Shown one piece after another: positions 1 to 64,000 of a DNA stretch of 64,000 nucleotides. The translations under genes were made by a program, and so were the position numbers. Below the pieces are notes generated by a model, which saw nothing but the letters and a program-made list of their open reading frames with translations, did no database searches and was not told the origin of the DNA. Within the stretch, counting starts at the first letter, position 1. Each line of letters starts with the position of its first letter. The DNA is from Candidatus Avoscillospira avicola (GTDB lineage: Bacteria; Bacillota; Clostridia; Oscillospirales; Oscillospiraceae), in contig DVHE01000043.1 of assembly GCA_018712245.1 (NCBI GenBank), positions 1 to 64,000 of the forward strand, given 5' to 3'.

Positions 1-48
1 GCCGTAAATCTTCGTCAGCTTTTTGGTTTCAATCACAAAGTCACTCAT
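1..48 (-). CDS. ABC transporter ATP-binding protein, N-terminus only (cut by window edge)
   Basis: Reverse complement reads ATG AGT GAC TTT GTG ATT GAA ACC AAA AAG CTG ACG AAG ATT TAC GGC = MSDFVIETKKLTKIYG, a typical ABC ATPase start; follows lipoprotein and permease genes on the same strand. Confidence 0.75.
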   Translation of the reverse strand, partial: MSDFVIETKKLTKIYG

Positions 49-65
49 AAAGATGCCTCTCTTTC

Positions 66-491
66 TTATTCTGCTTCATTTTTCCAAATGACATAGTTGT
101 AAAGGCTGCCATCCGGGGAATAGTTGATGAATACTTTGAAATCGCCCTTTTCACAGGGAATGACAAATTCAACACGGATTTGGTCAGAGTGTTCCGGCAC
201 ATAGCAGGACACATCCGGGGAAGCGTCCTCCGGCAGCCCGTCCAGTTTATCGGCTTCTTCTTCCCATGTTTCCTGTATCGCCTCCGCAGAAGTATTGTCC
301 TGTACCCCCTGCGGCAGCGCATTGAAGAAAGTTTCAAAATCTCCATCCATCATCTGGTTAAAGTATTCAGTTGCTTCCTCTGTAATGGCCTGCTGGTCGG
401 GGGCCTCGCTGGAAGATGGGGCGGCCTGCTGACAGGCGCAAAGCGAAAAAGCGAACAGAACACAGAGGAATACACTAATCAATCGTTTCAT
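66..491 (-). CDS. Small lipoprotein, DUF3887-like
   Basis: 141 aa ORF with lipobox signal peptide (LCVLFAFSLCAC) and an 'FNQMMDGDFETFFNALP' DUF3887-like domain. Confidence 0.6.
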   Translation of the reverse strand: MKRLISVFLCVLFAFSLCACQQAAPSSSEAPDQQAITEEATEYFNQMMDGDFETFFNALPQGVQDNTSAEAIQETWEEEADKLDGLPEDASPDVSCYVPEHSDQIRVEFVIPCEKGDFKVFINYSPDGSLYNYVIWKNEAE

Positions 492-503
492 AGGTCTTTC
501 CTT

Positions 504-1226
504 TCAATAAGATTGCTTTTTTAGAGCCACAACGGATGCGGCGGCAAATGCGGCACCGATCAGGAGCAGCGAACCGGCACAAACAAGTGGCGAAGTATTA
601 GGCAAAACGCCTTGCATCAGGCTTTCTACCATAGCTGCGGCTGCTTCGGAAATATGGGGATAAATCCCCATCACGCTTGCCAGTGGGTGTATTCCCGTAA
701 GGTAGGCTGGGGCAATAACTACGGGAACCAGATAAAGCAGCGTTGCGCCAATCGGCAGGATATATCCTTTTGACAGCGTGGCAAGAAATACTATCGGGAG
801 CATGGCTATGGGGATTAGAAGCCCGCCCGTTAGATACAAAAGGCCAGCATCCATCAGCGTTTTGGCGTTCAAGTCGGGAAAGCCCCCGGCGATCACCCCG
901 CCGACAACGCACAAAAGAAAGGTAATCAGGCACAGTCCCACAGACATCAGGATCACCACAGCGACTTTTGAAAAGTATAGCTGCGCTTTTGTGATCGGGA
1001 TGATAAGCAGTTCTTTCAGCGTGTCGTTCTTGTGTTCGTCAAAAAACAAAGTTGTGGCGAACATTCCCAGCACGATCGGCAGGAACAGGCTGGACAGGTT
1101 CTTAAACGCCAGTGTGTAAAGGTCGCCAAAGCTATCCATGTAGGGGCTGCTCCTTGCAATGCTGCAAGCCCGCTCAATCGCAAATGCTCCAAACAGCAGC
1201 GTCAGCGCCAGAATATCAGGACGCAT
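504..1226 (-). CDS. ABC-2 type transporter permease, apparently 5'-truncated
   Basis: 240 aa multi-TM protein with 'FFDEHKNDTLKELLIIPITKAQLYFSK' permease motif; the expected N-terminal stretch before the first TM is missing and the frame runs into integrase sequence. Confidence 0.7.
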   Translation of the reverse strand: MRPDILALTLLFGAFAIERACSIARSSPYMDSFGDLYTLAFKNLSSLFLPIVLGMFATTLFFDEHKNDTLKELLIIPITKAQLYFSKVAVVILMSVGLCLITFLLCVVGGVIAGGFPDLNAKTLMDAGLLYLTGGLLIPIAMLPIVFLATLSKGYILPIGATLLYLVPVVIAPAYLTGIHPLASVMGIYPHISEAAAAMVESLMQGVLPNTSPLVCAGSLLLIGAAFAAASVVALKKQSY

Positions 1227-2524
1227 TGAAACGCAAGGCGGAGGTGGAGAATCAGAAAACCACCCGGTCTTTTCTCCCGCCCAGCAATCAAAGCATCTCG
1301 GAGTTTCTGCTGGACTTCGTCTCCCTTTACGGCGAAAAGCGGTGGGGCGTTTCCATGTACGACAGCCAAAACTCCCTGATCGCCAACTACATCAACCCCA
1401 TCATCGGGGATATGAAAGTGCAGGACATCACGCCCCGTGTGGTGGACAAGTACATCCAGACCTTGCAGAAAACCCCTGCGGTGAACACCAAGAACCACCA
1501 TGCCAAAACGGAGTTCGTGACCAATGCCACCATTGACAAGATCATCAAACTCCTCCGCTGCGCCTTCAAGCAGGCGGTCCGGTGGGAGCTGGTCCCCAAG
1601 AACCCCTTCGACAATGTGATCCTGCCGAAAGTGGAACATAAAAAGCGGGACATCTGGACCGCCGATATGATCCGCACCGCCCTGGATCAGTGTACGGACG
1701 GGAAACTCTATGTGGCGATGAATCTGGCCTTTGCCTGTTCCATGCGCATGGGCGAGATTATGGGGCTGACCTGGAGCAATGTCCACATCTCCGACGAGGA
1801 CATCGCCGCTGACAATGCCTATGTCTACATCGACAAGGAGCTGGCGCGGGCCTCCAAGCGGGCCATTGAAATGCTGGGGCACAGGGATGTCTACTATGTG
1901 TTCCCGCCCTTGTTTGCCAACACCAGCACTCGGATCATCTTGAAGAAGCCCAAGACCGATTCCAGCATCCGCAAGGTGTGGCTGCCAAAGACTCTGGCCT
2001 ACATTCTGCTGGAATGGAAAAAGTCCCAGGACGAGCTGAAAGAGATGCTCCGGGACGAGTATCAGGACTACGACCTGGTGGTGGCGCTGCCCAACGGGCG
2101 GCCCTGTGAGGACCGGGTGCTCCTGAAGGAGTTTGAAAAGCTGCGGGAGAAGGCGGGGCTGCCCAAAGTGGTCTTTCACTCTCTCCGTCATTCCAGCACC
2201 ACCTATAAGTTAAAGCTGAACCACGGCGACCTGAAGGCCACCCAGGGCGATACCGGACACGCCCAGATCGACATGATCACCAGCGTGTATGCCCACATTC
2301 TGGATGAGGACCGAAAGGTGAACGCCCAGAAGTTCGAGGACGCCTTCTACGCCAGCGCCAATCCCGACTTGCGGACGGTGCGCCCTCCGGCAAAAACCAG
2401 GGGGCCGAAAGAGCCTGAGAGTGTGTCGCTGGACCTGGAGGCCCTGGTGGAACAGCTCCGCAAGTCGCCGGAACTTGCCAACACACTGGCCGCATTGCTG
2501 GCGTCGGGCCCATCCGGAAAATAG
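1222..2524 (+). CDS. Tyrosine recombinase/integrase, apparently 5'-truncated
   Basis: Catalytic motifs HSLRHSS...TGHAQIDMITSVYAHIL; recognisable homology begins near 'DALKRKAEVENQK'; upstream ORF extension is antisense to the permease. Confidence 0.85.
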
Positions 2525-2538
2525 TTCGGAAAAATCGT

Positions 2539-2598
2539 ATTAGCAAATCCCCGATTTTCATTAGCAAACCCGGAAAAAATGTTCGAAGCCAATTAGCA
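2539..2598 (+). repeat. Three direct ATTAGCA repeats (candidate integrase arm-type sites)
   Basis: ATTAGCAAA at 2539, ATTAGCAAA at 2560, ATTAGCA at 2592; spacings 21 and 32 bp. Confidence 0.45.
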
Positions 2599-2672
2599 GG
2601 CATACAGCGGAAAATGTATAAAAACGTTCCGACAGAGCGGCAAGAATGCTCCGAGAGAACGACAACAAAAAA

Positions 2673-2706
2673 CCGCTGTAAACCATCAAAAAGCGGCTTA
2701 CAGCGG
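2673..2706. terminator. Bidirectional terminator-like hairpin between integrase and tRNA-Arg
   Basis: CCGCTGTAA...TTACAGCGG arms; minus strand continues into TTTTTT, plus strand into TCATTTTT. Confidence 0.65.
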
Positions 2707-2713
2707 TCATTTT

Positions 2714-2790
2714 TGGCACCCCCGGCGAGACTCGAACTCACTACATTCCGCTTAGGAGGCGGACCCTCTATCCTGGTGAGGTACGGGGGC
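2714..2790 (-). tRNA. tRNA-Arg (anticodon CCU), CCA encoded
   Basis: GCCCCCG TA CCTC ACCAGGATA GAGG G TCCGC CTCCTAA GCGGA ATGTA GTGAG TTCGAGT CTCGC CGGGGGT G CCA folds as a complete cloverleaf. Confidence 0.9.
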
Positions 2791-2815
2791 ATATACAGAA
2801 ATTATTCAGTTATAC

Positions 2816-2882
2816 AAGGCTCCGGGATTCGAACGGTTCGATTGTTAGGAGGCGGTCGCGTTATCCACTACGCTACCAGGGC
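2816..2882 (-). pseudogene. Degenerate tRNA-Arg(CCU)-like relic
   Basis: GCCCTGGTAGCGTAGTGGATAACGCGACCGCCTCCTAACAATCGAACCGTTCGAATCCCGGAGC keeps the D arm, CTCCTAA loop and TTCGAAT, but anticodon and T stems mispair and CCA is absent. Confidence 0.65.
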
Positions 2883-2916
2883 TTATACACGATATTCAAT
2901 TTTTTGTAACCTTTGG

Positions 2917-2974
2917 CGAATGCTCCTGCTTCCGCTTAGGAGGAGCGTGCTCTATCCAACTGAGCTACGGGGGC
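2917..2974 (-). pseudogene. Truncated tRNA-Arg relic (5' half)
   Basis: GCCCCCGTAGCTCAGTTGGATAGAGCACG...CTCCTAAGCGGAAGCAGGAG, then divergence; no 3' acceptor half. Confidence 0.65.
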
Positions 2975-3040
2975 ATATATAGAAAAATGATGGTATATGG
3001 CTTTCGGAGACGGCGGGGAAGAGGGCTGGAAAGCATCCTT

Positions 3041-3069
3041 ATTGTACCCCATGGGGGATTGCCTGTCAA
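3041..3069 (-). promoter_or_regulatory. SigA-type promoter for the tRNA-Arg locus
   Basis: Minus strand TTGACA-17 nt-TACAAT. Confidence 0.7.
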
Positions 3070-3361
3070 CAGGCAGCGCATGCTCTGGCTGGAAAAGACA
3101 GAACCAGGGAGCGACTACTTAAAATAGGGAAGCAGGCTATGCTGGATCGGAGAGTGGCTGCGCCTGGCAGGGGGGCTGCGCAGGAAGGGGAGAGCACCGC
3201 GCCCGGAGGAGGGATCCTTCCAGGCGGGCGGCTGGGAAAAATGTCACAGACGCACGCAGCAGGGGAGGCACGCCGCGTTTCGCGGGGGCCTCCCCTGAGC
3301 GCATGGCTTCCCGGCAGCACAGAGGCCTCGGCGTATTGGCGCCGCATGCAGGAGGCAGCGC

Positions 3362-5338
3362 TCAGTTGTAGTTTTCCACTACCTCGTTGTAGACAGCCAC
3401 CGGGTCTGATTCCGCGACGCCGCCGGGCCAGGACAAGTACCAGATTCCGTCTGCCACGTGGATGGACCAGGCGTCCGAGCGGCAGGCCTCCGCCAGGGAC
3501 AGTTCGTCTCGCAGCTGGGCTGTGAAGTCATAGAGTGCCGCCAGGGCGATGGTTGTGTTGGAGCCCGCCTCTCCGTAGTAGATGGAGCTGTCGTAGACCG
3601 GCGCTGCCTCATTGAGGACACGTTTCTTGTCGGCTTCGCTGTGGCCCACATCGGCGTTCCAATAGGCTTGGTTGAGGCGGTAGATCATGGCGTCCTGCCA
3701 AGTGAGTTCCGGCTCCTCGTCGTAGTCGCAGAGATTGGGGACGGCATCCGCCAGTGCCAGGAGGTCCGCGTCGGCTTGGGATTTGTCGCCGCAGCCAAAC
3801 TCCACCGAGTAGAAGTCGCCGTTGACGGTGGAGGACCCCATGAGCTTTTTTCGATAGTACGAATCCCAAATCGGGCTGGGCGTGATGCCGTTGCGGTTCA
3901 TAAAATCCGTCAGCATGGTGTAGCCGTAGAGATGATGGAGGTATTGGGCTTCCTTGGTGGACGGCTCCCAGCGCATATCCGTGGGGAAGGCGTAGAGGTA
4001 CATATAATTTTCGTCGCGGCCCAGCTGCCGGGCATTGGGCCCGATGGTCTCGTCGATCCATTCGTCGAAGTCCAGCTGGAGGGCCTCGTAGTCCGCCCGG
4101 GTGTAGGCCAGCACGCTCCAGCACCAGCCGTCCAGGTCGGAAATGGCGCGGGTCTCTCCGTTGTAGAAGGTGAAGAGGTTGCGCGGCGCCACGTTGCACA
4201 TCAAGTCCCAGGCATATTCCTCCGGCACCTCCATCGTGAGGCCCAGCTCCTCCTCCCGCTTCACTACGGCGGTGGATTTGTCGTAGGCGGCGGCTTCCTC
4301 CAGCGTTCGAATCACCGGCGCTTCCGCCGGAGCCGCGGCGTCCCCCGCCTCAGCCCAGAGGTAAAGCAGGCCGGCCTCCTCCGCGCCGGCGGCGCCGGGT
4401 GCCGCACAGGCCAGCAGCGCGTTCTCGCTGAGGCAGGCGAGGTCGGAGACCGTCCCGGCCTCCCAGCCCAGATCGGATAGAAGCGCCAGGCGGTACAGCG
4501 TGGCCGCACCGGCCCGCCAGCCGTAGAGGGCCTCGCTGTCCATGGCCAGCAGATCATAGCCCCACCGCTCCCCGGCAAAGAGCCGGAGGGTGCAGAGGGC
4601 CTCGGGGACGGCGCCCACCGGCGTCAGCGTGCCCTGGGAGGGCTCCACCTCCTGGAGCATAGCGAGCTGCTCCCACTGGGTAATCAGCCGAATGGTTCCG
4701 GCGGATGTCACCATGGCCGCCGCGATCTCGCCGGCGTACGTCTCCCGCCACAAAAGCTGCCCGTCGTAGTCAAACGCCGCCGCCTGCCCGTCCGGGCAGA
4801 GGATCAGCAGCCCATCCTGGGAGCCCACCAACCAGGCGCCCTGGCCGCCCCCTGCCCAGAAGTCCGCCAGGTCGATGCGCTCCCCCGCCGGCAGCTGGAG
4901 GACCTGGCCCGCCGGGGTGTTGATTAGAAAATAGACTTCCTCCGCCGCGGAAATGTAGCTGGCGACCATTGCCTCGTCTTCTGGCAGGGTTAGACTGCTG
5001 CCGCTTCCCACACCGTAGCGGTCCCGGGACACCCACCGGACGCTGCGTTCGGAAGGGGAGAAGCCCGTCACGGCGGCGCCCTCCGGCGTGGGCTGGAGGG
5101 ACAGGGCGGCTTCAAACCCAGCCGCCTCCGGCTGGCTTTGGGTGAAGCGCAGGGGGACTTCTTCCACGGTCAGGCCCGAGAGGTCCACCGGCTGGGGGCC
5201 GGCGGTGTCCGCCGCCGCGGGCTGCTCCGGCTGAGACGCCGCGGGCAGGGACGGCTGCACATCCTGGGATTGGGCCGGCGCCTGCTGACAGCCCGCCAGG
5301 AGAAGCAGCAGAATCAGAAAAAGCCATGCTCGTTTCAT
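3362..5338 (-). CDS. Hypothetical lipoprotein, 658 aa
   Basis: MKRAWLFLILLLLLAGCQQ lipobox; long ORF, no family recognised. Confidence 0.8.
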   Translation of the reverse strand: MKRAWLFLILLLLLAGCQQAPAQSQDVQPSLPAASQPEQPAAADTAGPQPVDLSGLTVEEVPLRFTQSQPEAAGFEAALSLQPTPEGAAVTGFSPSERSVRWVSRDRYGVGSGSSLTLPEDEAMVASYISAAEEVYFLINTPAGQVLQLPAGERIDLADFWAGGGQGAWLVGSQDGLLILCPDGQAAAFDYDGQLLWRETYAGEIAAAMVTSAGTIRLITQWEQLAMLQEVEPSQGTLTPVGAVPEALCTLRLFAGERWGYDLLAMDSEALYGWRAGAATLYRLALLSDLGWEAGTVSDLACLSENALLACAAPGAAGAEEAGLLYLWAEAGDAAAPAEAPVIRTLEEAAAYDKSTAVVKREEELGLTMEVPEEYAWDLMCNVAPRNLFTFYNGETRAISDLDGWCWSVLAYTRADYEALQLDFDEWIDETIGPNARQLGRDENYMYLYAFPTDMRWEPSTKEAQYLHHLYGYTMLTDFMNRNGITPSPIWDSYYRKKLMGSSTVNGDFYSVEFGCGDKSQADADLLALADAVPNLCDYDEEPELTWQDAMIYRLNQAYWNADVGHSEADKKRVLNEAAPVYDSSIYYGEAGSNTTIALAALYDFTAQLRDELSLAEACRSDAWSIHVADGIWYLSWPGGVAESDPVAVYNEVVENYN

Positions 5339-5506
5339 AAGACCGCCTCCTCGTTTTCTCTATCTATCCTTGTAGACCGCCTCGGACCGGCGCAGGTTGC
5401 ATGTTTCTGGGAAGTAGGCTGCTTTTTTGGCACGCCGCCGAGGTTTGCGCCGGCAAAAACGCGGCGATACTTTCCGTGAACGTGATTCAGGAAAGGAGGT
5501 GGCGGA

Positions 5507-5701
5507 ATGGAGCGATTCACGCGGGCGCTGGCGCGGCTGGTGCTTCTTTTGGCGCTGGGCCTGCTGGCGGCGCTGCTGGTGGCGGGATCGGCGCTGCTTT
5601 TATGGCCGGAGACGGTGCTGACCCTGGCGCTGCGGACGCTGGGGGCCATGGCCTTGACGGCGGCGGCGCTGCTGCTGGGCGGCCTGCTGTGCCGCCGCTG
5701 A
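5507..5701 (+). CDS. Small hydrophobic membrane protein, 64 aa
   Basis: ATG after GGAGGTGG; two hydrophobic segments; upstream of the response regulator. Confidence 0.55.
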   Translation: MERFTRALARLVLLLALGLLAALLVAGSALLLWPETVLTLALRTLGAMALTAAALLLGGLLCRR

Positions 5702-5775
5702 GGGCGGCAGCGGTTCCCTTTGACATTTTCCCCCCGACGTGGTATACAAGGAGTAGCAAACGGGGAGGGGAGACC

Positions 5776-6444
5776 ATGACCATTTTTCTGGTGGAAGACG
5801 ACACCACCATCGCCGGTGCTGTGGCGTCGCATCTGCGGGCCTGGGGCTACGACTGCTACGTGGCTGAGGACTTTCGGAATGTGCTGGAGGCGTTTCAGCG
5901 TGTCCAGCCGCAGCTGGTGCTGCTGGACCTGATGCTGCCCTTTTACAACGGCTTTCACTGGTGTCAGGAGATTCGCCGTGTCTCTCAGGTGCCGATTCTG
6001 TTCCTTTCCTCGGCGTCGGACAATCTCAACATCCTCACGGCCATCCAGATGGGCGGCGACGACTTTCTGGCCAAGCCCTTTGACCTCAACATCCTGGCGG
6101 CCAAGGTGCAGGCGCTGCTGCGCCGGGCCTACGACTTTGCCCCGCCGGCGGAGGTTCTCCGCTGCGGCGACCTGCGGCTCAACGTGAACGACGGCACCGT
6201 GGAGCGGGGAGAGCAGCGCACGGCGCTGACCCGCAACGAGCTGCGGATTTTGCAGGTGCTGCTGGAAAACCGGGGCAAGATCGTCAGCCGGGACCGGCTG
6301 ATGGAGCGGTTGTGGGAGAGTGACAGCTTTGTGGATGAGAACACGCTGACCGTCAATGTCAACCGGCTGCGCAAGACGCTCTCCGCCGTGGGGGCGGAGG
6401 ATCTGATCGTTACCAAAAAGAAAATGGGGTATCTCATACCATGA
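5776..6444 (+). CDS. OmpR-family response regulator (BceR-like)
   Basis: Receiver MTIFLVEDDTTI...LLDLMLP...KPF plus winged-helix C-terminus. Confidence 0.93.
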   Translation: MTIFLVEDDTTIAGAVASHLRAWGYDCYVAEDFRNVLEAFQRVQPQLVLLDLMLPFYNGFHWCQEIRRVSQVPILFLSSASDNLNILTAIQMGGDDFLAKPFDLNILAAKVQALLRRAYDFAPPAEVLRCGDLRLNVNDGTVERGEQRTALTRNELRILQVLLENRGKIVSRDRLMERLWESDSFVDENTLTVNVNRLRKTLSAVGAEDLIVTKKKMGYLIP

Positions 6445-7427
6445 AGCTGCTTCTTGCCTATCTGCGGCGGCAGCGCCACTGGGCGGCGCTGTATGCCCTG
6501 GTCGCTGCGATCTTTGCGGTGGTGTTTTATCTCCACGATGTGCCGCTGGTGGCGCTTTCCTATGCCCTGCTGCTGTGCGGTGTGGTGCTGACCCTGGCGC
6601 TGGGGTGCGGCTTTGTTCTGTGGCGACGCCGGCATCTGGCGCTGGCGGACAAGATCCGAGCCGAGATGCTGACGGCGGAACGGCTGCCGGAGGCGCTGGA
6701 CCTGGTGGAGGAGGACTACCAGACCCTCTACCGGGAGGCGCTCAGGAGCAAGACGCTGGCCCTGGACCGGCGGGATCAGCAGGAGAAGGAGCTGACGGAA
6801 TACTATACCCTCTGGGTCCATCAGATCAAGACGCCTATCTCCGCCATGCGGCTTTTGCTCCAGGGGGAGGACACCGACCTGAGCCGGGAGCTGGAGGCCC
6901 AGCTGTTCCGGATTAACCAGTATGTGGAGATGGTTCTGGCGTACCTCCGCATGGGCAGCGAGAGCCGGGACTATGTGCTGCGGCCCTGTTCCCTGGAGCC
7001 GGTGGTGAAGCAGTCGGTGAAGAAATTCGCGCCGCTCTTCATCCGCAGCCGAATCAAGCTGGAGTTGGGAGACCTGCAGATGACAGCCATCACCGATGAA
7101 AAGTGGCTGGCCTTCTGCCTGGAGCAGCTCCTGGCCAACGCCATCCAGTATGCGCCCCGGGGCACCGTTACCGTGGAGTACCGGGACGGACGGCTGGTGG
7201 TACGGGACACGGGTATCGGCATCGCGCCGGAGGACCTGCCCCGGGTTTTTGAGAAAGGCTACACCGGCCTCAACGGGCGCCGGGAAAAGCGGGCCACCGG
7301 CATCGGCCTGTATCTCTGCCACCGCATTCTCACCAACCTGGGCCATACGATCTCCATCGCCTCGGAGATTGGCCGTGGCACGGAGGTGGCAATTTCTTTT
7401 CCCCGGCAGCCCGATGCTTGGGAATAA
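6441..7427 (+). CDS. Intramembrane-sensing histidine kinase (BceS-like)
   Basis: Two N-terminal TMs, short loop, H-box 'LWVHQIKTPISAM', ATPase motifs; overlaps the response regulator stop. Confidence 0.92.
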   Translation: MKLLLAYLRRQRHWAALYALVAAIFAVVFYLHDVPLVALSYALLLCGVVLTLALGCGFVLWRRRHLALADKIRAEMLTAERLPEALDLVEEDYQTLYREALRSKTLALDRRDQQEKELTEYYTLWVHQIKTPISAMRLLLQGEDTDLSRELEAQLFRINQYVEMVLAYLRMGSESRDYVLRPCSLEPVVKQSVKKFAPLFIRSRIKLELGDLQMTAITDEKWLAFCLEQLLANAIQYAPRGTVTVEYRDGRLVVRDTGIGIAPEDLPRVFEKGYTGLNGRREKRATGIGLYLCHRILTNLGHTISIASEIGRGTEVAISFPRQPDAWE

Positions 7428-7450
7428 TAGAGATTAGGGACTGCAATGGG

Positions 7451-7879
7451 AAGCACCGCCCGGTCAAGGCTTTTGCCTTGACCGGGCGGTGCTTGGACTG
7501 TCAAAACTATGATGAAAGCCGCCGCGACAGAGCAGCGGGGGGTGTGTGCGGGGGGCAAAAAGCCCACCGCACGTTCAATAAGGGTGTATTTGCAACTTTT
7601 TAAAGTTGCAAATACTGGGGCAGCGTGTCAAAAAACCTCCGGAAGCGGGAAAGAAGCCTCGCAGAGTTTCGCCGCCGCAGCGGCGAAATAAAATTTAAAT
7701 TGCGATTTCCGGGGACATGTGCATCGGAAATCGCACTTTACACTTCAAAAGGTTCGACAGCTTTTCGAAGAAAACCGAGAACCTTTTGGAGTGCAGTCCC
7801 CTTTGTCAAAAAAGCAACGCTTTTTTGACAGTCTGAAGCACCGCCCGATCAAGGCTTTTGCCTTGATCGGGCGGTGCTT
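7451..7879. repeat. 429-bp hairpin-array element with inverted termini
   Basis: Terminal 20-bp-arm hairpins AAGCACCGCCCGGTCAAGGC/TTTT and AAGCACCGCCCGATCAAGGC/TTTT; internal hairpins at 7586-7615, 7667-7688, 7701-7735, 7741-7793 and 7805-7829. Confidence 0.8.
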
Positions 7880-7914
7880 GTTGATGGGGGCAAGATGCCT
7901 GGAGGCGGTGGGCG

Positions 7915-8994
7915 TCAGCTGCTCTCTTTTTCCATAAGCGTCCAGGGCAGCACTTGCGATTCACAGGGCGAGCCCTCCAATAGCTTCAGGAGCATTTCAG
8001 CGGCGACGTGTCCCGTATTGATGTGGCCGTGAGAGAGGGAGGTGATGCGCACGGGAGAAAGCTCACTATATTGGCTGTTGTCAAAGCTGACCACAGCCAG
8101 CTGCTCCGGGATGGCGACAGATCGCTTGAGCAGGGTGTTGATGAGCCTCGAAGCCACCTCGTCATTGTAGCACACCACGGCGGAGCAGCCCTCCAGGAAC
8201 TTAAGCAGCACTTCTGGAATGGCGCGGGACTGACTGCTGAAAAAGCGTTCCTTCTCCTCGGTGCCGTACCAGAGAATATGCGTATCCTGCATGGAAAGGC
8301 CGAAGTCCCGCATGGCGTCGGCGAAGCCTGCGTAGCGGCGGTGGCCCTGGATGTCGTCGGATTTGAAGATGCCGGCGATCTGCCGATGGCCTTTGTTATA
8401 GAGGTATTCCACCAGGGCATAGCCGCCGCCGTAGTTGTCGTCCAGTACGGAGACGGTGCCGGTCAGCTCGGCATAGTTGCCGTTGAGGAAGACCAGCGGG
8501 ATACCCCGTCCGATCAGCTGCCGGTAGAGGTCCAGATTGGGGTTGGGGAGGCAGGTCTTGGTGCCCTCCACCAGCAGCCCGTCCAGCTGGGGCAGCTCCA
8601 GCAGGGTGGAGAGGATGCGCCGCTCGTTGGAAATCTGGTTTTTGGTGGCAAATACCAGAGTCGTGCAGTGATTGGCAGAGAGAACAGATTCCACTTCCCG
8701 CAAGATGCTGGGGAAGATATAGTCGCTGATATAGGTGGTGAGGACCGCCACGCTTCTGGGGGCGGAGACTGGCTCACGGATGGGGATGTTGCGAATGTGA
8801 GAGCCGCTGCCCTGGCGCTTTTCGATTAGGCCCTCCTGTACCAGTACTGAGAGGGCCTGGCGGACAGTCTGGCGGCTGAGCTGATAGGCCTCGGCAATGG
8901 CTTTTTCTGTAGGTAGCAGGCCTGTGGCGGAGAAAGTCCCGGCAGCGATCTGCTCCCGCAGTGTATTGGCCAGCTGCTGATATTTGGTTGCCAT
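7915..8994 (-). CDS. araR: GntR/LacI-type arabinose repressor AraR
   Basis: N-terminal GntR HTH plus LacI-like ligand domain; divergent from araB/araD. Confidence 0.85.
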   Translation of the reverse strand: MATKYQQLANTLREQIAAGTFSATGLLPTEKAIAEAYQLSRQTVRQALSVLVQEGLIEKRQGSGSHIRNIPIREPVSAPRSVAVLTTYISDYIFPSILREVESVLSANHCTTLVFATKNQISNERRILSTLLELPQLDGLLVEGTKTCLPNPNLDLYRQLIGRGIPLVFLNGNYAELTGTVSVLDDNYGGGYALVEYLYNKGHRQIAGIFKSDDIQGHRRYAGFADAMRDFGLSMQDTHILWYGTEEKERFFSSQSRAIPEVLLKFLEGCSAVVCYNDEVASRLINTLLKRSVAIPEQLAVVSFDNSQYSELSPVRITSLSHGHINTGHVAAEMLLKLLEGSPCESQVLPWTLMEKESS

Positions 8995-9017
8995 GGTGCG
9001 GCACGTCCTTCCGAGTT

Positions 9018-9033
9018 AAAGTACGTACAAATT
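9018..9033. promoter_or_regulatory. Putative AraR operator
   Basis: AAAGTACGTACAAATT upstream of araR, resembles Bacillus-type AraR box. Confidence 0.55.
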
Positions 9034-9322
9034 TATTATAGCCCCTGGAGCGAAGGAAGACAAGAGAAATGTGCAAAGTGGGATGATCCATATGACATCT
9101 GTAAAAACGAAAACTGATTTGGAAAATGGATGGGATGCTGTCCAACGCGGGGCACTATCCTCATGCTTTCACAGACATTGTGCAATTTTTCAATGGGATT
9201 TTGCGGGTAGGCGCTTGGCGATCGTACAACTTTATCAATCTATATATTTGGAAATGTTCGAAATTTATGATAAAAATTCAATTAATTTATTATATGTCAT
9301 AAAACCGTAAAGAATAGTGACA

Positions 9323-9339
9323 TATTTGTATTGTACAAA
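9323..9339. promoter_or_regulatory. Putative AraR operator
   Basis: TTTGTA-TTG-TACAAA inverted repeat upstream of the araB promoter. Confidence 0.5.
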
Positions 9340-9371
9340 AGGATGAATGTGGAATTATAACCGTACAATTA

Positions 9372-9400
9372 TTGACTGCTGAGTCAGACGAGGGTATACT
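9372..9400 (+). promoter_or_regulatory. SigA promoter of the araB-araD operon
   Basis: TTGACT-17 nt-TATACT, preceded by CCGTACAATT half-operator at 9361. Confidence 0.7.
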
Positions 9401-9488
9401 GGGTCTTGATAAAAGCTACAGTGCCGCTATGGAAAGTGCTTTGGCGATGTATCATCATTTTTTCAAACAGGGGACAGGAGGATCATTC

Positions 9489-11174
<1,686 letters not shown>

Positions 11175-11185
11175 GGAGAGTCACT

Positions 11186-11893
11186 ATGCTGGAAGCGCTG
11201 AAACAAGAAGTGCTGGAGGCCAACCTCCTCCTGCCCAAATACGGACTCATCACCTTCACCTGGGGCAACGTCTCCGGCATTGACCGGGAGAGCGGCCTGG
11301 TGGTCATCAAGCCCTCCGGCGTCAGCTACGACGGCATGACCGTCGAGGACATGGTGGTGGTGGACCTCCAGGGCAAGGTCGTGGAAGGCAAGTGGAAGCC
11401 CTCCTCCGACACACCCACCCATCTGGCCCTCTACCGGGCCTTCCCGGGCCTGGGCGGAATCGTCCACACCCACAGCCGCTGGGCCACCTCCTTTGCCCAG
11501 GCCGGCATGCCCATCCCCGCCATGGGGACCACTCAGGGCGACTACTTCTACGGCGACATCCCCTGCACCCGGAAGATGACGCCGGCGGAGATCGCCGGGG
11601 AGTACGAGCTGGAGACTGGCAACGTCATCATCGAGACGTTCCAGGGCATCGACCCCATGACCATCCCGGCGGTGCTGGTCCACAGCCATGGCCCCTTCAC
11701 CTGGGGTACCGACGCCATGAACGCCGTCCACAACGCGGTGGTACTGGAAGAAGTGGCCTTTATGGACTACCACGCCATGTCCATGAACCCCCAGGCCGGG
11801 CGGATGCAGCAGGAGCTGCTGGACAAGCACTACCTGCGCAAGCACGGCAAGAACGCCTATTACGGCCAGGGCACCCCCGACACGAAGGGATAA
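11186..11893 (+). CDS. araD: L-ribulose-5-phosphate 4-epimerase
   Basis: '[31 protein letters not shown]', '[28 protein letters not shown]'; RBS GGAGAG. Confidence 0.93.
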
Positions 11894-11918
11894 AAAAGCG
11901 GCGCCTAAGGCGCCATAA

Positions 11919-11946
11919 AACCCCCGCCCATTCCTGGGCGGGGGTT
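11919..11946. terminator. Terminator-like hairpin between araD and the convergent gene
   Basis: AACCCCCGCCCA-TTCC-TGGGCGGGGGTT. Confidence 0.6.
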
Positions 11947-11951
11947 GCCAT

Positions 11952-12995
11952 TTATCCAAGACTGGTTGTCTCTAAAATCTGCAGAACCTGGGCCTGGGCA
12001 TTGCTGAGGCGCTCCAGCAGGGCGGGGGCGTCGCCGCGGCATACCAGCAGGGAAGGGCCGGGGCTGTTGCGCCAGACCGCTTCATCGGGGACGCCGGTGT
12101 CTGCCACCAGGTGCCAGCCCTCGTCGGCATAGGCTCCCTGGGGCGCCAGGGCCAGTACGGTTTTGAAGAACAGCGCTTCGTCCATCGCTTCGTTGGCCGC
12201 CGTCAGCTGCTCAGTGACATCGCCGGTCCCGTCCGACGCCAGGCCAATGGTGTGGCCCTGGGCATAGATCGCTCGCACCAGCGCCTTGTCCGCTCGAAGC
12301 TGCGCCTCCGTGAGGAAGAAAGCGGCGCGGATTTGATATTGAGACAGTAAATCCAGTGTCTCCTGAGAGACTGCCGCGCCAGCAAAGGCCAGATACACAT
12401 CCGCCGGCTCCTGTTCCGGCGGGTCCTGGGTCTCCGTGTCCTGCCAGGGCTGCTGGCTGGGGGTGTTTTGATCCGGCTGGTCTGTCTGCTGCTGGTTGAG
12501 GTAGTCGATCAAATTGGCTGCCTTTTCCACAAACAGGCTGTCGTCATAGACCTGAGAGCCGTTGGTGAAGCGGATGATGGTCTCGCCGCTCTCGGCCGTG
12601 AGGATGGAGACCGAATAGCCAAAGTGCTCCGCCGCGCTGGCGGGGATGTACAGGAGTCCGCCGCGGTAGAGCACGCTGACCGGACTCTCGGTGCCGCTCT
12701 CGTCGGTGACGGTACCGGCGGTCAGATCGTAGACCAGGCGGGAGGTGCGGGTGAAGAGCACGAAGGTGTTCTGATCGACGTTGTTGGAGACGATCACGCC
12801 GCCGGGGTTGGCGTTGAAGGCCGTGTAGGGGAGGTACAGCGTGCCGCCGGAGTAGTATGGCGCGTCGGAGGCCGGCAGGGAGAGGGGAATGGTGTCGTTG
12901 ACGGCCACGAAGCACAGCGACCCGGCAGCCCGAGCACTGGGAAGCATCGTCAGCAGCAGGGCCAGCGCCAGCAGGCCCGGCAGTAACTTTTTCAT
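11952..12995 (-). CDS. Secreted protein with copper-amine-oxidase-like N-domain and polysaccharide-deacetylase-like C-domain
   Basis: Signal peptide; 'YYSGGTLYLPYTAF' motif; 'VYLAFAGA..LLSQYQIRAAFFLTEAQL' NodB-like fold pattern. Confidence 0.65.
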   Translation of the reverse strand: MKKLLPGLLALALLLTMLPSARAAGSLCFVAVNDTIPLSLPASDAPYYSGGTLYLPYTAFNANPGGVIVSNNVDQNTFVLFTRTSRLVYDLTAGTVTDESGTESPVSVLYRGGLLYIPASAAEHFGYSVSILTAESGETIIRFTNGSQVYDDSLFVEKAANLIDYLNQQQTDQPDQNTPSQQPWQDTETQDPPEQEPADVYLAFAGAAVSQETLDLLSQYQIRAAFFLTEAQLRADKALVRAIYAQGHTIGLASDGTGDVTEQLTAANEAMDEALFFKTVLALAPQGAYADEGWHLVADTGVPDEAVWRNSPGPSLLVCRGDAPALLERLSNAQAQVLQILETTSLG

Positions 12996-13128
12996 GGGAT
13001 CAGCTCCTATCTATCAGCGAGTATACCAGATTTTCGGCGGCCCTGCAAGGGCGGTGAAAATAACCGTGGCATTTCCAGGCTGGCCGTGGTATAATCCAAG
13101 TAACTATGGAAATGTGCGAGGAACAACA

Positions 13129-14730
13129 ATGATTACAGTGAACAATCTCTCCGTGCAGTTCGGCGGCTCGGTCCTCTTCAAGCAGGTGGACCTCCAGTTC
13201 ACCGCCGGCAACTGCTACGGCATCATCGGCGCCAACGGCGCGGGTAAATCCACCTTTTTGAAGGTTCTCTCCGGCGAGCTGGACAGCACCACCGGCTCCG
13301 TCTCCATTCAGCCGGGGGTGCGCATGAGCATCTTGCAGCAGGACCAGTTCCAGTACGACGCCTATACCGTCATGGACACGGTCATCATGGGCAACCAGCA
13401 TCTCTACGATGTGATGAAGGAGAAGGACGCCCTCTATGAAAAGCCGGACTTCTCCGAGGAGGACGGCCTGCGGGCCGCGGAGCTGGAGGCAGAGTTTGCC
13501 GAGATGGACGGCTGGGAGGCCGAGTCCGACGCCAGCCGCATCCTCCAGGGCTTGGGCATCCCGGTGGAAAACCACTACGACCTGATGGGCGATACCGACC
13601 CGCGGATGAAGGTGAAGGTCCTGCTGGCCCGGGCGCTCTTCGGCAAGCCTGATATCGTCATGCTGGACGAGCCCACCAACAACCTGGATATCGAGGCCAT
13701 CAACTGGCTGGAGGACTTCTTGCTGGACTACGAGGGCACGGTCATCGTCGTGAGCCACGACCGGCACTTCCTCAACACCGTCTGCACCCACATCGTGGAC
13801 ATCGACTACGGCAAGATCAAGATGTACGTGGGCAACTACGACTTCTGGTATGAGTCCTCCCAGCTGATTCAGAGCCTCATCAAGAACAAGAACAAGCGAA
13901 ATGCCGAGAAGATCGAGGAACTCCAGACCTTTATCGCCCGGTTCGCCGCCAACAAGGCCAAGAGTAAGCAGGCCACGTCCCGCCGTAAGCTGCTGGACAA
14001 GCTGACCATCGAGGAGATGCCGGCCTCGTCCCGGCGCTATCCCTTCGTGGGCTTCACCCCGGAGCGGGAGGTGGGCAAGGACATCCTCTTTGTCACCGAC
14101 GTCTCCAAGACCGTGGACGGCGTCAAGCTCCTGGACAAAGTCACCTTCAATCTCAAGAAGGGCGACAAGATTGCCTTTGTCGGCGAGAACGAGCTGGCCC
14201 AGACCGTCATGTTCAAGATTCTGATGGGCGAGATGGAGCCGGACGAGGGCAGCGTCAAGTGGGGCCAGACCACGTCCCAGAGCTATCTGCCCAAGGACAA
14301 CACTGAGTACTTTGAAGGTCACACCGAGTCCCTGGTGGACTGGATTCGCGAATTCTCCGCCAAGAAGGACGACGTCTATCTCCGGGGCTTCCTGGGCCGG
14401 ATGCTCTTTTCCGGCGAGGATGTCTTCAAGCCGGTGAACGTCCTCTCCGGCGGCGAAAAGGTCCGCTGTATGCTTTCGCGGATGATGCTTTCCGGGGCCA
14501 ACGTGGTGCTGATGGACCAGCCCACCAACCATCTGGACATGGAGTCCATCCAGGCGGTCAACAAAGGCCTCATCGCCTTCCCGGGCAACATTCTCCTGGC
14601 CAGCCACGACCATGAGATGCTCCAGTCTGTGGCTAACCGCATCATCGAGTTCCAGCCCGACGGCACTATTTTGGACCGCGTGGGCACCTATGACGAGTAT
14701 CTGGAGTGGAAGCTGGGCCGAAGCCTGTAA
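13129..14730 (+). CDS. ABC-F family ATPase
   Basis: Two ABC cassettes, no TMs, 'LDEPTNNLDIEAINWLEDFL' and 'MDQPTNHLDMESIQ'. Confidence 0.93.
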   Translation: MITVNNLSVQFGGSVLFKQVDLQFTAGNCYGIIGANGAGKSTFLKVLSGELDSTTGSVSIQPGVRMSILQQDQFQYDAYTVMDTVIMGNQHLYDVMKEKDALYEKPDFSEEDGLRAAELEAEFAEMDGWEAESDASRILQGLGIPVENHYDLMGDTDPRMKVKVLLARALFGKPDIVMLDEPTNNLDIEAINWLEDFLLDYEGTVIVVSHDRHFLNTVCTHIVDIDYGKIKMYVGNYDFWYESSQLIQSLIKNKNKRNAEKIEELQTFIARFAANKAKSKQATSRRKLLDKLTIEEMPASSRRYPFVGFTPEREVGKDILFVTDVSKTVDGVKLLDKVTFNLKKGDKIAFVGENELAQTVMFKILMGEMEPDEGSVKWGQTTSQSYLPKDNTEYFEGHTESLVDWIREFSAKKDDVYLRGFLGRMLFSGEDVFKPVNVLSGGEKVRCMLSRMMLSGANVVLMDQPTNHLDMESIQAVNKGLIAFPGNILLASHDHEMLQSVANRIIEFQPDGTILDRVGTYDEYLEWKLGRSL

Positions 14731-14788
14731 GAGCGGTCCGTCTTTTGCCCCTTGAGACTGTGATTATAATAAATTGGAGGTATTTGCT

Positions 14789-15166
14789 ATGTCCAAGGTA
14801 ATTCACACGACCAATGCGCCCGCTGCGGTGGGCCCCTATTCCCAGGCCATTGACTGCGGCGACCTGGTGTTCTGCTCCGGCCAGATTCCCCTGGTGCCCG
14901 CCACCGGTGAAGTGGTGGAGGGCGACATCGAGGCCCAGACCCGCCAGATTTTTGCCAACATCCAGGCGGTGCTGGCCGAGGCCGGCCTTTCTCTGAAGAA
15001 CGTGGTGAAGACCACGGTGTTTATGACCGATCTGAGCCAGTTCGGCGCCTTCAACGACGTCTACGCCTGGTACTTCCCGGAGAATCCCCCGGCGCGGTCC
15101 TGCGTGGAAATCTCCAAGCTGCCCAAGGGCGTGTCTGTGGAGATCGAAGTCATCGCCAAGCGGTAA
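14789..15166 (+). CDS. ridA: RidA family protein
   Basis: 'NAPAAVGPYSQAID', 'FCSGQIPLVPATGE', 'RSCVEISKLPKGVSVEIEVIA'. Confidence 0.95.
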   Translation: MSKVIHTTNAPAAVGPYSQAIDCGDLVFCSGQIPLVPATGEVVEGDIEAQTRQIFANIQAVLAEAGLSLKNVVKTTVFMTDLSQFGAFNDVYAWYFPENPPARSCVEISKLPKGVSVEIEVIAKR

Positions 15167-15262
15167 AACCAACCAAGTCCGTTCGCGAGGACGGGCAAAT
15201 ACCAATAGACACTGACGCGGAAGGGTCACACCTGACGGGGAAGAGTCGCCATCGAGCCAGCC

Positions 15263-15490
15263 AAGGGCGCACTCTACCTGAGTGCGCCCTTTTGCGTGGC
15301 GAAAATGCTTTTTCGCCACGCTGCCCTAGTTTTTGCAACTTTGAAAAGTTGCAAAAACGCCATGATTGAACGTGCGTGGCCCAGGCCAGCTTCTCTTGCC
15401 CTGTGGGCAATTAACCTTCGTGGGCTCTTTGGCCCCCGCACACACCCCCGCTGCTCTGTTGCTGCGGCTTGTATCATAGTTTTTTGACAG
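15263..15490 (-). repeat. Second hairpin-array repeat locus sharing a module with 7451-7879, opposite orientation
   Basis: Hairpins 15263-15291, 15294-15321, 15329-15358; reverse complement shares 'GTCAAAA..CTATGAT..AGCCGC.GC.ACAGAGCAGCGGGGG.TGTGTGCGGGGG' and 'CGCACGTTCAAT' with 7.5 kb. Confidence 0.75.
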
Positions 15491-15514
15491 TTTTATCATA
15501 GAAAGGAGAAGCGC

Positions 15515-15784
15515 ATGGAAGAAAATCGCGTGGCGCTGCTGGGCATCATCGTGGAGGAGCCGGACTCTGTTGAGGCCCTCAACGCGCTGCTCCACCAGTA
15601 TAAGGACTATATCATCGGCCGAATGGGCCTTCCGTACCGGGAACGGAAGATCAGCATTATCAGTATCATGTTGGACGCCCCACAGGACGCCATCAGCAGC
15701 CTGGCCGGCAAGGTGGGGATGCTGCCGGGCGTATCCTGTAAGGCCATCTACTCCAAACTTGCCCATGGACCCGCTGCTGAGTGA
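15515..15784 (+). CDS. TM1266-type iron-only hydrogenase system regulator
   Basis: ACT-like 89 aa protein 'RVALLGIIVEEPDSVEALNALLHQYKDYIIGRMGLPYRERKISIISIMLDAP' upstream of hydE. Confidence 0.88.
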   Translation: MEENRVALLGIIVEEPDSVEALNALLHQYKDYIIGRMGLPYRERKISIISIMLDAPQDAISSLAGKVGMLPGVSCKAIYSKLAHGPAAE

Positions 15785-16820
15785 GCTGCTGACGCGGGGC
15801 GTGCTGGAGCGGGAACAGTGGCGGGAGCTGCTCTCCCGGCGGCACCAGCTGGACCGGGCGGCGCTCTTTGCCCTGGCCCGGGAGATCCGGGCGCGATGGT
15901 TCGGAAACCGGGTCTATATCCGGGGCCTGATCGAATGTACCAACTACTGTAAGAACAATTGCCTTTACTGCGGCATCCGCCGGGGCAATTCCCATGTGCA
16001 GCGCTACCGGCTGACCCAGGCAGAGATTTTGGCCTGCTGCGAGCAGGGCTACCGCTGGGGATTTCGCACCTTCGTCCTCCAGGGCGGGGAGGACCCACGG
16101 TTGACGCCGGATTGGGTAGCCCAGGTGGTGCGGGAAATCACCCGCCGCTTTCCCGACTGCGCTGTGACCCTCTCCCTGGGGGAGTGGGAGCGGGAGGTCT
16201 ACCGGCTCTGGTACGAGGCCGGAGCCAGGCGGTACCTGCTGCGCCATGAAACCGCCGATCCCGCCCATTACGCCCGCTTGCACCCTCCGGCGCAGACCCT
16301 GTCCCGCCGCATCGCCTGCCTCTACGATCTCAAGGCCCTGGGCTACCAGGTGGGGGCCGGGTTTATGGTGGGGTCGCCGGGCCAGAGCGATGACACCCTG
16401 GCCCAGGACTTCTGCTTCCTGCAGGATTTGCAGCCGGAGATGGTGGGAATCGGGCCGTTTTTGCCCCAGCACGACACGCCCTTCGCCCAGGAGCCGCCGG
16501 GCACCCTGGAGGACACGCTCCTGCTGCTGGCCCTCCTGCGCCTGACGCTGCCCGCCGTGCTGCTGCCCGCCACCACGGCGCTGGCCACCCTCCATCCCCG
16601 GGGGCGGGTGCTGGGCATGGAAGCCGGAGCCAATGTGGTGATGCCTAACCTCTCGCCCCCGGCGGTGCGGGAGAGCTACGCCCTCTACGACGGCAAGGCC
16701 GCCACCGGCGTCGAGGCCGCGGAGCACCTGGCCGACCTCCGGGCGCAGCTGGCCCCCCTGGGTCTGACCGTCGCCATAGACCGCGGCGACGCCCCCACGA
16801 AGCGGCCACAGCAGTCGTAG
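15765..16820 (+). CDS. hydE: [FeFe] hydrogenase H-cluster radical SAM maturase HydE
   Basis: 'IECTNYCKNNCLYCGIRRGN' radical SAM motif; overlaps the regulator. Confidence 0.93.
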   Translation: MDPLLSELLTRGVLEREQWRELLSRRHQLDRAALFALAREIRARWFGNRVYIRGLIECTNYCKNNCLYCGIRRGNSHVQRYRLTQAEILACCEQGYRWGFRTFVLQGGEDPRLTPDWVAQVVREITRRFPDCAVTLSLGEWEREVYRLWYEAGARRYLLRHETADPAHYARLHPPAQTLSRRIACLYDLKALGYQVGAGFMVGSPGQSDDTLAQDFCFLQDLQPEMVGIGPFLPQHDTPFAQEPPGTLEDTLLLLALLRLTLPAVLLPATTALATLHPRGRVLGMEAGANVVMPNLSPPAVRESYALYDGKAATGVEAAEHLADLRAQLAPLGLTVAIDRGDAPTKRPQQS

Positions 16821-16962
16821 GGGCGGCTATTAGCCACCCGTGCAGCATTCGCGTTGGATGCACCGTCGTCGGCCGCACTTACCGTAGGGGCCGATGCCCA
16901 CATCGGCCCGCAGCCCGCCCACGTCGGATGCACTCCAGCCGCATCGGCCCCTGCGTTGTTTT
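16817..16962. repeat. GTAGGGGC-type dispersed intergenic repeat between hydE and hydG
   Basis: Perfect hairpin GGGCCGATG-CCCA-CATCGGCCC (16888-16909) inside a GTAGGGGC context; same core at 57014-57035. Confidence 0.7.
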
Positions 16963-16989
16963 ATTTTACCCCAGAAAGGAAGGATTCCC

Positions 16990-18408
16990 TTGTACGATCC
17001 CAAATCTAAAAAGGCCGAGGAATTTATCGACCACCAGGAGATTCTCGACACCTTGGCCTATGCCGATGCCCACAAGGACGACGCGGCGCTGATCGACGAG
17101 ATCATCGCCAAGGCCCGGCTGAAAAAAGGCCTGAGCCACCGGGAGGCCTCGGTGCTGCTGGCCTGTACCCTGGAGGACCGGAACCACGCCGTCTATGAGC
17201 TGGCGCGGGAGATCAAGCGCGATTTTTACGGAGACCGGATCGTCATGTTCGCGCCGCTGTACCTCTCCAACTACTGCGTCAACGGCTGTCTCTACTGCCC
17301 CTACCACGCCAAGAACCGGCACATCCCTCGGAAAAAGCTCACCCAGGAGGAGATTCGCGCAGAGGTCATCGCCTTGCAGGACATGGGCCACAAGCGCCTG
17401 GCCCTGGAGGCCGGTGAAGACTCGGTGAACAACCCGCTGGAGTACATCCTCGAATCCATCCACACCATCTACTCCATCCAGCATAAAAACGGCGCCATCC
17501 GCCGCGTCAACGTCAACATCGCCGCCACCACTGTGGAGAACTATCGAAAGCTCAAGGAGGCGGGAATCGGCACCTACATTCTCTTCCAGGAAACGTACCA
17601 CAAGGAGAGCTATGAGCGCCTCCATCCCACCGGCCCCAAGAGCAACTATGCCTACCACACCGAGGCCCATGACCGGGCCATGGAGGGCGGCATCGACGAC
17701 GTGGGCCTGGGCGTTCTCTTCGGACTGGAGCTGTACCGCTACGAGTTCGCGGGCCTGTTGATGCACGCGGAGCATCTGGAGGCCGTCTTCGGCGTCGGCC
17801 CCCACACCATCAGCGTGCCCCGGGTCTGCCCCGCCGACGACATTGACCCCGGCGCATTCGACAACGGCATCTCCGACGAGATTTTTGAGAAGATCGTCGC
17901 CTGCATCCGGGTTGCCGTGCCCTACACCGGCATGATTATCTCCACCCGGGAGAGCCAGAAGGTCCGGGAGCGGGTGCTGGAGCTGGGTATCTCCCAGATT
18001 TCCGGCGGCTCGCGGACCAGCGTCGGCGGCTACGCCGAGGAGGAGCCGGAGGAGGAGAGCTCAGCCCAGTTTGATGTGGCCGACCACCGCACCCTGGACC
18101 AGGTGGTCAAGTGGCTGATGGAGCTGGGCTACGTGCCCTCCTTCTGCACCGCCTGCTACCGGGAGGGCCGCACCGGTGACCGGTTTATGTCCCTGTGCAA
18201 GGCGGGGCAGATCCACAACTGCTGCCTGCCCAACGCGCTGATGACGCTGAAGGAGTACCTGGAGGACTATGCCTCGCCGGAGACCAAGGCCGTGGGCGAA
18301 GCGGTGATCGAGCAGCAGCTGCCCAACATCCCCAATGAGAAGGCACGGGCCGTGGTGGCGAAGCATCTCCAGGAGATCGCCCAGGGTCAGCGGGACTTCC
18401 GTTTCTGA
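16990..18408 (+). CDS. hydG: [FeFe] hydrogenase H-cluster radical SAM maturase HydG (TTG start)
   Basis: 'APLYLSNYCVNGCLYCPYHAKNRHIPRKKLTQEEI' and 'CTACYREGRTGDRFM..CKAGQIHNCC' C-terminal cluster motif. Confidence 0.95.
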   Translation: MYDPKSKKAEEFIDHQEILDTLAYADAHKDDAALIDEIIAKARLKKGLSHREASVLLACTLEDRNHAVYELAREIKRDFYGDRIVMFAPLYLSNYCVNGCLYCPYHAKNRHIPRKKLTQEEIRAEVIALQDMGHKRLALEAGEDSVNNPLEYILESIHTIYSIQHKNGAIRRVNVNIAATTVENYRKLKEAGIGTYILFQETYHKESYERLHPTGPKSNYAYHTEAHDRAMEGGIDDVGLGVLFGLELYRYEFAGLLMHAEHLEAVFGVGPHTISVPRVCPADDIDPGAFDNGISDEIFEKIVACIRVAVPYTGMIISTRESQKVRERVLELGISQISGGSRTSVGGYAEEEPEEESSAQFDVADHRTLDQVVKWLMELGYVPSFCTACYREGRTGDRFMSLCKAGQIHNCCLPNALMTLKEYLEDYASPETKAVGEAVIEQQLPNIPNEKARAVVAKHLQEIAQGQRDFRF

Positions 18409-18417
18409 GGTGAGACC

Positions 18418-19626
18418 ATGAGCCTCAACGATACGCCCTCCGGCGAGCGGGTCCACATCGCGTTTTTTGGCCGGCGCAACGCCGGCAAGTCCAGCCTGGT
18501 TAACGCCTTCACCGGCCAGGCCCTGGCCATCGTCTCCGACGTCAAGGGTACTACCACCGACCCGGTCTCCAAGGCCATGGAGCTGCTGCCGGTGGGGCCG
18601 GTGCAGATCATCGACACTCCGGGGATCGACGACGAGGGCGCCCTGGGAGCGCTGCGGGTGGAGCGGACAAAGCAGGTCTTGCGCAAGACCGACCTGGCCA
18701 TCCTGGTGGCCGACGCCACGGTTCCGCTGGGCCCGGCGGAGGCGGACCTGATGGCTCTGCTGGAGCGCCGCGGAACGCCCTGGATTCTGACGCAGAATAA
18801 GGCGGACCTGCTGGAGGAAATCCCAGAGAGCCGGGGCAATACCCTCTACGTCAGCGCCAAAACCGGCTATCATATCCACGATTTGAAGGAGCTGGCTGCC
18901 CGGCTGGCCCAGAGCGCCGCCGCGGAGCGGCCTCTGGTCTCGGACCTGCTGGCGCCGGAAGATACGGCGGTGCTGGTGGTGCCCATCGACAAGTCGGCAC
19001 CCAAGGGGCGGCTGATCCTCCCGCAGCAGCAGCTGATCCGCGACGCACTGGAGGCCGGGGCTGCCGCGCTGGTCTGCCGGGAGACCGAGCTGGCCGCCAC
19101 GCTGGCTGCTCTGAAAGCCCCGCCGAAGCTGGTCATCACCGACAGCCAGGTCTTTGGGAAGGTGGCCGAGATCGTCCCCGAGGCGGTGCCGCTGACCTCC
19201 TTCTCCATTTTGATGGCCCGGTATAAGGGAGACCTGCTGCAAACCGTGGCCGGCGCGGCGGCTCTGGAGCGGCTCCAGGACGGCGACACGGTGCTGATCG
19301 CCGAAGGCTGCACCCACCACCGTCAGTGTGAAGATATCGGCACGGTGAAGCTCCCGCGGTGGCTGGAGGCCCGCACCGGCAAAAAGCTCCAGTACCGCTT
19401 CACCTCCGGCGTGGAGTTTCCTGAGGACCTCTCGCCCTTTGCCCTGGTGCTCCACTGCGGCGGCTGCACCCTCAACCCCCAGGAGATGGCGGCCCGCCAG
19501 CGCATGGCCGCGGAGCAGGGAATCCCCATCACCAACTACGGCGTCCTGATCGCCGCGCTCCACGGCATTTTGCCCCGGGCGCTGGCGCCGTTTCCCACGG
19601 CGGCGGCGCTGCTGCGCAGCCGGTAG
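18418..19626 (+). CDS. hydF: [FeFe] hydrogenase H-cluster maturation GTPase HydF
   Basis: GTPase '[17 protein letters not shown]' and C-terminal cluster-binding '[19 protein letters not shown]...LHCGGCTLN'. Confidence 0.95.
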
Positions 19627-19768
19627 GGGAGGGATGTTCCGCGGGTTCTGCGCGGAAAACTTTGCCGATTGTAAATTTTTGTTTCGCCCCTTTACAATGG
19701 GGGAAAAATGGAGTAAGATAAACTATATTCGTCTTCCCTTTGGGGATTTCAGTGAGGAGGCAGACGGC

Positions 19769-20014
19769 ATGGAAGATAATACAATCAAATTCGTGGTCCC
19801 CGATGACAGCGCCCAGGAGATGAAGGCTATCCTCGCCGCTGTGTACCGCTCTCTGAGTGAGAAGGGCTATAACCCCATCAATCAGATCGTCGGCTATCTG
19901 CTCTCCGAGGACCCCACCTATATCACCAATTACAACAACGCCAGAAGCCTGATCTGCAAGCTGGATCGGGACGAGCTGCTCCAAGAGCTGGTGCGGCACT
20001 ATTTGTTCGACTGA
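19769..20014 (+). CDS. ireB: IreB family regulatory phosphoprotein
   Basis: '[35 protein letters not shown]' signature. Confidence 0.92.
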
Positions 20015-20029
20015 TTTCCCGCAAAAAAC

Positions 20030-20060
20030 GGGCGGCCAGATCCGGGCCGCCTGTTTTCTT
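20030..20060 (+). terminator. Rho-independent terminator after ireB
   Basis: GGCGGCC...GGCCGCC followed by TGTTTTCTT. Confidence 0.65.
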
Positions 20061-20199
20061 CTCTGTGTGCCCCCCGCCAGGGGAGGCCGCAATCCCCATA
20101 TGTTGTACCCCTGTCTTCCCGTTCCCACAACATCCAACCCCAACACCTGGACCAAAGATTACATTTTGTTTCCGAACTCGGATTATGTCAAATATATTG

Positions 20200-20228
20200 T
20201 TGACATTCGGAAAACAATGTGTTACAAT
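20200..20228 (+). promoter_or_regulatory. SigA promoter
   Basis: TTGACA-17 nt-TACAAT upstream of the 20256 ORF. Confidence 0.75.
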
Positions 20229-20255
20229 TTGGTTACATTGTTTTAGGAGGTTCTC

Positions 20256-20546
20256 ATGGCAGAGCAAACTGAACTTCTCACCTACAAGGGGCGTCCCTTG
20301 CTGAGGAAAGACAATCTCATTTATTACGGCTCCATGGCCGACAAATACATCGTCATGCTCCAGGTTTTGGAAACCAAGAAAGAGCATGACCTGGATCTGG
20401 CGACCCGGGTTCTGGTTCAGCTGCAGCTGACCGATCCCAACCTGCGGGCCAGAGACCGCGTGGTCAAAAAGAGTGAAAAGGACGGGTTCTACACGGCATT
20501 GGATGTTGGCTGTGTGTGGCTCGAGCGGGCGCTGTCCGCGAAATAA
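20256..20546 (+). CDS. Conserved hypothetical protein, 96 aa
   Basis: RBS TTAGGAGG; own promoter; 'GKPLLRKDNLIYYG'-type sequence familiar from Clostridia. Confidence 0.7.
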   Translation: MAEQTELLTYKGRPLLRKDNLIYYGSMADKYIVMLQVLETKKEHDLDLATRVLVQLQLTDPNLRARDRVVKKSEKDGFYTALDVGCVWLERALSAK

Positions 20547-20584
20547 GAGAAATCGTTACGGGAAGACACGGAGGTACAACCGGC

Positions 20585-21487
20585 ATGAAACGTCTTTTGA
20601 CAAAGCTGCTCACGGCCATTTTAGCCGTTTCCATTCTGGCGTCCCTGGCAGTGGGCGCCTCCGCCATTGAACTGAAAACCGGCATCGGCATCGTCGAGTC
20701 CAACGGCCTGCGGCTGCGGGCCAAGCCCAACACCGACGCCGAGATCCTGGCCAACGCCTCTTACGGCGACAACGTGGTCATCATCCGGGAGGTGGACGGC
20801 TGGTACCTGGTGGACTACAACCTCCAGATCGGCTATATGTCCGCCGATTACATCACCTTCAAAGAGCGGGAAAATATTGATCTGGGCTACGGCGTGGTGG
20901 AAGACGCTTCCGTCAACCTCCGCGATACGCCCTCGGCGGACGGCGCGCTGCTGGCCACCCTCACCACCGGCGAGACGGCCTATATCATCGGCCTCAACTG
21001 CGGCTGGTACAAGGTGCAGTACGAAGGTCAAACCGGCTATATCCGTTCCGACCTGCTGGCGCTGACGGAGCCGCCCCGCTGGAACTCTCAGAACTACGTG
21101 GGCGAGGCCCCTGTGGTGGAAACCGTGGGCGAGCAGATCGTCAATTACGCCTATAACTTCCTGGGCACCCCCTATGTCTGGGGCGGCACCTCCACCAGCG
21201 GCTTTGACTGCTCTGGCTTTACCCAGTACGTCTTCAAGCAGATGGGCTATTCCATCAAGCGCACCGCGGCGCAGCAGCTGACCTGCGGCTATGCCGTCAC
21301 CGATTTGCAGCTGGGCGACCTGGTGTTCTTTGAGAATACATACACCACCGGCGCTGACGCCTCCCATGTGGGCATCTACGTGGGCGACAACCAGTTTATC
21401 CACGCGGCCAGCGGCGGCGTGAAAGTCACCGACCTGAGCGACGACTACTACGCGGCCCGCTACATCGGCGCCCGCCGGGTGATCTGA
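20585..21487 (+). CDS. Secreted SH3b-SH3b-NlpC/P60 peptidoglycan hydrolase
   Basis: Signal peptide, two SH3 repeats, 'GTPYVWGGTSTSGFDCSGFTQYVF...DASHVGIYVG' catalytic motifs. Confidence 0.93.
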   Translation: MKRLLTKLLTAILAVSILASLAVGASAIELKTGIGIVESNGLRLRAKPNTDAEILANASYGDNVVIIREVDGWYLVDYNLQIGYMSADYITFKERENIDLGYGVVEDASVNLRDTPSADGALLATLTTGETAYIIGLNCGWYKVQYEGQTGYIRSDLLALTEPPRWNSQNYVGEAPVVETVGEQIVNYAYNFLGTPYVWGGTSTSGFDCSGFTQYVFKQMGYSIKRTAAQQLTCGYAVTDLQLGDLVFFENTYTTGADASHVGIYVGDNQFIHAASGGVKVTDLSDDYYAARYIGARRVI

Positions 21488-21561
21488 ATAGATTGTCTAT
21501 CAAAGGCGCCGGGGTTCCTGAGGGACCCCGGCGCCGAGGCTGTCAAGGAGCGATTGCCTGC

Positions 21562-21750
21562 GTGGACGGGGCCTACTCGCGCCGCAACTGAGGCGGAGCG
21601 TTTGAAAACGCGGCCATTCTGGTGACGATTGCGGTGAATGAAGACGGATACCGTGAGGCTCTTGGTGCTACCGAGGGCATGAAGGAGGACAAGGCCGGCT
21701 GGGTCAGCTCCTTCCAGCGGCTGCGCAGCCGCGGCCTGGCTGGAGTCACT
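21562..21750 (+). pseudogene. IS256/Mutator-family transposase fragment
   Basis: VDGAYSRRN*GGAFENAAILVTIAVNEDGYREALGATEGMKEDKAGWVSSFQRLRSRGLAGV; internal TGA where W is expected; no flanking transposase. Confidence 0.8.
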
Positions 21751-21860
21751 TATCTCCTTATATCTGCTTTTCAATTTGCGAATCTTATTCTGCCCTTTTC
21801 TCTGGATAGCGGAAACGGCGCTTTTTTGATCGGGCGCAGGGGCAGCGCCGCCGCAAAAAA

Positions 21861-21890
21861 CGCCGGGAGCTGAACAGACAGCTCCCGGCG
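21861..21890 (-). terminator. metF terminator
   Basis: 12-bp perfect stem CGCCGGGAGCTG/CAGCTCCCGGCG followed on the minus strand by TTTTTTG. Confidence 0.85.
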
Positions 21891-21906
21891 GGAAGAAACG
21901 GAGAAA

Positions 21907-22836
21907 TCAGATGAGGTCGATTAGGCCGCTCTCCTTGGCGATGCGGGCCACATCCTCGTACTTGTTGAGGGCATAGAGGTGGATGCCGTCGATGCCGCAG
22001 GCGCGGTACTCGTCGATCTGGTTGATGGTGTACTCGATGCCGGCCTCCTTGAAATCGGCCTTCTTCTGGGCAGCGTTGGCGTCGAAGGGCTCCTTGTCGA
22101 AGGGGTTGGGGAAGATCCAGTGCTTGGAGATGATCTCGCAGAGTTTCCGGGGCATGACGCAGCCGTTGCGGCTGAGAGCCATGTTGATGGTAGCAGCCTG
22201 GTCCAGGATGGGCATGATGCCCACGTCCACAGGCAGCCAGATGCCGGCGGCGCGGATGGCGTCCAGCCAGTACCGGAACTGATCCATATCCCAGCACAGC
22301 TGGGTCATGATGTAGTCGGCGCCGTTGTCCTGCTTCTGCTTCAGGAAGGCGATGTCAGCTTCCAGGCTGCGGCAGGCGATATGGCCCTCGGGGGAGCCGG
22401 CCACGGCGATGGTGAACTTGTCGCCGAACTCCTGACGGACGAACTTGACCAGTTCGGTGGCGTAGTGCAGGTCGCCGCCGGTGCCGGTCCAGCCGAAGGG
22501 CAGGTCGCCCCGGAGCGCCAGCATGTGATTGATGCCGTGGGCCAGGTAGGTGTTCAGCTGCTCCTTGATGCCTTCCTTGGTGTTGCCGATGCAGGTGAAG
22601 TGGGTCACAGGGGTGCATTTGCCGTCCTTCTGGATTTTGTCCAGGACTTCCAGGTTCTTGCCCACGTTGGTGCCGCCGGCGCCGTAGGTGCAGGAGATGT
22701 AGTCAGGATGCAGGGTGTAGAGCTGATCCAGCACGCCGCCCTCGCCGCAGAGCTTTTCCATGCCCACGTCGGTCTTGGGCGGGAACACCTCGAAGGAAAA
22801 TGCGGCGCGCTTTTCAAAGATTTCGGAAACTCGCAT
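21907..22836 (-). CDS. metF: Methylenetetrahydrofolate reductase
   Basis: 'FSFEVFPPKTDVGMEKL', 'YISCTYGAGGTNVG', 'ALRGDLP'. Confidence 0.93.
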   Translation of the reverse strand: MRVSEIFEKRAAFSFEVFPPKTDVGMEKLCGEGGVLDQLYTLHPDYISCTYGAGGTNVGKNLEVLDKIQKDGKCTPVTHFTCIGNTKEGIKEQLNTYLAHGINHMLALRGDLPFGWTGTGGDLHYATELVKFVRQEFGDKFTIAVAGSPEGHIACRSLEADIAFLKQKQDNGADYIMTQLCWDMDQFRYWLDAIRAAGIWLPVDVGIMPILDQAATINMALSRNGCVMPRKLCEIISKHWIFPNPFDKEPFDANAAQKKADFKEAGIEYTINQIDEYRACGIDGIHLYALNKYEDVARIAKESGLIDLI

Positions 22837-23104
22837 ATTCATGCCCTCCAAATCAGTATTCCGTCATGGCTTCGGAGCGAGAAACCGCGAAGCAATTCGG
22901 AAATTCATATATTCTATCTATAATTTAATATGGAAATGCCGGAAAGTCAACGGTCAATGTGGGATTATGTGTAGAAAAATGCCGCCGCAGACGGCGCGGA
23001 AATTGGTAGAAATGTATCGATTCGAAAACAACGTAAAAGAATGGCATAAACCAGTTTAAAACCCGTAAAGTTCTCACACAATCCAACAAAATGCAAAGTA
23101 AAAG

Positions 23105-23136
23105 CCGTGTGGCTTTTCTGAAAAAGCCACACGGCA
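23105..23136 (-). terminator. pncB terminator
   Basis: 14-bp stem GCCGTGTGGCTTTT/AAAAGCCACACGGC. Confidence 0.8.
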
Positions 23137-23142
23137 AAGCGG

Positions 23143-24597
23143 TTATTCCTGGCTGTTCTCCCGGAGCAGCTGGTATTTGATGTCCCATAATTTCTGCGAG
23201 AGGTCCACATAATAGGTGTGGGGATTATCAAAGCGCTTGACCTCGTCCCAGAGGGCGTCCACTTCTTTCTTGCAGTAGTCCTGGATTTCCTGCAAGGTGG
23301 GCAGCTGATAGACCAGCTTGCCGCCCAGGAAGACGGGCACTTGCAGCTCCCGGGCGGTGTAGTTGTAGACCCGCTTGCGCTTCCAGGTAGTCTCGGGGTC
23401 GAAGATGGTGATGTCCTGGGAATCATCCACGGTCTCATCGTGGACGCACAGGTAGTCGGCGATGGCCTTGCCGGTGTCGTTGCCGTAGAAACGATAGAGC
23501 TTCTTGAAGTGGGGGTTGGTGATCTTGCCCACGTTTTCGCTGATCTTGATTTTGGGGATGATTTCACCGGCGTCGTTTTCCACGGCGGCCAGCTTGTACA
23601 CGCCGCCGAAGACCGGCTCGGATTTGGCGGTAATCAGCCGCTCGCCGACGCCGAACATATCGATCTGTGCCCCCTGGAGCAGCAGGTCCTGGATGATATA
23701 TTCATCCAGGGAGTTGGAAACGGAGATTTTGCAGCTCTGCCAGCCGGCTTCGTCCAGCATTTTCCGGGCCATCTTGGTGAGATAGGTCATGTCGCCGGAA
23801 TCCAGGCGGATGCCGCACTTGGTGAGGCCCCGGGGCCGCAGCACCTCGTTGAAGGCGCGGATGGCGTCGGGAATGCCTTTTTTCAGGGTGTTGTAGGTAT
23901 CCACCAGCAGGACGGGGTTGTCCGGATAGATTTCGCAGTAGGTCTTGAAGGCTTCCAGCTGCGTGTCGAACATCTGCACCCAGGAGTGGGCCATGGTTCC
24001 GCCGGCGGAAACGCCGTAGAGCTGGTCTGAGATGGTGCAGGCGGTACCGGCGCAGCCGCCGATATACGCGGCCCGGGCGCCCAGGACCGCACCGTCGGCA
24101 CCCTGGGCCCGGCGGGAGCCGAACTCCAGCACGGTTCTGCCCTGCGCTGCCCGCACCACGCGGCTGGCCTTGGTGGCGATGAGGCTCTGGTGGTTGATGG
24201 CCAGCAGCAGATAGGTCTCGATCAGCTGGGCCTGGATGGCCGGCGCGCGGACCGTGAGAATTGGTTCCCGGGGGAAGATGGGCGTACCCTCCGGCACGGC
24301 GTAGATGTCACCGGTGAAGTGAAAATTGGCCAGATAATCGAGAAATTCCTCGCAGAAAATACCCCTTCCGCGGAGGTAGGCGATGTCCTCCGGGGCAAAG
24401 TGGAGGTTCTGAATGTAGTCCACCACTTGCTCGAGACCTGCGGCGATGGCAAAACCGCCCTTGTCCGGCACATCCCGGAAAAAGACGTCAAAATAAGTAA
24501 TGCGATCCTGGAAGCCCCTTTTCCAGTATCCGTTTCCCATGGTCAGCTCGTAGAAGTCGCAGAGCATGGAGAGATTCAAGGGCTGATTGCCGTTCAT
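23143..24597 (-). CDS. pncB: Nicotinate phosphoribosyltransferase
   Basis: 'LCDFYELTMGNGYW', 'FGSRRAQGADGAVLGARAAYIGGC', 'GIRLDSGDMTYL'. Confidence 0.95.
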   Translation of the reverse strand: MNGNQPLNLSMLCDFYELTMGNGYWKRGFQDRITYFDVFFRDVPDKGGFAIAAGLEQVVDYIQNLHFAPEDIAYLRGRGIFCEEFLDYLANFHFTGDIYAVPEGTPIFPREPILTVRAPAIQAQLIETYLLLAINHQSLIATKASRVVRAAQGRTVLEFGSRRAQGADGAVLGARAAYIGGCAGTACTISDQLYGVSAGGTMAHSWVQMFDTQLEAFKTYCEIYPDNPVLLVDTYNTLKKGIPDAIRAFNEVLRPRGLTKCGIRLDSGDMTYLTKMARKMLDEAGWQSCKISVSNSLDEYIIQDLLLQGAQIDMFGVGERLITAKSEPVFGGVYKLAAVENDAGEIIPKIKISENVGKITNPHFKKLYRFYGNDTGKAIADYLCVHDETVDDSQDITIFDPETTWKRKRVYNYTARELQVPVFLGGKLVYQLPTLQEIQDYCKKEVDALWDEVKRFDNPHTYYVDLSQKLWDIKYQLLRENSQE

Positions 24598-24681
24598 AGC
24601 AACACCTCATTTGCAGTTCTAGTCCCCTGGCATCCGCCAGAGAGGACGCCAAACAAAAATATTATAGCACGTTTTCTTGAA

Positions 24682-24695
24682 AAGACAACTGTCTT
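24682..24695. promoter_or_regulatory. Putative NiaR operator overlapping the pncB promoter
   Basis: Palindrome AAGACA-AC-TGTCTT; minus-strand TTGTCT-16 nt-TATAAT promoter overlaps it; niaR is nearby. Confidence 0.55.
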
Positions 24696-24760
24696 GTCAG
24701 AAACGCGGATGTACGGCGCGGAATTCCGCGCCGGCGTCACCCGGGCGAGGCCCGGTGACA

Positions 24761-24928
24761 TCAATTGCCGCGCATGGTGTCGAACATTTTCTCCGCCCCG
24801 GCCTTGAGCGAGTGAGCGGCGTCGTCGGCGACCCGGTAGGCTTCGCTGTGGCGGGGGATGAGCAGCATGGTGGCCGCGCCGGCCACCGCGCCGATTCCCA
24901 CGGAAAGCAGTAAGGATTTTACCTGCAT
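24761..24928 (-). CDS. Small 55-aa YtxH-like membrane protein (missed by the 60-aa ORF cutoff)
   Basis: MQVKSLLLSVGIGAVAGAATMLLIPRHSEAYRVADDAAHSLKAGAEKMFDTMRGN*, GGAGGG upstream. Confidence 0.7.
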   Translation of the reverse strand: MQVKSLLLSVGIGAVAGAATMLLIPRHSEAYRVADDAAHSLKAGAEKMFDTMRGN

Positions 24929-25094
24929 GTTGCATCCCTCCGGGAGTAGTATGTGCCGTCCGGCGGGGAAAATCGTGGGGAATTCCTGGAATTATGCCGC
25001 GCGCACAGTGCAAGCGTCGCCTCTTCGGTGGAATTGAGAGGTACGGCGCAAATCTCCGGGGATGGGGGCGATTGTATCCAGCCGGCGGGGCGGC

Positions 25095-25643
25095 TCACCG
25101 CCCTTTAACGTCCTCCGGCTCGTATTCTCGCAGCGGGGCCAGCAGGCCCAGCTCTCCCAGCCTGGCCTCCACAGCGTCGAGGATTTCCTCGCTGTCGGCG
25201 GCCACGGTGTGGTAGTGGAAATCGTCGGTGATGCGCATCAGCGGCTCAGAGCTGCTTTCCTGGAGGCGCTCCAGGAAGGCGTCGATTTCCCGCCGGGAGG
25301 CGATGCGCAGCGCCCCTCGCACGACGCCATAGACCTTGTGAAATACGAATACGTCCTCCACCCGGCCTCCCAGGTCCACAATCGCCTGCAGTTCCCGGCG
25401 GGTATCGGCGGCGCTGTGGCGCACCTTGAACACCCGGCGGCAGGGAGCGGCGTCGCGTCCCAAAAGGTAGCCGCGGTACGTGGACAAAATCTCCAGGTCG
25501 GTTCTGGCCCGGAGTAGGGCCATGTCCTGGACGATGACCTGGCGGCTGACGCCCAGTTCACGGGCCAGCTCGCTGCCGGATCGAGGCTCGTGGGACTGCC
25601 GCAGCAGCGCCAGCAGCTTGGCCCGACGCGCTTCGCCGTTCAT
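25095..25643 (-). CDS. niaR: HTH + 3H domain NAD biosynthesis repressor NiaR
   Basis: 'SGSELARELGVSRQVIVQDMALLRA' HTH plus 3H-domain histidines; overlaps nadE. Confidence 0.9.
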   Translation of the reverse strand: MNGEARRAKLLALLRQSHEPRSGSELARELGVSRQVIVQDMALLRARTDLEILSTYRGYLLGRDAAPCRRVFKVRHSAADTRRELQAIVDLGGRVEDVFVFHKVYGVVRGALRIASRREIDAFLERLQESSSEPLMRITDDFHYHTVAADSEEILDAVEARLGELGLLAPLREYEPEDVKGR

Positions 25644-27565
25644 TAGATCGCCTCCCGGGCCGTCAGGCTGTCAAGCTCCGCGCGCCACAGCGCCCACACC
25701 GCGTCCGAAGGCATCCGCCAGTCGCCTCGGGGAGACAGGGAGGCGGAACCCACCTTGGGGCCGTCCGGCAGGCAGCTGCGCTTGAACTGCTGGGCGAAGA
25801 ACCGACGGTAGAAGGTCTGGAGCCAACGGAGGATGGTCTCATCGTCAAACTGCTGTCCCAGGGCGTATCGGGCCAGGCGGTAGACCTTGGCCGGCGGGAA
25901 GGCCCAGCGGATGGCGTAGTAGAGGAAAAAGTCGTGGAGGGTATAGGGTCCCACCAGATCCTCGGTCTTCTGGGCGATCTGACCGTCCTCCGGCGGCAGC
26001 AGCTCCGGGGAGACCGGCGTGTCCAGAATATCCCGCAGCACCGAGGTCAGCGCCGCGTCGCGGCTCTCCTGCGCCGCATAGTCCACAAGATGGCGCACCA
26101 GGGTCTTGGGGATGGAGGCGTTGACGCCGTACATGCTCATGTGGTCGCCGTTGTAGGTGGCCCAGCCCAGTGCCAGCTCGCTCAGGTCGCCGGTTCCCAC
26201 GACCATGCCGCCGCGTTTGTTGGCCAGGTCCATCAACACCTGGGTCCGCTCCCGGGCCTGGCCGTTCTCGAAGGTCACGTCGTGATCTTCCATGGATTGC
26301 CCGATGTCTCGGAAGTGGGACTGGACGGTCTCGCCGATGGGGATGGTGCGAATTTCAGCACCCAGCTCCCGGGCCAGCGTCAGGGCGTTCTGAAGCGTCC
26401 GGTCTGTGGTGCCGAAGCAGGGCATGGTGACGACCAAAATGTCCTTGTGGTCCCGGCCCAGCAGATCGAAGGCCCGGGCGGTGATCAGAAGGGCCAGCGT
26501 GGAATCCAGGCCGCCGGAGAGGCCCAGAACGGCTGTGGCGGCGTGGGTGTGCTGGAGGCGCTTCCTGAGGCCCTGGGCGGCCAGATGGAGAATTTCCTCG
26601 CAGGTGGCAGCGCGGTGCTGCGGATCATCCGGGACGAAGGGCTGCGGCGCCACAGGCCGCGTCAGCTGCGTTTCGACCATGGTGAGGGAGAAGGGCAGGG
26701 AAGTATAGCCAGGGCAGCCTTCGGCCACGTTGCCCATGCGGCGGCGCTCCTGGTCCAGCTTTTGCACGTCTATCTCGGTAATCAGCAGGCCGGTTTCGTA
26801 CCGCTGCTCCGCGAGAATCGTGCCGTTTTCGGCGATCAGGTCATGGCCGGAGAAGACCAGGTCGGTGGTGGATTCCCCGTCGCCGGCGCAGGCATAGAGG
26901 TAGGCTGCGGAGAGACGAGCCGACTGGCCGGCCACCAGCTGGCGGCGGTAGGAGGCTTTGCCTAAAATCTCGTTGCTGGCGGAGAGGTTCAAAAGGACTG
27001 TGGCACCGGCCAGGGCCAGATGGTTGGAGGGCGGGTCCGGCACCCAGAGATCCTCGCAGATCTCCACGCCCAGCACCAGCTCCGGCACCTCCCGGCAGGG
27101 GAAGAGGAGCTTCGCGCCCATGGGCACTGCCTGGCCGCAGAGCGTGACGGTTTGCACATCCGCAGGGGCCGGTGTGAAGTGGCGCTTTTCGTAAAATTCG
27201 CTGTAGTTGGGAATGTGGACCTTGGGGACCAGGCCGAGGATGCGTCCGTCCTGGCAGAGGGCCGCGCAGTTGTAGAGGCAGCCGCCCACGGCCACCGGCA
27301 GACCCACCGCCGCCACCAGGTCCTTCCCCCGGGTGGCCTCCAGCACGGTGCCCAGGGCTGCCTCGGCGCCCCGCAGCAAAGTCGGCTGCAAAAAGAGATC
27401 GCTGCAGGTGTAGGCTGTCAGCCCCAGCTCCGGAAACACCAGAACCTTTACGCCCCGCGCCGCCGCCTCTTGGATGAGGGCAGCCGTGGCCTGGGCGTTG
27501 TGGACGCAGTCGGCCACCGTGACTTCCGGCGTGGCCACGGCCACGGTGATAAATCCATCTCGCAT
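25643..27565 (-). CDS. nadE: Glutamine-hydrolysing NAD+ synthase
   Basis: Nitrilase-like N-domain plus 'LGLSGGLDSTLALLI' synthetase domain, 'GTGDLSELALGWATYNGDHMSMYGVN'. Confidence 0.95.
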   Translation of the reverse strand: MRDGFITVAVATPEVTVADCVHNAQATAALIQEAAARGVKVLVFPELGLTAYTCSDLFLQPTLLRGAEAALGTVLEATRGKDLVAAVGLPVAVGGCLYNCAALCQDGRILGLVPKVHIPNYSEFYEKRHFTPAPADVQTVTLCGQAVPMGAKLLFPCREVPELVLGVEICEDLWVPDPPSNHLALAGATVLLNLSASNEILGKASYRRQLVAGQSARLSAAYLYACAGDGESTTDLVFSGHDLIAENGTILAEQRYETGLLITEIDVQKLDQERRRMGNVAEGCPGYTSLPFSLTMVETQLTRPVAPQPFVPDDPQHRAATCEEILHLAAQGLRKRLQHTHAATAVLGLSGGLDSTLALLITARAFDLLGRDHKDILVVTMPCFGTTDRTLQNALTLARELGAEIRTIPIGETVQSHFRDIGQSMEDHDVTFENGQARERTQVLMDLANKRGGMVVGTGDLSELALGWATYNGDHMSMYGVNASIPKTLVRHLVDYAAQESRDAALTSVLRDILDTPVSPELLPPEDGQIAQKTEDLVGPYTLHDFFLYYAIRWAFPPAKVYRLARYALGQQFDDETILRWLQTFYRRFFAQQFKRSCLPDGPKVGSASLSPRGDWRMPSDAVWALWRAELDSLTAREAI

Positions 27566-27595
27566 AGTCATTCCTCCCGGGCCGTTTGGCCCCAA

Positions 27596-27775
27596 TTATC
27601 GTTCCGTTCCCGCTTCGATTTCCCGCAGCCGCGCGGCCACCGGGCACTCACCCTGGAAGGTGCAGTCGGGGTAGCCGCAGTCCGACTCCCAGCCGTCGCC
27701 GGTCCACTCCAGCAGTACGGTCCGCGCCTGATCGGTGCAGCGGCAGTAGCCCGATATCATATATTCTTCTTCCAT
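27596..27775 (-). CDS. Small Cys-rich protein, 59 aa (missed by the 60-aa ORF cutoff)
   Basis: MEEEYMISGYCRCTDQARTVLLEWTGDGWESDCGYPDCTFQGECPVAARLREIEAGTER*; five Cys residues; ends 31 bp before the nadE start. Confidence 0.7.
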   Translation of the reverse strand: MEEEYMISGYCRCTDQARTVLLEWTGDGWESDCGYPDCTFQGECPVAARLREIEAGTER

Positions 27776-27907
27776 CTCGAAGCCTCATTCCCCGCGGCAG
27801 CGCCGCGCTGTTTTCTCTATTATAATCGACAATCCAACCCTTGTCCACTTGCGAATCGTCGTAGAATCAGGATGCGCGAAGCGTGCCTGCGGCAAACGCA
27901 CCAAGCC

Positions 27908-27975
27908 AAAGCCTCCCCTAACGCCCGCAGGGCTTTAGGGGAGGTGGCACGGCTCTGCCGTGCCGGAGGGGTTCA
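27908..27975. repeat. Dispersed double-hairpin intergenic repeat
   Basis: CCTCCCCTAA...TTAGGGGAGG followed by GGCACGGC-TCT-GCCGTGCC then GGAGGGGTT. Confidence 0.65.
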
Positions 27976-28037
27976 CCGCAGGGATGCCTTGTATATGACA
28001 GGCTGTGCGGTTCCGCAGGTGGCCGGTTCATGAAAAC

Positions 28038-28070
28038 ACCGGTGGACTCCCAACGGAATCCACCGGTGCA
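28038..28070 (-). terminator. V-ATPase operon terminator
   Basis: CACCGGTGGACTC...GAATCCACCGGTG, minus strand continues into TTTTC. Confidence 0.7.
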
Positions 28071-28090
28071 AGGTGTTTGCGGGATTGATT

Positions 28091-28525
28091 TTACTGGAGC
28101 AGCAGCAGGCAGAAGACCAGGGTAAAGAGCGCCACGGTTTCTACAATGCCGATGACGATGAAGTAGTTGGCAGTGCCCTTGCCGGTCTCGCCCAGGGCGT
28201 CGGCAGCGGAGGCGGCCACGCGGCCCTGGAAGTAAGCGGACAAACCGATGGACAAGCCGCCCAGCAGGCCGACCATCAGGGCCAGCATCCCGGAGGCGCC
28301 GGCTTCCACGGCGGAGCGGATGAAGTTCATCAGCAGGAAGCCGTAGATGGTCTGGGTCAGAGGTGCGCCGGAGAAGGCGACCATGATGAAGGGGGCGGGT
28401 TTACCGCTGGCGTAGCACTTCTTCCACGCGCCAACCGAGGAAAGGCAGGCAGCGCCGGCGCCGAAGCCGGAGCCGATGGCGGACAGGCCCAGAGCGGCAG
28501 CCATACCGATGTATTGGATCTCCAT
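28091..28525 (-). CDS. V-type ATP synthase subunit K (c-ring)
   Basis: Two hairpins, 'PLTQTIYG', 'YFQGRVAA', 'GIVETVAL'. Confidence 0.95.
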   Translation of the reverse strand: MEIQYIGMAAALGLSAIGSGFGAGAACLSSVGAWKKCYASGKPAPFIMVAFSGAPLTQTIYGFLLMNFIRSAVEAGASGMLALMVGLLGGLSIGLSAYFQGRVAASAADALGETGKGTANYFIVIGIVETVALFTLVFCLLLLQ

Positions 28526-28537
28526 AACAATTCTCCT

Positions 28538-30364
28538 TTATTTTTTGATCTTGTCCTGTTTCTTGAACGGTTCGTAGGCGATACCCGCCCATTCCATACC
28601 CAGCTGCCCGGAAAACTCCAGCAGGTTGAGCCGCACGCCGTGGACCACCACGGAGAGGAAGCCCATGACCAGGTTCAGCGCGTGACCCACGATCATAATC
28701 AGGGCCGCGATGATGACCAGGGGGCCTTCAAAGCCGGCGGCCATGTTGTTGAAGCTCTGGGCAATGGCCAGCGAGGCCATGCCGACGGCGAACAGCCGGA
28801 TATAGCTCATGACGTTGCCAAAGGCGCTGATGGTGTTGAGGAACACCGTGAAGGCGTCGGCCAGGCCGGCCTTGAGGCCTTGGGAGAAGCTCTTGCCCGG
28901 GGCCATGCCGCCGAACAGCACCACCAGCACGAAGCCCACGCCCACACAGGCGCCCACGGGGGCCAGGGGGATGTTTTCCCCGATGACCAAGTAGAGGGCC
29001 AGGAAATAGATGGCGCAGATGGCGACGAGCCAGCCCAGGTCGGCGATCCAGCTGAGGTTTCGCTCCGTGAGCTTGCGCTTGATGCTCATGACGCAGGCCA
29101 GGGAGAGCTGCACCGTGCCGAGGATGAAGCAGAATTTCATAATGGCGTTCTGCTGGGCCGTGGCCTCCACGCCGAAGTACTGGGGGTAGTTGGCCAGGAT
29201 CGGCACTGTCACAGCCCGCAGGATCGGCACCTCCATGGCCGACTCCAGGCCGAACCAGGTGCCTGTCAGCGCGCCCCATAGGATGGTGGCGATGCTCAGC
29301 ACCCAGAGGAGCAGGGTGGCGTCGGAGAGCTTGCGGGTTTTGAGGGTCAGGGCGGCGGCGCCGATCAGAAGCAGCACGCCGTAGCCGGCGTCGCCCAGGA
29401 TCATGGCGAAGAACAGCGCGAAAAACGCCAGGAACCAGAAGGAAATATCGTACTCACGGTATCCCGGCACGACGCCCAGAATGTCAAAGATGGGCACCAT
29501 CAGCCGGGTGACTTTGTTGTATCGGACCTTGGTGGGGACCAACTCGTCGTCGTCGGCGGGGTCGTCCATGGCCCAGGCCCAGCGGTTGGCCGTCGCCGCG
29601 GCCTTGAACGCGTCCACGTTGTCGGCGGGGACGTAGCCGGTCAGCCAGACCAGCGCGCCCTCGGAGGCGGCGGTGTTTTGAACCGCGGAATATGCCGCGG
29701 CGTTCTGGGCCTTGAGAATCTGGGCCTGGAAGCTGGGCAGATACGCGGCGGCCTTGCGCAGCAGCGCCTCGCCGTCGGCCATCTGCTGATCCAGGGCCGC
29801 GATCTCCTGCTCGACTTGGGCAAGACCCTTGTCGGGCACCGTGAAGGCGTCGGCGGAGATGCCCTCGGGCAGAGGGCCCCACAAGGCCACAGTCTCCATT
29901 TTTTCCACCGGCGTCAGGCGAATAAAGGGCGTGGAGCCGTCGGCGGACAGGGCCGCCAGAGATTTTTTATCCAGCCGGTAAATGTGCAGATCCAGGCCGT
30001 GCTGCCGCAGCCAGTCGAAGTCCGCCGGGTCGAAGTCGCCCCACTTGCGCAGGTTTTCGGCCTGGCTTGCCAGGGCGGCCCGCTGGGTGGTCAGCGCTTG
30101 GCGGCCGTCCAGGACGGCCCGAACCTTCGTGTAAAGGTCTTCAAAGTCCCGGTCGGAGAGAAGTTCTGTCGCAGGCGTCTCAGGGGCGTACTCGTGGAGG
30201 GCCAGCTCTGTGCTGGAGAGGTCGGCGATCCGCTGGAGGCAAGCCGGGTCGGCGGCCTGTTTTTCACGGATGTGCAGCAGGCCCAGCTTGCGGAGGCCGT
30301 CCAGCAGCGCGGCCTTTTGACTGGATTGGGCTACGACGGAGACGACCTTCATTTTTTCAATCAC
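28538..30364 (-). CDS. V-type ATP synthase subunit I
   Basis: 608 aa, N-terminal coiled coil, C-terminal multi-TM 'FFAMILGDAGYG'. Confidence 0.95.
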   Translation of the reverse strand: MIEKMKVVSVVAQSSQKAALLDGLRKLGLLHIREKQAADPACLQRIADLSSTELALHEYAPETPATELLSDRDFEDLYTKVRAVLDGRQALTTQRAALASQAENLRKWGDFDPADFDWLRQHGLDLHIYRLDKKSLAALSADGSTPFIRLTPVEKMETVALWGPLPEGISADAFTVPDKGLAQVEQEIAALDQQMADGEALLRKAAAYLPSFQAQILKAQNAAAYSAVQNTAASEGALVWLTGYVPADNVDAFKAAATANRWAWAMDDPADDDELVPTKVRYNKVTRLMVPIFDILGVVPGYREYDISFWFLAFFALFFAMILGDAGYGVLLLIGAAALTLKTRKLSDATLLLWVLSIATILWGALTGTWFGLESAMEVPILRAVTVPILANYPQYFGVEATAQQNAIMKFCFILGTVQLSLACVMSIKRKLTERNLSWIADLGWLVAICAIYFLALYLVIGENIPLAPVGACVGVGFVLVVLFGGMAPGKSFSQGLKAGLADAFTVFLNTISAFGNVMSYIRLFAVGMASLAIAQSFNNMAAGFEGPLVIIAALIMIVGHALNLVMGFLSVVVHGVRLNLLEFSGQLGMEWAGIAYEPFKKQDKIKK

Positions 30365-30969
30365 GTCGCCACCTCCCGCAGTTTGTTCTTGGCAATCTTG
30401 CCCCGGACGACGGCGGCGGTCTGCTGGTCGCCCAGGTAGATGCCGATGACGCGGATATTTTCCTTGGCTTCGGGGATCTTGACCTTTTCAAAGAGGTTGA
30501 CCCGCTGGGACGTGACCCGCAGCTCCTGCTCCAGAAGCTCCGCCCGGCGGCGGAGGGTCTTGGCCTCGGCGTCCAGCCCGGCGATCTCCTGGAGCTTCAC
30601 CACGGCGGCGTCCACCCAGAGGGGGTAGTCGCCGGGGTCGTAGTCGATCTCCCGGAACTGGAGGGCCCGGAACACCGGCACGATGACGCCGGCGATGTTC
30701 TCTTCGCCGCAGATCACGCTCTCCGGCTCCACCAGATCCTGGAGCTTCCGCGCGAGAACCCGGTTTTCGGAGAAGACGGCGACCCAGTCGTCCAGCCCGT
30801 CGATGGCGGCGGCGCGGCGTGCCTCCAGCTCTTCCAGCTGGGCGCTGAGCTGGAGCATCACCGATTGAAGCTGCTGCTTTTTCAATTGCAGCGTCGGCAG
30901 ATACCGCTCGAAGCGCTTGAGCGCGTCCTTTTGCGCTTTCAGCTCATTTTTTGTCAGTTTCACAGCCAT
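30361..30969 (-). CDS. V-type ATP synthase subunit D
   Basis: 'LTKNELKAQKDALKRFERYLPTLQLKKQQL'. Confidence 0.93.
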   Translation of the reverse strand: MAVKLTKNELKAQKDALKRFERYLPTLQLKKQQLQSVMLQLSAQLEELEARRAAAIDGLDDWVAVFSENRVLARKLQDLVEPESVICGEENIAGVIVPVFRALQFREIDYDPGDYPLWVDAAVVKLQEIAGLDAEAKTLRRRAELLEQELRVTSQRVNLFEKVKIPEAKENIRVIGIYLGDQQTAAVVRGKIAKNKLREVAT

Positions 30970-30979
30970 AGGCGTGTCC

Positions 30980-32299
30980 TCACTGCAAGGCGTCCCGCTT
31001 GGGCCAGTGGGCCTGGAGGAGGCTGGTCTTGAGGCCGGTCTCGTTGGGCGCGAAGCAATCCGCCAGGATGTCCCAGCCCAGATCCAGCGCCTCCTCCAGC
31101 GGGATGTTGACGGACAGATCCATCATCTTGGATTCGAACTGCTCGCCGTATTTGAGGAGCTTGTCGTCCCACTCGGACATCATAAAGCCCATGGAGCGCT
31201 TCTCCTGGCTCTCCTTGAAGGAGCTGTAGAGACGGATCATGCAGTCCATCAGCGCGCGGTGGTCGTCACGGGTCTTGCCGTTGACGTTCTGCTTCAGACG
31301 GGACAGGGAACCGAAGGGCTCGATGCGGCCGTTTTTCAGGTAGTACTGACCCTCGGTGATATAACCGGTGTTGTCGGGCACCGGGTGGGTGACGTCGTCG
31401 CCGGGCATCGTGGTGACGCCCAGGATGGTGATGGAGCCGGCGCCGTCGAAGTCGACGGCCTTTTCATACCGGGAGGCCAGGCAGCTGTAGAGGTCGCCGG
31501 GGTAACCGCGGTTGGAGGGGACCTGTTCCATGGTGATGGCCATTTCCTTCTGCGCGTCGGCATAGTTGGTCATGTCGGTCAGCAGCACCAGGACCTTCTT
31601 GCCCTCCAGGGCGAACTGCTCGGCCACAGCCAGGGACATATCCGGCACCAGCGTACACTCGACGATGGGATCCGAGGCGGTGTGGACGAACATCACCGTG
31701 CGGCCCATGGCGCCGCCCTTTTCCAGCGTGTCGCGGAAGAAGAGGTAGTCGTCGTATTTGAGGCCCATGCCGCCCAGGACGATGACGTCCACTTCGGCCT
31801 GCATGGCGATCCGGGCCAGAAGCTGGTTGTACGGCTCGCCGGACACCGAGAAGATAGGCAGCTTCTGGCTTTCCACCAGGGTGTTGAAGAGGTCGATCAT
31901 CGGGATGCCGGTGCGGATCATGTGCTTGGGCACGATGCGGCGGGCGGGGTTGACGGACGGACCGCCGATGGGGATCATATTTTCGGTCAGGGCGGGGCCG
32001 TTGTCCCGGGGGACGCCGGCGCCGTCAAAGATGCGTCCCAGCAGATGCTCGCTGAAGGACACCATCATGGGCCGCCCCAGGAACCGGACGGGGTCTGTGG
32101 TGCTGACGCCCTGGGTGCCCGAGAAGACCTGGAGAGAAACCTTGTCGTGGTCCAGCTTGATGACGTTGGCATAGCTGTCGCCCACCAGCGCCAGGTCGCC
32201 GTTGCGGACGCCCTCGGCCCGGACCGTCAGCACGTTTCCCACAATGGATTCGATTTTCGTGTAAACTTTCTTCATGTCGTGTCTCCCATCTGGACTCAA
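30980..32299 (-). CDS. V-type ATP synthase subunit B
   Basis: '[15 protein letters not shown]', '[20 protein letters not shown]'. Confidence 0.96.
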
Positions 32300-34023
32300 A
32301 CCGCTTTGGACAGATAGTACGCGGTGAGCTTCTGCTGCTGGGCTTCAAAGGCCGGGGTCTCAAACTCGGTGTTGTGCCAGTCCAGGAACTCCTGCCGCAG
32401 CTGGTTGAAAAAGCCGCGGATCTCCCGCTTGTCGGTGAGGCCATAGCGCCGGGTCAAAACGTCGTAGATGACGGCGAATACGCACCGCTGCCGCTCGGGG
32501 GAGCAGGCAGCGTCGATGGGGTCGAAGGAGTTCTGCTGGAGGTAAACCGCGTCCAGCAGCTCGCCTTTCTGGTAGAGGATGTAGTCTTCGGCGGAGGTGC
32601 CCTCTTCACCGACGACCATCATCATCTGGCCCACTTCGATGCTCCGGCGGAGGATGGAACGTGCCTCCTCCACCTGGGCCATATCGACGATGCCGGGGTA
32701 CTTGGACCAGGAGTCGATGGGGTGGATGGAGGGGTACTTCCGGGCGTCGGACCGCTCCCGGGAGAGGCCGTGGAAGGCGCCGACGACTTTCAGCGTGGCC
32801 TGGGTCACAGGCTCGTCGAAGTTGCCGCCGGCCGGGGAGACGGTGCCGCCGATGGTGATGGAGGCGGTGCGGCCGTCGTGGAGGCGGACCTTGCCGGCCC
32901 GCTCATAGAACGAGGCGATGACGGATTCGAGGTAGGCCGGGAAGGCTTCTTCGCCGGGGATCTCCTCGAGACGTCCGCTCATCTCGCGCATGGCCTGGGC
33001 CCAGCGGCTGGTGGAGTCGGCCAGCAGCAGCACGTCCAGGCCCATCTGGCGGTAGTACTCGGCCATGGTCACGGCGGTGTACACCGAGGCCTCGCGGGCC
33101 GCCACAGGCATGGAGGAGGTGTTGCAGATGATGATGGTGCGCTCCATCAGGGAACGGCCCGTCCTGGGGTCGGTCAGCTCGGGGAATTCCTTGAGAACCT
33201 CGACGACTTCGCCGGCGCGCTCGCCGCAGGCGGCCACGATGACCACGTCCACGGCGGCGTTCTTGGCCTCCATGTGCTGGAGGACGGTCTTGCCGGCGCC
33301 GAAGGGGCCGGGCACGCAGAAGGTGCCGCCCTTGACCACGGGCAGGAAGGTGTCGATGCAGCGGATCTGCGTGACCATGGTCTCATCGGGCCGCAGCCGC
33401 TCGGCGTAGCAGTGGACCATCTCCTTGATGGGCCAGGAGAAGACCATGCTCAGCTCTTTTGTTTCGCCCTGGCGATTTTCCAGCACGGCTACCGTGGAGC
33501 GGACGTGGTAGGTGCCCTTGGGCTGAATGGATTTGACGGTCCAGCCCTCGTCCTTGAGGCCGAAGGGGACCATGATGTGGTGGGTAAAGAGGCCCTCGGG
33601 CACGGTGCCCAGGGTGTCGCCGGCCTGCACGCTGTCGCCGACCTTGGCCACCGGGGTGAATTCCCAGGACTTGTCGGGGATGGGGTCCAGGTAGACGCCG
33701 CGCTTGAGGAAGAAGCCGCACTGGTCAGCCAGCTCCGGCAGGGGATTTTGGAGGCCGTCGTAGACCTGGCTCAGAAGGCCGGGCCCCAGCTCCACGCTCA
33801 AAAGCTCGCCGGACAGCTCCACCCGGTCGCCTACCTGTACACCGTTGGTCATTTCGTAGACCTGCATACTGGCGACGCCGTTGGTGATGCGGATGACCTC
33901 ACCTTTGAGCCGTTCGTCTCCTACGCAGACGTAGCAGACCTCGTTTTTCTTGACCGAGCCGTCAAACTCCGCCGTGATCAGGTTGCCGTTGACGCCGGTC
34001 ACAATTCCAGTTACCTTTTCCAT
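32296..34023 (-). CDS. V-type ATP synthase subunit A
   Basis: '[13 protein letters not shown]' P-loop, '[17 protein letters not shown]'. Confidence 0.97.
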
Positions 34024-34038
34024 ATGATTCTCACCCGC

Positions 34039-34554
34039 TTATAAACGATAAATTTTCTGCTGGATTCCGTCCAGGAGCGACACGAATTCGGTCTTGCCGG
34101 TTTCAAACTGGAAGCCGTGGAGCCGCTCCATCAGCCGGAGCTTCAGCGCGTAGCCGAAGAGGGCTGTGTCGTCAAAGACGTGGAAGCCCACCAGCTGATC
34201 GATCTGACGGAACTGCAGCTCCAGCAGCCGCTGCTCGCCCAGGAGGGGATTGTCGGCGGCGATGGCCGCCTGCACGGCGGCGGCAGCCTCCCGATCCTCC
34301 GGGGCCTGGCAGGGCTTGCCCCGCTTTTGGAGCCGCTGATAGCGCAGCTCCGCCTGGAGCCGCCGGTAGAAGGCCGACCAGGGCCGCAGCAGGGGGCCTT
34401 TGTCGGACTCCGCCGTCAGCTGTTCCAGCGCGCCATAGGTGGCCGCGCTGACCGAGGAGCGGCACATTTCCAGAAACGTCGGGTAATCAAAGGGCGGCGG
34501 CGCGCTGGCCGTCAGCATGGGCAGGCTGGAGAGCAGATAATAATAGGAGGCCAC
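34039..34554 (-). CDS. DUF2764 family V-ATPase operon protein
   Basis: 'MASYYYLLSSLPML' start; position between subunits E and A. Confidence 0.75.
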   Translation of the reverse strand: MASYYYLLSSLPMLTASAPPPFDYPTFLEMCRSSVSAATYGALEQLTAESDKGPLLRPWSAFYRRLQAELRYQRLQKRGKPCQAPEDREAAAAVQAAIAADNPLLGEQRLLELQFRQIDQLVGFHVFDDTALFGYALKLRLMERLHGFQFETGKTEFVSLLDGIQQKIYRL

Positions 34555-34566
34555 GGCGCACCTCCC

Positions 34567-35127
34567 TTACAGCTGGATATCCCGGAAGAACGGCATCAGG
34601 ATCTTCGAGATCTCCTCGTCGGTGCAGTCGAAGAAGCCGGAGCCGTCCTTGGCGGCCAGCCGGAATCCGGCCCGTACAGATTTTGCAGGGCGGATCTCCA
34701 ACCCGGCCTTCAGCTGCTGGGCCAGCTGCTGCTTGAGTCCGTCGCTGACAGTATGGACCTCAGCGGCGTAGTCAGCGGGGTTTTCCCCGTTGAGCGCCGC
34801 AGCGATCAGCGTGGCCAAAGCCTTGTCATCCAGGGCCTTGCCCACGTCCTGGGTCAAAAGCCGCTCAAACTCGGCCTGGACCGCGGCCTTAAAGGCCAGC
34901 ATGGCGTCCCGCCGGGCCTGCTCAGCGCCCAGCTGCGCGTTCTCCCGGTACCGAGCCACATCCTTTTCAGCGGCGTCGCGCAGGGCGGCCGCTTCGGCGT
35001 TGGCCTTAGCCAGGATGTCCTCTGCCTGCTTCCGGGCGTCGGCCAGGATGTTGTCGGCTTCCTGGGACGCCTTCTCGATTCCTTCCGTGCGAATCGAAGA
35101 AAGCAGGTCTTGAATTTGAAGCTCCAT
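34567..35127 (-). CDS. V-type ATP synthase subunit E
   Basis: 'MELQIQDLLSSIRTEGIEKASQEADNILADARKQAEDIL' coiled coil; first gene of operon. Confidence 0.88.
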   Translation of the reverse strand: MELQIQDLLSSIRTEGIEKASQEADNILADARKQAEDILAKANAEAAALRDAAEKDVARYRENAQLGAEQARRDAMLAFKAAVQAEFERLLTQDVGKALDDKALATLIAAALNGENPADYAAEVHTVSDGLKQQLAQQLKAGLEIRPAKSVRAGFRLAAKDGSGFFDCTDEEISKILMPFFRDIQL

Positions 35128-35436
35128 GAATATCTCTCCATTCCGCCGCCGTATGATCGTGTTGCAAATGGGTCTGGGGTTTGCCGCGGGGGCTATCTCC
35201 GTGGGCGGCCCAGGGAGATGACCACCAGACGCAGAAAAGACTGACACAACGCCGCTCTCAGTGAAAAAGAGGCATTGACAATAGCAACATTATATCACAG
35301 ATGCCATGCGCTGTGTTATACTTTTTGCAGATATCATGCCAAATTCGGAAATAGGAATTGAACAGAAAGTACAGAAACGAGGAACTGGCGGTGCAGCCTT
35401 CTCATTTCTGCAACCAGCGTGCAGAGCAGCGCCGGA

Positions 35437-35957
35437 TTAGAAATCCGTGGCCGGCGGCGCCGGTGTCGGTCCATCTTGGACCGGCGCAGCGGGAGTTGAA
35501 GGCTCCAGCTTGGACTGCGCCCACTGCTGCACCGGCTTGACGATGGGCGGCGAGAGGCGCTCCGGCAGTTCATCCGGGGCAAAGAACCGCAGGTCCTCCA
35601 CCTCGCCGGGCTGGGCGCGGAGGGTGCCGCCGTAGTCCCGGCAGAGAAACACCAGGTCCACATTGGAGACTTCGTCGCCGTTGGGATAGACATAGTGCAT
35701 CTCCGGGCCGGAGAAGATGCCGAACAGCTCCAGCCGGTGGGCGATGAGCCCGGTCTCCTCCCACAGCTCCCGCCTGGCGGCCTCCTCCACTACCTCGTCC
35801 AGCTCTATTGAGCCGCCGGGATAGCCCAGCAGCCGTTGTCGCTGCGCAGCTGGAGCAAAATCCGCCCCTGTGGGTCCTCCACAATGACGCTGGCACCCAC
35901 CTGGAGCAGGGGCCGGTGGCCCACCAGGCGGCGCAAATTGAGAATGTAGTCCGACAT
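35437..35957 (-). pseudogene. NUDIX hydrolase, frameshifted in the Nudix box
   Basis: MSDYILNLRRLVGHRPLLQVGASVIVEDPQGRILLQLRSDNGCWAIP then -1 shift near 35815-35820, continuing GGSIELDEVVEEAARRELWEETG in the other frame. Confidence 0.85.
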
Positions 35958-35988
35958 GAGTGGTTCTCCTTTCTATGTAGCGATGCGT

Positions 35989-36639
35989 TCAGCGGTCATG
36001 CCATTGGACCATGGTCAGCGCCGGGCGGGGTTCCACGGTGCAAAGGCAGACCCAGCTGGGCAGCAGCGGATACTCCTCCAGCCGGTAGGGAAGGGGCGTA
36101 GCGGACTGGCGCAGCGCGGCGCCGGTGTCCGCCAGTTGGACTTCAAAGGTGTGGAGGCCCAGGGAGAGTCCCTGGCCCAGGGCCTTGGTGAAGGCCTCTT
36201 TTCCGGTCCACAGCCGCAGCAGCGCCTGCTGCCGGGCGTCTTCCGGCAGGGCCTCCACCTGGGCCGTCTCCGCCGGGGCAAAGAATCGCCGGGCCGTGGC
36301 CAGGGTGCAGCGGGGCAGCTCCACGTCCACGCCCAGGGGGCTTTCCCCCAGGGCGCAGACGGCCCAAGGGCCGGCATGGCTCAGGGAGAAGTGGAGCCCC
36401 CCCTGGGCCAGCACCGGCTTGCCGCCGGGCTGGAGCCGGATGGACCGCTGGTCCTTGGGCACTCCGGCTTGGGTCAGGGCGTAGTCCAGGAGCCAGCCCG
36501 CCGCGGCGGACCGGGCCCGGTCTGCGCCGTGGCGGAGGCTCATCACCTTTTTTTGCCGCCAGTGGGAGAGCTGGGGCATCATGGCCTCCCAGCTGCCGTC
36601 CAGCAGCGGTGTCACGTTCATTGCGTATAGCTGTGCCAT
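35989..36639 (-). CDS. 4'-phosphopantetheinyl transferase (Sfp type)
   Basis: 'FSLSHAGPWAVCALGESPLGVDVE' and 'LWTGKEAFTKALGQGL'. Confidence 0.93.
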   Translation of the reverse strand: MAQLYAMNVTPLLDGSWEAMMPQLSHWRQKKVMSLRHGADRARSAAAGWLLDYALTQAGVPKDQRSIRLQPGGKPVLAQGGLHFSLSHAGPWAVCALGESPLGVDVELPRCTLATARRFFAPAETAQVEALPEDARQQALLRLWTGKEAFTKALGQGLSLGLHTFEVQLADTGAALRQSATPLPYRLEEYPLLPSWVCLCTVEPRPALTMVQWHDR

Positions 36640-36642
36640 CGT

Positions 36643-39621
36643 TCACTCCGTTCTCAGGGCTTCCACCGGGTCCTTTTTGGCGGCGAAGCGGGATGGGATC
36701 AGACCGGCGATCAGGGTCAGCGCCATGGAAATCAGCACCAAAATCAGGGCGGCTCGCCAAGGAAGCTGGGCATTGAGGCTTTCGATGCCGGTGAGGTGGT
36801 GGATGATGGCGTTGATGGGCAGCAGTAAGAGCAGCGTGACGCCGATGCCCATGACGCCGGATACAAAGCCTTCGATCAGGGTTTCTGCGTTGAACACCTG
36901 GGAGATATCGCCCTTGGAGGCGCCGATGGAGCGAAGAATGCCGATCTCCTTCGTCCGCTCCAGCACCGAGATATACGTGATGATGCCGATCATGATGGAC
37001 GAGACAACCAGTGAGATGGCCACAAAGGCGATCAGCACATAGGAGATGGCCTGGATGATGGTGGTGATGGAGGACATCAGCAGGGCCACATAGTCGGTGT
37101 AGGTGATCTGCTGTTCCTCGGGGACGGAGGCGTTGTAGGCGGCGATCTCGTCGGCAATGGCGTCCTTATCGGCAAAGGTGGCGGCGTAGATGCGGATGGC
37201 CGACGGCGTTTCGGGGTCCACGTAGCCCAGCCGCTCCAGATTTTCCTCATAGGTGGAGTCGGAGTGGGTGGGCGGCATATAGTTGTCGTAGAGGTAGACG
37301 TATTGTGCCGAAGTGAGGGGAGAATCCGGCGTGCCGCCGGCGTCCATCAGCTGGGCCAGCTGGTTCTGCGGCAGAGCGCCCAGCTGCTGACGGACCGCGG
37401 CGGCGTATTGCTCCGCGGCCTGGGCCTGAATGGCCTCTTCCACCCGGGCGAAGAGCGTCTCATCGTCCATCTCGGCGATATAGTCGGTGACGGTCTGGGC
37501 GTCCACGCCCATCTCCTGGGCATACTGCTCCGTCACCGTAGCCTCGATGTCGGCCCGGGTCAGGCCCTCCATCTGCTGCGCCGCCGCAGCGTTGAGGAAC
37601 TCCTCGCTGGGCTGGGCGGCGGCATCCAGGTACATGGCGGCTTTTTCTTCCTGGGTGCAGGATTCCAGGTACGTCAGGAAGTCCGCCTGCTTTTCCTCCG
37701 CCGTGGGCTCTGTCTCCTGACCGGTGGCAAAGGGCAGGCCCGTGAACACGTCCACCGCCGGGTCGTCCAGCTGTGCCTTTACAATGGGCTGTTCCTGCAA
37801 TTCCTGCAGCACGTAGTCGCTGAGGAGGCTGGTGTAGCCCATGGTCCCGGAGAGCATGGTGGCCGTGGCGTCAGGATTGGGGCGGATGATGTCCACGACC
37901 TGCAGCGTGATGCCCAAATCATCGTTGTTGTAGAGGTAGTCCAGGCCGGTCTCAGTCTCCCGGAGATCGGTGTAGCCGCCGCTGACCGGGTCAGGCTCAA
38001 AGCAGGCCGAGGGGAGCAGCAGCTTGTAGGTCTTGCCGCAGAGTTCTTCATAGGTCCAGGAGCTGGGACCCTCCGTCTCGATGGTCTCCTGGTTGAGGGC
38101 GGCTCCGGTGATTTCGGCCATCTGGGCCTGGTCCTTGAGGCCCAGGGCGTAGAGCATCAGGTCGGGCAGCTGATTGTTCTCGTTGATCACCAGCACCACT
38201 TGGTCATAGGCCGTGGGCCACTGGCCGTAGACGAGATCATACTGCTCCAAGAGAAGATCGCTGACCACCTGGCCGTCCTCGCCGGGCAGCAGCTCCTCCC
38301 AGACCTCCATGGAGCCGAATCCGGCCATGTTGCCCATATAGGCCGAGGTGAGGCCCGAAGCGCCGGAGCCGTACAGCGACTCCATGGACGATTCGATCAG
38401 GTCCATCACGTCGGAGTGGACGATGGCCCCGGAGGGGTCCTGGGTGTAGATGTCCAAATTGAGATCGTAGCGGTATTGCAGGGCGCTCACATGGGGGAGG
38501 ATGGGGCAGTCCTCCTGCTCCAGGTAGGCCTTGAGGCTCTTTAGGTCGTTGGTTTCCGTGCCGGCGCTGGTCATGGCGTTCATCATGTCGTACATGACGG
38601 TGTTGGCGTAGACACGGCCTTCCTCCTGCTGGGTCTCTTCGTCCTGGACAGACATCATGGAGGTCATCATCGCGGTCATATCCACGGTCTCTGCCTGGAT
38701 GTCGATGGGGTAGGAGGAGAGTGTATCTTCCTGCACCTGGTCGATGTAGGCCTGGATGCCGGTGGAGAGGGAGAGGATCAGGGCGATGCCGATGATGCCG
38801 ATGGCGCCGGCCAGGGCCGTCAGCACGGTGCGGCCTTTTTTGGTCAGCAGATTGTGCAGCGAGAGCCCCAGCGCGGTGGCGAGGGACATGGAGGGAAGGC
38901 GCCCCTGCCGCTGGTGCTTCACCGGCGCGGCCTCCGCCGACGGCGTGTAGGGGTCGGAGTCGGAGACGATTTTGCCGTCCAGCAGGCGCACGGTGCGGGT
39001 GGCGTACTGCTGCGCCAGCTCGGGGTTGTGTGTCACCATGATGACCAGCCGATCCTGGGCGACTTTTTTCAATAGCTCCATGATCTGCACGCTGGTCTCG
39101 GAGTCCAGAGCACCGGTGGGCTCGTCGGCCAGCAAAATCTCCGGGTCGTTGACCAGGGCCCGGGCGATGGCCACCCGCTGCATCTGGCCGCCGGACATCT
39201 GGTTGGGCCGCTTGTAGAGCTGATCGTCCAGGCCCACTTGCTCCAGCACGGCCTTGGCCCGGCGCCGCCGTTCGCTCCGGGATACGCCCGAGAGCGTCAG
39301 GGCCAGCTCCACGTTGGCCAGCACCGTCTGGTGGGGGATCAGGTTGTAGCTCTGGAACACAAAGCCCACGGAGTGGTTGCGGTAGGCGTCCCAGTCGCGG
39401 TCCTTGAAGTCCTTGGTGGAGCGCCCGCCAATGGAGAGGTCGCCGCTGGTGTATTGATCCAGGCCGCCGATGATGTTCAAAAGGGTGGTTTTCCCACAGC
39501 CGGAATGGCCCAGGATGGCGACGAATTCGTTTTCACGGAACGCGATGGACAGGCCCCGCAGGGCCTCCACCTGGTTGCCGCCCTGGCCGTAGGTCTTGGT
39601 GATTTGGTTGAGTTCTAGCAA
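36643..39621 (-). CDS. MacB-like ABC transporter, ATPase-permease fusion
   Basis: 992 aa; ABC ATPase N-domain, '[22 protein letters not shown]' and FtsX-like C-terminal TMs. Confidence 0.95.
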
Positions 39622-39642
39622 AAAGATGCCTTCTTTCCGGGA

Positions 39643-40257
39643 TTAGTTCGCCGGGCGCAGGCCCCGGCGCAAAATGGTGAGCTGAGTTTGAAGCTGTTCT
39701 CGGAACATGGTCTGCTGGTCGCCGCAGCGAAGCGCGCCAACCAGATTGGTCAGGCCCATCGACAGCAGGCAGTGAAGAACGGCCCGCTCCTGCCCGTCCT
39801 CCACCTGGCAGCCCTGGTGTTCCAGCAGGCGGCGCGTCAGCCGGGCCATGGTGTCCAGGTCCAGCTGCTCCGTGAACTGTGTGAAGTCCAGATCGGCGTT
39901 GAGCCGGAAGAGCCGCCCGATGCGCATTTGCAGCTGATCCTCCCGCGGGTAGGCCGACTGCCAGAGAATCAGGTCGAACATCCCCAGGATGGCCTCGAAA
40001 AAGTCGTTGCCGTGCGCTGTCATCTGGGCTAAAAACGATTGGGAAACTGCCTCATAGATCGTTTTCAGCAGATAGGCAAAGAGATCGCTCTTGCCGGAGA
40101 AATACTGGTAGAAGCTCCCCCGGGAGATGGAGGCACCTTGGATGATCCGGTTGATGGAGACCTCTCCGTAGGAGTGGGCGGTAAATTCGGCCCATGCCGC
40201 CGTTAAAAAACGTTCGCGCTTTTCCTGCGGCAGATGAAAAAACGTGGCAGATGGCAT
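39643..40257 (-). CDS. TetR/AcrR family regulator
   Basis: 'EFTAHSYGEVSINRIIQGASISRGSFYQYFSGKSDLF' HTH. Confidence 0.93.
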   Translation of the reverse strand: MPSATFFHLPQEKRERFLTAAWAEFTAHSYGEVSINRIIQGASISRGSFYQYFSGKSDLFAYLLKTIYEAVSQSFLAQMTAHGNDFFEAILGMFDLILWQSAYPREDQLQMRIGRLFRLNADLDFTQFTEQLDLDTMARLTRRLLEHQGCQVEDGQERAVLHCLLSMGLTNLVGALRCGDQQTMFREQLQTQLTILRRGLRPAN

Positions 40258-40369
40258 GACACAGCTTCCTTTCGGCGGGAAAAGTATGGCTCCATCATAC
40301 ATGACAGGGTGTCACAAGTCAAGGAGAGAAATGAAGCCCCGACTGCTGGGAAACAGCCGGGGCGGGAAC

Positions 40370-42025
40370 TCAGATTTCCATGATGACGGGCAGGATCATA
40401 GGGTTGCGCTTGGTGGATTTGAAGAGGTAGGCCGAAAGGTCGGACTTGATGCTGGCCTTGAGGGCGCTGAGGTCGCGGGAGCCGTCCCTGGCGCAGCGGT
40501 CGATGGAGTGGGCGGCGATGATGCGCATTTCCTCCATCAGGGTCTCCGACTCCTTCACATAGACGAAGCCGCGGGTGATGATGTCGGGCCCGGAGATGAC
40601 GCTGCCGTCCTCCGACGAGAGGTTGACCACCACCACCAGCATACCGTCCTGGGCCAGGTGCTTGCGGTCCCGCAGCACCACGCTGCCCACGTCGCCCACG
40701 CCGGAGCCGTCCACCAGGATGCGCCCGGAGGGAACGTTGCCGGTGAGCTTGCAGGTGGTCCTGGTCAGCTCGATCACCCGTCCCACGTCGGAGATCAGGA
40801 TGTTCTTGGGGTCCATGCCCATGGCCTTGGCCAGCCGGGCGTGGGCCTGGAGGTGGCGCTGCTCGCCGTGGACCGGGATGAAGAAGCGGGGCTTGAGCAG
40901 GGCGTGGATGATCTTCAGTTCCTCCTGGCTGGCGTGGCCGGAGGCGTGGAGATCGGCCTGCTTGTCGCAGACTACGTCGGCGCCCTTGCGGTAGAGTTCG
41001 TTGATGATCCGGCTGATGGCCTTTTCGTTGCCGGGGATGGCAGAGGCCGAGATGATGATCCGGTCGCCGGGCTGGATCTCCACCTGCTTGTGGCCGGTGA
41101 AGGCCATGCGGTAGAGGGCAGACATATTCTCGCCCTGGGAGCCGGTGGAGACGATGACGATCTTGTTCTTGGGCAGGTTCTTGATGGCACTGATGTCCAC
41201 CAGCGTCCGGGCGGGGACCTTCAGGTAACCCAGCTCCATGGAGACCTTCAGCACGTTTTCCATGCTCCGGCCGGTGACGGCCACCTTGCGGCCATACTTA
41301 TGGGCCACATTGATGAGGTTTTGCAGCCGGTGGGCGTTGGAGGCAAAGGTGGTGACGATGATGCGCTGGTCGCAGTCCTTGAACTGCCGGTCAAAGCCCT
41401 CTGCCACCTGAGTCTCCGAGGCGGAGTAGCCGGGCCGCTCCACATTGGTGGAGTCGCACAGCAGAGCCAGGACGCCCTCCTTGCCCAGCTGGCCCAGACG
41501 GCCCAGATCGGCGATGCCCTCAGAGGCGGTGGCGTCGATCTTGAAGTCACCGGTCATCACCACGGTGCCCACAGGGGTCTTGATGGCGAAGGCCACGGCG
41601 TCGGCGATGGAGTGGTTCATGTGGATGAATTCCACTTGGAAGCACCCGGCCTTGACCACCTCGCCGGCCTCATGGGTGAACATCTTCACCTTGCTGGTCA
41701 GGTCGAATTCGTCCAGCTTCCGCTGCACCAGGCCGATGGTCAGCCGCGTGCCGTGGATGGGCATTTTGACATCCTGCATCAGGTAGGGAATGCCGCCGAT
41801 ATGATCCTCGTGGCCGTGGGTCAGGAAAAGACCCCGCAGTTTGTTCTTGTTCTTTACCAGATAGGTGGTGTCGGCAATGACAGAGTCAATGCCGTACATA
41901 TCGTCTTCCGGGAAGCCCATACCGCAGTCTACCACGATCATGTCCCGGCCATACTCCAAAACGGTGATATTTTTGCCGATTTCATTCAGGCCGCCCAGAG
42001 AGATGATTTTCAGTTTTTCGCTCAA
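40370..42025 (-). CDS. rnj: Ribonuclease J
   Basis: Metallo-beta-lactamase 'LTHGHEDHIGGIPYL' and RNase J C-terminal domain. Confidence 0.95.
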   Translation of the reverse strand: MSEKLKIISLGGLNEIGKNITVLEYGRDMIVVDCGMGFPEDDMYGIDSVIADTTYLVKNKNKLRGLFLTHGHEDHIGGIPYLMQDVKMPIHGTRLTIGLVQRKLDEFDLTSKVKMFTHEAGEVVKAGCFQVEFIHMNHSIADAVAFAIKTPVGTVVMTGDFKIDATASEGIADLGRLGQLGKEGVLALLCDSTNVERPGYSASETQVAEGFDRQFKDCDQRIIVTTFASNAHRLQNLINVAHKYGRKVAVTGRSMENVLKVSMELGYLKVPARTLVDISAIKNLPKNKIVIVSTGSQGENMSALYRMAFTGHKQVEIQPGDRIIISASAIPGNEKAISRIINELYRKGADVVCDKQADLHASGHASQEELKIIHALLKPRFFIPVHGEQRHLQAHARLAKAMGMDPKNILISDVGRVIELTRTTCKLTGNVPSGRILVDGSGVGDVGSVVLRDRKHLAQDGMLVVVVNLSSEDGSVISGPDIITRGFVYVKESETLMEEMRIIAAHSIDRCARDGSRDLSALKASIKSDLSAYLFKSTKRNPMILPVIMEI

Positions 42026-42039
42026 ATAATTTCACTCCG

Positions 42040-42306
42040 TTATTTCAAAATTGATATGAACATGGCCGGCGGCAGGCATACCAAAAGAGCTGCCAGGGTA
42101 AAAATGGCAACAAAAACAACAGCCCACCAGGGCACCCAGTCCGACCCCGTCTCGCCGAACTCAAAAATGCCCCGGTGCAGCTCAGATATGTGTTTGGCCC
42201 CGCGCTGCCGGCACAGCATATGCGTGGGGAAAAGTCCAATTCCAGTGGACACTGTAAAACAGTATAACACAAATTCTTTTGGTTGTATACACTTTTTTTC
42301 CGCCAT
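42040..42306 (-). CDS. Small hypothetical protein with one TM segment
   Basis: MAEKKCIQPKEF...WWAVVFVAIFTLAALLVCLPPAMFISILK; 14 bp upstream of rnj. Confidence 0.45.
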   Translation of the reverse strand: MAEKKCIQPKEFVLYCFTVSTGIGLFPTHMLCRQRGAKHISELHRGIFEFGETGSDWVPWWAVVFVAIFTLAALLVCLPPAMFISILK

Positions 42307-42409
42307 CCTTCGACCCGCGCAGTGCGGAGTGTCCCTGCGGGCGGGCAAGGGGGCGCTGTGGGCCTGCGGCGGGGCGCTCCTGTTTCGTGCATCCCGCCGG
42401 AACAAGCTG

Positions 42410-43762
42410 CTACGTAGCCATGGGCCGGACCTGCCGGCGATAGACAGCGGCAAAGTAGAGAATCTCAGCCACGGCGGTGATGGACCAGGAGCAGATATAC
42501 ACCAGATAGAGGGACTGGATGGTGCCGAACCAGGCGAAGACGGTGTAGACCCAGAGAATGCGGAAGACGCACGAGCCCAGAATGACGATGACCGTGGGGG
42601 CCATGCTCTTGCCCAGCGCCCGGGAGGCGGCGATGGTGCAGTCCATAAAGGCGGAAAAGCCGTAGGAGACGCTCATAATGGTCAGCCGGCGCATACCGGC
42701 GTCTATCACCTGGGGGTCCGGGGAGAAGAGTGCCAGGAACTGCCGTCCCAGCAGCAACAGCAGCAAGCCCAGGATCAGGCCGATGGCGAAGGAGTAGCCG
42801 AGGCTGAGGAAGTAGCTCTGCCGGACCCGCTTCTTATTGCGGGCGCCGTAGTTCTGGCCCATAAAGCTGGCGCAGGCCGTGTAGAACGCGGCCATCACGT
42901 CGTAGATCAGCGCATCGGCGTTGGCGGCGGCAGAGTTGCCCGCCACCATGGTGGAAGAGAAGGCGTTGACGCCCACCTGAATAAAGAGGTTGGCCAGGGC
43001 GAAGATGCAGTTTTGAAGTCCTGCCGGAATGCCCAGGCGTATTACCTCCAGGGCGCTCTCCCGGTGGAGCCGCAGCTGCGACTTATTAAGGGCGTAAGGG
43101 GCATCGTTGTGCATCAGCGCCAGCAGGATCAGCACCGCCGAGAGGTACTGGGAAATGATGCTGGCCAGCGCTACGCCGGCCACTGCCAGGCGTACCACCA
43201 GCACAAAGAACAAGTTGAGAATCACATTGAGGACGCCTGCGATGGTTAAAAACCGCAGAGGCCGCCGGGTATCGCCCAGGGCGCTCATTATAGCGCTGCC
43301 GTAGTTGTAGATGGCCATGGCCGGCATACCCAACAGATAAATGCGCAGGTATAAGGCGGCGCCGTCCAGCAGATCTTCCTTGGTTTGCAGCAGCTGCAGG
43401 ATCGAGCGGGCGAAGACGACGCCGAGGATGGAGAGCAGGATGCCCAGCCCGAGGCTGAGAATGGCTGCGGTGTGGAGCAGCTGTCCGAAGCGCTTGTCGT
43501 CCCGGGCGCCGAAGAACCGGGCGGCCAGAACGTTGATGCTGCCGCCCAGGCCGATGAGGAAGCCGGTGAACATGGTCACGAGCGTGGTCGTGGAGCCAAC
43601 GGAGCCCAGCGCCTCCGAACCGACGAATTGGCCGACTACCGCCAGATCCGCCAAATTGAACAGCACCTGCAAGAGATTGGAGCAGATGAGGGGCAGACTA
43701 AAGAGAAGAATTTGCTTTCCCAGCGGGCCGCTGGTCATGTCCTGGCAGGAAAGGGACCGCAT
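42410..43762 (-). CDS. MATE family efflux transporter
   Basis: 450 aa, 12 TM, 'LPLICSNLLQVLFNLADLAVVGQFVGSEALGSVGS'. Confidence 0.95.
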   Translation of the reverse strand: MRSLSCQDMTSGPLGKQILLFSLPLICSNLLQVLFNLADLAVVGQFVGSEALGSVGSTTTLVTMFTGFLIGLGGSINVLAARFFGARDDKRFGQLLHTAAILSLGLGILLSILGVVFARSILQLLQTKEDLLDGAALYLRIYLLGMPAMAIYNYGSAIMSALGDTRRPLRFLTIAGVLNVILNLFFVLVVRLAVAGVALASIISQYLSAVLILLALMHNDAPYALNKSQLRLHRESALEVIRLGIPAGLQNCIFALANLFIQVGVNAFSSTMVAGNSAAANADALIYDVMAAFYTACASFMGQNYGARNKKRVRQSYFLSLGYSFAIGLILGLLLLLLGRQFLALFSPDPQVIDAGMRRLTIMSVSYGFSAFMDCTIAASRALGKSMAPTVIVILGSCVFRILWVYTVFAWFGTIQSLYLVYICSWSITAVAEILYFAAVYRRQVRPMAT

Positions 43763-43913
43763 AACTCAAAGCCTCCTAACGCATAATCGCAGGGATTATA
43801 CAATAGCCTCGGGGAAATGACAATAGGGAGTGGCTTTTTTTTGCCGGTCTCTTGCAATTGATTGGCGGAATTGCTAAAATATAGCGATACAATGAAAATG
43901 GAGAAGTGTAAGC

Positions 43914-46900
43914 GTGTATCTCAAATCCCTAGAAATCCAGGGCTTCAAATCCTTTGCGGATAAGACGGTCCTGCGGTTCGACAGCGATATCACCGCCATC
44001 GTCGGCCCCAACGGCAGCGGCAAATCGAATATTTCCGACGCCATCAGCTGGGTTATGGGCGAGATGAGTTCCAAGGCGCTGCGCGGGGCGAAGATGGAGG
44101 ACGTGATCTTCGGCGGCACCCAGAAGCGCGGCCAGGTGGGCTTTGCCGAGGCGTCGCTGATTCTGGACAACCAGGACGGCAGCCTCCCGGTGGATACGCC
44201 GGAGGTAATGGTCACGCGCCGGTATTACCGCTCCGGCGAAAGCGAATACTATATTAACCGCCAGTCCGCCCGCCTGCGGGACATCAATGAGATGTTCATG
44301 GACACGGGCCTGGGCAAGGAGGGCTACTCCAACATCGGACAGGGCCGGATCGATGAGATCCTGGCCGTCAAAAGCACGGACCGCCGGGAGATCTTCGAGG
44401 AGGCCGCCGGCATTTCCAAGTACCGGCACCGGAAGGAAGAGACGGAGCGGCGGCTGGCCTCCACCGAGGAAAACCTCCTGCGCATCAACGACAAAATCTC
44501 TGAGCTGGAGCTGCAGGTGGAGCCGCTGCGAATCCAGGCGGAAAAGGCCAGGAAATATCTGACCCTGCGGGAGAAGCTCAAGGGGCTGGAGATCGCCCTG
44601 TGGCTCCAGAACCTGGAGCGGCTGGCCGCGGCGGCCCAAAAGGCCGAGGCCGACTATGCCGCCGCTGCGCAGGAGCTGGAGCAGCGGCACGCCGAACTCA
44701 ACGCCCTCTACCACCGCTCCGACCGGCTGGCGCTGGAGCTGAACCAGAAGAATCTCCAGCTGGAGCAGCGGCGGGAAGAGATTGCCGGGAAAGAGGCGGC
44801 GCTGCACCAGCAGGAGAGCGACATGGCGGTGCTGCAGGGCAACCTGGACAATTGCCGCCGGAACGTCCTCCGCGTCCGCCAGGAGCTGGAGGAACAGGAG
44901 ACCCGCAGCGGCGGCGTGGCGCAGCAGGTGCAGAGCCAGGAGGCGCGGATCGCGGAGATCGGCGCCGCCCTGGAGGGGCTCCAGGCGGCGCTGCAGCAGG
45001 CGCAGCAGGCCGCTGCGGATTTGCTGGCCACCGCTGACGAGGCCGAGCGCACGGTGCTGGGACTTCGGGCGCGGCAGAGTTTGGCGCAGCAGGAGCTGAG
45101 CGAGAAGCGGGCGGACATCGCCTCGCTCCGCGCGTCGATGGAGCAGGGAGGCCAGCGCCGCGCGGCGGTCGAGGCCGATTTAGAGGCCGCGCTGCACCGC
45201 GAGGCGGAGCTGAAAGAGCAGGCCGAGGCCTGTAAAACGGCGGTGCAGGCCGCCCGGGAGGAAGCGGAGCGGTGCCGCAATGCCGACGCCGGCTACGCCC
45301 TGCGGGTGAAATCCCGGGCAGAACGGCGGGACAGCCTCCAAAAATCCCTGGATGCCCTGCGAATCCAGCGGGAGACCAACCGCTCCCGCAGCCGGATGCT
45401 CCAGGAGATGCAGCGGGACTACGAAGGCTTTTCCAAGGCGGTGCGCCTGGTGATGCAGGAGGCCAAGGGCGGACGCCTGGGGCAGATTGACGGACCCGTC
45501 TCCGCGCTGATTCGCACCCGGGACGACTTGACCGTCGCCATTGAGACCGCCCTGGGGGCCGCAATGCAGAATATCGTGGTGGGCAGCGAGGCCGACGGCA
45601 AGGCTGCCATCCGCTTTTTGAAGCGGTGTGACGGCGGCCGGGCCACGTTCCTGCCTAAGAGCACCATCCAGGGAAGGGCGCTGCAGGAGCGGGGCCTGGA
45701 GCAGTGCCTCGGCTTTGTGGGCGTCGCGGCGGACTTGGTGGAATATGATCCGGCCTATACCGGCGTCATCGGCAATCTGCTGGGGCGCATCGTGCTGGTG
45801 GAGAACCTGGATCACGCCGTGGAAATGGCCCGGCGGTTTCAGAATCGCTTCAAAATCGTCACGCTGGACGGCCAGGTGATGAATCCCGGCGGCTCCATGA
45901 CCGGCGGTTCCGCGTCCAAGAGCGCGGGTATCCTCTCCCGGGCCAATGAACTCCAGCGGCTGGAGCAGGCGGCCAAAGAGCTGGACGCCAAGTGCCAGAC
46001 CATGGAGGGTGATCTCGCCGAAGCGGCCCGGGCCGCGGCTCAGGCGGAGTTTGAACGCTCCGCCCTCCAGGGCCAGCTCCGGGAGGCCGAGGACGCCGTC
46101 CTCCGAGCCGAGGGCGAGCAGCGCCAGGCGCAGGCACTGCTGGGCGCCCTGGGGGAGACCGTCGGCAGTTACCGCCGGGAACTGGAGAGCCTTTCCCAGC
46201 GCGCTGCGGCGGAGCAGACCAGGCTGGATACTTGGGAGGCTGCCGCTGCCGCGGCAGAGCGGGAGCTGGCACAGCTGGAGTCGGCACTGGAGCAGCAGAC
46301 CCAGGGCCAGTCGGCCCTTTCCCGACAGGCCGCTGAAAAGCAGGAGGCCATCACGGCTCTCCGGCTGGAAGTAGCGGCGCGGGAGGCCGAGGCTGCCTCC
46401 GCCCGGGAGAACGCCCAGCGGCTCCGGGCCTTGGCCCAGGCCATGGAGGGCGACAGAAGCCAGAAGGAGCAATTGATCGCCCAGTATCAGGCCGAGGCCG
46501 CGGAGCTGGAGAAAGCTATCTCGGCAGCTGCGGAGAAGCGGCAGGCGCTGGAGCGGGCCGTGACAGAGTCCCGCCGAGTCTTGCAGCAGGAGCTGATGGA
46601 CCGGGCGGAGACCGAGGCCCAGCGGAATAAGACGGACAAGGACGCGCAGGAAAAAAACAAGCAGATTTTGGATATGGAGCGAGAGGCGGCTCGGCTGGAG
46701 CAGAAAAAGGCGGCTGCCGCCATGGAGGAGCAGCAAATCCTCGACAAGCTCTGGGAGACCTATGAACTGACCCCCTCCACTGCTGTGCCGCAGAAGGCGG
46801 AGATCGAATCCGCCGCCGCGGCTTCCAAGGAGATCACTGACCTGAAGCGGAAGATTTCGGCACTGGGTTCGCCCAACCTGGGCGCCATCGAGGAGTTTGA

Positions 46901-47486
46901 CCGGGTCAACGAGCGCTATACCTACCTGACCGGCCAGCGCGATGACGTCCTCCACGCTAAAAAAGAGCTGGAGAACATCATCAAGACCATCACCCAGGAG
47001 ATGACCGAAATCTTCCTGCGGGAGTTCGGCCGGATCAATACGTATTTCGGCGAGACCTTCCAGGAGATGTTCGGCGGCGGCAAGGGCGAGCTGGCCCTGG
47101 AGGACCCGGCGGAGCCCCTCAGCTGCGGCATCGAGATCCGCGTCCAACCGCCGGGCAAGCAGCTCAAGACCATCACGCTGCTCTCCGGCGGCGAGAAGGC
47201 CTTCGTGGCCATCGCGCTGTACTTCGCCATCTTAAAGGTGCGGCCCACGCCGTTCTGCCTGCTGGACGAGATCGACGCGGCCCTGGACGACCGGAACGTG
47301 GAGCGCTTTGCCTCTTACCTTCGCAATTTCAGCAGCAAAACGCAGTTTTTGATTATTACCCACCGGCGCGGCACCATGGAGGCCGCAGACGTCCTCTACG
47401 GCGTCACCATGCAGGAGCAGGGCGTCTCGAAGATTTTGCACCTGGACCTCAACCAGATGCAGGCCGAGCTGGGAATTACAGATTAA
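43914..47486 (+). CDS. smc: Chromosome segregation protein SMC (GTG start)
   Basis: 'LEIQGFKSFADKT', 'VGPNGSGKSNISDAI', hinge, 'LLSGGEKAFVAIALYFAI'. Confidence 0.97.
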   Translation: MYLKSLEIQGFKSFADKTVLRFDSDITAIVGPNGSGKSNISDAISWVMGEMSSKALRGAKMEDVIFGGTQKRGQVGFAEASLILDNQDGSLPVDTPEVMVTRRYYRSGESEYYINRQSARLRDINEMFMDTGLGKEGYSNIGQGRIDEILAVKSTDRREIFEEAAGISKYRHRKEETERRLASTEENLLRINDKISELELQVEPLRIQAEKARKYLTLREKLKGLEIALWLQNLERLAAAAQKAEADYAAAAQELEQRHAELNALYHRSDRLALELNQKNLQLEQRREEIAGKEAALHQQESDMAVLQGNLDNCRRNVLRVRQELEEQETRSGGVAQQVQSQEARIAEIGAALEGLQAALQQAQQAAADLLATADEAERTVLGLRARQSLAQQELSEKRADIASLRASMEQGGQRRAAVEADLEAALHREAELKEQAEACKTAVQAAREEAERCRNADAGYALRVKSRAERRDSLQKSLDALRIQRETNRSRSRMLQEMQRDYEGFSKAVRLVMQEAKGGRLGQIDGPVSALIRTRDDLTVAIETALGAAMQNIVVGSEADGKAAIRFLKRCDGGRATFLPKSTIQGRALQERGLEQCLGFVGVAADLVEYDPAYTGVIGNLLGRIVLVENLDHAVEMARRFQNRFKIVTLDGQVMNPGGSMTGGSASKSAGILSRANELQRLEQAAKELDAKCQTMEGDLAEAARAAAQAEFERSALQGQLREAEDAVLRAEGEQRQAQALLGALGETVGSYRRELESLSQRAAAEQTRLDTWEAAAAAAERELAQLESALEQQTQGQSALSRQAAEKQEAITALRLEVAAREAEAASARENAQRLRALAQAMEGDRSQKEQLIAQYQAEAAELEKAISAAAEKRQALERAVTESRRVLQQELMDRAETEAQRNKTDKDAQEKNKQILDMEREAARLEQKKAAAAMEEQQILDKLWETYELTPSTAVPQKAEIESAAAASKEITDLKRKISALGSPNLGAIEEFDRVNERYTYLTGQRDDVLHAKKELENIIKTITQEMTEIFLREFGRINTYFGETFQEMFGGGKGELALEDPAEPLSCGIEIRVQPPGKQLKTITLLSGGEKAFVAIALYFAILKVRPTPFCLLDEIDAALDDRNVERFASYLRNFSSKTQFLIITHRRGTMEAADVLYGVTMQEQGVSKILHLDLNQMQAELGITD

Positions 47487-47550
47487 AGGAAAGATGCCGG
47501 CCCACGGGCCGCGCCATAAAAACAAAACGCAACGAAAGGAACCAACTTAC

Positions 47551-48444
47551 ATGGGCTTTTTCGACAAAATCAAGCAGGGCCTCAGCAAGACCGCGGCGTC
47601 CATCTCCAGTGTCTTCACCGGTTTTTCGGAGATTGACGACGACTTTTACGACGAGCTGGAGGAGAGCCTGATCCTGGCCGACCTGGGGATGGACACCACC
47701 ATGAAGGCCATGGAGTCTCTCCGGGCCAAGGTACGGGAGAACCGGCTCAAAACCACCGAGGAGGCCCGGACGGCGCTCCGGGAAGTCCTGGTGGAAATGC
47801 TCCAGGTGGGCGACAGCGCGCTGAACCTTTCCACCCGGCCCTCCGTGGTGCTGGTCATCGGCGTCAACGGCGTGGGGAAGACCACCACCATCGGCAAGAT
47901 CGCCCACCAGCTGAAGGGCCAGGGGAAAAAGGTCCTCCTCTGCGCGGCGGACACCTTCCGGGCCGCCGCCGCCGACCAGCTGGAGATCTGGGCCGGCCGC
48001 GCCGGCGTGGAAATCATCCGCCAGGACGAGGGCGCGGACCCCGCCGCCGTGGTCTACGACGCCATCGCCGCCGCCAAGGCCCGGGGCGCCGACGTCATCC
48101 TCTGCGACACCGCCGGGCGGCTGCACAACAAGCAGAATCTGATGAATGAGCTGGGCAAGATCAGCCGCATCATCGACCGCGAGCTGCCCGCCGCCGCCAA
48201 GGAGGTCCTCCTGGTGCTGGACGGCACCACCGGCCAGAACGGCCTGCTGCAGGCCAAGCAGTTCCGGGAGATCGCCGGCGTCACCGGCATGGTCCTCACC
48301 AAGCTGGACGGCACCGCCAAGGGCGGCATTGTGGTGGCTGTGGCCGACGCGCTGCAAATCCCCGTGAAATACGTGGGCGTGGGCGAGCAGATGGACGACC
48401 TGATGCCCTTTGACCCCAAGGCGTTCGCGGAGGCGTTGGTATGA
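47551..48444 (+). CDS. ftsY: Signal recognition particle receptor FtsY
   Basis: '[20 protein letters not shown]', '[14 protein letters not shown]', '[16 protein letters not shown]'. Confidence 0.97.
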
Positions 48445-49040
48445 AATTAGTACTCGCCAGCAAAAATCCCCATAAGCTCCGGGAGATGCAGACCATCCTC
48501 TCCCGGCTGGGTATGGAAGTGGTCCTCGAATCGGACGTGGGCGTCGATGTGGACGTGGAGGAGACCGGCACTACCTTTGCTGAGAACGCCATGCTCAAGG
48601 CCCGGGCCGTTATGGAGCGAAGCGGCATGGCCGCCATCGCCGACGATTCCGGCCTGATGGTGGACGCGCTGGACGGCGCGCCGGGGGTCTACTCCGCCCG
48701 GTACGGCCATCTGGACTCCGACCAGGCCAGGACGGCGTATCTGCTGAAGAATTTGGAGGATGTCCCGGCTGAGAAGCGGTCGGCGCGGTTTGTCAGCGCC
48801 ATCGCCTGCGTGCTGCCGGACGGCCGGACGGTGACGGCCCAGGGCACCTGCGAGGGGGAGATCCTCTTTGCCCCCCGGGGCGAGAACGGCTTCGGCTACG
48901 ATCCTGTCTTTTACGTGCCGGCGCTGGGAAAGACATTTGCCGAGGCGGCACCCGACGAGAAAAACGCCGTTTCCCACCGGGGCCGCGCCTTGGCGGCATT
49001 TGAAGCGGCATGGAAGGAGAAGGGCTATGCTCACGAGTAA
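48441..49040 (+). CDS. rdgB: XTP/dITP diphosphatase
   Basis: 'LVLASKNPHKLREM', 'ETGTTFAENAMLKA', 'DDSGLMVDALDGAPGVYSARY'. Confidence 0.95.
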   Translation: MKLVLASKNPHKLREMQTILSRLGMEVVLESDVGVDVDVEETGTTFAENAMLKARAVMERSGMAAIADDSGLMVDALDGAPGVYSARYGHLDSDQARTAYLLKNLEDVPAEKRSARFVSAIACVLPDGRTVTAQGTCEGEILFAPRGENGFGYDPVFYVPALGKTFAEAAPDEKNAVSHRGRALAAFEAAWKEKGYAHE

Positions 49041-49491
49041 GGAACGGGCCGCGCTGCGGGCGCAGGCCAACGGATTGGATACCACCCTGATGGTGGGGAA
49101 GGGCGGCGTGTCGGACGCCGTGGTGGAAGAAGCGGAAAAGCTGCTGGAAGCCCGGGAGCTGGTCAAGGGCAGGGTACTGGAGACCGCCATGCTCACGGCC
49201 CGGGAGGCCAGCGACGCCATCTGCGAGGCGACCGGTGCCGACGGCGTCGCCACGGCGGGCAGCACCTTTGTCCTCTGGCGCCGATCCAAAAAGCTGGAGG
49301 CCGAGCGGCAGAAGAAGGCTGCGGCGGCGAAAAAGCTCCAGAAAAAGGAGAACCCCGTCCGGGCGGGCCGCCAGCGCCGCCGCGCCGCGGCCAAGGCCGA
49401 GCGGGAAAAGCGGGACCAGTACTTCCGCGACGAGGCCGTCAAGGCGGCCATTGCCCGGCGGCGGCAGCTGCGCGGACAGGATGAGCAGTAA
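49027..49491 (+). CDS. YhbY family CRM-domain RNA-binding protein with basic C-terminal extension
   Basis: 'LTSKERAALRAQANGLDTTLMVGKGGVSDAVV' plus KRKR-rich tail. Confidence 0.88.
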   Translation: MLTSKERAALRAQANGLDTTLMVGKGGVSDAVVEEAEKLLEARELVKGRVLETAMLTAREASDAICEATGADGVATAGSTFVLWRRSKKLEAERQKKAAAAKKLQKKENPVRAGRQRRRAAAKAEREKRDQYFRDEAVKAAIARRRQLRGQDEQ

Positions 49492-49537
49492 GGACAGGAA
49501 CTTTACATGAACGTTTCATGAGAGGGAGGCGCGGGAC

Positions 49538-50728
49538 ATGGCAAAAATCGGCGTTTATGGCGGTACGTTCAATCCCCCGCATTTGGGGCATATTCTGGCG
49601 GCCCGGGAATTTCAACGGGTCTTGGATTTGGATTTATTGTTGTTTGTGCCGGTGTATTTGCCGCCTCACAAGAAGCTGCCGCCGGACACGCCTGACGCCA
49701 CCCGGCGTCTGGAGCTTTTGCGCCTGGCCACCGAGGACGTTCCCTTCGCCCTGGTGGACGATCTGGAGTTCCGGCGGGCAGGGGCCAGCTACACGGTTGA
49801 GACGCTGCGGGCGCTGAGAGAGCGCTATCCGCGCGATCAGCTCTACCTCTGCATGGGGACGGATATGCTCCTCTCCTTTGACAGCTGGTACCATCCCAAG
49901 GAGATCTGTTCCCTGGCCCAGGTAGTCATGGCCCACCGGGCGGACGCTGAGGAATCGGCGCTGGAGGAGTATGCCGGAACCTTCAAAAAACGCTACGGGA
50001 AGGCCCCGATCTTCATCCCCAATGACTTTATTGAGATTTCTTCCACCACAGTCCGGCGGCTGCTGATACTCGGCGGCGCGGCGGACGATCTGGACTCCAA
50101 GGTCTACGGACGCATCCTGGATCTGGGGCTTTACGGCACCGGGCGCAACCGCAAGCACCTGCCCTTTGACCAGCTGAAGCAGGAGAGCCTGCAGCTGCAC
50201 AACGAGAGCCGCGTCAACCATGTGGTGGGGTGCAGCGAGACGGCGGTGGCGCTGGCGAAATGCCACGGCGCCAATGTGGAGGACGCGGCTCGGGCCGGTA
50301 TCCTCCACGATGTCACCAAGGCGCTGAGCGGCGCGGAACAGTTGCATCTTTGCAGAACTCATGGTATTATAGTCGATGATTTCCTGAAAACCCACACCAA
50401 GCTGCTCCACGCCCCCACGGCGGCGGCGGTGGCAGACCACGTCTTCGGGGAGAATGAGGCCGTGTGCCAAGCCATTCGCTGGCATACCTCGGGCCGGGCC
50501 AATATGACGACCCTGGAGAAAATCATTTATGTCGCAGATTATATGGAGCCCAACCGAGACTTCCCCGGCGTGGAGGAGCTTCGGCGGCTGGCCTATTCTG
50601 ATTTGGACGCCGCACTGCTGCTGGGGCTGGAGATGACCCGAGACCACTTGGCCCAGCAGGGCGCACCCATGGGGAAGGACTCCATGGAGGCCATGGCGTT
50701 CCTCCGCCAAGGAAAGGATGTTCCATGA
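49538..50728 (+). CDS. nadD: NadD-YqeK fusion: nicotinate-nucleotide adenylyltransferase + HD-domain hydrolase
   Basis: 'GVYGGTFNPPHLGHI', 'ISSTTVRRLL' then 'NHVVGCSETAVALAKCHGANVEDAARAGILHDVTKAL' HD domain. Confidence 0.92.
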   Translation: MAKIGVYGGTFNPPHLGHILAAREFQRVLDLDLLLFVPVYLPPHKKLPPDTPDATRRLELLRLATEDVPFALVDDLEFRRAGASYTVETLRALRERYPRDQLYLCMGTDMLLSFDSWYHPKEICSLAQVVMAHRADAEESALEEYAGTFKKRYGKAPIFIPNDFIEISSTTVRRLLILGGAADDLDSKVYGRILDLGLYGTGRNRKHLPFDQLKQESLQLHNESRVNHVVGCSETAVALAKCHGANVEDAARAGILHDVTKALSGAEQLHLCRTHGIIVDDFLKTHTKLLHAPTAAAVADHVFGENEAVCQAIRWHTSGRANMTTLEKIIYVADYMEPNRDFPGVEELRRLAYSDLDAALLLGLEMTRDHLAQQGAPMGKDSMEAMAFLRQGKDVP

Positions 50729-52155
50729 AACTTTTTGGCTCGAAACACGGCGGCGCGTACGCGTCGTCCAAGAAACGGACAGTGAATTCCGCCGCCAGGG
50801 AAGGGCGGCGCGGCGAGGCCCCTGCTTCCAGAAGAAAGCACCGGCTGAGCGGCGTACAGCGGGGCGCTATTTTGCTGCTGTGCAGCATCTTGGTGCTGGC
50901 CGGCACCTGTGTGGCCATCTACCGGGACTTTGTCAAGCCTGTGGAGATCAAGCAGCCCTCGCTGCCGACGGTTTCCGATGGGGTGGACGGTGAGGAGGAA
51001 GTCTTCACGCCGCCTACGACCGTGGAAATCGAGACCACTGTGGATGAGGAGACCGGCGAGGAGATCGAACTGGAGGTAGAGGTGCCCGCTAGCCACAAGG
51101 AGGGCTTCTACAATATCCTCATCGCCGGCACCGACGATGACGGCGGCCGCACCGACACGATCATGATTGCCCGGCTGGACACCAACGACCACACCGTGGC
51201 GCTGATGAGCGTTCCCCGGGACACGCTGATCTCCGGCAACCACTCCGTGCCCAAGATCAACTCCGTTTACGGCGGCGCCGGCGGTGGGAAAGACGGCATG
51301 GAGGCCCTGAAAAGCAAGCTGGCCCAGATGCTGGGCTTTGAGGTGGACGGCTACGTGCTGGTGAAGCTGGATGTCTTCATCCAGCTGGTGGATCTGGTGG
51401 GCGGCGTGGAGTTTGACGTGCCCCAGCGGATGTACTATTCCGATCCCACCCAGGATCTCTATATCGACTTGCAGCCCGGCCTTCAGACCCTCAACGGCGA
51501 GCAGGCCATGGGCCTGGTGCGGTTCCGCAAGGGTTACGCCACCCAGGATATCATGCGCACCCAGGTGCAGCAGCAGTTCCTCCAGGCACTGGCAAAGAAG
51601 TATCTCTCCGCGACGACTTTGACAAAGCTGCCGGAGCTGGCCAACCTGTTCTTTGAGAACGTCACCACAGACATGACCGTGGGCAATATGGTCTACTATG
51701 GGCAGGAACTTTTGAAGTGCGACTTTGACAATATGTTCACTTACACCCTGGAGGGCGAAGCGGTGATGGTGAGCGGCGCGTCCTGCTATGCAATCTACCA
51801 AAACAAGACGCTGGAAGTCATCAACGAGTACTTCAACCCCTACGATGCGGAGATTACTGCCGCCAATGTCAGCATCCGCACCCCGGAGTCGGTCTATGCG
51901 TCCTCCTCCAGCTCCTCCGGTTCTTCCAGCACCACCACGGAGCCGGATGATACAGGGGAAACCGATCCCGACACGACCGACCCCGGCGTCACGGACCCGG
52001 ATGCCACTGATCCTGACGCCACCGATCCCGACGTCGACGATCCCGGCGCCACCGATCCCGATGCCGGCGATCCGGTGGAGGAGGATCCCGGTATCCCCGA
52101 CGATCCCCTGGCCGGCGATCCCCTGGCCCCGTCCGATGAGACGGAGTGGCCTTGA
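50725..52155 (+). CDS. LytR-CpsA-Psr (LCP) family protein with Asp/Pro/Thr-rich C-terminal repeat
   Basis: 'NILIAGTDDDGGRTDTIMIARLD', 'VPRDTLI', 'AMGLVRFRKGY'. Confidence 0.93.
   Translation: MKLFGSKHGGAYASSKKRTVNSAAREGRRGEAPASRRKHRLSGVQRGAILLLCSILVLAGTCVAIYRDFVKPVEIKQPSLPTVSDGVDGEEEVFTPPTTVEIETTVDEETGEEIELEVEVPASHKEGFYNILIAGTDDDGGRTDTIMIARLDTNDHTVALMSVPRDTLISGNHSVPKINSVYGGAGGGKDGMEALKSKLAQMLGFEVDGYVLVKLDVFIQLVDLVGGVEFDVPQRMYYSDPTQDLYIDLQPGLQTLNGEQAMGLVRFRKGYATQDIMRTQVQQQFLQALAKKYLSATTLTKLPELANLFFENVTTDMTVGNMVYYGQELLKCDFDNMFTYTLEGEAVMVSGASCYAIYQNKTLEVINEYFNPYDAEITAANVSIRTPESVYASSSSSSGSSSTTTEPDDTGETDPDTTDPGVTDPDATDPDATDPDVDDPGATDPDAGDPVEEDPGIPDDPLAGDPLAPSDETEWP
51949..52125 (+). repeat. Low-complexity DP(D/G)xTDP-encoding repeat in the LCP gene
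   Basis: DPDTTDPGVTDPDATDPDATDPDVDDPGATDPDAGDP coding tract. Confidence 0.8.
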
Positions 52156-52216
52156 GAATAGAATTAAACGCCGGTGAAGCGGCCGCTTCCGCCCGGCGCA
52201 GAAAGGACGAAAGCAT

Positions 52217-52576
52217 ATGATGACACCCAAGGAAGTTGCCGCCGTGGCGGCGAAGGCATTGGATGACCGCAAGGGCGTGGACGTGACGCTGCTGGAGATT
52301 GCCGACGTCACCACCATCGCTGACTATTTCCTTATTTGCACCGGTACCTCCAGCACCCACGTCAAGAGCCTGTGCGACGCGGTTGAGGAGGCCATGGACA
52401 AAGCCGGGGAGCCTGCGCTCCGCCGGGAAGGCCATCGCAGCGGCACCTGGGTCCTTCTGGACTTCGGCTGCCTGGTGGTCCACGTGTTTACCGAGGAGAC
52501 GCGGCAGTTCTATGATCTGGAGCGGCTCTGGTCCGACGCGAAGCGCGTGGACCTCGGCGAGGTCCTGGCGCAGTAA
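52217..52576 (+). CDS. rsfS: Ribosome silencing factor
   Basis: '[36 protein letters not shown]...[28 protein letters not shown]'. Confidence 0.95.
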
Positions 52577-52661
52577 CTGCGCCTCGGGTTTATGTACCGA
52601 AACCGGAACTGTTTCGGAATTTCTGTTCGCGAAGACTTTTTATAAAGGTGAGATAGAAGCA

Positions 52662-55079
52662 ATGAAGTACGATTTTACCCGTATCGAGGAAAAGTGGCAA
52701 AAAATCTGGGAGGAGAAGAAGCCCTTTGCCGCCGTCACCGGCGACCCGCGGCCCAAGTTTTACGGCCTGATCGAGTTCCCGTATCCCTCCGGCCAGGGTC
52801 TGCACGTGGGCCATCCCCGGCCCTTTACGGCCATGGACATCATCTGCCGCAAGAAGCGGATGGAGGGGTATAACGTTCTCTTCCCCATCGGCTACGACGC
52901 CTTTGGCCTCCCTACGGAGAACTATGCCATCAAAAACCACATCCACCCCGCCATCGTCACCAAGCAAAACATTGAGCGGTTCCGCTCCCAGCTGAAGATG
53001 CTGGGCTACTCCTTCGACTGGGACCGGGAGATCGACACCACCGACCCCAATTACTATAAGTGGACCCAGTGGATTTTCCTGAAGCTGTGGGAGAAGGGCC
53101 TGGCCTACAAGGCCACCATGCCGGTCAACTGGTGTACCAGCTGCAAGTGCGTCCTGGCCAACGAAGAAGTGGTCAACGGCGTTTGTGAGCGCTGCGGCAG
53201 CGAAGTCATCCGCAAGGAAAAGAGCCAGTGGATGCTGCGCATCACCAAGTATGCCCAGCGGCTCATCGACGATCTGGACGATGTGGACTTTATCGAGCGG
53301 GTCAAAATCCAGCAGAAGAACTGGATCGGCCGCTCCACCGGCGCGGAGGTGGACTTCCAGACCACCGCGGGCGACGTGCTGCGGATCTTTACCACCCGGG
53401 CCGATACCCTCTTCGGCGCCACGTACATGGTCATCGCGCCGGAGCATCCCTTTGTGAAGAAGTGGGCCGACAAGATCGAGAACTACGACGCCGTCCAGGC
53501 CTATGTGGACGAAGCAGCCCGGAAGTCCGACTTCGAGCGGTCCGAGCTGAACAAGGAAAAGACCGGCGTGATGCTCCAGGGCGTCCGGGCCATCAACCCG
53601 GTCAACGGCAAGGAAATCCCCATCTTTATTTCCGACTACGTCCTGGTGACGTACGGCACCGGCGCCATCATGGCTGTCCCGGCCCACGATGACCGCGACT
53701 GGGAGTTCGCCAAGAAATTCGGCTGTGAGATCATTGAGGTGGTCCAGGGCGGCGATGTGGAAAAGGCGGCCTTCACCCTCAAGGACGACACCGGCAAGCT
53801 GGTCAACTCCGGCTTCCTCAATGGACTGACCGTCAAGGAGGCCATTCCCGCCATGATCAAGTGGCTGGAGGAAAAGGGCATTGGCGAGGAAAAGGTCAAC
53901 TACAAGCTCCGCGACTGGGTCTTCTCCCGCCAGCGCTACTGGGGCGAGCCCATCCCCATGGTGAACTGCCCCAAGTGTGGCTGGGTGCCCCTGCCGGAGA
54001 GTGAGCTGCCGCTGGTGCTGCCCAATGTAGAGAGCTATGAGCCCACCGATACCGGTGAATCGCCCCTCTCCAAGATGACCGACTGGGTCAACTGCAGCTG
54101 CCCGAAGTGCGGCGGCCCTGCCCAGCGGGAGACCGATACCATGCCCCAGTGGGCCGGTTCCTCCTGGTATTACCTGCGGTATATGGACCCCCATAACGAC
54201 AAGGCCCTGGCCTCCAAGGAGGCGCTGGACTACTGGAGCCCCGTGGACTGGTACAACGGCGGCATGGAGCATACGACGCTGCACCTGCTCTACAGCCGGT
54301 TCTGGCACAAGTTCCTCTATGACATCGGCGTTGTGCCCACCAAGGAGCCGTATCAGAAGCGCACCAGCCACGGCATGATCCTGGGTGAGGGCGGCGAAAA
54401 GATGTCCAAGTCCCGGGGCAATGTGGTCAACCCCAACGACATCGTCGATCAGTACGGCGCGGATACCATGCGCCTGCACATCATGTTCATCGGCGACTTT
54501 GAAAAGGCCGTGTCCTGGTCCAACGAGGCCGTCAAGGGCTCCAAGCGGTTCCTGGACCGGTGCTGGAACCTGGCCGAAGGCTGCTCCGCCGACGAGGCCA
54601 TCTCCGCTGCCAACGAGTCCATCATCCATAAGACCATCAAGAAAGTCACCCAGGACATCGACGAGCTGAAGATGAACACCGCCATCGCCGCGCTGATGAC
54701 CATGGTCAACGAGTTTGCCGCCCACGGCTGCTCCAAGGGCGACGTGGAGCAGCTCCTGCTGCTGCTGAGTCCCTTTGCGCCCCACATGGTGGAGGAGCTG
54801 TGGGAGAACCTGGGCTTTGCCGCCAAGTACGGCAAGATGGCCTGCCAGATGCCCTGGCCGGAGCATGATGAGAGCAAGACCGTCGATTCGACCGTCGTCA
54901 TGGCCGTGCAGGTCTGCGGCAAGCTGAAATGCACCGTGGAAGTGCCCACCGACAGCGATCAGGACACCGTCGTGGCCGCAGCCATGGCCCAGGAGAAGAT
55001 CGCCCGGCTGGCTGAGGGCAAGAACCTGGTCAAGACCATTCTGGTGCCCAATAAGCTGGTCAACCTGATCCTCAAATAA
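52662..55079 (+). CDS. leuS: Leucyl-tRNA synthetase
   Basis: '[22 protein letters not shown]', '[16 protein letters not shown]'. Confidence 0.97.
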
Positions 55080-55082
55080 TGC

Positions 55083-55111
55083 TTGACAAATTGCGCAATT
55101 TTGACTATAAT
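55083..55111 (+). promoter_or_regulatory. Consensus SigA promoter of rpsU
   Basis: TTGACA-17 nt-TATAAT. Confidence 0.85.
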
Positions 55112-55182
55112 CATTGTGCTGTTTGAACAGCCCTGAACGTATCCTGGACTGAGCCGGATACATGGAGGGAGGGAAATCATCA

Positions 55183-55365
55183 ATGTCTGAAATTCACGTA
55201 AAAGAAAATGAATCTCTGGAGTCCGCACTGAAGCGCTTCAAGCGCAGCTGCGCCAAGGCTGGCGTTATTCAGGAGGTCAAGAAGAGAGAGCATTATGTGA
55301 GTCCCAGCCTGAAGCGGAAGCAGAAGTCCGAGGCTGCCCGCAAGAACAAGAGAAAGTTCTATTGA
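55183..55365 (+). CDS. rpsU: 30S ribosomal protein S21
   Basis: [60 protein letters not shown]. Confidence 0.97.
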
Positions 55366-55392
55366 TCTCTCTCCGCAAGCTGAGAAGTATCG

Positions 55393-55425
55393 CCCCGATC
55401 CAAAAGGATCGGGGCGATTTTCGTA
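55393..55425 (+). terminator. rpsU terminator
   Basis: GCCCCGATCC-AAAA-GGATCGGGGC-GATTTT. Confidence 0.85.
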
Positions 55426-55439
55426 AGAAAGGAGAACCC

Positions 55440-56003
55440 ATGGAGCAGCGCGTGATCGCCTTCGACGTGGAAACGCCGAACTATCAGAATGACCGCATCA
55501 GCGCCATCGGCCTGTGCGAGATCCAAGACGGGGAAATTACCCGAAAGTTTTATACGCTGGTCAACCCAGAGACCCATTTTGACGCCTTCAACGTCGCCCT
55601 CACGGGCATCACGCCGGAGATGGTGCAAAACCAGCCCACCTTTGACCGGCTGTGGCTGCTGCTGGAGCCGCTGCTGGAGGGGAGCGTGCTGGTGGCCCAC
55701 AACGCCACCTTCGACCTCGCGGTCCTGGCCAAGTGCCTCAGAGGCTACGGGATTGTCTGGCACCGGTACGTGGACTACGCCTGTACGGTGCAGATGAGCC
55801 GCCGGTGTATGCCGGGGCTCCCCAACCACAAGCTCAACACCGTCTGCGACCACCTGCGTCTGGGCCTGGACCACCATCACGCCGGGAGCGACGCCCTGGC
55901 TTGCGGCGAGATTTTCCTGCGGTGCCTGGAGCAGGGCGCCAGCCTCGCCGCCTGCCGCCGTACATACGACCTGGAGCAGTGCCGCACCGCCCGGCGCTGG
56001 TGA
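55440..56003 (+). CDS. DnaQ-like 3'-5' exonuclease
   Basis: 'VIAFDVETPNYQNDRISAIG', 'LVAHNATFDLAVL', 'HHAGSDALACGEIFL'. Confidence 0.9.
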   Translation: MEQRVIAFDVETPNYQNDRISAIGLCEIQDGEITRKFYTLVNPETHFDAFNVALTGITPEMVQNQPTFDRLWLLLEPLLEGSVLVAHNATFDLAVLAKCLRGYGIVWHRYVDYACTVQMSRRCMPGLPNHKLNTVCDHLRLGLDHHHAGSDALACGEIFLRCLEQGASLAACRRTYDLEQCRTARRW

Positions 56004-56004
56004 G

Positions 56005-56832
56005 CTACCGCGCCCGCAGCTCCCAGAAGGCCACGGCGCTGGCCGCCGCCACATTGAGGGAATCTACCCCGTGGGCCATGGGAATCTTCACGGTGTAACC
56101 GCACCGGGCAATGGTGCTTTGCGCCAAGCCGTCCCCCTCAGTGCCCAGGACGATGGCCAGCTTGGGGAGGGATTGGAGCCGGGGATCGTCAATAGAGCAG
56201 GATTCATCGGTCAGCGCCATGGCGGCGGTGGAAAAGCCCAGGGCGTGCAGGCGCTTCAGCCCCGCCTCCGGCCACTCCGCCGCCGTCTCACCCAGATAGG
56301 TCCAGGGCACTTGGAAAACCGTTCCCATGCTCACCCGCACCACCCGGCGGTTGAGGGGATCGCAGCAGCTGGGGGAGAGGAGGACCGCGTCCATCCCCAG
56401 GGCCGCCGCCGAGCGGAAGATCGCCCCGACGTTGGTGGAATCCACGATTCCCTCCAGCACCGCCACCCGCCGGGCGCTGCGGCAGATGTCCTCCGCCTGG
56501 GGCAGCGCAGGCCGGGCCATGGCGCAGAGAATTCCCCGGGTCAGCGTGTAGCCGGTGAGGGCGGCCAGCACTTCCCGGTCTCCGGTGTAGACCGGCACGT
56601 CACCGCAGCGCTGGAGCAGAGCCGCGCCCTGCCCAGTCAGATGCCGCCGCTCCATCAAAAGCGAGAGAGGCTGGAGCCCCGCGTTCAGAGCGGTGGTGAT
56701 GACCTTGGGACTTTCCGCGATGAAGATGCCCTGCCCCGGCTCCAACCGGTTGCGGAGCTGGGCCTCGGTCAGATGGGCGTACGCCGCCAGCGCGGGATCG
56801 TCCAGCGATGTGATTTCAATGATGCGGGCCAT
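56005..56832 (-). CDS. SpoU/TrmH-family RNA methyltransferase
   Basis: 'EGIVDSTNVGAIFRSAAALGMDAVLLSP', 'LGTEGDGL', 'IPMAHGVDSLNVAAASAV'. Confidence 0.95.
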   Translation of the reverse strand: MARIIEITSLDDPALAAYAHLTEAQLRNRLEPGQGIFIAESPKVITTALNAGLQPLSLLMERRHLTGQGAALLQRCGDVPVYTGDREVLAALTGYTLTRGILCAMARPALPQAEDICRSARRVAVLEGIVDSTNVGAIFRSAAALGMDAVLLSPSCCDPLNRRVVRVSMGTVFQVPWTYLGETAAEWPEAGLKRLHALGFSTAAMALTDESCSIDDPRLQSLPKLAIVLGTEGDGLAQSTIARCGYTVKIPMAHGVDSLNVAAASAVAFWELRAR

Positions 56833-56974
56833 AAAATGCCTCCCCGTGGGTTTTTCCTCATTATACCCAATGCCCGCTGAAATCGCAACAGCAGGGAAGC
56901 GGGATGGAAAGGGAAGAGGGAAGAGAGGGTGCCTACGGCGGCGACAGGAGCGCGGTGGGAGAAGCGGTCCCCCG

Positions 56975-57170
56975 CAGCCACCGTGCCCTCCCCGAGAGGC
57001 CGCTTCGCGGCACGGGCCGATGTAGGCATCGGCCCCTACGGAGCGCCTGCGGCAAACGCAACAACCCGCGGCGTCATCGTAGGGGCGCGCATCGCGCGTC
57101 CGCTGGGCTGGCGGCATTTGAGTATCTGCGCCGGACGCACTGGGGCGCGATGCGCGCCTCTATGAAAGTG
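56975..57170. repeat. GTAGGGGC-type dispersed intergenic repeat cluster
   Basis: GGGCCGATG-TAGG-CATCGGCCC (57014-57035), GTAGGGGCGCGCATCGCGCGTCCG, GGGGCGCGATGCGCGCC. Confidence 0.7.
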
Positions 57171-57404
57171 CAAAGCGGCAGCTTCACACATATTTCCTCC
57201 ACATCTGACTTCGTAAGCGTATAGTCTGAGCGATTAAAAGCGCGCCTGTGGCCCGGGCGTGCTTGTTTTTTGCGTGATGGAATGTAGAACGGGGGTAAAG
57301 GCTGTATGTCGCGGCGGCTGACGCCGCCCTGTGACCAAATCTTTGCCGATTCTCCCGTATCCGACACGCGGGGAACGGCATACACTGGACGGGAGGGTAG
57401 AGCA

Positions 57405-57659
57405 ATGTATCAATATTATTTCACCTTTCGTTCCATGACCCAGGCCCAGCGTGCGGTGGGCCTGCTGCGCCAGGCGGGGATTTTCCCTACGCTGCTGCGC
57501 ACCCCCAGAGCCATTTCCAGCCAAGGCTGTGGATATTCCATCCTGGTACGCGGCGAGGAGGTCTATCAGACTGCCGCCGCGCTGCGTGCCGGCCTGATTC
57601 TCTATGAAAAAGCCTATCGTATGTCCGCCGGTGGGCGGGCGGAGGAGGTATTCCCGTGA
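57405..57659 (+). CDS. DUF3343 domain protein
   Basis: 'YYFTFRSMTQAQRAVGLLRQAGIFPTLLRTPRAISSQGCGYSILV'. Confidence 0.85.
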   Translation: MYQYYFTFRSMTQAQRAVGLLRQAGIFPTLLRTPRAISSQGCGYSILVRGEEVYQTAAALRAGLILYEKAYRMSAGGRAEEVFP

Positions 57660-58771
57660 TCTATTTTGACAACGCGGCCACTACCATGCCGAAACCGGAG
57701 GCAGTCTATCAGGCGGTGGATCGCACCATCCGCACCTGTGCCAGTCTGGGCCGCAGCGGCCACCCGGCGGCCCAGCGGGCCAGCGCCGTGGCCTACGCCT
57801 GCCGCGAGGCGGCGGGCCGGCTCTTTTCCGCCGAGCCGGAGCAGGTGGCTTTCACCACCAGCGCCACCCATGGGCTGAACATCGCCATCAAAACGCTGGT
57901 GAAGCCCGGGGACCGGGTGGTGATCTCCGGCTTTGAACACAACGCGGTGCTTCGCCCCCTCTATGCCCTGGGGGCCGAGATCGTCATCGCCGGGCGGAAG
58001 CTCTTCGACCCGGCGGACACCCTGGCGGCCTTTGCCGCCGCCATGACGCCCGAGACAAAGGCTGTAGTCTGCACCCACGTCTCCAACGTGTTCGGCTATA
58101 TCCTGCCCGTTGCGGATGTGGCAAAGCTCTGCCGCGACCGCGGCGTGCCGCTGATCGTGGACGCGGCACAGTCCGCCGGCGTCCTGGCGGTCTCGCTCCA
58201 GGACCTGGGCGCGGCGTTCATTGCCATGCCGGGCCACAAGGGCCTCTATGGCCCCCAGGGGACGGGGCTCCTGCTGTGCGGACAGATGCCCAAGCCGCTG
58301 ATGGAGGGCGGCACCGGCAGCCAGTCGGAGCTTTGGTCCATGCCGACATTTCTGCCTGATGCCGCCGAGGCCGGTACCCACAATGTGCCGGGCATCGCGG
58401 GGCTGCTGGAGGGCATTCGCTACGTGGAGGGGCGCGGCCTCCGGTCCATTGCCCGACGGGAGTCGGGCCTGATCCGCCGCCTGGCGGCGCGGCTGAAGGA
58501 CGTCCCGGGACTCCAGGTGTTTGAAGGACCCGAGGCGGTGCAGAGCGGCGTCCTGTCCATCACTGCCGCGGGGCGGGACTGTGAAACCATGGCCCAGTCC
58601 CTGGGTGCTGCGGGGCTCGCCGTGCGGGCCGGACTCCACTGCGCCCCGGTGGCCCATGAGAGCGCCGGGACGCTCCACAGCGGCACCGTGCGTCTGAGCG
58701 TCTCGGATTTCAATACGCCGGAGGAAGTGGACGCCGCGGCGGATATTTTGCGCAGAATGAACACACCTTGA
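57656..58771 (+). CDS. Class V aminotransferase / cysteine desulfurase-family protein
   Basis: 'IYFDNAATTMPKPEAV', 'VDAAQSAGVLAVSLQDLGAAFIAMPGHKGLYGPQGTG'. Confidence 0.9.
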   Translation: MIYFDNAATTMPKPEAVYQAVDRTIRTCASLGRSGHPAAQRASAVAYACREAAGRLFSAEPEQVAFTTSATHGLNIAIKTLVKPGDRVVISGFEHNAVLRPLYALGAEIVIAGRKLFDPADTLAAFAAAMTPETKAVVCTHVSNVFGYILPVADVAKLCRDRGVPLIVDAAQSAGVLAVSLQDLGAAFIAMPGHKGLYGPQGTGLLLCGQMPKPLMEGGTGSQSELWSMPTFLPDAAEAGTHNVPGIAGLLEGIRYVEGRGLRSIARRESGLIRRLAARLKDVPGLQVFEGPEAVQSGVLSITAAGRDCETMAQSLGAAGLAVRAGLHCAPVAHESAGTLHSGTVRLSVSDFNTPEEVDAAADILRRMNTP

Positions 58772-58845
58772 AATTCTTGGCCATTTCCCCTTGCCAACAC
58801 TGCCATTCTGGGCTATAATTACAATGATTATTTATCGTTATCAGA

Positions 58846-59730
58846 ATGGCGGTGAGACCATTGAGCGAAATTACGAGCTTCTTCCAAAATGCCGTTTATG
58901 CCTTTATGAGCATCAAAATCAAAGACATTTTGGACATTTTGATCGTAGCTTTTTTGATATATAAAGTTGTCAGTCTGGTGCGTTCCACCTCCACCGCCCG
59001 CGTGGCGCGGGCCATTGTGGTGCTGCTCCTGGCCACCTGGATCACGGGGCTGTTCCAGATGGAAATGCTCAACTTCGGCCTCAATAAGATCCTGGAACTG
59101 GGCGTCATCGCGCTGGTCATCATGTTCCAGCCGGAGCTGCGCCGTGCGCTGGAGCGGATGGGCGGCAAGAGCGTCAAGGAGCTTTTGAGCGGCAAATCGC
59201 CCCAGGGTGAAATGGAAGAGGCCATCCTCGCCACCGTTTCCGCCTGCGAGATCATGAGCAAGGAACGGGTGGGCGTCCTTTTGATCTTTGAGCGGGAGAC
59301 CTCCCTGGAGGACTACTTCAAGACCGGCACGCTGCTGGATGCCAAAACCTCCGAGCAGCTTCTGCGCAACCTCTTTTTCCCCAAAGCCTCGCTGCACGAC
59401 GGCGCCGTCATTATCCGGGGCGGCCGAGTGGCCGCCGCCGGCTGCGTGATGCCCCTTTCGGAAAATCCGCACCTGAGCAGCGACCTGGGCACCCGGCACC
59501 GGGCCGGCGTCGGCACCAGCGAGGTCTCCGACGCGGTGGTGGTCATCGTCTCTGAGGAAACCGGCACCATCTCCGTTGCCGTGGGCGGTATGCTCAAGCG
59601 GCACCTGGCGCCGCAGACCCTGGAGCGGCTGCTGACCACGGAACTCATTCCCAACGAGCAAGAACAAAAGACCCTGATGACACGAATCAAGCAGGGCTTG
59701 ACAAAGAAGGGACGGTCAGATGCAAAATAA
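58846..59730 (+). CDS. cdaA: Diadenylate cyclase CdaA
   Basis: Three N-terminal TMs; DAC motifs 'LHDGAVII' and 'GTRHRAGVGTSE'. Confidence 0.96.
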   Translation: MAVRPLSEITSFFQNAVYAFMSIKIKDILDILIVAFLIYKVVSLVRSTSTARVARAIVVLLLATWITGLFQMEMLNFGLNKILELGVIALVIMFQPELRRALERMGGKSVKELLSGKSPQGEMEEAILATVSACEIMSKERVGVLLIFERETSLEDYFKTGTLLDAKTSEQLLRNLFFPKASLHDGAVIIRGGRVAAAGCVMPLSENPHLSSDLGTRHRAGVGTSEVSDAVVVIVSEETGTISVAVGGMLKRHLAPQTLERLLTTELIPNEQEQKTLMTRIKQGLTKKGRSDAK

Positions 59731-60994
59731 AAAATGGCTCACGATGCTTCTGGCGCTGGTGATCTCCGTCGTCGTCTGGGTGTATATCGTCACGGTGGAA
59801 AACCCGGAGCAGAAAGCCACCCTCTATAACATTCCTGTGACGTTCAGCGGCGAGGATATCCTGCGGGAGGACTATTCCCTGATCATCGCCGAGACGAACG
59901 TCGAATCCGGCGTGACGCTGGATTTCCATGGCAAGCTCTCGGAACTCAACAAACTCCGGGAAGACAAAATGGAGCTGGAGGTGACGGTGGACGTCTCCCG
60001 GCTGCGGAGCGCCAACGAGTTCACCTTTTCTTATGATCTCTCCAATGTAACGCTTCCGGCCTCCGTTTCCAGCCAGAGCTTGTCGCTGATCGGGCGGGCG
60101 CCCAACAAAATTTCTGTCACCCTGGCAAAGCTGGAGACCAAGACCGTGGAGGTCAAGGTGATCACCGACGTGAAGGTGGTGGACGGCTACCTGGCCGAGC
60201 GCGCCACGCAGAATTACAGCGAAATCGTCATCGAAGGCCCGGCGGATGTGATCAACCAGGTGGATTACGCCCAGGTGACCCTGACCCGGGAGAATGTGGA
60301 TCAGACCATCACCACCAGCCTTCCCTATACGCTCATTGACTACGACGGCAACGTGGTGGACAGCACAGATATTACCTCCGATGTCACTGAGATTGAAGTG
60401 ACGCAGCCGGTCTCCATGTTCAAGGAGGTCCCGTTGGAGATCTTCGCCATCGACGGCGGCGGCGCTACCCAGGATGACATCACATGGGCGATTGAACCCA
60501 AGACCATTCGCGTCTCCGGCGAGGCTTCGGTGCTGGAGACCATCCCGAGCATCCGCTTGTCCAGCGTGGATCTGGGCAGTATGGAGAGCAACAGCGAGAC
60601 CTTCACGCGGGTCATCAACATCCCCGATGGCTGCACCAATCTCTCCGGTGTGCAGGAAGCCACGGTGACGGTGCAGATCAAGAACAAGGATATCCGCCAG
60701 GTGCGTATTCCCAGCACCAACTTCCAGTTTATCAACACGCCGGCGGGCATCCAGCCGGAGTCGACTACGACCATGCTCCTGGTGGCGATTCGGGCCAACG
60801 AGAGTGACATTGACCTGATCAGCGAGGAGAATGTCCGTGTGGTCGCGGATCTCTCATCCTTTACCGCGGCCAATGCCGGGACCACTGTCACCGTGCCGGT
60901 GCGCATTTACCTGGATGGGTTTGAGGACGCCGGTGTCATCCGGGACGATGAATACAGCATCATAGTGGATTTGAACTCAGTCGGAGACAGCTGA
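59720..60994 (+). CDS. cdaR: YbbR-domain protein CdaR
   Basis: N-terminal TM 'LVISVVVWVYIVTVENPEQ' plus YbbR repeats; overlaps cdaA. Confidence 0.93.
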   Translation: MQNKKWLTMLLALVISVVVWVYIVTVENPEQKATLYNIPVTFSGEDILREDYSLIIAETNVESGVTLDFHGKLSELNKLREDKMELEVTVDVSRLRSANEFTFSYDLSNVTLPASVSSQSLSLIGRAPNKISVTLAKLETKTVEVKVITDVKVVDGYLAERATQNYSEIVIEGPADVINQVDYAQVTLTRENVDQTITTSLPYTLIDYDGNVVDSTDITSDVTEIEVTQPVSMFKEVPLEIFAIDGGGATQDDITWAIEPKTIRVSGEASVLETIPSIRLSSVDLGSMESNSETFTRVINIPDGCTNLSGVQEATVTVQIKNKDIRQVRIPSTNFQFINTPAGIQPESTTTMLLVAIRANESDIDLISEENVRVVADLSSFTAANAGTTVTVPVRIYLDGFEDAGVIRDDEYSIIVDLNSVGDS

Positions 60995-61009
60995 TTTCAA
61001 AGAATTGTC

Positions 61010-61039
61010 GGGCTGTATGCGGTTCGCCGCGTACAGCCC
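61010..61039 (+). other. UUCG-capped hairpin in the yicC leader
   Basis: GGGCTGTATGCGG-TTCG-CCGCGTACAGCCC, 13-bp stem with one G-U, no T-run. Confidence 0.7.
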
Positions 61040-61058
61040 GCTCATGGAGGGAAGAACG

Positions 61059-61937
61059 TTGATTAAGAGTATGACGGGCTATGGCCGGGCCGTGCGGGCC
61101 GACGGGGATCTGGAGATCACCGCGGAGATCCGCGCCGTCAACAATCGCTATCTCGACTGCACCGTGAAGCTGCCCAGGCTCTACGGCTACGCGGAAGACC
61201 CCATCAAGCAGCGCGTTAAGGCCCGCGTCAGCCGGGGCAAAGTGGACGTGTTTCTCACCGTCAACCATACCGGCGGTACGGACGTGTCCGTCTCGCTGAA
61301 CCGTCCGGTGTTGGAGGGATACCTGGCGGCCATGAAGGCCATGGCGGCGGAATATGCGGTCCGGGACGACATCTCGGTCTCCAGCCTCTCCCGCCTGCCG
61401 GAGGTGTTCCTGGTGGACAAGCCGGAGGTGGACGAGGAGGCCGTCACCGCTGCGCTGCTGGAGACAGTGGACGGCGCGCTGGAGCAGTTTGACGCCATGC
61501 GGGCCACCGAAGGTGCGGCGCTGGAGGCGGATATCCTCAGCCGCGGGCAGACCATTCTGGAGCGCGTTTCCGAGGTGGAGGCCCGCAGCCCGGAGACAGT
61601 GGCCGAATATCGGGCGAGACTCCTGGCCAAAATGCGGGAAGTGCTGTCCGGCGCCGCGCTGGACGAGAGCCGCATTCTCACCGAAGCCGCCCTCTATGCC
61701 GACAAGGTGGCCGTGGACGAGGAGACTGTGCGGCTGCGCAGCCACCTCAAGCAGCTCGCCTCCATGGTGCAGGGCGGCGGCCCCATCGGCCGAAAGCTGG
61801 ACTTCCTGCTCCAGGAAATGAACCGGGAGACCAACACCATCGGCTCCAAGTGCGTGGATTTGAATATTTCCGAGATTGTGGTGGAGATGAAAGCGGAACT
61901 GGAAAAGATCCGCGAACAAATTCAGAACGTCGAGTGA
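61059..61937 (+). CDS. YicC/YloC family endoribonuclease (TTG start)
   Basis: '[10 protein letters not shown]', '[17 protein letters not shown]', '[13 protein letters not shown]'. Confidence 0.95.
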
Positions 61938-61947
61938 GGAGGGCGGT

Positions 61948-62229
61948 ATGCGGCTCATCAATATTGGATTTGGAAACATGGTGTCTTCCAGCCGTCTGCT
62001 GGCCATTGTCAGCCCCGAATCCGCGCCCATCAAGCGCATCGTCCAGGAGGCGCGGGATCGGAGTATGCTCATTGACGCCACCTACGGCAGAAGGACCAGA
62101 GCTGTCATCATCATGGACACGGACCACGTGATTCTCTCGGCCATTTTGCCCGAGACCATCGCGGGGCGCGCCTCCGGCAAGAGCGACGGGGGAGAAAGGG
62201 AAGAGGCGGAACCATGCGAGGAAAGCTGA
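61948..62229 (+). CDS. remA: RemA/DUF370 regulator
   Basis: '[63 protein letters not shown]'. Confidence 0.93.
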
Positions 62230-62810
62230 TCGTGATATCCGGCCCCTCGGGGGTTGGAAAAAGCACCGTGGTCAAAGAGGTCATGGCCCAATGTGAGACG
62301 CTCCAATTCTCTGTTTCTGCCACCACGCGTCCCATGCGTCCCGGCGAGGTGGATGGAAAGAACTACTATTTTGTCAGCCGGGACACCTTCCAGCGGCTCA
62401 TCGACGAGGATCAGCTGCTGGAATACGCCGAGTACGTGGGCAATTATTACGGAACGCCGGTGGGGCCGCTGGACGAAGCGCTGGCAGCCGGGCGGGACGT
62501 ACTGCTGGACATTGAAGTCCAGGGGGCGCTGCGGGTCAAATCCCGCCGGCCCGACGCAATTTTGATTTTTATGCTGGCCCCGTCCTTTCAGGACATCGAA
62601 GCCCGGCTTTACGGCCGGGGCGACACCGCGCCCGAGTTGATCCTGGGGCGGCTGGAGCGAGCCAGATGGGAATATACCCAGGCCGTCAACTACGACTACC
62701 TGGTGGTCAATGACAACGTGGACAAGGCCGTCTCGGAGATTCTCGCCATTTTGAAGGCGGAAAAGTGTAAGGCCCCGGAACGGTTGCATCTTTTGAAGGA
62801 GGACAATTAA
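62214..62810 (+). CDS. gmk: Guanylate kinase
   Basis: '[19 protein letters not shown]', '[22 protein letters not shown]'. Confidence 0.97.
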
Positions 62811-62811
62811 A

Positions 62812-63018
62812 ATGCTCTACCCCCCCATGTCTGAACTGCTCAAGCACATCGACAGCCGCTATCTGCTGGTGAATGTGGTGGCCCGACGTGCCCGGCAGAT
62901 TTCCATTGAAGCGGAGCAGGAGGGCTACGCCCTGGAGGACAAGCCCGTCACGCTGGCCATCCGTGAGGTGGCTGACGGCAAACTCACCGCCACGACCAAG
63001 GACGAATATTTGAAGTAA
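62812..63018 (+). CDS. rpoZ: DNA-directed RNA polymerase subunit omega
   Basis: 'DSRYLLVNVVARRARQISIEAEQEGYALEDKPVTLAIREVADGKL'. Confidence 0.93.
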   Translation: MLYPPMSELLKHIDSRYLLVNVVARRARQISIEAEQEGYALEDKPVTLAIREVADGKLTATTKDEYLK

Positions 63019-63045
63019 TCCGACACAAGCTGGGAGGGAAGGCCT

Positions 63046-64000
63046 TTGATTGCCCAGGTGGCTGTTTCCGCGGCGGTCTATGCCATTGATAAGCCCTACT
63101 CCTACCGCATTCCGCCCGCTCTGACGGTGGAACCCGGGATGCGGGTGTCGCTTCCCTTCGGCCAGGGAAACCGCCTCTGTGAGGGGGTGGTCCTGGCGGT
63201 GGAGGCGGGGGACGAGGAAGGCCTCAAGGCCATTTCTGCCGTGCTGGACAGTGCCCCTGTCCTGTCCCAGCCGTTTCTCCATCTGGCGGCATTTCTGCGG
63301 GAGCGGTATTTCTGCACCTTTTACGACGCGGCCAAGGCCATGCTGCCCGCCGGACTGTGGTTTCAGGTCCGAGAGGAGCTGACGCTGGACGCGGTGCCTG
63401 CCGAGGTCCAGTTCCCCAAGACCCACAGCCGGGCCGGGGAAATTCTCAGTGCTCTGGAGGCAGCCGGTGGCCGGATGGCCATGGCGGAGCTGAAAAGGAC
63501 TGTGGACCCGGCAGTGGTAGAGCGGTTTTTGCCGTATCTCCAGAAAAAAGGCTACCTCCACACCAATATCTCCTACGCCCGCCAGGTGCGGGACCGCGTG
63601 GAGCAGACGGCCCAACTGGCCGTCTCCTGGGAGGAGGCCATGGCGTATGCCGCCAGCAAGGGCCGCAGCGCACCGCTGCAAAAGGAGATTTTGACGCTTC
63701 TGTCCCAGTTGGACTCCGTCAGCGTGAAGGAGCTTTGCTACTTTACGGGCGCTTCCATGGCTACGGTCCGGCGGCTGGAGCAGCTGGGGTATCTCCGGCT
63801 GGACCTCCGGCCGGTACTGCCGGAGCCACCGGCGGCTCCGGCGGCGACCGCGCCGCCTCCCGTTCTCAATGCCCAGCAGCAGGCGGCCTTTGACGGCCTT
63901 TCCCGTCAGATGCAGGCCGAAAAGCCCGGCGCGTCGCTTCTCTACGGCGTCACCGGCAGCGGCAAGACCGCCGTTTACCTCCGCCTGATCGCGGCGGCCC
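63046..64000 (+). CDS. priA: Primosomal protein N' (PriA), 5' part, cut by window end
   Basis: 'IAQVAVSAAVYAIDKPYSYRIP', 'FFHLAAF..YYCTFYDAAKAMLPAG'-type domain, 'LLYGVTGSGKTAVYL'. Confidence 0.93.
   Translation, partial: MIAQVAVSAAVYAIDKPYSYRIPPALTVEPGMRVSLPFGQGNRLCEGVVLAVEAGDEEGLKAISAVLDSAPVLSQPFLHLAAFLRERYFCTFYDAAKAMLPAGLWFQVREELTLDAVPAEVQFPKTHSRAGEILSALEAAGGRMAMAELKRTVDPAVVERFLPYLQKKGYLHTNISYARQVRDRVEQTAQLAVSWEEAMAYAASKGRSAPLQKEILTLLSQLDSVSVKELCYFTGASMATVRRLEQLGYLRLDLRPVLPEPPAAPAATAPPPVLNAQQQAAFDGLSRQMQAEKPGASLLYGVTGSGKTAVYLRLIAAA

Follow-up and report, generated by a model that had tools for sequence, protein, structure and literature searches.

The region 7451-7879 of the window (the whole stretch of 64,000 nucleotides of Candidatus Avoscillospira avicola DNA that was analysed) consists of two short mobile elements between two copies of the terminator hairpin of a host gene. 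It very probably arose when this terminator was hit by two non-autonomous derivatives of an IS1182-subgroup insertion sequence (IS), moved by a transposase that selects hairpins and duplicates the whole hairpin. The two elements belonged to two repeat families with common ends, the targets were hairpins that were duplicated in full, and empty sites of related ISs carried a single hairpin.

Organisation of the locus

The locus showed four parts in the order hairpin copy 1, mini-element B, mini-element A and hairpin copy 2. The features of the window were as follows:

6441-7427, plus strand: sensor histidine kinase gene, owner of the hit terminator; in two congeners, the orthologues (L129, L130) are followed by a single terminator hairpin without an element
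7451-7494, no strand: terminator hairpin copy 1, the left target-site duplication, with a 20-bp stem directly 3′ of the sensor kinase stop codon; AAGCACCGCCCGGTCAAGGCTTTTGCCTTGACCGGGCGGTGCTT
7495-7620, plus strand: mini-element B, right-truncated, its terminal 32-bp hairpin CAGCG..CGCTG missing
7621-7835, plus strand: mini-element A, short form, complete, with ends CAGCGTGTCAAAAAACC...TTTTTTGACAGTCTG
7836-7879, no strand: terminator hairpin copy 2, the right target-site duplication; AAGCACCGCCCGATCAAGGCTTTTGCCTTGATCGGGCGGTGCTT
7915-8994, minus strand: putative GntR/LacI-type regulator gene, convergent neighbour, taken from the ORF listing and named from its translation
15291-15493 (approximate), minus strand: second B copy in the window, a long form with an internal insert that matches family B

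The RNA fold of 7440-7890 had an energy of -236.6 kcal/mol compared to -150.0 ± 6.6 kcal/mol for dinucleotide shuffles (z = -13.1), and none of the 100 shuffles was as stable. Its dot-bracket structure contained the stems listed in the original prediction with the end hairpins exactly at 7451-7494 and 7836-7879, which confirmed the hairpin array. The original prediction had taken the two ends for inverted copies that form part of the element and had found no convincing target-site duplication. Comparison of the outer 44-bp hairpins showed 2 differences in direct register and 6 in inverted register; the 2 differences were one compensatory pair (G-C to A-T), and the loop was TTTT in both. The outer hairpins are therefore direct repeats of one palindrome, a target sequence duplicated directly and not element ends, and their reading as inverted terminal repeats was rejected since the direct register fits better. 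They belong to the host terminator, are locus-specific and are themselves the target-site duplication. The kinase orthologues of the two congeners showed a single terminator hairpin after the stop codon; these are only approximate empty sites for the window, as the next gene differs and the genomes are congeners rather than strains. No credible ORF and no transposase gene were present in A or B in the ORF listing, as the original prediction had stated for the coding content of the array.

For the second B copy, a terminator-like hairpin (about 15266-15290) abutted one side only, and the copy was located just upstream of a small ORF at 15515. Elsewhere in the window, a tyrosine-recombinase-like integrase ORF (1112-2524) was found beside a tRNA gene (2717-2790, minus strand), which suggests an integrated element at the tRNA.

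Mini-element families A and B

The genome of origin (G000) is an 84% complete draft of 2.41 Mb in 87 contigs with breaks in repeats. A search of G000 with the 429-bp region produced 79 matches that were mostly limited to query positions 171-386. When these matches were aligned with their flanks, the repeated unit proved to be 7621-7835 (family A), and all sequence outside it varied by locus. Family A was present as about 40 fragments or copies with 84-97% identity, and many contigs began or ended within A. Its copies were 214 bp or ~275 bp long, the long form having an additional hairpin segment of ~61 bp. For family B (query 7495-7625), 47 matches were found, many of them near full length, with about 78-88% identity; intact copies were ~160 bp or, in the longer form, ~205 bp. 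Multiple copies at variable loci supported mobility, the outcome that the original prediction had set against single-copy presence. A single 429-bp element was rejected because A, B and the outer hairpins differ from one another in copy pattern. The earlier reading as a MITE-like element thus stood as to non-autonomous mobile DNA and fell as to a single unit.

The ends common to A and B were CAGACTGTCAAAAAA and CAGCGTGTC[G/A]AAAAA. The exact end motif AGMSTGTCRAAAAA occurred 95 times in G000 while the reversed control occurred 0 times. The ends CAGNNTGTCRAAAAA of A and B were also found on IS1182-family ISs of relatives, the likeness being confined to the ends. A and B are non-autonomous mobile DNA because they are multicopy, dispersed and short and have ends in common with an IS. 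Short geneless bodies, many dispersed copies, IS-type ends and a target-site duplication are the features of MITEs, and A and B are very probably MITE-like non-autonomous derivatives of an IS1182-subgroup IS. An intact IS1182-subgroup transposase with A/B ends was not found in G000, an incomplete draft that breaks in repeats. A possible autonomous partner was present in the congeners, as an element cut off by the contig end in G003 and a fragment in G007.

In the internal stems, pairing was kept, and 6 pairs of B and 7 pairs of A had both bases replaced in one or more copies. Such compensatory changes indicate that the hairpin form is maintained at the DNA or RNA level. Together with the very stable fold, they would agree with a large structured RNA, the alternative named in the original prediction, that acts as a regulator or attenuator 3′ of the two-component system. 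This reading is highly improbable: an Rfam covariance search of the window showed only a tRNA above threshold and no match for the hairpin array, copies of both orientations occurred at the ends of dozens of unrelated genes, the outer hairpins were different at every locus, and the orthologous place in the congeners had no element. An RNA function of A and B is not required by any observation, and the RNA alternative was dropped as unneeded.

Hairpin duplication around mini-element copies

The flanks were compared for 35 near-complete copies having both flanks, by local alignment of the left 50 bp of each copy with its own right 50 bp. The same gene-end hairpin was present on both sides in 22 of the 35 copies, counted where the own-pair score exceeded the maximum of the mismatched pairs. 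The mean own-pair score was 20.4 compared to 5.8 for mismatched pairs (maximum 11 among 1190 pairs), and the observed mean was reached by none of 10,000 permutations. The duplicated stretch was a direct repeat of 23-38 bp with the length of the hairpin itself, and at most matching sites the repeat abutted the element ends and coincided with the hairpin feet. Stems of at least 9 were found in 27/35 left flanks and 30/35 right flanks compared to 6.5% of random 50-mers. Overall, the sequence next to nearly every copy was a G+C-rich, locus-specific hairpin close to the end of a gene.

As hairpins adjoined the ends of most copies, a mobile double-terminator cassette, in which the element carries its own captured hairpin pair, was also considered. 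Such a cassette is scarcely conceivable, as the left flank of one copy never matched the right flank of another (maximum off-diagonal score 11), and the permutation matrix refuted it.

The remaining 13 copies showed no matching pair above the strict threshold, and some of these showed two different hairpins. Loci L003, L004, L021, L028, L095 and L098 had two ends that adjoin two different hairpins, possibly due to recombination between copies or to insertion between two terminators. At a few sites the loop of the hairpin was inverted (L061, L080, the IS copy L099, and E. faecalis L211 compared with empty site L218). The simple model of hairpin duplication leaves these inverted loops unexplained; resolution of a cruciform at the sites concerned would be compatible with them.

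Transposase-carrying relatives and empty sites

The IS of G003, with the end AGACTGTCGAAAAAGTCC, immediately followed the terminator hairpin of a gene resembling UDP-glucose dehydrogenase. Its transposase matched PF05598 and PF01609 above cut-off, and the closest NCBIfam was IS1182 (NF033551, E = 2.7e-68), with a score of 231 bits that is below the curated cut-off of 270; the contig end cuts this protein short. Complete relatives from Oscillospirales were about 1.5-1.8 kb long with the same end motif and a duplicated hairpin (L093, L094, L105, L108, L184, L185, L187, L188, L190, L194, L203 and L205); in L093, AGAGGGGGAAAGATTTCCTTTCCCCCTCT was present on both sides of the IS. The pattern was also shown by plasmid ISs of Enterococcus, Sutcliffiella, Peribacillus and Bacillus (L208-L213 and L216), which are annotated as IS1182 and whose transposases were about 45% identical to the Oscillospirales ones. 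In total, about 19 full IS1182-subgroup elements kept the hairpin on both sides, with duplications of 19-39 bp. IS1182-like proteins of less than about 30% identity (L112, L113, L115 and L117) showed no hairpin duplication at their sites. L089 and L090 were rejected as partner ISs, since they matched PF05598 in ISs without A/B ends.

Variable long duplications occur in other IS families, for example of the IS1634 type. An alternative source of the repeats is accordingly a transposase that cuts linear duplex DNA with a long stagger of loose size, hairpins being merely common at gene ends. This alternative is unlikely, as almost all matching sites had a duplication bounded by the hairpin ends, and its length tracked that of the hairpin over the range 19-39 bp. 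Since both the ends and the length of the duplication follow the hairpin, recognition of the hairpin is needed.

Empty sites were searched for three plasmid ISs with both flanks joined by a single hairpin as query. This search showed 85 uninterrupted E. faecium records with a query coverage of at least 80%, and further uninterrupted records in E. faecalis and E. raffinosus. The hairpin doubled around the IS was present exactly once at the fetched E. faecium and E. raffinosus empty sites, while the E. faecalis empty site had one hairpin with the loop inverted. The empty sites and target duplications proposed as a check in the original prediction were thus found for the plasmid ISs, with one hairpin at empty and two at occupied sites, and approximately for the window through the congeners L129 and L130.

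Mechanism and comparison with known systems

By the proposed mechanism, the transposase would pick hairpin-forming DNA, mostly intrinsic terminators, by structure instead of sequence. The DDE transposase would join the element by its 3′ ends to both 5′ feet of the hairpin, one per strand, and the target would be a cruciform or a single-stranded hairpin. Gap filling would then copy the whole hairpin, giving a duplication as long as the hairpin and a terminator on both sides (terminator-sparing insertion). A and B would have been mobilised in trans. On balance, the IS1182 subgroup appears to read the geometry of an extruded hairpin and to attack both 5′ feet, with a duplication of exactly the hairpin at any length.

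IS1272, a member of the IS1182 family, targets terminator hairpins, which are deleted without duplication (PMC4923244, PMC5678879). Duplication of a whole stem-loop, with the joins made at the 5′ feet of a cruciform, was described as the hypothetical 'pathway b' (PMC5678879), and the data here fit this branch. In the literature searched, which left aside the Siguier reviews and ISfinder where long repeats may be recorded, hairpin duplication in the IS1182 family was found only in the IS1272 papers, as a hypothesis. MITEs and IS1182 palindrome targeting with loss of the hairpin are known; duplication of the whole hairpin is only hypothesised in the searched literature.

Given its membership of the same family and its terminator-hairpin targets, IS1272 would suggest that the element replaces the target hairpin and that the second hairpin is of other origin. 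Such replacement is very unlikely for the present elements. The whole hairpin was retained on both sides of the 22 mini-elements and the about 19 full ISs, empty sites had one hairpin and occupied sites two, and replacement is refuted as a general rule here. In the staphylococcal IS1272/TnSha1, the transposase family, the mostly terminator hairpin targets without sequence consensus and the insertion at the hairpin foot are alike; however, the hairpin is deleted or replaced without target duplication there, while the entire hairpin is duplicated here. ISEfa7 and annotated IS1182-family ISs of Enterococcus and Bacillaceae plasmids have ends CAGNNTGTNGACAAA and duplication of the whole hairpin in common with A and B, with duplications of 19-30 bp and with empty sites of their own, but are autonomous and ~1.5 kb long, whereas A and B are geneless. 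REP/BIME and REP-targeting ISs also combine intergenic palindromic repeats with palindrome-directed insertion; in contrast, the mobile unit here bears IS1182-type ends and its targets are terminators that are single-copy and unrelated to one another. For ISPse1 (Paracoccus) and ISCaa15 (Amoebophilus), placed in IS1182 by published classification, 4-bp target duplications were reported, so not every member of the family duplicates a hairpin.

The copies and empty sites form a large natural data set with the opposite outcome to the published cases, the terminator being copied whatever its length, and hairpin duplication provides a handle on whether a DDE transposase reads DNA secondary structure. 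If the mechanism is true, terminator-sparing insertion would let ISs and mini-elements accumulate, even serially, at gene ends at little cost. Copying of the terminator would explain the pile-up of elements at gene ends without loss of transcription stops. Such elements break assemblies of these gut bacteria, and paired locus-specific hairpins offer a simple rule by which to find them.

Composite of B and A

In the window, the arrangement was T-B′-A-T (T, terminator), with the last hairpin of B and the middle T absent. A occupied the exact place expected for B's own terminal hairpin, and the B/A junction could have arisen by replacement of that hairpin by A. Under serial hairpin duplication, two insertions into one terminator would have produced T-B-T-A-T at the window locus. 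Direct repeats of 14 bp, CAGCGTGTC[G/A]AAAA, were present at the right end of B and the left end of A. A deletion between them would have removed the last hairpin of B and the middle terminator, which gives exactly the T-B′-A-T of the window. Contigs C33 and C6 ended in the same B copy with the same terminator on both, which implies the arrangement gene-T-B-T-A-T-gene across the contig gap, and contig C11 carried B (reverse)-T-A.

Solo end-hairpins of 32-37 bp without a body were also found beside terminators at L222 (G000 contig C27, about 15893) and L225 (G000 contig C85, about 23945). Their sequences were CAGCGTGTCGAAAAAGCTCTTTCGACACGCTG and AGACTGTCAAAAAAGCAACGCTTTTTTGATACGCTG, and they are relics or minimal mobile units.
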